From positions 1 to 23,769 of the IMG/VR virus record IMGVR_UViG_3300032309_000905: a stretch of 23,769 nucleotides of DNA, one strand, 5' to 3'. Of the stretch, positions 1 to 23,769 are shown one piece after another (the first letter of the stretch is position 1; the number at the start of each line of letters is the position of its first letter). Source of the stretch: a virus. A program made the translations under genes and the position numbers. Below the pieces are notes generated by a model. That model was given only the letters and a program-made list of their open reading frames with translations, was not told the DNA's origin and searched no databases.

Positions 1-293
1 GTTACGGCTGAGCCGTACTCTTGAAGTGTTACGGTAATCTGGTTTGGATTACCTAGAGCAATAGAAGAAACATCTAGTGATTCTGTCAAAGTTGAAGTAG
101 CTTGTGCTAAATCAGAATAGATTGAGAATACAACTGATGATCCTGGCATTGCCTGTTGAACAGGTTTGACATCTGCAAGCGCTCTCATTACTGGAATGGA
201 ACGTAGTGCCATACGGACGTATTGATCATACGCGGTCTGGACTAAATTGCTGATGGCAGAGGTACCTGTTAGCGTACCGCCTGGAATTGCCAT
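1..293 (-). CDS. Major capsid protein, N4-gp56-like (N-terminal part, cut by window edge)
   Basis: Ninety-seven codons are present; the gene runs off the left edge. The protein begins MAIPGGTLTGTSAISN. It continues with a segment containing QTAYDQYVRMALRS, then a VKPVQQAMPGSSVVF strand, and further on TVTLQEYGSAV. This order (an early helix, a Gly/Ser-containing strand, then a TL-QEYG strand) is what I know from the N4-gp56 family of HK97-fold major capsid proteins, which form the icosahedral shell. It lies 26 bp downstream of the scaffold gene, the standard scaffold-capsid order. The ATG at 293 has an upstream GAAAGG. The assignment is by pattern and context because the conserved C-terminal half lies outside the window. 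Confidence 0.75.
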   Translation of the reverse strand, partial: MAIPGGTLTGTSAISNLVQTAYDQYVRMALRSIPVMRALADVKPVQQAMPGSSVVFSIYSDLAQATSTLTESLDVSSIALGNPNQITVTLQEYGSAV

Positions 294-319
294 TTAGGAA
301 TTAACCTTTCGGATAGAAG

Positions 320-790
320 TTATAACCCTGATTGGCGTATGACTTCGTCCAACTCTTCCTTGCTGTTTGTATTAAGAATTTTTCTTAGAATATCATCTGA
401 CGAATCTGGAGTTAATCCAGAGTCAACAGCGTTATTCATCTTCTTATACGCAGCCGCTTGAGCTGGGTCTACGACCTCTTGGGTTGGTTCAGCAGTTACA
501 CCAAATACGTCACCGTATTCGTTTAACCACTTAGACAAAGACTCCTCAGTTGGGTCTATGTCCGAAGGAATGAAAGAAGCAATTTTCTTATTCACTCCAC
601 GAGCTTCGAGGACATCTTTTATAGCTCGTTCTCTTTGTGCTTTGGAAACTCCCTCAAACTGTGCTTTTAGCTCAGCTAATTCTTTTTCCTTTTGCTTATT
701 TGCTTTACGCAACTGTTTAACGAGATCATTATTCTGATTAGATTCCTGTGTGAAATCGTCATCTTCATCCTCGTAGTCGAAATTGGACAT
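320..790 (-). CDS. Capsid assembly scaffold protein
   Basis: The protein is about 156 residues and strongly acidic at its N-terminus (NFDYEDEDDDFTQES). A Lys/Glu-rich predicted coiled coil follows (around residues 23-55, KANKQKEKELAELKAQ). The C-terminus is helical and charged (KEELDEVIRQSGL). Small acidic coiled-coil proteins coded just before the major capsid gene are typical phage scaffolds, which direct procapsid assembly and then leave or are cleaved. An in-frame ATG at 805 exists, but GGGAG sits about 8 bp before the ATG at 790 and nothing comparable precedes 805, so 790 is preferred. The preceding 130-bp gap carries two hairpins, so this gene and the capsid gene may have their own expression signal. 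Confidence 0.75.
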   Translation of the reverse strand: MSNFDYEDEDDDFTQESNQNNDLVKQLRKANKQKEKELAELKAQFEGVSKAQRERAIKDVLEARGVNKKIASFIPSDIDPTEESLSKWLNEYGDVFGVTAEPTQEVVDPAQAAAYKKMNNAVDSGLTPDSSDDILRKILNTNSKEELDEVIRQSGL

Positions 791-828
791 TGGTCCATCT
801 CCCATTCTGTTTGTAGTTTCGTAGACCT

Positions 829-854
829 CATATAAAATCGGGGGCTTTTATATG
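829..854. promoter_or_regulatory. Perfect 9-bp inverted repeat, possible late promoter/operator or 5' hairpin of the scaffold-capsid unit
   Basis: CATATAAAA (829-837) and TTTTATATG (846-854) are exact reverse complements around the GC-rich loop TCGGGGGC. On the minus strand the arm reads TATAAAAG, close to the TATAAAGT seen twice before the terminase. It lies about 40 bp upstream of the scaffold start. It could be a phage late-promoter element, a DNA-binding site, or an RNA hairpin in the leader. The sequence alone does not decide which. Confidence 0.45.
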
Positions 855-882
855 GCTTCTACTACTGGTGTTTGATATCACT

Positions 883-906
883 CTAACGGACCAGTCGTCC
901 CGTTAG
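883..906 (-). terminator. Hairpin downstream of the 393-aa structural gene, weak terminator candidate
   Basis: CTAACGG (883-889) pairs with CCGTTAG (900-906), and two further pairs form if one base bulges. It lies 14 bp beyond the stop of the 393-aa gene on the minus strand. No T-run follows on that strand, so it is not a clear intrinsic terminator. It may instead partially terminate transcription, stabilise the upstream mRNA 3' end, or mark a processing site before the scaffold-capsid unit. Confidence 0.3.
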
Positions 907-919
907 CAGGCCTAGTTGT

Positions 920-2101
920 TTAGTAAGAACCAGCTCCATATGTCTGGTTACTCATTGCTCTATCTCTACTTAATGCTCCACCACCAGCACCAGATGAACC
1001 ACTAAATGTGGCTGTCTCTAATTGAGATAGGCGCTTGCGTTTCTTAGCGGCAGCAGCAGAATCTGCAAGATTAAATATTTCTTGCTCTGCTTGTTGTTGA
1101 GTATAAGGAGATTCTTGGTAGATCTCTGAAAGTTTTTGACCAGTAGGTAAGAACTCTGCTATAGCGCCATAACCTTGTTGTGCTTGGCCTTTAGTTACAC
1201 CATAATTTGCTAAGTTTTCAGCGGCTAGTTGACTTGTAGCAAGTCCTGCACCAAGGGCTGCTCCACCAATTTCAGCGGCAGTTACCTTGCGTTTAATATC
1301 AGTTAATGCCTTAGTTGGATCAAGTGTATAAGCCAAGATATCGCCATCTGTAATATCAGGATAGAATGATCTAAGCGCTTGCTTAACCTCTGGGTTAGCA
1401 TTAACAACTCTGCTTTGTGCAGTCATTACCCGATCTTCTAATTCAGTAGCGGATACATCATTAGCAAGTAATTGATTAAAACCAGATTGAGTACCCATAG
1501 AATCTTTAGAATAATAAGATGCAGGTAATCCATAATTACGCATAATGTTTTGGTATTGATCTTCAAGACCAATATATTCAGCAGGGTTTAATGCTCTAAG
1601 TCCTTTAGCAATACGGTCTTGGTTTGCAGCAAAACGTTTTTTATAAGCATCTGTTTGTTGTAAACGAAGAGCAAACTCTGAAGGAGAAACGTTTTCCTGA
1701 ACTAATGCTTTAAGAGGTTCTACTAAAGCACCTAGTCCGTATTGAGAAAATTGCTGATATAATAAATCATATGCAGATTGGCGAGATTCTTTAGCTGCTG
1801 CCGCATTTGCTTCTTGCTGTTGTTTAAGTAATAATGCTTGTTGCGCTGCAAATTGTTCCGCCTCTGACGGCCCAGTTGTTGGAGTAACAGGAGCAGAACC
1901 GCTACTACCTAATTTTTCTACAATTCCGCCAAGAGTTCCTAATGATTGTGATAAACCGCTTAATGTATTAAGAATTGATTTATCAGCAGTAGATTTAGTA
2001 GGAGCAACTGGTTTAGGAGCGGGCTTAGCAACAGTAGGAACGCCTACTGGATTACCAGCGCCATAGGTAAAGTTTGAAGTAGTACTTTTAGGTGTAGCCA
2101 T
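920..2101 (-). CDS. Conserved phage virion structural protein (393 aa), possible internal/ejection protein
   Basis: Residues 1-45 are Pro/Ala/Thr-rich. Residues about 80-105 are a Gln/Ala-rich helix. The core (about 108-300) contains SAYDLLYQQFSQYGLGAL, a QQTDAYKKRFAANQ segment, LNPAEYIGLEDQY and the later AYTLDPTKAL. I recognise this helical pattern from virion-associated proteins of actinobacterial phages, but its biochemical role is not known to me. The tail is Gly/Ser-rich (SGSSGAGGGAL) after a KKRKR basic patch. The ATG at 2101 follows AGGGG by about 6 bp and the gene lies 3 bp after the 364-aa gene. The context, in the string of large proteins between portal and scaffold, supports a structural or DNA-ejection role. 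Confidence 0.55.
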   Translation of the reverse strand: MATPKSTTSNFTYGAGNPVGVPTVAKPAPKPVAPTKSTADKSILNTLSGLSQSLGTLGGIVEKLGSSGSAPVTPTTGPSEAEQFAAQQALLLKQQQEANAAAAKESRQSAYDLLYQQFSQYGLGALVEPLKALVQENVSPSEFALRLQQTDAYKKRFAANQDRIAKGLRALNPAEYIGLEDQYQNIMRNYGLPASYYSKDSMGTQSGFNQLLANDVSATELEDRVMTAQSRVVNANPEVKQALRSFYPDITDGDILAYTLDPTKALTDIKRKVTAAEIGGAALGAGLATSQLAAENLANYGVTKGQAQQGYGAIAEFLPTGQKLSEIYQESPYTQQQAEQEIFNLADSAAAAKKRKRLSQLETATFSGSSGAGGGALSRDRAMSNQTYGAGSY

Positions 2102-2104
2102 TAT

Positions 2105-3199
2105 TTACCCCTGGAATCCGAAGTCTTTGAGAACTTGCATTACCGAACTTGATACTTCATCTCTAGCATTATTTGTATATTGCCAACGAGGATCTTTGCG
2201 TAATGCCCGTTGAAAATCATATATAGACATTTCTTTATCAGGGCCTATAGCACCTCTAAGAACTGGATCATTAAGATCAATACTGGTAGAAGGTAATTCT
2301 AAAACTGCAGCCATAGTAGTTTTATATGGAGCATAAACTGAATCAAGATTTACACCGGTATTTAATAATTGCTTAACGTGATCAGGCATACCATTAGCAG
2401 CAATACCTCTAATTTGATTTTTAATAACATCAAGGTTTGTACCATTTTGTACTTGTTTAGACCAGTCATCAATTTGAGCTTGAGATATTGTTTTTCCTAA
2501 CCCATTTGCTAAAATTGTATCAGATATAGATTGTGTAGTTAAAGATGTTTTTTGTGCTTTCTTAGTAGAAAATTCTGGAAGTTTTTGAACTTGTTCAGTT
2601 AAGAATTGATTTTTATCTAAACCACCTGAATATTGAGTAGATGTAACTCCACCTGAACTACGAGATATTGATTTAGTTGCGGCTTTCTTTTCAGCAGAAT
2701 TAAGCTTCTTTGTATAGATATCAATTTCTTCTGGTGTTGCATCTCTACCAAGTTGACTTTTAAAGACAGTATTGATTACAGCAGCAGCCTCAGTAGGAGC
2801 TGATATGCTGGTTGTAAGGGTAACGTTTGGAGCACCACCTGCTACACCTTCCGCTCTTTTAGCGGCAATAAATTCATCAAGTGTCTGGCTGATACCAAAG
2901 TTGGTATTACGCATTTGGTTATCAGATAATGCTTTTTGGTATTGACCTACAAGAGTTTCAATATCTTTATAATTAGTTACCGGATAACCAGCACTTGTAA
3001 GCGCATTGGCAATTGCTTGTTTTTCAGGATCAGTTTTGCCGTATAACCATTTAGGAGCAGCAGCAATTTCTTTTGAGATATCTCTGCTAGGTAAAGCATT
3101 ACCCTCTTCTAGTGGTTGAGCAGAAGAATTGTAATCTTTTGGACGATCAGCCTGTGTTTGTTTTTTCTTAATAGGCCTTTGCGTTGTGACTGCTGCCAT
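2105..3199 (-). CDS. Phage virion structural protein (364 aa), function unknown
   Basis: A predicted soluble, helix-rich protein without signal peptide or membrane span. The N-terminus is basic and polar (QRPIKKKQTQADRPKDYN). Residues about 145-175 contain FKSQLGRDATPEEIDIYTKK, a GR-x-PT/TPEE-type helical motif that I associate with phage virion proteins, including some virion lysins, although no catalytic domain is visible. The C-terminus ends with a compact IYDFQRALRKDPRWQYT segment. The ATG at 3199 is one base after the stop of the 1565-aa gene and has GGGAG at about 5 bp spacing, so the two are translationally coupled. With its neighbours it probably forms an internal core or ejection apparatus. 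That role is inferred from position only. Confidence 0.5.
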   Translation of the reverse strand: MAAVTTQRPIKKKQTQADRPKDYNSSAQPLEEGNALPSRDISKEIAAAPKWLYGKTDPEKQAIANALTSAGYPVTNYKDIETLVGQYQKALSDNQMRNTNFGISQTLDEFIAAKRAEGVAGGAPNVTLTTSISAPTEAAAVINTVFKSQLGRDATPEEIDIYTKKLNSAEKKAATKSISRSSGGVTSTQYSGGLDKNQFLTEQVQKLPEFSTKKAQKTSLTTQSISDTILANGLGKTISQAQIDDWSKQVQNGTNLDVIKNQIRGIAANGMPDHVKQLLNTGVNLDSVYAPYKTTMAAVLELPSTSIDLNDPVLRGAIGPDKEMSIYDFQRALRKDPRWQYTNNARDEVSSSVMQVLKDFGFQG

Positions 3200-3200
3200 T

Positions 3201-6200
3201 TTACTCCCTTACCAATGATGAAAATAGAACATCGTATGCAGATTTAGCACTAGCATTTGTTGACGCTAATTCTTTTAATCTAGAAATAACATTAACTTTT
3301 AACATATCTTTATAGTCTTGAGAATTAGCATTTGAGCCAAAGGCTGAGTCTCTTATAGAAATATAATTTTCGTATTCTTGAACCATAGAATTTAATACGG
3401 ACCTAGTATTAGGTTGTATGTCTCTAAATTTAGGATCATCAAGCATTAAACGCAAGTCTTGATAAGCTTTTAGTTTTTCAACTTTACTTGCTGCGCCTTT
3501 ACCCAATTCTATTTGTAATAAAGGTCTTACGCCTTTAAACTGTGTAGACCAAGTATCCCATTGATCTTTAAGCATACGACGGTATGAATCAGAAAATGCA
3601 GTTTTTAAACTAGTATCAAGTTCATCTTTTTTAGCATAATACTCTTGTTTATCTTTTGCAGTCTGTACCTCTGATAAGAAATCTGTAAGAGTCTTATTGA
3701 CTTTAAGTCCTGATTTCTGAAGTAACTTGTATGCGTTGAAATCAAAATCACCAGATTGTGGAATCAAGAAAGAAGCACCTTGAGGATACTTCTTCATAAG
3801 TTCAGGATTCTGATTTATCCAGTTAGCAGCACTTTCTACCGGAGCAATTTTTGCTACTGTAGTTTTATCAGATTCTGAAATTGTATAAGGCATTTGATCT
3901 GGATAATTTTTTATCCACTCTTTTGTGGTTTTATCAATATCAAAATTATTAGCTGATAACATTTGATTAAATACTTGCTTGTAACTGGTAGCACCATTAT
4001 CTCTAACCCATTTAGCCATATCTGACTTTAAAGTTATTTGAGGAGATGCAGGAGCAAAGAAACCAAAAGCAAAACGTAACATCAATACAGTTAATGTAGA
4101 GGATTGCAATTTATCTTGGTAATCAGCAAGTTCACCTTCGGTTGGTGCAACTTCTAATCCAGTTGCTGGGTCAATTTTAGGTTTTAACCCGTGACCAGTA
4201 GCCTCAAGATAGGTTGCTGCCTTGCGATAAGCAGAAGCATATTGAGAATTACGTTCATCTCGATTATAAGCTTGCAATGCTCGGTTAATATGTGATGGCA
4301 ATATTGCAGAAATTAAAGGTTGATCTACGCCGTACGATCCCAGCAAATAACTTTCAAGATCTTTAACTTGAGGTATAGCTGCTCCAACAAAACTTAATGG
4401 AACTGCTGCTAAAGGACCAGCAAATGTAGGAAACAATGAATCAGGGTTTAAAGATGGTGTAATCATCTTCAACTTAGCACCAAACTCTAATGGTGCAGGA
4501 ACTTTAAAGGCATCTTTCCAGCCAAATGCGTCAGTAACCCTAGACATTACAGAGTAAACAGGTGCTAAACCTGGATAAAAGAAGTATTGATCTCCGTTAT
4601 CATCTGTTTGTACAAAGCCAGAGTGTGAAATACCTTCGTAAGTTAATGATGCACGAGTTAATGCTTCTGGATTATAACGAAGAGTACGACCTACGCGGCG
4701 ATAAAAGTCTTCTGTAGCACGGTAGAACCGTGCAAAGTTACGAATAGACATAGAAAGTTGGCTGCGAACTTGAGGATTATCTACATAAGACAATACTCTG
4801 TTCTTTGCAAGGTCTTCTGCTATACCAATAATTTGTTTTTTAGCATTAGTTTCTGCCTTTATTAAATCTTCACCAGTTTTTCCAGCAGTTGCTTTTTCAA
4901 TAAATGATTTTTCAAAGCCTGTTTCATCCATAGTTTTACGAATATTGATTATGGCATCATCTACTAATGGAACTCTAGATAATCGGGCGTTTGCTGCACC
5001 CATAATATCCCAGCCTTTATCCATAATACCATTAGGGAAACTACCGCTATCTAGTACTGGTATAAGAGTTGGACCTGAAATAAATTCAGGGGCAAGATCA
5101 AACTGACCTTCTCTTGGAATATGGGTTAAATTAATTCCCTCAGAGTTAACGGAGATATTTCCGTCTTTATCTACTTTGCGAACTTGGCTTAATAAATCTG
5201 TATTGATATCACCATTACGTTTACTAAAGTATGGTCTTACTGAATCATAAATTGCTTCAGCGTGACGTTGTGTAGTTACACCTTTTTTAGTATATAGTTC
5301 AAAACGAGCAAGATCTTTTGGTGAAAGACCATCTAAATACTTGCGGATATTATTAATAGCATCTACTCGATCAATCTTAGGATCTAAATTTTTAATAGCT
5401 AAAGATCCAAGATCAGAGTTAGCATTAACAGCAATAGACATTAACCAAGATACTCGGTTTTGTTGGTTTATTACTGGATTAAAATTATCAAATGAAGTAC
5501 CGGTTTGTTGTTTATATTTAATACCGTCTACTTCAAATGCTTCTACTTTGCCATATTTAGATACATCTTCTGTAACGTTTAAATATTGACTAGCACCACG
5601 AAGGGAGTTTTTTCCACCTTCGGATACGGCTTCTGATAAAGCGTCCATATCACCAAGTAATGTATGCTCAGATATTATCTCAGCCCCACGTTTATCTAAT
5701 TTTTGGCCTAGACCATCCTCACGAACTGCCCTGGCTTGAATAGCCCGAACAGCATTAACATTGCCTTTATCAATTGCTCTAGCAATTTCATCTTGATATT
5801 TAGCAATATCGTTTTTGTTAACAAATTTATTTATGAAACCTAAGTTTCCATCTTTCTTTGCTAATTCTAATCTTTTAGAAAGAAATTTACCTTTAACAAT
5901 TCCCCAAGGAGAATCACCAATAGCAACGTGAATACCTAGATCTTCTGCTGCGTTACGGATAACGAAACGAGGACCAGCAAGAGTATAAAATACCCAGTTA
6001 GATGTTATTTTATCAGCCCATTTTTTATAGTTAGGGCCAAGCATCCTAGTAAATAATGCGCCTTGACCAGCATAACTATCAAGATCCATAACTGAAGGAA
6101 CTGAAATACCAGATGACAATTGCCAATCTAGTACTGCTAATTCTTGTCCATCAAAATTTGCTGGATTATAAGAAACTGTTGTTTCTTTACCAGTTAAAGG

Positions 6201-7898
6201 ATCAACTTCTTTTTTAAGAATAGTTGGAGCATAGCGTTGTTTTTTAGCAAACTGTTGTCCAAGTTGAACTAAACCTGAATCAGACTTATTCCACCCGCGA
6301 ACTTCAGCAAGTGTTCCCCAAATACCTTGAAATATTTGACGCTTTTGTCCTTCATCACCAGCAGCAAAAGCTTCTGAAATAATTTTTGAATGGTATCTAG
6401 TATTACCCAAACGCGCTAATTGATATACTTTACTAGCTGCATCAGGACTATTAACATCGAAAAAGTTATTTGCAAAATAAGGAACTGTTGCAAATTTTTG
6501 GGCAAAACGATCTACCTTGCCTTGAATCTGGTTTAATCCTAAACGGATAGAACCATCTTGTTTAAATTTGCCAACTGCTTTTTCTGCTTTACCTATTGCT
6601 TCAGCATTTTTACCTAAATTAGTAATAACCGTTTCAGGAGTTGCGCCAATGCCATAAAGGTTGCGAACTAAAGTTTGACCAACTTTATCAATATTAAGAA
6701 ATTTATTACCGGTAGTTAATGCTGCAACGCGAGTTTTGCGAGCAAGGTCTAGTTGAGGAACTAAAGGAGTTTTACGAGCAGCTTGTCCTTTAAGTATAAA
6801 AGTTGTGTCTTGCACATTCTTTAAATAGTTACTTGCAGTAGGGGCATCTTTAACACCAGCGCGAATAAATTCATCTACTGATGAAGGACCAAACTCAGGA
6901 GCTAAACGTTTTAATTGGGTTGATGCTTTTTCCATTGCAGCAAGATCGCCTGCTTTACGGGCTTTAGCCAAGCTATCTAATTCAGATCCATATACATTAA
7001 AAAAGTTTGAAACTTTAGGATTAGAAAATACGCGATCTACTTGTGCTTCGTTATTTATAGTACCAAATAATGAACGACCATAAGTCTGTTGTTCTTTACC
7101 CATAACATTATAAAGTAACCAGTCACCAGCATCATAGGCTTTTTTGGCTTTACCTAAAATAAGAGTTGGATCTGCAAATATACGATATGCGGCATCTACT
7201 GTACCAGAAATACCTTTGTATAAAAAGCCTGAACCTTCTAAAGATCCTGGCAATAATAGGTTTGCTAATTGACGTCCTGGAGAATACTTTGCTGCTTGAA
7301 CAGCATCTAAAGCATCTTGAAATAACGGGTCTTTATTTTGTGCAGCATCTGCTGCAATCTTCTTTTCTTCTTCAGTTCCATTAATTGCAATATCAGAAAG
7401 GCGTTGACCTTGAGCTACTTTAGTTGCAACTGAAATATAATTATTACCAAATTTTTGTTTAGCATCAGCAATACGACTTGGGCTAAATACATTATCGCCT
7501 TTGTCGTTTGCTATTTCAAATGCTTTACCAATATCAACATTTTGATCTAATGCAATAGCGCCTGTGCGATATAGGCGGGTCATAAAATCTGATACTTCGT
7601 TTAATGCTTTAAAAGGAGCAGCAATAACATTTTTAGTACTTTGACCTAAGTAATGAAAAGAATTACCTAACCAACCGCGTTTTGCTGCTAATTGTGGATC
7701 TTCTCCACCAAACATAGCAACGTGAGCATTTTGTTGATCTTGTGGCAATGAAGCAAAAGTTTGTTGTGCGTACTCTACAGGCATAGCTAATAGGTTACGG
7801 TGTGAATCTACTAATTTACCCAAGCCATCTATTTGTGATTGCTCGGCAGGAGTAAGTCCTGCTTGTGCAGCAGCAGCTTTAATATTTATACTAGCCAC
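3201..7898 (-). CDS. Giant virion-associated protein (1565 aa), likely internal/DNA-ejection protein
   Basis: The protein is 1565 residues, the largest in the window, and mainly helical. Its N-terminal half is Ala/Lys/Gln-rich. A central part holds a hydrophobic segment with WVFYTLAGPRFVIRNAAEDLG. A later helix-rich part contains MSIRNFARFYRATEDFYRR, followed by two hydrophobic stretches (around LFPTFAGPLAAVPLSFVGAA and LTVLMLRFAFGFFAP). The C-terminus is highly charged. Size, hydrophobic patches and position resemble internal virion proteins that podoviruses eject to build a channel through the cell envelope. I found no polymerase, lysozyme or ADP-ribosyltransferase motif by eye. The start is GTG at 7898, overlapping the preceding TAG by one base, with AGAGG at about 6 bp. 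The role is inference; the gene is certain. Confidence 0.6.
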   Translation of the reverse strand: MASINIKAAAAQAGLTPAEQSQIDGLGKLVDSHRNLLAMPVEYAQQTFASLPQDQQNAHVAMFGGEDPQLAAKRGWLGNSFHYLGQSTKNVIAAPFKALNEVSDFMTRLYRTGAIALDQNVDIGKAFEIANDKGDNVFSPSRIADAKQKFGNNYISVATKVAQGQRLSDIAINGTEEEKKIAADAAQNKDPLFQDALDAVQAAKYSPGRQLANLLLPGSLEGSGFLYKGISGTVDAAYRIFADPTLILGKAKKAYDAGDWLLYNVMGKEQQTYGRSLFGTINNEAQVDRVFSNPKVSNFFNVYGSELDSLAKARKAGDLAAMEKASTQLKRLAPEFGPSSVDEFIRAGVKDAPTASNYLKNVQDTTFILKGQAARKTPLVPQLDLARKTRVAALTTGNKFLNIDKVGQTLVRNLYGIGATPETVITNLGKNAEAIGKAEKAVGKFKQDGSIRLGLNQIQGKVDRFAQKFATVPYFANNFFDVNSPDAASKVYQLARLGNTRYHSKIISEAFAAGDEGQKRQIFQGIWGTLAEVRGWNKSDSGLVQLGQQFAKKQRYAPTILKKEVDPLTGKETTVSYNPANFDGQELAVLDWQLSSGISVPSVMDLDSYAGQGALFTRMLGPNYKKWADKITSNWVFYTLAGPRFVIRNAAEDLGIHVAIGDSPWGIVKGKFLSKRLELAKKDGNLGFINKFVNKNDIAKYQDEIARAIDKGNVNAVRAIQARAVREDGLGQKLDKRGAEIISEHTLLGDMDALSEAVSEGGKNSLRGASQYLNVTEDVSKYGKVEAFEVDGIKYKQQTGTSFDNFNPVINQQNRVSWLMSIAVNANSDLGSLAIKNLDPKIDRVDAINNIRKYLDGLSPKDLARFELYTKKGVTTQRHAEAIYDSVRPYFSKRNGDINTDLLSQVRKVDKDGNISVNSEGINLTHIPREGQFDLAPEFISGPTLIPVLDSGSFPNGIMDKGWDIMGAANARLSRVPLVDDAIINIRKTMDETGFEKSFIEKATAGKTGEDLIKAETNAKKQIIGIAEDLAKNRVLSYVDNPQVRSQLSMSIRNFARFYRATEDFYRRVGRTLRYNPEALTRASLTYEGISHSGFVQTDDNGDQYFFYPGLAPVYSVMSRVTDAFGWKDAFKVPAPLEFGAKLKMITPSLNPDSLFPTFAGPLAAVPLSFVGAAIPQVKDLESYLLGSYGVDQPLISAILPSHINRALQAYNRDERNSQYASAYRKAATYLEATGHGLKPKIDPATGLEVAPTEGELADYQDKLQSSTLTVLMLRFAFGFFAPASPQITLKSDMAKWVRDNGATSYKQVFNQMLSANNFDIDKTTKEWIKNYPDQMPYTISESDKTTVAKIAPVESAANWINQNPELMKKYPQGASFLIPQSGDFDFNAYKLLQKSGLKVNKTLTDFLSEVQTAKDKQEYYAKKDELDTSLKTAFSDSYRRMLKDQWDTWSTQFKGVRPLLQIELGKGAASKVEKLKAYQDLRLMLDDPKFRDIQPNTRSVLNSMVQEYENYISIRDSAFGSNANSQDYKDMLKVNVISRLKELASTNASAKSAYDVLFSSLVRE

Positions 7899-8311
7899 TA
7901 CAAACCTCTAGATGCAGCTTGTTGGTAAAGAACGCCTATCTCGCCTGTAGTGTCATAAGGTAATAATTTTGCTAAAGTTGTTGATAACTTAGTAGAAGCC
8001 ATTCCTTGTTGCATCATAAGCGCTTCTGGTCCTGCACCTGGCCCTACAGCAATACCATTGGTAATTGGTTCAGTTGGACGTTGGGTTGGTGCAAATAGCG
8101 GGGTTACTTCACCCATAGTTGCTGCTTGTTTAATTTCTGATGCAGGTGCTGGACGCACATCTGGCGTCTTAGCAAGAGGTGCTCCTGATGCTATTTCTGC
8201 TGTTTGTTTTTGTTCGCCATAAGCGTTAGCTGGCATACGATCAATTCTCTTTGCATACTTACCTGGACCTGATGCTCCCTTAATTGGGTTAACTGCGTCT
8301 TCAAGCGCCAT
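7898..8311 (-). CDS. Small proline/alanine-rich phage protein (137 aa)
   Basis: The product is low-complexity and rich in Ala, Pro, Gly and Thr (for example LAKTPDVRPAPASEI and GIAVGPGAGPEALMMQQGM). A short C-terminal helix ends LYQQAASRGL. No domain is recognised. The ATG at 8311 has an ideal AGGAGG six bases upstream. Its stop shares one base with the GTG of the 1565-aa gene and its start overlaps the 74-aa gene by 11 bp, so it belongs to the head operon. It could be a linker, chaperone or minor component of the portal/core assembly. That is a guess from location. Confidence 0.55.
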   Translation of the reverse strand: MALEDAVNPIKGASGPGKYAKRIDRMPANAYGEQKQTAEIASGAPLAKTPDVRPAPASEIKQAATMGEVTPLFAPTQRPTEPITNGIAVGPGAGPEALMMQQGMASTKLSTTLAKLLPYDTTGEIGVLYQQAASRGL

Positions 8312-8525
8312 CTTGGTCCTCCTGAATCTTCTCTAAGTCGTTAGCAAAGTCTTCCCAAACTTTTTTAACTTTGCTTTCTCTGTTTGCATTATAAACTGTT
8401 AATTCTAAAAATTCTTCTGTTAGCACTACAAAACTTTGTGCAATGTTATTAAAAAATCCTGCAAGTACAACTAACACATCTGCCAGATGGATCGGACGTG
8501 GTACGAAATTTTTATTGTCATCCAC
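8301..8525 (-). CDS. Small protein with one hydrophobic helix (74 aa), head operon
   Basis: Starts at GTG 8525 with AGGTGG about 7 bp upstream. Residues about 13-36 form a hydrophobic helix (LADVLVVLAGFFNNIAQSFVVL). An acidic amphipathic C-terminus follows, rich in Glu, Asp and Lys (WEDFANDLEKIQEDQDG). The hydrophobic stretch contains two Asn and a Gln, so it may be a membrane helix or a buried packing helix. It overlaps the 137-aa gene by 11 bp. The function is not recognised. Its place directly after the portal and a basic microprotein suggests a minor virion or assembly role. Confidence 0.5.
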   Translation of the reverse strand: MDDNKNFVPRPIHLADVLVVLAGFFNNIAQSFVVLTEEFLELTVYNANRESKVKKVWEDFANDLEKIQEDQDGA

Positions 8526-8550
8526 GCCCGACCACCTATCTAATAATTGA

Positions 8551-8691
8551 TTAGCCCTTTTTTACTTTGTTTCCCTTACGTGCTGCTGCTGTGTAGCCAA
8601 AATATGTCTTTCCGCCTGCTGGCTTAGAAGTATCCTTCTTGCCCTCAACTGGCTTTGACATAGGAGCTGCTGCTCTTGATCCTTTGTTCAT
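8551..8691 (-). CDS. Lysine-rich 46-aa microprotein downstream of portal
   Basis: Forty-six codons begin with ATG at 8691 and end with TAA at 8551. The product starts MNKGSRAAAPMSKPVEGKKD, has a middle PAGGKTYFGYTAAAR, and ends in a Lys-rich tail (KGNKVKKG). It is strongly basic and has no hydrophobic helix. The start is preceded by AGAGGGGGTGA, one of the strongest ribosome binding sites in the window, located immediately after the portal stop. That site and the tight packing are the main reasons to call it real. Possible roles are nucleic-acid binding inside the head or a small connector accessory. Neither can be shown from sequence. Confidence 0.6.
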   Translation of the reverse strand: MNKGSRAAAPMSKPVEGKKDTSKPAGGKTYFGYTAAARKGNKVKKG

Positions 8692-8708
8692 TATTCACCC
8701 CCTCTACT

Positions 8709-10457
8709 TTATGCCGCGCCGCCGATTGAGGCGAGCAATGATGCAATGTCAGGTTTACCTTGTGGTTGTTGGCCAGGAGCAGGGGCCACACCGCCAGTTT
8801 GTACTGGAGTAGGCTGCGAGGCAGGAGCGGGGGCCGCACCTGCTACCGGCAATTGAGGCAACGGGGTTGCCTGCGGTTGTGGTTCAAGCATAAATGCTTT
8901 CTCCACAATGGTTTCAATCTGCATACCTTTTTGCCGTCCCTGAATTACTTCGGCAATACGGCTAATGATCTGTGAAGGATCTTGACCTTGTGCTGCTAAT
9001 GCTGGAATTGCTTGAGCATATTGTGCTACTGCAACTCTTAGTGCATCACGCATTTCTTCAATATCAACTTTTTGTTCTTCTTGGGTAACGTTAATCTCAA
9101 CAGGAATCTCACGGCGTACATAGTCACGAGATACCAGTTTGTCAGAACGCATCTGTAGTAATGCAATAACTGCACGGTTAGGATCTAGTCCTGACATAAT
9201 TCCGTAGCGAACATCTACAGTGTAATCACCATTGATAGCACGGGATGGAACATACTTCATTGTGAACGGAGTACCGTCATCAATTCCGCGAATCTCTTTT
9301 ACTTTATTACCAAATAGTTTTTCATCTGCCTCAAAGCAAATACTAACTAACTCAGTAAAGACTCTAGCGAATTGTGCTTGTGCTGCTTTGATCTGTGTAT
9401 CAAAACCAGCTTGTAATGCTTGAACTCCGCGACCTGTAACAACGGATGCGTCTAGTTGACCAGAACGAGATTCTGGATAACGAGCACCCATACGAAGTTC
9501 ACGCTCTAGAACATTAGACTCAGCAAATACACCTTGAGGAAGTTCTAGTGGAACACGACGGATTGCTTGAGGATTTGATGAACGCATAATTGCGTCTGGT
9601 CCCAAAGCAAGTTCTTGTACATCTTGTGGAATAGCAATAGGTGCTTGGATAGATTTTTCAGCAGCTTGAATCTGCAATACTGCAAAGCGAGCACGGGCTA
9701 ATTGAACTGCTAGTACATCATCAAACTGACCACGAGCCTCACCATCAATAGATGGACGGAAAGCAATACGAGCCATACACTTTCCAATTGGATTAGGTGT
9801 ACGGGCTAGAACTAAATCTTTACGCTCTGGTAAGTAAATAACATCTTGATCTTTATCGTGGTAGCGAATTAAAGAAAGATATGGAGAGCCTGGTGTGAAT
9901 GTGTTCTTGTTTAAAATTTGATCTGCATACTCTGGGTATAGTGATGCTAATGTCTGTGCATCCATACCAACGATTTGTGTTAGAGATAAACAACGACCAA
10001 AGCGGTCAATCTCTGGATATGCACCGAATGGGTTAATAAGTTTAATTGTTGGATCATTGTTCTCATAATCAAGTTCAACAAAGCCAATCATCATTCCGTA
10101 TGTGTTATACCAATCAGCACCGGTATACATTTGAACGCTAAGTTCAGAACGGGTTACATAATAGTTTGCAATACGAGCACGGGTGTCTGCTGCTTTACGG
10201 GCGGCATCTGAAACCATATTAGAAGCGGAGCAACTAAATGTTGGTAGAGGTGCCATTGCCTCCGCTAGATCACGAGCGGAAACGTCAATAAGGTTGGCGA
10301 TGAGAGGCTTTGGATATTCCTCAGAAAACATCGACGGATAAACTTTAGATATATCGCCCTGACGAACTGATAGCACATCACGCATACGTCCATCGCGTTG
10401 TGCATATTTAGTTTGTAGACGAGATACCTTAGCAGTGATCTCTCTTATATTTAACAA
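8709..10457 (-). CDS. Portal protein
   Basis: The protein is 582 aa, the usual size for a phage portal, the dodecameric ring at the capsid vertex through which DNA enters and leaves. The N-terminal part has the charged helical entry (LQTKYAQRDGRMRDVL) followed by YPKPLIANLIDVSARDLAEAM. The middle contains INPFGAYPEIDRFGR and the long helical/strand core with RELRMGARYPESRSGQ. The C-terminal 45 residues are Pro/Gln/Ala-rich. It is two genes downstream of the terminase, which fits the terminase-portal order. The start is TTG at 10457, directly after the preceding TAA, with AGGTGA at about 4-5 bp. The first in-frame ATG is 25 codons further in and would remove conserved-looking sequence, so TTG is preferred. 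Confidence 0.75.
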   Translation of the reverse strand: MLNIREITAKVSRLQTKYAQRDGRMRDVLSVRQGDISKVYPSMFSEEYPKPLIANLIDVSARDLAEAMAPLPTFSCSASNMVSDAARKAADTRARIANYYVTRSELSVQMYTGADWYNTYGMMIGFVELDYENNDPTIKLINPFGAYPEIDRFGRCLSLTQIVGMDAQTLASLYPEYADQILNKNTFTPGSPYLSLIRYHDKDQDVIYLPERKDLVLARTPNPIGKCMARIAFRPSIDGEARGQFDDVLAVQLARARFAVLQIQAAEKSIQAPIAIPQDVQELALGPDAIMRSSNPQAIRRVPLELPQGVFAESNVLERELRMGARYPESRSGQLDASVVTGRGVQALQAGFDTQIKAAQAQFARVFTELVSICFEADEKLFGNKVKEIRGIDDGTPFTMKYVPSRAINGDYTVDVRYGIMSGLDPNRAVIALLQMRSDKLVSRDYVRREIPVEINVTQEEQKVDIEEMRDALRVAVAQYAQAIPALAAQGQDPSQIISRIAEVIQGRQKGMQIETIVEKAFMLEPQPQATPLPQLPVAGAAPAPASQPTPVQTGGVAPAPGQQPQGKPDIASLLASIGGAA

Positions 10458-11030
10458 TTAGTCACCTTTAACTTTTTTTGTAGAATCTTTTCTACCTGTA
10501 ACGTAATGATTTTTTTGAGTACCTTTAACTGTTTCATAGCCACGATATACGTTTGCTAATTTAGTACCAGCATTTGCAAGTTTTTCAACTTCAGGTCCTG
10601 CTGCTTTTTCAGCAGCTTTAGAAGCACCTTCAACTAAAGTGGCACGTTTTGTATCTTGGCGTTTTGCATCACCAATTCTTTGTTCCATACTTCTTGAAGG
10701 GGTAGTTCCTTCTACTTTTGATCCTCCGTAAGTTCCTGCTTTTTCTTTTCCTGCAGCATCTTTAACGGTAGTTCTTTTAGTAGGTTCTACTGGCTTAGAG
10801 AATTTTTCTCCTCCAGCAGTTCCTAATTTTCCTGGCTTAGTTGTTTCAGCTACCTTTTGAGCGACTTTGTCACCAATCTTTGCGGCAGCAGAACCAGCCT
10901 TAACTGATGGCACAACAAGTGATACTGCGTTCTTAGCGGTATCTTTAGATGCACCTTTAACTGCCCACTTTACTTTTTCGGCAATAGAAGCTTTCTTGCT
11001 GATACCTTTAGGCTCAGGACGTTTAAGCAT
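10458..11030 (-). CDS. Lysine/alanine-rich basic protein (190 aa), histone-H1-like composition
   Basis: The product is dominated by Lys, Ala, Thr, Gly and Val, with stretches such as AEKVKWAVKGASKDTAKNA, AAKIGDKVAQKVAETTKPG and KAAEKAAGPEVEKLANAG. It ends in a Lys-rich GRKDSTKKVKGD tail. No catalytic domain is visible. The composition suggests DNA or RNA binding, perhaps packaged with DNA or helping terminase/portal function. That is inference. The start at ATG 11030 overlaps the preceding TAA as TAATG and has AAGG six bases upstream. A GTG at 11072 would add 14 residues but has no Shine-Dalgarno site and would overlap the previous gene by 43 bp. Its stop abuts the portal start. Confidence 0.55.
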   Translation of the reverse strand: MLKRPEPKGISKKASIAEKVKWAVKGASKDTAKNAVSLVVPSVKAGSAAAKIGDKVAQKVAETTKPGKLGTAGGEKFSKPVEPTKRTTVKDAAGKEKAGTYGGSKVEGTTPSRSMEQRIGDAKRQDTKRATLVEGASKAAEKAAGPEVEKLANAGTKLANVYRGYETVKGTQKNHYVTGRKDSTKKVKGD

Positions 11031-11218
11031 TAGATGCCTTGAGTCTCTTGACCGTGAACCTTTGTTGGCCACTCTACGTAATCAATACGATCTGCATCAG
11101 CCTCGGCAGCTATAAGTTTTGCTTGTGCCATTGTGTTAGGCGTAGGCATTGTGATTGCGCCTTTGTCTACGTACTCTTCTTCGCCTTCAGCGTTGGTAAT
11201 CCAACTTGTTTGTCCCAT
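11030..11218 (-). CDS. Small acidic protein (62 aa) after terminase
   Basis: ATG at 11218 lies 10 bp after the terminase stop and has AAGGAG about 6 bp upstream. The frame is open further upstream, but that part lies inside the terminase gene and lacks a good ribosome site. The protein starts MGQTSWITNAEGEEEYVDKG, has a helical middle (MAQAKLIAAEADADRIDYVEW) and ends KVHGQETQGI. It is acidic and soluble, with no recognised domain. Translational coupling by TAATG to the following basic protein suggests the two are made in similar amounts and might interact through opposite charge. Confidence 0.55.
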   Translation of the reverse strand: MGQTSWITNAEGEEEYVDKGAITMPTPNTMAQAKLIAAEADADRIDYVEWPTKVHGQETQGI

Positions 11219-11228
11219 TGTTTTCTCC

Positions 11229-13091
11229 TTAGATGAACTGTGTGTCCTTCTCCGCAAGTAGTTCATCGATGTTGACTACTACTCGTTTTTGTCTTTCATA
11301 ACTTGATAGGAATGGATTATTCATATGATGCTTTGCATACTGTCCGTAGTTAAGCATCTCTCTTGCTCTGATCTCACAGAACCAAAGAGCCATTACCATA
11401 TCGGTCTTACCCTTAGTAGTCGGAGACCAAGTTATCAATTGCTCGATTAAAGCCTTGACGTTCTCAGTTTGATCACTAGGTAAATGTATTAAGTTATCTC
11501 GATGGTGTTTGCCATCAGCTAATTGCTTTGTACCAAATAGGGTGGACATAGATGCCACACCGAAACCAGAGTCCCATTTATTAGAACCGGTATGGTGTTC
11601 TTTAAGAACTACACCGCGAGATGCTAAGTGCATTTTGATACCTTCGTCTTGGGTTAAGAAAGCCTGGAACGCGTTCTTCTCGACGATCCATTCACTAGGT
11701 TTGTAAAGATCCGTCCAGTCAAAAATGAGTTGCCTAATTTGTGCCGGAGTAGGTCGAGTAATCTTATGAGCGTCCACAATATAACGCTTGTGGCTGACGC
11801 GATCAATAGCATAACAAATAACAGCAGTGTCACCAACCATAGCAGGATCAAGGCCACAAATGAAAGTGAATCCATTAAGGTCTTTAGGATGACCTGGATA
11901 ACCCGCATTTAAAGCTCCCGACTTTCTCATACCATCAATAGATCCTCTAACACATACCGGATCAAATATGGCGTCATCTGAAATATCTTGTTGCTGATAA
12001 ATTAAAGCCCAGGTGGAAGCGTCCATAGATTGACGTTCGTTAAATAGGTTGCGACCATTCCATCTTGGGTATAGGCCGTCTTCGTTCTTTTGATCTTCAC
12101 CTTGGCCGTCAAATGGTTGATCAGATGCTGGCCATAATGTTTCCCACTTCTCAGGGGATTCATCTGTTTGTAAGAGCGCTGGCATAGCTAGATATTTCCA
12201 AGGAACTAAACCGCCTGGATATCTATCGGGGTTACGCAACTCTCGATATAGATCAACGGATGCTACGCGGGTTCCGATTACGATTAACTTACCTGTAGGG
12301 TTAAGACGGGACCGGACATCCTGTGTTAACCACTTGATTTGACGTTCAAAATCATTTGCGTTACTTAAAGTAACTGCGTCGTCGATGATAATCATATCTG
12401 CACGTTTACCGTAGATCTGACCACCGATACCGACTGCTTCTATGTTGGGATCCTTCTCAGAGGATTCTCTAAGCTCATCACCAAAGGTAATACGGGTGGC
12501 TTGCCACGAAGCGGATTTGCTATTAAAACCTACGCCAGCAGCGTATGCTTGCTGCAGATTCTCATACATAGGATGAGTTAATCGTTGTTTGATGGCGTAT
12601 AGAAAGTCTGCTGCAAGACGCTGGGTCTGAGAGACGATCAAGACTCTAAAGTTAGGATTTTTACAAACCTGCCAGGTTACGTAGTCAACGGTTATTGTAA
12701 TTGACTTCGCGTGGTTTGGCGGGATGTTAATTAAAATTCTGTTATCGGCTAGGCCTGCTTCCCACTTCATAGCGGGGTGTAGCCAAGAAGGTTCCCGACC
12801 CTCAATTACATCTACCAAGTTTTGCTGGTGGGGGAAGGTTCTTTGATTTAGGAACCGCTCACGGAACTCAGCGAATGAGATGTCGTGGACATCACCGGAT
12901 GCAAAGACTTTGTCTTTTAAACCTAGGCGGGTGCGATCTACTTTATCGGAGAATACTTTATCGGTGCGACGATAGTACTCATAGGTCTTCATCGACTTAC
13001 CGGCTGAACCGCAAGCCTGCTCGATGGTCATACCTTGCGCGACGCAACTTAGGATGATTCGTTTAGCTATATCTGCTGAATTTTCGGACAC
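11229..13091 (-). CDS. terL: Terminase large subunit (packaging ATPase and nuclease)
   Basis: The protein is 620 aa. Residues 1-50 form a helix-turn-helix-like segment (MTIEQACGSAGKSMKTYEYY), resembling a small-subunit DNA-recognition domain. The ATPase follows: a Walker-A variant at about 122-131 (NIPPNHAKSI), Walker B at 232-238 (DMIIIDD) and a GTR coupling motif at about 273. The RNase-H-like nuclease has acidic residues in GLDPAMVGDTAV (D415), WIVEKNAF (E471) and KTDMVMAL (D564). It powers DNA translocation into the prohead and cuts the concatemer. The start is GTG at 13091 with AGGAG at about 6 bp. It is the first late gene after the control region. No separate small subunit was found in the window. 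Confidence 0.93.
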   Translation of the reverse strand: MSENSADIAKRIILSCVAQGMTIEQACGSAGKSMKTYEYYRRTDKVFSDKVDRTRLGLKDKVFASGDVHDISFAEFRERFLNQRTFPHQQNLVDVIEGREPSWLHPAMKWEAGLADNRILINIPPNHAKSITITVDYVTWQVCKNPNFRVLIVSQTQRLAADFLYAIKQRLTHPMYENLQQAYAAGVGFNSKSASWQATRITFGDELRESSEKDPNIEAVGIGGQIYGKRADMIIIDDAVTLSNANDFERQIKWLTQDVRSRLNPTGKLIVIGTRVASVDLYRELRNPDRYPGGLVPWKYLAMPALLQTDESPEKWETLWPASDQPFDGQGEDQKNEDGLYPRWNGRNLFNERQSMDASTWALIYQQQDISDDAIFDPVCVRGSIDGMRKSGALNAGYPGHPKDLNGFTFICGLDPAMVGDTAVICYAIDRVSHKRYIVDAHKITRPTPAQIRQLIFDWTDLYKPSEWIVEKNAFQAFLTQDEGIKMHLASRGVVLKEHHTGSNKWDSGFGVASMSTLFGTKQLADGKHHRDNLIHLPSDQTENVKALIEQLITWSPTTKGKTDMVMALWFCEIRAREMLNYGQYAKHHMNNPFLSSYERQKRVVVNIDELLAEKDTQFI

Positions 13092-13130
13092 ACTTCTCCT
13101 GTCGTAAATCTTTAGACCGGAGGGGATTTT

Positions 13131-13138
13131 ACTTTATA
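13131..13138 (-). promoter_or_regulatory. TATAAAGT element, candidate late promoter core (copy 1)
   Basis: On the minus strand this reads TATAAAGT, 40 bp before the terminase GTG. No convincing sigma-70 -35 box lies 16-18 bp upstream. The identical octamer occurs again at 13373-13380, and TATAAAAG occurs before the scaffold gene. A TATAAA-type core without a -35 box resembles late promoters of phages that use their own sigma-like factor, such as T4. A sigma-like protein is coded at 18948-19583. The link is inference. Confidence 0.35.
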
Positions 13139-13174
13139 CCGGATATAACCTATTACACCTGCCGCGAAGTGTAT

Positions 13175-13204
13175 CTCGCTTTACGGGCTTAGCGCCCGAG
13201 CGAG
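13175..13204. repeat. Bipartite inverted repeat (structured leader or packaging-site element)
   Basis: Outer arms CTCGCT (13175-13180) and AGCGAG (13199-13204) enclose inner arms CGGGC (13184-13188) and GCCCG (13194-13198). Only a TTA bulge on one side interrupts them, giving an 11-bp stem with a 5-base loop. It lies 85-115 bp upstream of the terminase start. No T-run follows on either strand, so it is not a standard terminator. Confidence 0.5.
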
Positions 13205-13235
13205 CTACAGCGAAGTGAGGGGTAAGTTGGTAATC

Positions 13236-13288
13236 ATCCCTTAGGGATGCTACCTAGGAGCGAAGTCTTCGACGTAGCGACTTCTAGG
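13236..13288. repeat. Cluster of nested inverted repeats
   Basis: ATCCCT and AGGGAT flank one T (13236-13248). Next, CCTAG (13253-13257) and GAAGTC (13262-13267) pair with GACTTC (13279-13284) and CTAGG (13284-13288), leaving a GAGC bulge on the left side. CGAAG-T-CTTCG (13261-13271) can fold alternatively. Alternative pairings suggest a structured RNA leader or a DNA-protein recognition region such as a packaging or replication site. Nothing here codes. Confidence 0.45.
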
Positions 13289-13334
13289 TCGTAAAACTCA
13301 TAACAGTCCGTTTTACTCCCCTACTATATATAAG

Positions 13335-13359
13335 GCAGGAAATCTGATCGATTTCCCGC
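13335..13359. repeat. 10-bp inverted repeat in AT-rich core
   Basis: GCAGGAAATC (13335-13344) pairs with GATTTCCCGC (13350-13359) around TGATC, with one mismatch. TTTCT follows on the plus strand. It could act as a terminator for rightward transcripts, although no plus-strand gene precedes it, or as an operator. Undecided. Confidence 0.4.
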
Positions 13360-13372
13360 TTTCTGGTAAAAA

Positions 13373-13380
13373 ACTTTATA
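13373..13380 (-). promoter_or_regulatory. TATAAAGT element, candidate late promoter core (copy 2)
   Basis: A second exact copy of TATAAAGT on the minus strand, about 280 bp before the terminase. A T-run and the palindromic sequence at 13385-13398 lie close by. A transcript from here would carry all the hairpins at 13175-13290 in its leader. Confidence 0.3.
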
Positions 13381-13384
13381 TTAT

Positions 13385-13398
13385 GTGACGTAAGTCAC
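13385..13398. promoter_or_regulatory. Short palindrome GTGAC-GTAA-GTCAC, possible operator
   Basis: Five-base arms are perfect around GTAA, inside a very AT-rich stretch of the divergent region and directly upstream (minus strand) of the second TATAAAGT copy. Size and placement fit a small dimeric repressor or activator site, but no regulator can be matched to it. Confidence 0.3.
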
Positions 13399-13427
13399 TA
13401 TATATAGCTATATTGGTACCCAAAATA

Positions 13428-13455
13428 TTGACTTTAGGAAAAATATTTGTAATGG
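13428..13455 (+). promoter_or_regulatory. Weak rightward promoter candidate
   Basis: TTGACT (13428-13433) is one mismatch from the -35 consensus. TAATGG (13450-13455) at 16-bp spacing is a poor -10. It lies between the arms GTACCC (13416) and GGGTAC (13454). It would read into the long region before the early operon. Much weaker than the site at 13797. Confidence 0.2.
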
Positions 13456-13687
13456 GTACATAACACTATACGCTGCGATTTTTCAATATATGGGGTTTGT
13501 CGTATGGCTTAGACCGCTTTCCTACGGGGCATAAGCCCCTACCGCTAGCCGATTGGGGGATTGGTAAAGAGGCGAGGGCTTGCTAACCTATCGGCGTCCC
13601 CTAATTTTAATAACTCTCCCTAATCACCGCCAACGATCACCAACCCACCGCTATCACCAGTCCGCGCCGTCCTTCTTCTGGCTCGCG

Positions 13688-13723
13688 CCAGATCTAAATC
13701 CAGATCCAAATCCAGTTCCAGTT
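13688..13723. repeat. Three tandem 12-bp degenerate repeats
   Basis: CCAGATCTAAAT, CCAGATCCAAAT and CCAGTTCCAGTT follow one another without gaps. Units one and two differ at one position; unit three is looser. Such iteron-like repeats in a non-coding control region can be initiator binding sites in an origin. They could also be a relic of slippage. They make an Asn/Pro/Asp-rich translation in the rejected frame at 13580. Confidence 0.45.
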
Positions 13724-13796
13724 GGGATTGACCGGGTGTCCGATTTGCCCGATATGTCCGAAGCTGGTCAACTGGGGCAACTCTCTGGTTTGATCC

Positions 13797-13826
13797 TTGA
13801 CCTGATAGGGGATCGTCCCTTACTAT
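13797..13826 (+). promoter_or_regulatory. Sigma-70-type early promoter of the rightward operon
   Basis: TTGACC (13797-13802, five of six to consensus) and TACTAT (13821-13826, four of six) are 18 bp apart. They lie 45 bp before the first early ATG at 13871, which has AGGAG at 13860. The spacer contains an imperfect dyad (GGGA-TCG-TCCC) that could bind a regulator. The predicted leader would be short, about 35 bases. Confidence 0.6.
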
Positions 13827-13870
13827 TTACCTAGTGAGCACCCCGCCCACTTATTAGATAGGAGTAAATA

Positions 13871-13984
13871 ATGAACGCCAAATGTAAACAATGCGGGCAG
13901 GAATTAGATTTACTAACTGCCTTCACTAAGTATCAAATCTGCGGTAAATGCACCCGTGCAAATCATAGGAAGGCAATGAAATAA
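13871..13984 (+). CDS. Zinc-ribbon microprotein (37 aa), first early gene
   Basis: Starts at ATG 13871, 7 bp after AGGAG. The 37-residue product starts MNAKCKQCGQELDLL and has a second Cys pair in YQICGKCTRANHRK. The two CxxC knuckles about 16 residues apart form a textbook zinc ribbon, and the C-terminus is basic. Such small proteins usually bind nucleic acid or a host protein. Being first behind the strong promoter suggests an immediate-early, perhaps host-takeover, role (inference). Its TAA overlaps the next ATG (TAATG). Confidence 0.65.
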   Translation: MNAKCKQCGQELDLLTAFTKYQICGKCTRANHRKAMK

Positions 13985-14262
13985 TGAAGCACTATGAAAT
14001 CAAATTATCGTTTCAAACTTACAGAGATTTAACTGCTGAAGAATTATCTAACCTGGAAGGGCATTTACTTCTCCAGATTGAAGAACCAGCGAACTCAAAT
14101 CAAGAAGATGAAGACTATGAAACTACCGCGATTAACTTCTCAATTCAGCAATTTGATGTAGATCTAAAATGTTGCAAACACGATAAAGATCCAGATTGTG
14201 ATTGCTGTAATGCCGTTTGCCCTGATTGCCAGGACGACGATTATTATCTAAATCAGGCTTAG
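13984..14262 (+). CDS. Acidic Cys-rich small protein (92 aa)
   Basis: Coupled by TAATG to the 37-aa gene. The N-terminal two thirds are an alpha/beta-looking acidic domain (MKHYEIKLSFQTYRDLTAEE, then INFSIQQFDVDL). The last 30 residues are Cys/Asp-rich with the Cys cluster in CCKHDKDPDCDCCNAVCPDC, then an acidic DDDYYLNQA end. The cluster probably binds a metal. The family is not recognised. It belongs to the early gene set of small metal-binding proteins. Confidence 0.6.
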   Translation: MKHYEIKLSFQTYRDLTAEELSNLEGHLLLQIEEPANSNQEDEDYETTAINFSIQQFDVDLKCCKHDKDPDCDCCNAVCPDCQDDDYYLNQA

Positions 14263-14274
14263 TGGCGGGCTATC

Positions 14275-14294
14275 GCTCACCCTCACGGGTGGGC
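14275..14294 (+). promoter_or_regulatory. GC-rich hairpin between early genes
   Basis: GCTCACCC (14275-14282) pairs with GGGTGGGC (14287-14294) around TCAC, with one T-G wobble, in the 76-bp gap before the next gene. No T-run follows, so it is more likely an mRNA-stabilising or attenuating hairpin than a full terminator. Confidence 0.4.
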
Positions 14295-14338
14295 GGTGGC
14301 ACTCTCCTAAACTGGTGAGTGAGAAGGAAGGCGAGCAA

Positions 14339-14644
14339 ATGGAAATACAAGAATATAACGGCTGGTCTAATCGTGAAACTTGGGCAACCAATCTCTGGTT
14401 GACCAACGATTATGGAATGACCAAGGATCTTGAGATTTACTTTCAAGAACTCCATAAGGAAGGCGAACCAACCACTCCAGAAATCTTCCGCGATTTTACG
14501 GAGTATATAGAGAACTATGTCGGGGAGTTATTTGAGTTTGAGAACCTGAACCCAACCACCCACTCAATGCAGTGCGATATTGGATCACTTTATCGGGTGA
14601 ACTGGCGCGAGATCGCTGAAGGATTTAAGGAGGCTTTGGTCTAA
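14339..14644 (+). CDS. NGWSNRETW-motif phage protein (101 aa)
   Basis: Starts at ATG 14339 with AGG about 7 bp upstream. A possible GTG at 14315 is inside the leader and less likely. The N-terminus EYNGWSNRETWATNLWLTND is a pattern I know from a conserved small phage and prokaryotic protein family of unknown function (NGW-NRETW ... LWL-ND). The rest is acidic and helical (DFTEYIENYVGELFEFEN) and ends NWREIAEGFKEALV, with Trp residues spaced as in that family. Its stop forms TAATG with the next gene. Confidence 0.65.
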   Translation: MEIQEYNGWSNRETWATNLWLTNDYGMTKDLEIYFQELHKEGEPTTPEIFRDFTEYIENYVGELFEFENLNPTTHSMQCDIGSLYRVNWREIAEGFKEALV

Positions 14645-14790
14645 TGAGATCTAAAACTTATTACCAGGTGAGGAAGATCGTGAGGATCGCCTTCTGGCTC
14701 TCCTTGCTTGCTGGCTTGTATCTGATCTCTACCAGTTTCTGGTGGAATGGTGCGGGCTGGTGTGTGGGAAGTTTGAAGGTGTGCCAGTAA
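14644..14790 (+). CDS. Single-pass membrane microprotein (48 aa)
   Basis: Forty-eight codons start at the overlapping ATG 14644 and end at TAA 14788. A basic N-terminus (MRSKTYYQVRKIVR) precedes one hydrophobic span (IAFWLSLLAGLYLISTSFWW). The short C-terminus NGAGWCVGSLKVCQ carries two Cys. The layout predicts an inner-membrane protein, N-terminus inside by the positive-inside rule. It could be a holin-like, superinfection-exclusion or host-membrane protein. No family can be named. Confidence 0.6.
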   Translation: MRSKTYYQVRKIVRIAFWLSLLAGLYLISTSFWWNGAGWCVGSLKVCQ

Positions 14791-14830
14791 AAAACGGACA
14801 TAAAGGACAAGCTTTTGGTGGCGTTCTATG

Positions 14831-14858
14831 CCATTCTTCCAGAGGTGGGGGAGAATGG
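14831..14858 (+). promoter_or_regulatory. Hairpin in 140-bp early intergenic gap
   Basis: CCATTCT (14831-14837) pairs with AGAATGG (14852-14858), extended by TCC/GGG inside. It is followed by TGTAGTAT, which could be an extended -10, but no matching -35 box is clear. A second small dyad, AGAGCG-AA-CGCTCT (14891-14904), precedes the next gene. The gap 14791-14930 holds no gene that I can support. Confidence 0.35.
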
Positions 14859-14930
14859 TGTAGTATCTTACCAACAGGTGAGAGAGAGGGAGAGCGAACG
14901 CTCTACCTTAATTACTGATAGGAGAAGGTA

Positions 14931-15380
14931 ATGACAGATCTAGACATCTACGAGGTTGAGTATTCTTGCTCTCCTGGTGGCGTTGATAAGTGGGAAATAC
15001 AGGAGAGAGAAGGCGATTTCTTTCAGGGTGATTTTGATACCGCAGAAGACGCAATCTCTTACGCCTTGTTTAAGTTTGACGGAAAGGAAATTAACTTAAA
15101 TGTTAAGAGCCTTAAAACCCTTCAGACTGAAGAGAAGAAGCAAGTTAAAGAGGAAATCCTGGAGAAAACCAACGCAATTTTGACTGAGTATACGAAATTA
15201 GTTTCTCGGTTCTGGGATCTTTACGAAGAGATAGACCAGGAAGAGGCAGATCTAATCAACGAGGCAGGGGCAGATAAGTGGTTTAAGCACGCCTTTACTA
15301 TGTCCCTTGATGAATTATGGTTTGAGGCTGGCAACTGGGAATTAACCAGAGAAGATCTAGGAATGGAAGGAAATAAATAA
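14931..15380 (+). CDS. Acidic early protein (149 aa), function unknown
   Basis: ATG at 14931 follows AGGAGAAGG. The N-terminal 55 residues look like a small alpha/beta module (DIYEVEYSCSPGGVDKWEIQ, then DTAEDAISYALFKF). A long charged helix follows (about 65-105, TEEKKQVKEEILEKTNAIL) with coiled-coil potential, and then a Trp-rich acidic C-terminus (DELWFEAGNWELTRED). No catalytic motif is seen. It is the longest protein of the early run before the lysis-like gene. Its TAA overlaps the next ATG. Confidence 0.55.
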   Translation: MTDLDIYEVEYSCSPGGVDKWEIQEREGDFFQGDFDTAEDAISYALFKFDGKEINLNVKSLKTLQTEEKKQVKEEILEKTNAILTEYTKLVSRFWDLYEEIDQEEADLINEAGADKWFKHAFTMSLDELWFEAGNWELTREDLGMEGNK

Positions 15381-15565
15381 TGAAAGAGTTAGAGCAATTC
15401 TTGAATGTAGAAGCCGAATGGGTGTTTGAGCGGTTGATTGAGTGCGGCTTTGATAAAGGCAACGGGGCAGACCGCGCCTACTATCAGGGCAGGATTGATC
15501 AACTGGCACAAGTAAGAAGGTTTTTAGGTCAGCCTCAAATTATGAAAGAGAGGGCAAGTAAATGA
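15380..15565 (+). CDS. Small helical early protein (61 aa)
   Basis: Begins at ATG 15380 by TAATG coupling and ends ATGA-coupled to the next gene. The product starts MKELEQFLNVEAEWVFERLI, has a GFDKGNGADRAYYQGRIDQL middle and a basic end (KERASK). It reads as two helices with a Gly/Asp/Asn turn. It resembles many small phage proteins of unknown role, and no family is assigned. Coupling on both sides supports it as a real gene. Confidence 0.55.
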   Translation: MKELEQFLNVEAEWVFERLIECGFDKGNGADRAYYQGRIDQLAQVRRFLGQPQIMKERASK

Positions 15566-15771
15566 GCGAGAAAACCCCAGTTAATAGAGAAGAAATAGAG
15601 ACGATATTAGAGAGCCAGGAAAGCTTTAACGCCTACCTTGAGGTGGGCGGAGAGGCTGGTATGGCTCTGGGTCTAATCAATTTTATCTTCTGGCTAGAGG
15701 GAGATGAAGCAACAGATGAAGAATGTCTAGAACTAATAGAGAAAACTATTCTCTATTTTAACCACAGATAG
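15562..15771 (+). CDS. Small acidic helical protein (69 aa)
   Basis: ATGA overlap with the preceding gene. Content is acidic and helical: REEIETILESQESFNAYL, then a hydrophobic core (GMALGLINFIFWLEGD), then ECLELIEKTILYFNHR. It looks like a compact globular helical protein, not a membrane protein, because the hydrophobic stretch is short and flanked by acid residues. The function is not recognised. Confidence 0.55.
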   Translation: MSEKTPVNREEIETILESQESFNAYLEVGGEAGMALGLINFIFWLEGDEATDEECLELIEKTILYFNHR

Positions 15772-15781
15772 GAGAGAGAGT

Positions 15782-15844
15782 ATGAACCAGGTTTTGTGCG
15801 GGGACTGCCTACAAGATATAAAGATTTGTGGGTGCGACAAATGA
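15782..15844 (+). CDS. 20-aa four-cysteine microprotein
   Basis: A 20-codon ORF begins at ATG 15782 with AGGAG about 8 bp upstream. Cysteines are at positions 6, 9, 16 and 18 (CxxC then CxC), enough for one zinc site. Its TGA overlaps the next ATG as ATGA, placing it as a translational lead-in to the 47-aa zinc ribbon. It could be a true micropeptide, or a leader whose translation opens the next start. The good ribosome site and the Cys spacing favour a product. Confidence 0.5.
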   Translation: MNQVLCGDCLQDIKICGCDK

Positions 15845-15984
15845 AGAAGTTTATCTGTAAATCCTGCGGGTGGGAGATAACTAACCCTGTCTGGTGGGAT
15901 ATAGCGAAGGATTACGAAGGCAATTACCTTTGTGATGATTGTGAAATGAACCTATCAATACTAGAGAGAGAAGGCGCAAGATAA
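15841..15984 (+). CDS. Zinc-ribbon protein (47 aa)
   Basis: ATG at 15841 is chosen over an upstream in-frame start because it has the ATGA overlap. The N-terminal CKSCGW and the later YLCDDCEMN give two CxxC pairs about 23 residues apart. Between them lies an aromatic stretch (PVWWDIAKDYEGNYL), typical of small phage zinc ribbons. The C-terminus is a charged helix. It is likely a nucleic-acid or protein-binding adaptor. TAATG couples it to the next gene. Confidence 0.6.
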   Translation: MKKFICKSCGWEITNPVWWDIAKDYEGNYLCDDCEMNLSILEREGAR

Positions 15985-16256
15985 TGAACGCAATACAAGA
16001 TATAAATATAACTGGCTCACGCCACGAGGAAATGAGTTGGAAACGGTATATTTATTTTGAACATAGAGGGGAGAGTTATAGCGTTCTATTATTTTGGGAC
16101 GAGTTTAACGGCTATGAACTCTACTGGCTCAACGAGGAGAGCGGTCTATTAAATAGCCGTAAAGCTCCTGAGTGGGTTATTAACTGGAATGAGGACGATT
16201 ACGAGGGTATGTCCTTAGAACATTACCTTGATGAACTAACTTTTGAAAGGAAATAA
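15984..16256 (+). CDS. Aromatic-rich early protein (90 aa)
   Basis: Coupled on both sides by TAATG. The protein is rich in Trp and Tyr, with KRYIYFEHRGESYSVLLFW and NGYELYWLNEESGL looking like consecutive beta strands. A helical acidic end follows (GMSLEHYLDELTFERK). This suggests a small beta-sheet domain. No known family is recognised. No signal peptide or membrane span is present. Confidence 0.55.
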   Translation: MNAIQDINITGSRHEEMSWKRYIYFEHRGESYSVLLFWDEFNGYELYWLNEESGLLNSRKAPEWVINWNEDDYEGMSLEHYLDELTFERK

Positions 16257-16369
16257 TGAGCAACTTAATAAACGAACTAATAGAGTTGGCTGAGGAATTG
16301 GTTGAACTGACCACCGACCAGCCCACTATCAACGACCTAAAGAGAAACGAGGAGGAGAACGCATTATGA
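16256..16369 (+). CDS. Acidic helical microprotein (37 aa)
   Basis: Thirty-seven codons run from the TAATG overlap at 16256 to an ATGA overlap at 16366. The sequence is an amphipathic acidic helix (NELIELAEELVELTTD) followed by a short polar end with EEEN. The heptad-like leucines could form a dimeric coiled coil. Nothing is known to me about such a protein. Start and stop both couple to neighbours. Confidence 0.5.
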   Translation: MSNLINELIELAEELVELTTDQPTINDLKRNEEENAL

Positions 16370-16503
16370 ATTGGACAGTATGGGTGGGAGGTAGTGAGGT
16401 TAATGACCGCCCACTTACCTACCAGCAAGCGAGAGATATTGCTAAAGCGTGGAGAAATAAAGGTTATGATGATGTAAAAATGGAAAGGGTATTGGAATGG
16501 TAG
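16366..16503 (+). CDS. Small WVGGSEVND-type phage protein (45 aa)
   Basis: Starts MNWTVWVGGSEVNDRPL. A helix YQQARDIAKAWRNKGY follows, then a strand DVKMERVLEW. This beta-alpha-beta layout with a WVGG-EVND start is one I have seen in many short phage proteins of unknown function that appear in early or middle operons. It is ATGA-coupled upstream, and the following gene starts 7 bp inside its end. Confidence 0.6.
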   Translation: MNWTVWVGGSEVNDRPLTYQQARDIAKAWRNKGYDDVKMERVLEW

Positions 16504-16667
16504 AGCCACGCTATTTATCCGGTGATGAGTTTGCCCTGAGTGGGGGCTACGAAGAGTTGGTTAATTGTAATGAGTGTGATGTTGAGTTTGACCAAGTGGA
16601 ATACCGGTCAGAGACCTGCTCTGATTGCGAGGATAAGAGAGTAATGAGAGAGAAGGAGAGCAAGTGA
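16497..16667 (+). CDS. Zinc-ribbon protein (56 aa)
   Basis: ATG at 16497 lies within the end of the previous gene, with AAAGG upstream. Cys pairs in CNECDVEF and CSDCEDK are about 17 residues apart, with an acidic linker between them, and a charged helix follows (KRVMREKESK). This is a small zinc ribbon of unknown partner. Its TGA overlaps the GTG of the next gene (GTGA). Confidence 0.6.
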   Translation: MVEPRYLSGDEFALSGGYEELVNCNECDVEFDQVEYRSETCSDCEDKRVMREKESK

Positions 16668-16747
16668 GTAAAGAGTGTGATTGTGATAACTTAGATCAAG
16701 ATGTATCGGGATATACCTGCTACAAATGTTATGAGAAGGGGAAGTAA
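16664..16747 (+). CDS. 27-aa zinc-binding microprotein
   Basis: Twenty-seven codons start at GTG 16664, overlapping the previous TGA, with AAGGAG six bases upstream. The product starts MSKECDCDNL and continues to TCYKCYEKGK, giving CxC and CxxC pairs about 12 residues apart. The TAA overlaps the next ATG. The strong ribosome site and coupling make translation likely. The function is unknown; it is a third very short metal-knuckle in the same operon. Confidence 0.5.
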   Translation: MSKECDCDNLDQDVSGYTCYKCYEKGK

Positions 16748-17013
16748 TGAGTAATGTATTAGAGCTACGCAACGGGGCATTAAAGAGAGTGATATTTTAT
16801 GAGGTATCAGACGCTCAAAACATAGCCATATGGGGCGGAGAAAGCCCGTCAGAGGCGTTAAAATGGTATAGGCAAAGCCCTCTGGACAGTAAGATTTATG
16901 TCCAGGAGTGGATTACAGATGACGAGGACGCGAGAGAGGTGTCTCCCCAGATTGAGATCACTTCTATTGTATTATCTACTATCGCTAACTGTATGGAGAG
17001 GTGGAGTAATTGA
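16747..17013 (+). CDS. Early small protein (88 aa), function unknown
   Basis: Starts at the TAATG overlap. The sequence has alternating strands and a helix (ALKRVIFYEVSDAQNIAIWG, then SPSEALKWYRQSPLDS, then YVQEWITDDEDAREV), ending SIVLSTIANCMERWSN. It reads as a compact alpha/beta protein. The family is not recognised. Its TGA overlaps a TTG start downstream. Confidence 0.55.
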   Translation: MSNVLELRNGALKRVIFYEVSDAQNIAIWGGESPSEALKWYRQSPLDSKIYVQEWITDDEDAREVSPQIEITSIVLSTIANCMERWSN

Positions 17014-17231
17014 GCAAAATAGAGCGGAGAATAGAGACCGCTAAATTACAAGCAGTTCGCCGGAGAAATTATCGTAGAGCAAGGGATAGAGCGTTAGCCC
17101 GTTTGAGTAGAGATTACCCAAATGTATACCGCGCCTACCTTGAGGAAGAGGTTGAAGCCGATGAGCAAATGGGTAAGAAGTGGTTTGATATTACTGGTCG
17201 CACTAAGTCTACTGATAGTAGGACAAGATAA
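17010..17231 (+). CDS. Arginine-rich basic protein (73 aa)
   Basis: TTG start at 17010 shares the preceding TGA as TTGA, with AGGTGGAG just upstream. The N-terminal half is strongly basic (AKLQAVRRRNYRRARDRALA) and probably helical. The C-terminus is polar (KKWFDITGRTKSTDSRTR). The charge suggests nucleic-acid binding. The last 71 bp overlap the transglycosylase gene in another frame. Confidence 0.5.
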   Translation: MSKIERRIETAKLQAVRRRNYRRARDRALARLSRDYPNVYRAYLEEEVEADEQMGKKWFDITGRTKSTDSRTR

Positions 17232-17583
17232 ATTATTTCCACCACCAGTAGGGAAAATCCCTGATGGTGTTATCTCAAATAGGAAGGCAACACAAGATGA
17301 AAAAAACTATAACAAGAAGCTCGCAAAGAACTACGCTCAGGCTGGTTTTGGGTGGCAAGGAAGAGAGTGGGAGTGCCTTAAGTCCCTTTGGACCAGTGAG
17401 AGCAGGTTTGATAACTACGCAAAGAACCAACGAGGATCAAGTGCTTACGGAATTGCTCAACTCCTTGGAGAGACAGATAGCAGAGCTGAGTATCAAGTCT
17501 TGCGAGGTCTTAAATATATTTCTAAGCGATACCAAACACCTTGTAAGGCAAACAAGTTCTTTCTCAAGCATAGATATTACTGA
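17161..17583 (+). CDS. Membrane-anchored SLT-type lytic transglycosylase (140 aa)
   Basis: From ATG 17161 the protein has a basic N-terminus, one hydrophobic segment (about residues 8-21, GLILLVALSLLIV) acting as signal or anchor, a linker, and an SLT-like domain from about residue 66. Key signs are WECLKSLWTSESRF with putative catalytic Glu80, SAYGIAQL, and a LKYISKRYQTPC end. The pattern W-C ... LW-ES ... AYGI-Q ... YI-RY-TPC is that of actinobacterial resuscitation-factor-like transglycosylases that cut the glycan of peptidoglycan. It may aid lysis, or act in local wall opening. A longer start 13 codons upstream is possible but would overlap more of the 73-aa gene. It is followed by TGATG coupling to the methyltransferase. 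Confidence 0.75.
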   Translation: MSKWVRSGLILLVALSLLIVGQDKLFPPPVGKIPDGVISNRKATQDEKNYNKKLAKNYAQAGFGWQGREWECLKSLWTSESRFDNYAKNQRGSSAYGIAQLLGETDSRAEYQVLRGLKYISKRYQTPCKANKFFLKHRYY

Positions 17584-18218
17584 TGAAACTCCTTGATTTA
17601 TACTGCAAGGCTGGTGGTGCAAGCAAGGGCTACCATTTAGCAGGCTTTGAGGTAGTGGGCGTGGATATAAAGAAGCAGAAGAGATATCCATATGAGTTTA
17701 TTCAGGCTGACTGCCTAGAACTAATGAAGGATATGGACTTCCTTAAATCATTTGATGTGATTACTGCTAGTCCCCCTTGCCAGACCCACAGTATTACTCA
17801 GCATTTACGCAATGCTCAGGGTAAATCAACAGATAAGGTAGATCTAATACCGCAAACAAGAGAAGCTTTGATAGCAAGTGGTAAACCTTATGTGATTGAG
17901 AATGTGCCAGGTGCGCCATTGATTAACCCAATACAAATGTGTGGTTCATACTTTGGATTAAAGGTTAGAAGGCATAGAAGGTTTGAAAGTAATCTACCTA
18001 TCGTTGGCTCACCTTGCGATCATAAGAACCAGGGCAAACCAGTCGGAGTTTACGGATCTATGCGAGATGAGATACCAAAGGGTGGTCATACTGCTAAGAG
18101 TATTGAGGAAGCAAGAGAGGCTATGGGAATTGATTGGATGATATGGGGAGAACTGGTAGAAGCAATACCACCCATATACACTAGAGAAATTGGTATGCAA
18201 TTACTATTATTAATGTGA
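17583..18218 (+). CDS. Compact DNA (cytosine-5) methyltransferase
   Basis: 211 aa, against 300 or more for typical C5 enzymes. Seen in order: motif I region LLDLYCKAGGASKGYHLAGF; a VGVDI strand; the catalytic Pro-Cys loop SPPCQTH with Cys66; IENVPGAPL (motif VI, ENV at 106-108); VRRHRRFES (motif VIII-like); and AIPPIYTREIGMQL near the C-terminus (motif X-like). These bind S-adenosylmethionine, attack cytosine C6 and flip the base. Little room remains for a target-recognition domain, so specificity may be low or use another partner. The first motif reads YCKAGG where most enzymes have F-G-GG. It may protect phage DNA from host restriction. Starts in TGATG overlap with the transglycosylase and ends the operon. 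Confidence 0.82.
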   Translation: MKLLDLYCKAGGASKGYHLAGFEVVGVDIKKQKRYPYEFIQADCLELMKDMDFLKSFDVITASPPCQTHSITQHLRNAQGKSTDKVDLIPQTREALIASGKPYVIENVPGAPLINPIQMCGSYFGLKVRRHRRFESNLPIVGSPCDHKNQGKPVGVYGSMRDEIPKGGHTAKSIEEAREAMGIDWMIWGELVEAIPPIYTREIGMQLLLLM

Positions 18219-18233
18219 TAGTATCTAACTCTT

Positions 18234-18257
18234 GACCGGTTAACAGTTTCTCCGGTC
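18234..18257 (+). repeat. Small hairpin after methyltransferase
   Basis: GACCGG (18234-18239) and CCGGTC (18252-18257) are exact inverted arms 12 bp apart. It lies between the methyltransferase stop and the terminator. Possibly an mRNA 3'-end structure. Confidence 0.4.
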
Positions 18258-18268
18258 TCCTAGGGACA

Positions 18269-18303
18269 GCCTCGCCACCCTTCCTGGCGGGGCTTTTCTA
18301 TTT
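18269..18303 (+). terminator. Intrinsic terminator of the early operon
   Basis: GCCTCGCCA (18269-18277) pairs with TGGCGGGGC (18285-18293) with one T-G wobble and a 7-base loop. TTTTCTATTTCT follows. This is a clear Rho-independent terminator for the plus strand, 50 bp after the methyltransferase stop. Confidence 0.85.
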
Positions 18304-18308
18304 CTAAA

Positions 18309-18344
18309 AGACAAAAACCCCTACGGGATAGGATACCGTAAGGG
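18309..18344 (-). terminator. Intrinsic terminator of the right-hand leftward operon
   Basis: On the minus strand CCCTTACGG (from 18344) pairs with CCGTAGGGG (ending 18318) with one T-G wobble, followed by TTTTTGTCTTTT. It lies back to back with the plus-strand terminator, so convergent transcripts are separated. Between this and 18401 there is only a small dyad, CTAGAT/ATCTAG at 18362-18378. Confidence 0.8.
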
Positions 18345-18400
18345 CTATTGCCAGCACTCAACTAGATATAGGATCTAGCCAGTAAGAAAACTATATCAGA

Positions 18401-18574
18401 TCATTTGTCAGTTGTATAGAACCCTTTACCCTTAAATTGAACGGCTGGTGCCGTGTAAATACGCTTAAGCTCAGCACCACAGGTAGAACATCTAACATTT
18501 TGGGGGACTGCGGTGATAGGAAACTCAATCTCAATAGTCTCACCATCACCAGGACACTCATACTGATATATCAT
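18401..18574 (-). CDS. FmdB-type zinc-ribbon protein (57 aa)
   Basis: Fifty-seven codons, ATG at 18574 overlapping the previous TGA (ATGA). The product reads MIYQYECPGDGETIEIEF, then VRCSTCGAELKRIY, then APAVQFKGKGFYTTDK. The FKG-GFY-TD end and YxYEC start are hallmarks of the FmdB family of small zinc ribbons, often called putative regulators and common in actinobacterial phages. The first knuckle keeps only one Cys (CPGD), while the second CxxC is intact, so metal binding may be partial. It is the last gene before the terminator. Confidence 0.75.
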   Translation of the reverse strand: MIYQYECPGDGETIEIEFPITAVPQNVRCSTCGAELKRIYTAPAVQFKGKGFYTTDK

Positions 18575-18957
18575 AAAGACACCCCATCACTTACCTTGAG
18601 GAAACCTACTAACTTGGTGCGACTAGCTCTATTACCAAACTCTGTTGTGTTAGGTAGCCACTTATCTTCCCACGCAGGGGCTGGTAGTTTGCTTAGATCA
18701 AATCCCCATATGCCTTCAGGTGTTGCGTTGATATACCAAGGTGCGAGTGAGCGGATACCTGCCGCCTCAACTAATGCTTGATACTTCATCTCTTCAATAA
18801 GTAATTCAGGATAGTGTGTCTTGCGTGATTTTAATTCTATAAACATCTTATGTTCTAGGGATACACAATCCCAAGTGTCAAACTCTTCACTCTTCTCAAG
18901 GTCTGAGTAATGAAACTCTTTTAAGTATTCAAATAACTCTGGCTCTTTTAACTCCAA
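18571..18957 (-). CDS. PD-(D/E)XK-like nuclease (128 aa)
   Basis: Starts at TTG 18957 with GGTGAT about 5 bp upstream, 10 bp inside the end of the sigma-like gene. Residues about 26-46 contain WDCVSLEHKMFIELKSRK, with Asp30 then Glu41-x-Lys43, the D ... ExK metal-binding triad of the PD-(D/E)XK nuclease superfamily. Residues ELLIEEMKYQALVEA could provide the following helix. Small nucleases of this type process recombination or repair intermediates, or cut host DNA. The C-terminus (WEDKWLPNTTEFGNRASRTK) does not identify a subfamily. Catalysis is inferred from motif spacing only. Confidence 0.55.
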   Translation of the reverse strand: MELKEPELFEYLKEFHYSDLEKSEEFDTWDCVSLEHKMFIELKSRKTHYPELLIEEMKYQALVEAAGIRSLAPWYINATPEGIWGFDLSKLPAPAWEDKWLPNTTEFGNRASRTKLVGFLKVSDGVSL

Positions 18958-19583
18958 GGTGTATCACCGCCAAGTAAATCTTGTAGCTTACGCATAGCGT
19001 TGGTGCATCTACGATCAGCAGTAGAGACAGCCACCTCAAGGTATTGTGCTATCTGATTAAGTGTCCAGGCGTCGTGGTATCTAAGCTCTAGTATCTTGGC
19101 TTCATCAACATCTAACTTCTCATATGCTTTCTTAATATCAAGGAGGATAGCAATTAGATTACCGCTCTCAGCAGGGGCTGATGGTTTCTTTGGTGTGCCA
19201 TCGTTGATCATATCTTGTGCCTGTTGTAAGACAGTCCCGTGCAATACTGATTGGATTACAAAGGGTAGTAGTTGTGCGATAGTGGTTGTCTCATAAAAAG
19301 ATTCATCGCTGGTGTGGTAGCCAGCCTTGCTTGCCTTCTCTTTGCGGGCATAGCGTTCAGCCATACGCCTCATCTGGTAGGCAATACGCTTCTCATTACG
19401 TAAACGCTTATTAAGATCCGGTTCATTTAACTGCTCAAGGAAGTGTGCGTTCTTAGATAGAGACCAGGCGTAGCACTCCTGCATTACATCTTTCTTATCT
19501 ACCCACCCTTTAAACCTGCGGACTATAACTGTGGCTACGCTAGGTACTAGCTCATAGAAAGTCGGGTGTAAATCTTCAGTCAT
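18948..19583 (-). CDS. Sigma-factor-like transcription regulator (211 aa)
   Basis: Residues about 28-42 (WVDKKDVMQECYAWSL) look like the sigma region 2 entry helix with its DV-QE signature. A basic helical segment follows (KRLRNEKRIAYQMRRMAERY). Residues about 155-205 are a region 4 type helix-turn-helix: KLDVDEAKILELRYHDAW, TLNQIAQYLEVAVSTADRRC, and a final KLQDLLGG helix. Sigma-70/ECF-like proteins recruit RNA polymerase to phage promoters. This one may drive the late operon (inference). A linker of about 50 residues between the two parts is degenerate. ATG at 19583 lies within the end of the 44-aa gene. It could instead be a plain HTH regulator. Confidence 0.6.
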   Translation of the reverse strand: MTEDLHPTFYELVPSVATVIVRRFKGWVDKKDVMQECYAWSLSKNAHFLEQLNEPDLNKRLRNEKRIAYQMRRMAERYARKEKASKAGYHTSDESFYETTTIAQLLPFVIQSVLHGTVLQQAQDMINDGTPKKPSAPAESGNLIAILLDIKKAYEKLDVDEAKILELRYHDAWTLNQIAQYLEVAVSTADRRCTNAMRKLQDLLGGDTPWS

Positions 19584-19710
19584 TTTTCTTTACATACAAT
19601 TCTTCAAAAGTCATAACCCAAGCCTCAAGTTTTTTATCAAGGTAATCAACCTTACGTTCTAACATATGTATCTTGGATCGTTGATTAAATAAATCTTTTA
19701 AGTTAATCAT
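19576..19710 (-). CDS. Coiled-coil microprotein (44 aa)
   Basis: Forty-four codons from ATG 19710 to TGA 19576. It overlaps the previous gene by 8 bp and the sigma-like gene by 8 bp. The product reads MINLKDLFNQRSKIHMLERK, then VDYLDKKLEAWVMTFEELYV, an amphipathic charged helix with heptad leucines. Both overlaps and a continuous frame support translation, although the ribosome site is weak (AAGTGG). No family is recognised. It might dimerise or bind the sigma-like protein. Confidence 0.5.
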   Translation of the reverse strand: MINLKDLFNQRSKIHMLERKVDYLDKKLEAWVMTFEELYVKKND

Positions 19711-20107
19711 TAGGCCACTTGTTTTCAAGAACCATAATTGCTATGGCAGAATAGTTAAGTAGATCAATAAAAGAATCTCTAAGTGATTCGTTCTGTGGGT
19801 CAACGCCCTTATCAATTAAGTTATTTATTCTTGCAATCTTATCGTGCATACGCACACGCAATCCGTTGATCGGACCACCTGGTGCTTTAGATATATTGGT
19901 TGGACCGTAATCCATTTGTTTTCTTAGAAGTAAATTACCTGCTTCATCTAACAGTTCTCTTACTGTATCTATAAACTCTTGGCTTATGCCTTGGTCGGTG
20001 GCAGTTTGATCAGCAGTGTTTCGTTGGCGTAATCTACTTTGATTACTAATATCCCGTAGGTCGCCAACCATTTGGCTAGTTCCATCAGGTCTGAGTTGCT
20101 CATACAT
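19703..20107 (-). CDS. Nmad1/DUF1599-like protein (nucleotide-modification associated or NTP-pyrophosphatase-like)
   Basis: The C-terminal 90 residues contain NLLLRKQMDYGPTNI, then GLRVRMHDKIARINNLID, then NESLRDSFIDLLNYSAIAI. The K-x-x-DYG-x-N ... K-x-R-x-NL ... E-S-x-x-D-x-x-x-DL-x-Y pattern is that of DUF1599/Nmad1, a helical family near MazG-like pyrophosphatases and found beside DNA-hypermodification genes. The acidic E and D residues would coordinate metal. The first 35 residues are low-complexity. Starts at 20146 or 20107 are possible; GGGGG about 6 bp before 20107 favours the latter (134 aa). It overlaps the TOPRIM gene by 8 bp. Confidence 0.6.
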   Translation of the reverse strand: MYEQLRPDGTSQMVGDLRDISNQSRLRQRNTADQTATDQGISQEFIDTVRELLDEAGNLLLRKQMDYGPTNISKAPGGPINGLRVRMHDKIARINNLIDKGVDPQNESLRDSFIDLLNYSAIAIMVLENKWPND

Positions 20108-20747
20108 TTGGAACCCCCAATAGGTGCTTTGTTGCATCCGCACCATTAGCTAGGTAATAGTCCGTAATGTCCATATTAGGTGGTAATTGTACTATTGTTC
20201 CGTTGATCACCTCCCCTGCGACACGCCGCGAGAACTCCGCCCCTGGATTAGTACCATCTTCCTTAACATCATTATCACCAACGATATATACAACATCATA
20301 TCCGTTAAGTAATTTAGCAAAGTGATCCTTCCAAGCTGCAACACCAGGAACACCTACTGCTGGCATACCAAGTACACCTGAAACTATTACAGTATCTAAC
20401 TCACCTTCACAAACTACAATCCTTGATGACAACTTACAGATATCAGCAACGTTATATAGGTGCGCCTTCTGACCTAGAGGTGAGCCATACTTAGGCTTGC
20501 CCTCATCTAATCTTCTAAACTTAAAACCAACGCAAAGACCAAGCGCAGTTATGTATGGTATTGATAACCAACCCTCTTGATATTCGTGGCCTGCTATCGG
20601 ATTAGTGACTGTGCCTAAAGAATAAAGAGCAGCAACTTCCTCAGAGATTCCACGTCCGTTTAGATAGGCGAGAGTTTCCGGAGTTATTGCCTGAGCGTAT
20701 TGGTTCGCCGCTACCAGCAAGGATTTCATCTGCTCTTTTGACTGCAT
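20100..20747 (-). CDS. DNA primase, TOPRIM part (215 aa)
   Basis: Contains a helical start (TPETLAYLNGRGISEEVAAL), the YLNGRG segment typical of DnaG-type primases, and a TOPRIM fold: VVCEGELDTVIVSGVLG (Glu114, Asp118), then VYIVGDNDVKEDGTNPGA (Asp158, Asp160). The Glu and DxD bind the metal ions for RNA primer synthesis. No zinc finger lies in this frame; that part is in the neighbouring ORF, offset by one reading frame and overlapping by 107 bp. It begins at ATG 20747 with a weak GAG site. It could be a separate subunit, or the second half of a frameshifted primase. Confidence 0.75.
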   Translation of the reverse strand: MQSKEQMKSLLVAANQYAQAITPETLAYLNGRGISEEVAALYSLGTVTNPIAGHEYQEGWLSIPYITALGLCVGFKFRRLDEGKPKYGSPLGQKAHLYNVADICKLSSRIVVCEGELDTVIVSGVLGMPAVGVPGVAAWKDHFAKLLNGYDVVYIVGDNDVKEDGTNPGAEFSRRVAGEVINGTIVQLPPNMDITDYYLANGADATKHLLGVPNV

Positions 20748-21018
20748 CTTTAAACTCTAACCCTTCCTTATGTGTAATTATATTAACGCCATTACCTGCT
20801 ACTCCGCAGGTGTGGCAGAAGTAAAGGTTGTTGACTGTATCAATTACTGCTGACTTTCTAGTGTCGTTATGAACACAACATCTAACTGATACGTTCTTAC
20901 CTTCTCTAACTTCTCCTCCGTAAAACCGAACTATTACTCCAATGGGTACTGAGTTCGCAGAGGTTCCGCTAAAACTCTTGCGTTGCTTCCTACTTCTGGA
21001 CCAGTCTTGTGTTGACAA
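20641..21018 (-). CDS. DNA primase, CHC2-type zinc-finger part (125 aa)
   Basis: TTG start at 21018 preceded by AAGGAGG six bases upstream, a perfect ribosome site, inside the previous gene. Residues 41-75 hold VSVRCCVHNDTRKSAVI and LYFCHTCGVAGNG: C47-x2-H50 and C68-x2-C71, the zinc-finger arrangement of DnaG-like primases that reads the template. EGLEFKDAVKRADEIL follows, a helix also seen in primases. The tail after about residue 100 is Ser/Asn/Arg-rich. The TOPRIM domain starts in the +1 frame inside this gene's end, so this either acts as a separate subunit or feeds a frameshift. Confidence 0.75.
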   Translation of the reverse strand: MSTQDWSRSRKQRKSFSGTSANSVPIGVIVRFYGGEVREGKNVSVRCCVHNDTRKSAVIDTVNNLYFCHTCGVAGNGVNIITHKEGLEFKDAVKRADEILAGSGEPIRSGNNSGNSRLSKRTWNL

Positions 21019-21116
21019 TTACAGTCCTCCTTACATTTCTTGTGCATATTAGCAGCGCGTTTGAACTGACCAATCTTATTCAGCTCTCCACCGGACTTAC
21101 ATAATTCGCAGATCAT
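20934..21116 (-). CDS. Cys/His-rich small protein (60 aa)
   Basis: ATG at 21116 in ATGA overlap with the preceding gene. The product reads MICELCKSGGELNKIGQF, then MHKKCKEDCNCQHKTG. The C-x2-C ... H-x3-C ... C-x-C-x-H arrangement is a metal-binding cluster, and I recall similar small proteins in actinobacterial phages. The last third overlaps, in another frame, the start of the CHC2 primase ORF for 85 bp. That overlap begins right at the CHC2 ribosome site, so this gene's codons double as that signal. Confidence 0.6.
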   Translation of the reverse strand: MICELCKSGGELNKIGQFKRAANMHKKCKEDCNCQHKTGPEVGSNARVLAEPLRTQYPLE

Positions 21117-21220
21117 TCTTCTTCCTTAACCTCTTCTTCAACTGGTGCTGTCTCTTCAACCACTTCTTGTGGTTCTGTCCATATTGTTGATGTAGTTATT
21201 ATACCTTCAGGTGTTGGCAT
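21113..21220 (-). CDS. Acidic microprotein (35 aa)
   Basis: ATG at 21220 has GGAGG six bases upstream, and TGA at 21113 overlaps the next ATG. The product begins MPTPEGIITTSTIWTEPQE and ends in a Glu/Val-rich tail (VEEEVKEEE). It is very acidic and probably disordered. The good ribosome site and the ATGA overlap support translation. The role is unknown; acidic small proteins sometimes mimic DNA or bind basic partners. Confidence 0.5.
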   Translation of the reverse strand: MPTPEGIITTSTIWTEPQEVVEETAPVEEEVKEEE

Positions 21221-21569
21221 TTTTTTCCTCCAGCCATTGTGTTAGATCTTGGATGACCCACGCCTTGTGGATCCCCGCTCCTCTCCTCTTAAATAATACA
21301 TAAGAGAAAGGCTTATCAATACCACGATGCTTAGCATAATTGCTAGCTTCCACTTGCGCTTCATCCCAAAACTCCTTTAAGTTTAAACTCTTTGTGTTCT
21401 TTAATTCAAAGATGTAAGACTCACCAGCAACGATAACAACTAGATCACCTTCATCTTCCTTACCTGACAAGCGCAACCGCTCAGCTACAGCACCCATTTT
21501 GCGAAACCATTTCATCGCATCTATCTCAAAGGCTGCACCCTTGCGTCTGTTGTAGGTTGGGTTAGGCAT
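21207..21569 (-). CDS. Holliday-junction-resolvase-like PD-(D/E)XK nuclease (120 aa)
   Basis: Starts PTYNRRKGAAFEIDAMKWF with Glu15, then AERLRLSGKEDEGDLVVIV with Asp42, then SYIFELKNTKSLNLKEFW with Glu55-x-Lys57, and a helix with EAQVEASNYAKHRG. This is the E ... GD ... ExK layout of archaeal-Hjc/phage-resolvase-like enzymes that cut four-way junctions, which helps resolve recombining or replicating DNA before packaging. Size is normal for the family. It overlaps the 35-aa gene by 14 bp and the upstream 53-aa gene by 8 bp. Confidence 0.7.
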   Translation of the reverse strand: MPNPTYNRRKGAAFEIDAMKWFRKMGAVAERLRLSGKEDEGDLVVIVAGESYIFELKNTKSLNLKEFWDEAQVEASNYAKHRGIDKPFSYVLFKRRGAGIHKAWVIQDLTQWLEEKNANT

Positions 21570-21723
21570 CTAACTTCACTTTGTTTACCTTAAATACTTG
21601 CTCGCCTTTTTCCTCAACAACTTCTACCAGTCCTGCTTGTATAAGTAAACTAGCGAAAGCAGCAAAGTCAGTCTCTAGTTTTGCAATCTTCTTCTTTAAG
21701 TATGTGATCTCTGTATTAGCCAA
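21562..21723 (-). CDS. Small helical protein (53 aa), coiled-coil start
   Basis: TTG at 21723 with GGTGA six bases upstream, 8 bp inside the end of the epimerase gene; it ends 8 bp inside the resolvase gene. The product reads ANTEITYLKKKIAKLETDF, then ASLLIQAGLVEVVEEKG, then QVFKVNKVKLDA. The N-terminal half is a likely coiled coil, then a winged or beta-like end. No family is recognised. Both overlaps and the ribosome site support it. Confidence 0.5.
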   Translation of the reverse strand: MANTEITYLKKKIAKLETDFAAFASLLIQAGLVEVVEEKGEQVFKVNKVKLDA

Positions 21724-22576
21724 ACTTCTTCACCGCCTCTGCTATGCCTTGCTCTAATGTAATCTTTGGAGTGTAGAACTCTAGCATCTTTTTATTATCA
21801 GATACTCTATACATACAACCGACAGGCTTATCGGGATTAGTTTTAATCTCTGGTGTGTAGCCAACAGCCTCACTTGCTAGCTTTGCTAACTCCAAGAATG
21901 ATGTAGATCTACCAGTTCCTAAGTTGGTAGGACCGGTAATGCCCTCTCTTACTGCGGCAAGGACTGCGCCAATTACATCTTTCATATGGATAAAGTCTCT
22001 TGTCTGTGTGCCTGGACCCCACACTTCAAAGGGATCGTTGCGCTCTACTGCTCTCTTGATGTACATAGGGAAGGGATAAGTTAGATCTTGATCCCATCCA
22101 TACCCAGAAAACGGTCTAAAAATATAGACATTTGGTACAAATTGAGCAAGATATTCACCAACTAACTTGCTCCAACCGTAGGTCATATCAGGTGCGCCTG
22201 GATATTTAAGGTTGATATCAAACTCTTTTAACTTTATATTCTTATCACACTGTAAGGAGATCGGATAAGCAGCACTGCTTGAGAAGTAAACTATCTTACG
22301 AGGCTGGGTCTTCAAGCACCACTGAAAGAACTCAGAGTCAATAGATAAGTTATCAGCTACTGCTAATGGTCTGCCCTCAATAGATTCTCTGCCACCTACG
22401 ATAGCGGCAAGGTGAATCACCAGATCGTACTGAGTATCATCTCTCTTAAATAGATCTCTGCAATCAATACCATCTTTGATATCAGCACCGGTGATACTTA
22501 CGTTAGGTAGTTCAGATAACTCTTCAGTAAAATACCTGCCAACAAATCCTTTATTTCCGGTTATTAAGATCTTCAT
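21716..22576 (-). CDS. NAD-dependent sugar epimerase/dehydratase (extended SDR, 286 aa)
   Basis: MKILITGNKGFVGRYF carries the GxxGxxG NAD(P) motif at residues 7-13. HLAA follows at 55-58, YFSSSAAYP gives the catalytic Ser at about 99-101, and MTYGWSKLVGEYLA gives Tyr133-x3-Lys137. Later VYIFRPFSGYG and TQTRDFIHMKDVIGA are typical of nucleotide-sugar epimerases, 4,6-dehydratases and GDP-fucose-synthase-like enzymes. The protein acts in the cytoplasm on a nucleotide sugar. The exact substrate cannot be told. It probably supplies the neighbouring glycosyltransferases. SD AAAGG is about 5 bp upstream. Confidence 0.85.
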   Translation of the reverse strand: MKILITGNKGFVGRYFTEELSELPNVSITGADIKDGIDCRDLFKRDDTQYDLVIHLAAIVGGRESIEGRPLAVADNLSIDSEFFQWCLKTQPRKIVYFSSSAAYPISLQCDKNIKLKEFDINLKYPGAPDMTYGWSKLVGEYLAQFVPNVYIFRPFSGYGWDQDLTYPFPMYIKRAVERNDPFEVWGPGTQTRDFIHMKDVIGAVLAAVREGITGPTNLGTGRSTSFLELAKLASEAVGYTPEIKTNPDKPVGCMYRVSDNKKMLEFYTPKITLEQGIAEAVKKFG

Positions 22577-22703
22577 ATTGCCTTTCTTCTAAAGCTTGTA
22601 TGCGTATTAATAATTGTGTATGCCGTAATTCTAAATCTTTTATTAAGAGTCTAGTTGTATCGTGGTAAATAAATAATTTTTTAATATCACGTAAGATCTT
22701 CAT
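22551..22703 (-). CDS. Small basic helical protein (50 aa)
   Basis: Starts at ATG 22703, after GGGGA at about 4-5 bp, 17 bp inside the end of the glycosyltransferase gene. An open frame extends further upstream without a good site. The product reads MKILRDIKKLFIYHDTTRLL, then DLELRHTQLLIRIQALEERQ. It is an amphipathic helix with coiled-coil potential. It overlaps the epimerase start by 26 bp. No family is known to me. Confidence 0.45.
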   Translation of the reverse strand: MKILRDIKKLFIYHDTTRLLIKDLELRHTQLLIRIQALEERQYEDLNNRK

Positions 22704-23424
22704 CTGTTCCCCAATCGTAGATATATTTAACGTGGCCTGATTCTTGTAATGACATCTCAAGGTCAGCTCGATATACAAAGACATCATTCTCATCTAACGC
22801 TGCTCCGATATGGCATACAGTGTTAATCTTCTTGCGTTTAATCTCTGTCTTCTTACTTGGATAAGGTGCTGGGTAATTGTAATAAGGATCGTGAACTAAA
22901 GACTTCTCCATTATGTTTGGATAGATAACATTAGATAAGAACTCTTGATCCTGCATATAGGTATCTCTTAACGTAGTCTGATCTAGTAATGTTTTAAAGA
23001 AACCCATATTGGCTGTTTTACAAGCAAACATACCAGCAGAGATAAGGTAGCCGTGACCTGTTGGGTGATCTCTAATGATGTGAAAATCATATTGTGAATC
23101 CATAAACTCTTGGTGTGCTAACGCTTCTCTAATACCAAGACGGGCATCAGCATCCCTTGATAGAACTACATCTACCTCTGGATCAAAGATAGCCCTGAAT
23201 CTCCAGAGCCTAGCAACACTATCTTCTCGTTCATCTACCGGTATCAACTCCACATTAGGAAACAAAGCTAAGGTAGAACGACACCAGGTAGGTACAGAGT
23301 TTCCTACATAAAACCGCACAGTAAAGCCAGGAAAGAATCGCTGTGCTAATTGTGCGTTCTTTATAGCACCAACTAGGAACTTAGCCTGTTGACCATAAAG
23401 AGAATAGGAGATTACCTGTTTCAT
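22687..23424 (-). CDS. Glycosyltransferase, GT-A type (245 aa)
   Basis: Starts VISYSLYGQQAKFLVGAIKN, then VRFYVGNSVPTWCRST. ARLWRFRAIFDPEVDVVLSR leads to the DxD-like motif DAD (91-93), which would hold the metal and nucleotide sugar. Then FHIIRDHPTGHGYLISAGMF and YMQDQEFLSNVIYPN resemble acceptor-side segments of phage and bacterial glycosyltransferases. It transfers a sugar to DNA, virion protein or a host glycan; which is unknown. ATGA overlap with the upstream glycosyltransferase and a TAGG site favour ATG 23424. Confidence 0.7.
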   Translation of the reverse strand: MKQVISYSLYGQQAKFLVGAIKNAQLAQRFFPGFTVRFYVGNSVPTWCRSTLALFPNVELIPVDEREDSVARLWRFRAIFDPEVDVVLSRDADARLGIREALAHQEFMDSQYDFHIIRDHPTGHGYLISAGMFACKTANMGFFKTLLDQTTLRDTYMQDQEFLSNVIYPNIMEKSLVHDPYYNYPAPYPSKKTEIKRKKINTVCHIGAALDENDVFVYRADLEMSLQESGHVKYIYDWGTDEDLT

Positions 23425-23768
23425 TTGATACCTATTGACTCCTTGAACTTAGCAAGATCAGCAGGATACTCTTCATTTATATATCTTTGTAATTCTATTC
23501 TGTCTGCATTAGATAACTCTGGTGCGTTAACCTCAAGGTATCCAGCATCGGCAGTTGATTTACCATTTAAGAAATGTAGGTGTTCAATAATCACATCATC
23601 AAAGTACCAGATAGCATTAAGATCCATACCAAGTAGCATCCAGAAATTATCCATAAACAAATGAACTAACTTAGGCGGTGCCATAAAGCCAAAGCTCTTG
23701 ATGATATTGGTGCTCATCATTACTGCTGTAGCAAGGTTTTGTTTTTGGAATAGATCGTTGCCATAGGC
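23421..23768 (-). CDS. Glycosyltransferase, C-terminal part (start lies beyond window)
   Basis: The frame is open to the right edge, so the ATG at 23720 is not necessarily the start. The visible 115 residues begin AYGNDLFQKQNLATAVMMST, then GFMAPPKLVHLFMDNFWMLL, then AIWYFDDVIIEHLHFLNG. The HLFMDNFW ... DVIIEHLH order is familiar from predicted phage glycosyltransferases with a conserved His near the C-terminus. ATGA coupling with the following glycosyltransferase suggests they work as a pair. The catalytic N-terminal half is outside the window. Confidence 0.65.
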   Translation of the reverse strand, partial: AYGNDLFQKQNLATAVMMSTNIIKSFGFMAPPKLVHLFMDNFWMLLGMDLNAIWYFDDVIIEHLHFLNGKSTADAGYLEVNAPELSNADRIELQRYINEEYPADLAKFKESIGIK

Positions 23769-23769
23769 A

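What the first reader, a model, noticed from the sequence alone, without database searches (positions are those of the whole stretch)
13871..16747. Rightward operon of coupled tiny metal-knuckle proteins
Within 2.9 kb at least five coupled genes of 20, 27, 37, 47 and 56 codons each carry two close Cys pairs (CxxC/CxC), and a 92-aa gene has a Cys-rich tail. Nearly all join by ATGA, GTGA or TAATG overlaps behind one strong promoter. Such a density of separate zinc-ribbon microproteins suggests a coordinated early function, for example host RNA polymerase or ribosome takeover, rather than unrelated fillers. Coding status is seen; the shared role is inference.
Basis: partly seen in the sequence, partly recalled or inferred. 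Interest (0 to 1): 0.6.

Follow-up and report, generated by a model that had tools for sequence, protein, structure and literature searches.

The report
Hypervariable zinc-knuckle microprotein operon in actinophages
A freshwater bacterial virus packs many tiny proteins, each apparently folded around a metal ion, into one fast-changing gene block that also carries known anti-restriction genes in its relatives; this suggests a swappable toolkit against the host rather than one coordinated machine.

Summary
Five coupled genes of 37, 20, 47, 56 and 27 codons, each with two CxxC/CxC pairs, and a 92-codon gene with a Cys-rich tail lie at 13871-16747. All have homologs in related IMG/VR phages, with Cys conserved and pN/pS of 0.12-0.39 where it could be estimated. 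Related operons average 6.5 such microproteins per 10 kb, against 0.33 in a random IMG/VR sample and none in the two Streptomyces relatives tested. They fall into about 50 sequence clusters. In one family Cys and His swap at ligand positions, which points to zinc.

Relatives include cultured Planktophila phages E7 and F5, so the host is probably a freshwater actinobacterium. The operon diverges from the terminase gene behind a positionally conserved promoter whose spacer palindrome differs between lineages. Relatives carry ArdA, ArdC-N or WhiB genes in the same block, and E7 couples ArdA directly to an H-family microprotein.

Best reading: an early, hypervariable counter-defence and host-takeover island of zinc-stabilised microproteins with separate targets. 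A single coordinated RNA polymerase or ribosome function is not shown, and gene turnover argues against it. HF1-group haloviruses are a precedent for CxxC-microprotein richness.

The parts
13797..13826 (+). Promoter-like site TTGACC-18-TACTAT with palindrome AGGGGATCGTCCCT in the spacer (putative operator)
   Evidence: Motif at this distance from terminase in 22 of 61 loci, 0-3% in neighbouring bins; palindrome differs by lineage
13871..13984 (+). A37, Cys4 microprotein, 37 aa
   Evidence: 8 loci, Cys invariant, pN/pS 0.23
13984..14262 (+). B92, 92 aa, conserved core plus CC-H-rich tail; in relatives the knuckle is C-terminal, N-terminal or absent
14339..14644 (+). C101, DUF7249 family, not Cys-rich
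   Evidence: PF23907 33.3 bits against cutoff 27
14644..14790 (+). D48, probable small membrane protein, most widespread gene of the operon
   Evidence: 45 loci; membrane nature read from the sequence
14931..15380 (+). E149, unknown
   Evidence: 5 loci
15380..15565 (+). F61, unknown
   Evidence: 6 loci
15562..15771 (+). G69, unknown, found in the window only
15782..15844 (+). H20, 20-aa short form of the H family, CxxC and CxC
   Evidence: Homologs in 18 loci and in cultured phages E7/F5 (24-25 aa, E about 1e-8); C/H ligand swaps
15841..15984 (+). I47, Cys4 microprotein, 47 aa, treble-clef-like model
   Evidence: 19 loci, Cys invariant, pN/pS 0.33, pLDDT 71.8
15984..16256 (+). J90, unknown
   Evidence: 13 loci
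16256..16369 (+). K37, unknown, found in the window only
16366..16503 (+). L45, unknown
   Evidence: 4 loci
16497..16667 (+). M56, Cys4 microprotein, 56 aa
   Evidence: Homologs in relatives and in E7/F5 (E about 1e-10), pN/pS 0.39
16664..16747 (+). N27, Cys4 microprotein, 27 aa
   Evidence: 6 loci; window/L060 pair pN 0.07, pS 0.62
16747..17013 (+). O88, unknown; WhiB stands in this slot in one subgroup of relatives
   Evidence: 34 loci; slot comparison
17010..17231 (+). P73, unknown
   Evidence: 32 loci
17122..17583 (+). Q153, transglycosylase-like, end of the conserved block (true start may be downstream)
   Evidence: phrog_12661 E 7.5e-13; 30 loci

Best explanation
The region is a hypervariable, probably early counter-defence and host-takeover operon of an actinobacterial tailed phage. 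It is transcribed divergently from the terminase and other structural genes, from a promoter that seems to carry a lineage-specific operator. Much of its gene stock is made of microproteins of 20-60 residues from many different families, each folded around one metal ion, most likely zinc. Inferred mechanism: a four-ligand zinc site lets a very short chain hold a stable binding face, so the phage can carry and swap many cheap proteins, each blocking or redirecting a different host or defence factor soon after DNA entry. Shown here: coding status, ligand conservation, clustering, turnover, promoter position, and co-location with anti-restriction genes in relatives. Inferred: zinc rather than another metal, early timing, and the anti-host role of the microproteins. 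Not shown: any target.
For: Purifying selection with invariant Cys. C/H ligand swaps in the H family. About 20-fold enrichment over random viral DNA. 50 clusters in 48 loci. ArdA (PF07275, E 8.3e-14) and ArdcN (E 1.5e-5) in the operon protein set, with homologs in 8 and 10 loci of that region; 17 of 49 loci with at least 2.4 kb upstream carry one. In cultured phage E7 an ArdA gene (E 9.7e-9) is coupled to the H-family gene. Anti-restriction genes lie in the corresponding arm of Streptomyces phages Immanuel3 and Abafar. ArdA is an early gene of Rhodococcus phage WC1 (PMC10986025). Positionally conserved divergent promoter with changing palindrome. Precedent: lambda Orf73, an early C4-zinc protein that acts on RNA polymerase (PMC9239242).
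Against: No expression, metal or target data. Co-location with ArdA does not prove shared function, and the window itself has no recognised anti-restriction gene. The Streptomyces relatives have the anti-restriction genes but no Cys4 microproteins, so the two are separable. Structure models are weak (pLDDT 71.8 and 57.8), with no significant fold match.
Confidence: 0.6

Rival explanations
1. Transcription takeover: several of the microproteins act together on host RNA polymerase or its sigma factors, with the phage sigma factor (and WhiB in relatives), to redirect transcription. This is.
For: WhiB sits in the operon of relatives; the phage encodes a sigma factor at 18948-19583; I47 resembles Gin below cutoff (20.3 bits against 27) and M56 matches the Gin chain at E 0.78; H-I47 coupling is exact in 20 of 20 adjacent pairs; lambda Orf73 precedent.
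Against: The families turn over independently, which does not fit parts of one complex. The Gin similarity is mostly the CxxC pattern. No direct evidence of any RNA polymerase contact.
Confidence: 0.2
2. Accessory fillers: small genes gained and lost neutrally, with zinc knuckles common only because very short proteins need a metal to fold.
For: High turnover; some genes found in the window only (G69, K37).
Against: Purifying selection, conserved slots over deep divergence (H and M56 in E7/F5) and roughly 20-fold enrichment over other phages.
Confidence: 0.12
3. Metal handling or nucleic-acid roles: the Cys-rich proteins buffer zinc, or bind DNA or RNA as part of phage replication or regulation, including the operator at the operon promoter.
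For: The B92 tail has seven Cys and a His, metallothionein-like in look; the I47 model resembles GATA-type fingers; a putative operator exists.
Against: Most families hold just four ligands, right for one structural site; fold matches are not significant.
Confidence: 0.08

Closest known systems
CxxC-motif microproteins of HF1-group haloviruses (Serpecor1, Hardycor2; PMC7230728)
   Same: Many proteins under 100 aa with CxxC motifs (14 of 23 and 12 of 21 CxxC proteins), unevenly distributed, function unknown or poorly understood
   Different: Archaeal myoviruses; the passages read do not describe a divergent promoter, anti-restriction genes or turnover of the set
TraR / lambda Orf73 family (PMC9239242)
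   Same: C4-zinc protein under 75 aa of a mobile element; lambda Orf73 is early and reprograms host transcription
   Different: None of the window microproteins scanned in Pfam matched the TraR/DksA zinc finger
Gin, inhibitor of sigma-G (PF10764, PDB 5n7y)
   Same: Small zinc-finger anti-sigma factor; best named Pfam hit of I47
   Different: Below the curated cutoff; only the first knuckle of I47 aligns
ArdA/ArdC anti-restriction genes of actinophages
   Same: Same genome arm and operon block in relatives
   Different: The microproteins themselves are not ArdA or ArdC homologs
Lambda ninD and ninF products
   Same: Small Cys4 proteins in a run of small genes
   Different: Two in a whole genome rather than five in 3 kb; a NinF match to A37 is far below cutoff

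Membership tests
Actinobacterial phage lineage of Planktophila phages E7/F5 | Related terminase and shared gene order around it | tested here: met
   Terminase 45-46% identity over 98% of the query; H, M56 and Q153 homologs upstream and divergent
Gin anti-sigma family (PF10764) | Score at or above the curated cutoff | tested here: not met
   20.3 bits against 27
Gin anti-sigma family (PF10764) | Binds and inhibits a sigma factor | not testable with these tools
   Needs biochemistry
TraR/DksA zinc finger | Match to the family profile | tested here: not met
   Absent from the Pfam lists for the window microproteins scanned
Zinc-binding one-domain microproteins | Four conserved Cys/His ligands in two close pairs | tested here: met
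   C/H swaps in the H family
Zinc-binding one-domain microproteins | Bound zinc | not testable with these tools
   Needs purified protein
Phage anti-restriction / early host-takeover region | Known anti-restriction genes in the block | tested here: inconclusive
   Present in relatives; none recognised in the window itself
Phage anti-restriction / early host-takeover region | Early transcription | not tested
   Inferred from position and from phage WC1 (PMC10986025)

The most novel reading that the evidence does not exclude
This phage lineage keeps a large, shared and constantly reshuffled stock of zinc-knuckle microproteins, down to 20-25 residues, as dedicated inhibitors of individual defence or host factors, expressed from an early promoter whose operator changes between lineages, so that related phages differ in both arsenal and control.
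Probability: 0.35. Interest if true: 0.8.

Novelty: new variant of a known kind. Interest (0 to 1): 0.55.

Why it matters
If right, the block is a ready-made library of minimal zinc-folded proteins directed at bacteria that are abundant in freshwater, and the same lineage has two cultured phages, so the idea can be tested. It would also show how small a conserved, separately encoded protein can be: the H family is 20-25 residues in the window and in both cultured phages. Genes this short are easily missed by annotation, so such blocks may be undercounted.

Tried and rejected
Consensus promoter scan: fewer sites than shuffles, replaced by comparison across relatives. Rfam and tRNA scans: nothing. 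PHROGs, Pfam and PDB searches of the microproteins: only weak zinc-finger hits. Terminase scan of GTDB genomes for a host or provirus: no relative. Structure of M56: pLDDT 57.8, not used. Profile-profile comparison: I47 and M56 align at 90.5% probability, A37 with either at 26-29%; with patterns so dominated by Cys I do not take this as proof of common descent. A single paralogous family was rejected because of the cluster count, with the reservation that short sequences limit clustering. SNase and E7-type ArdA queries found nothing in the window group, though its own ArdA did. The G2 actinophage record KU886271 was not held.

Full report
What the window is. The record is an IMG/VR virus fragment of 23,769 bases. 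Minus-strand structural genes lead left from a terminase at 11229-13091; a plus-strand operon of small genes starts at 13871; sigma factor, primase and RusA genes follow on the minus strand. The terminase is 45-46% identical to OX376640 and OX376641 and about 42% identical to Streptomyces phages. Those two records are Planktophila phages LanE43AprE7 and F5, cultured on the freshwater actinobacterium 'Ca. Planktophila' (PMC10202952; record names). An actinobacterial host is therefore likely but inferred.

The genes are real. Each has homologs among the 80 loci found by terminase: A37 in 8 loci, B92 in 12, H20 in 18, I47 in 19, M56 in 24 and N27 in 6, counting the window; the M56 and I47 counts include distant look-alikes that share little beyond the knuckle. 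Cys columns are invariant in the aligned I47, M56 and A37 sets. pN/pS is 0.12-0.39; the N27 value rests on one pair and the B92 value on three sequences. H20 is a short form: most relatives have about 44-48 residues, but E7 and F5 have 24-25 residue forms, and L005 and several others have 32-residue forms without the long C-terminal part.

Metal. In the H family the ligand positions change between Cys and His (C..H..C.C, C..C..C.H, and C..C..C.C in the window). Such swaps fit a zinc site better than a disulfide or an iron-sulfur cluster; this is inference from general knowledge of zinc sites. The I47 model (pLDDT 71.8) resembles GATA-like and other zinc fingers, but no match reaches E below 1 in the PDB or below 0.1 among viral models, so the fold is only suggested.

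Density. With one ORF caller applied throughout, operon regions of 48 loci hold 134 Cys4 microproteins in 206 kb (6.5 per 10 kb), and none of these loci has zero. A sample of 62 loci drawn by a random 15-mer has 19 in 580 kb (0.33 per 10 kb), many of which look like chance ORFs. T7, P-SSP7, HTVC010P, Immanuel3 and Abafar have none; lambda has two, at ninD and ninF; F5 has four. The caller is crude and the sample comes from one pattern, so the ratio is approximate.

Variety and turnover. The 134 fall into 50 clusters, 24 of them in more than one locus. Phages with 98% identical terminase share only part of the operon: L007 lacks A37, B92, C101, E149, F61, J90, L45 and N27 by the same criteria. 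The B92 core has its knuckle at the C-terminus in three of ten aligned phages, at the N-terminus in two, and none in the others. Some order is kept: H and I47 overlap by exactly 4 nt in all 20 loci of the second scan where they are adjacent.

Context. A protein of the ArdA family (PF07275, E 8.3e-14) and one with ArdcN (E 1.5e-5) occur in the operon set; their homologs are in 8 and 10 loci of that region, and 17 of 49 sufficiently long loci carry one or the other. E7 has an ArdA gene (E 9.7e-9) directly coupled to its H gene, and an SNase-family gene nearby; WhiB lies in the same block in F5. In one subgroup WhiB stands between I47 and Q153, where O88 and P73 stand in the window. In Immanuel3 and Abafar the matching arm holds an anti-restriction gene. 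In Rhodococcus phage WC1 ArdA is an early gene (PMC10986025). This is why I read the block as early and anti-host; timing in this lineage is untested.

Promoter. A TTGACN-(16-19)-TANNNT motif lies in the 600-800 nt bin upstream of terminase in 22 of 61 loci and in 0-3% of loci in neighbouring bins. In many of these the spacer holds a palindrome whose sequence differs by lineage; mean stem length is 4.28 against a shuffled mean of 3.28 and maximum of 3.76. I infer a regulated promoter. The window copy is at 13797-13826, 44 nt before A37.

Verdict. The richness itself has a precedent in HF1-group haloviruses (PMC7230728), and an early zinc microprotein acting on host RNA polymerase has one in lambda Orf73 (PMC9239242). 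In the papers I searched I found no report of such a block in actinobacterial phages, but the library is limited to open-licence papers, so this is weak evidence of novelty.

Noticed in passing
window 13797-13826: Promoter-like site whose spacer palindrome is replaced by a different palindrome in other lineages; looks like a swapped operator. The repressor is not identified.
   Followed up: partly
window 20934-21116 (-): A 60-aa Cys-rich ORF outside the operon with similar ORFs in L007, L056, L037, L032 and L048.
   Followed up: no
window 14644-14790 (+): D48, a probable small membrane protein, is the most widespread gene of the operon (45 loci); function unknown.
   Followed up: no
window 3201-7898 (-): A 1565-aa protein with no PHROG match, in a position like the 4.9-kb gene of Immanuel3.
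   Followed up: no
window 20100-21018 (-): Primase-like gene apparently split into two overlapping ORFs, as annotated in Immanuel3 gp40/gp41.
   Followed up: no
1800-2400 nt upstream of terminase in relatives (locus regions): A second, weaker peak of the promoter motif (up to 15% of loci), possibly an internal promoter.
   Followed up: no
L016:3245-3424, L037:4245-4418, L083:26954-27127: Another zinc-ribbon protein (Zn_ribbon_8 below cutoff for the E7 copy) recurs in relatives, on the opposite strand from the operon in L016 and L037 and beyond the operon's end in F5 (L083).
   Followed up: no
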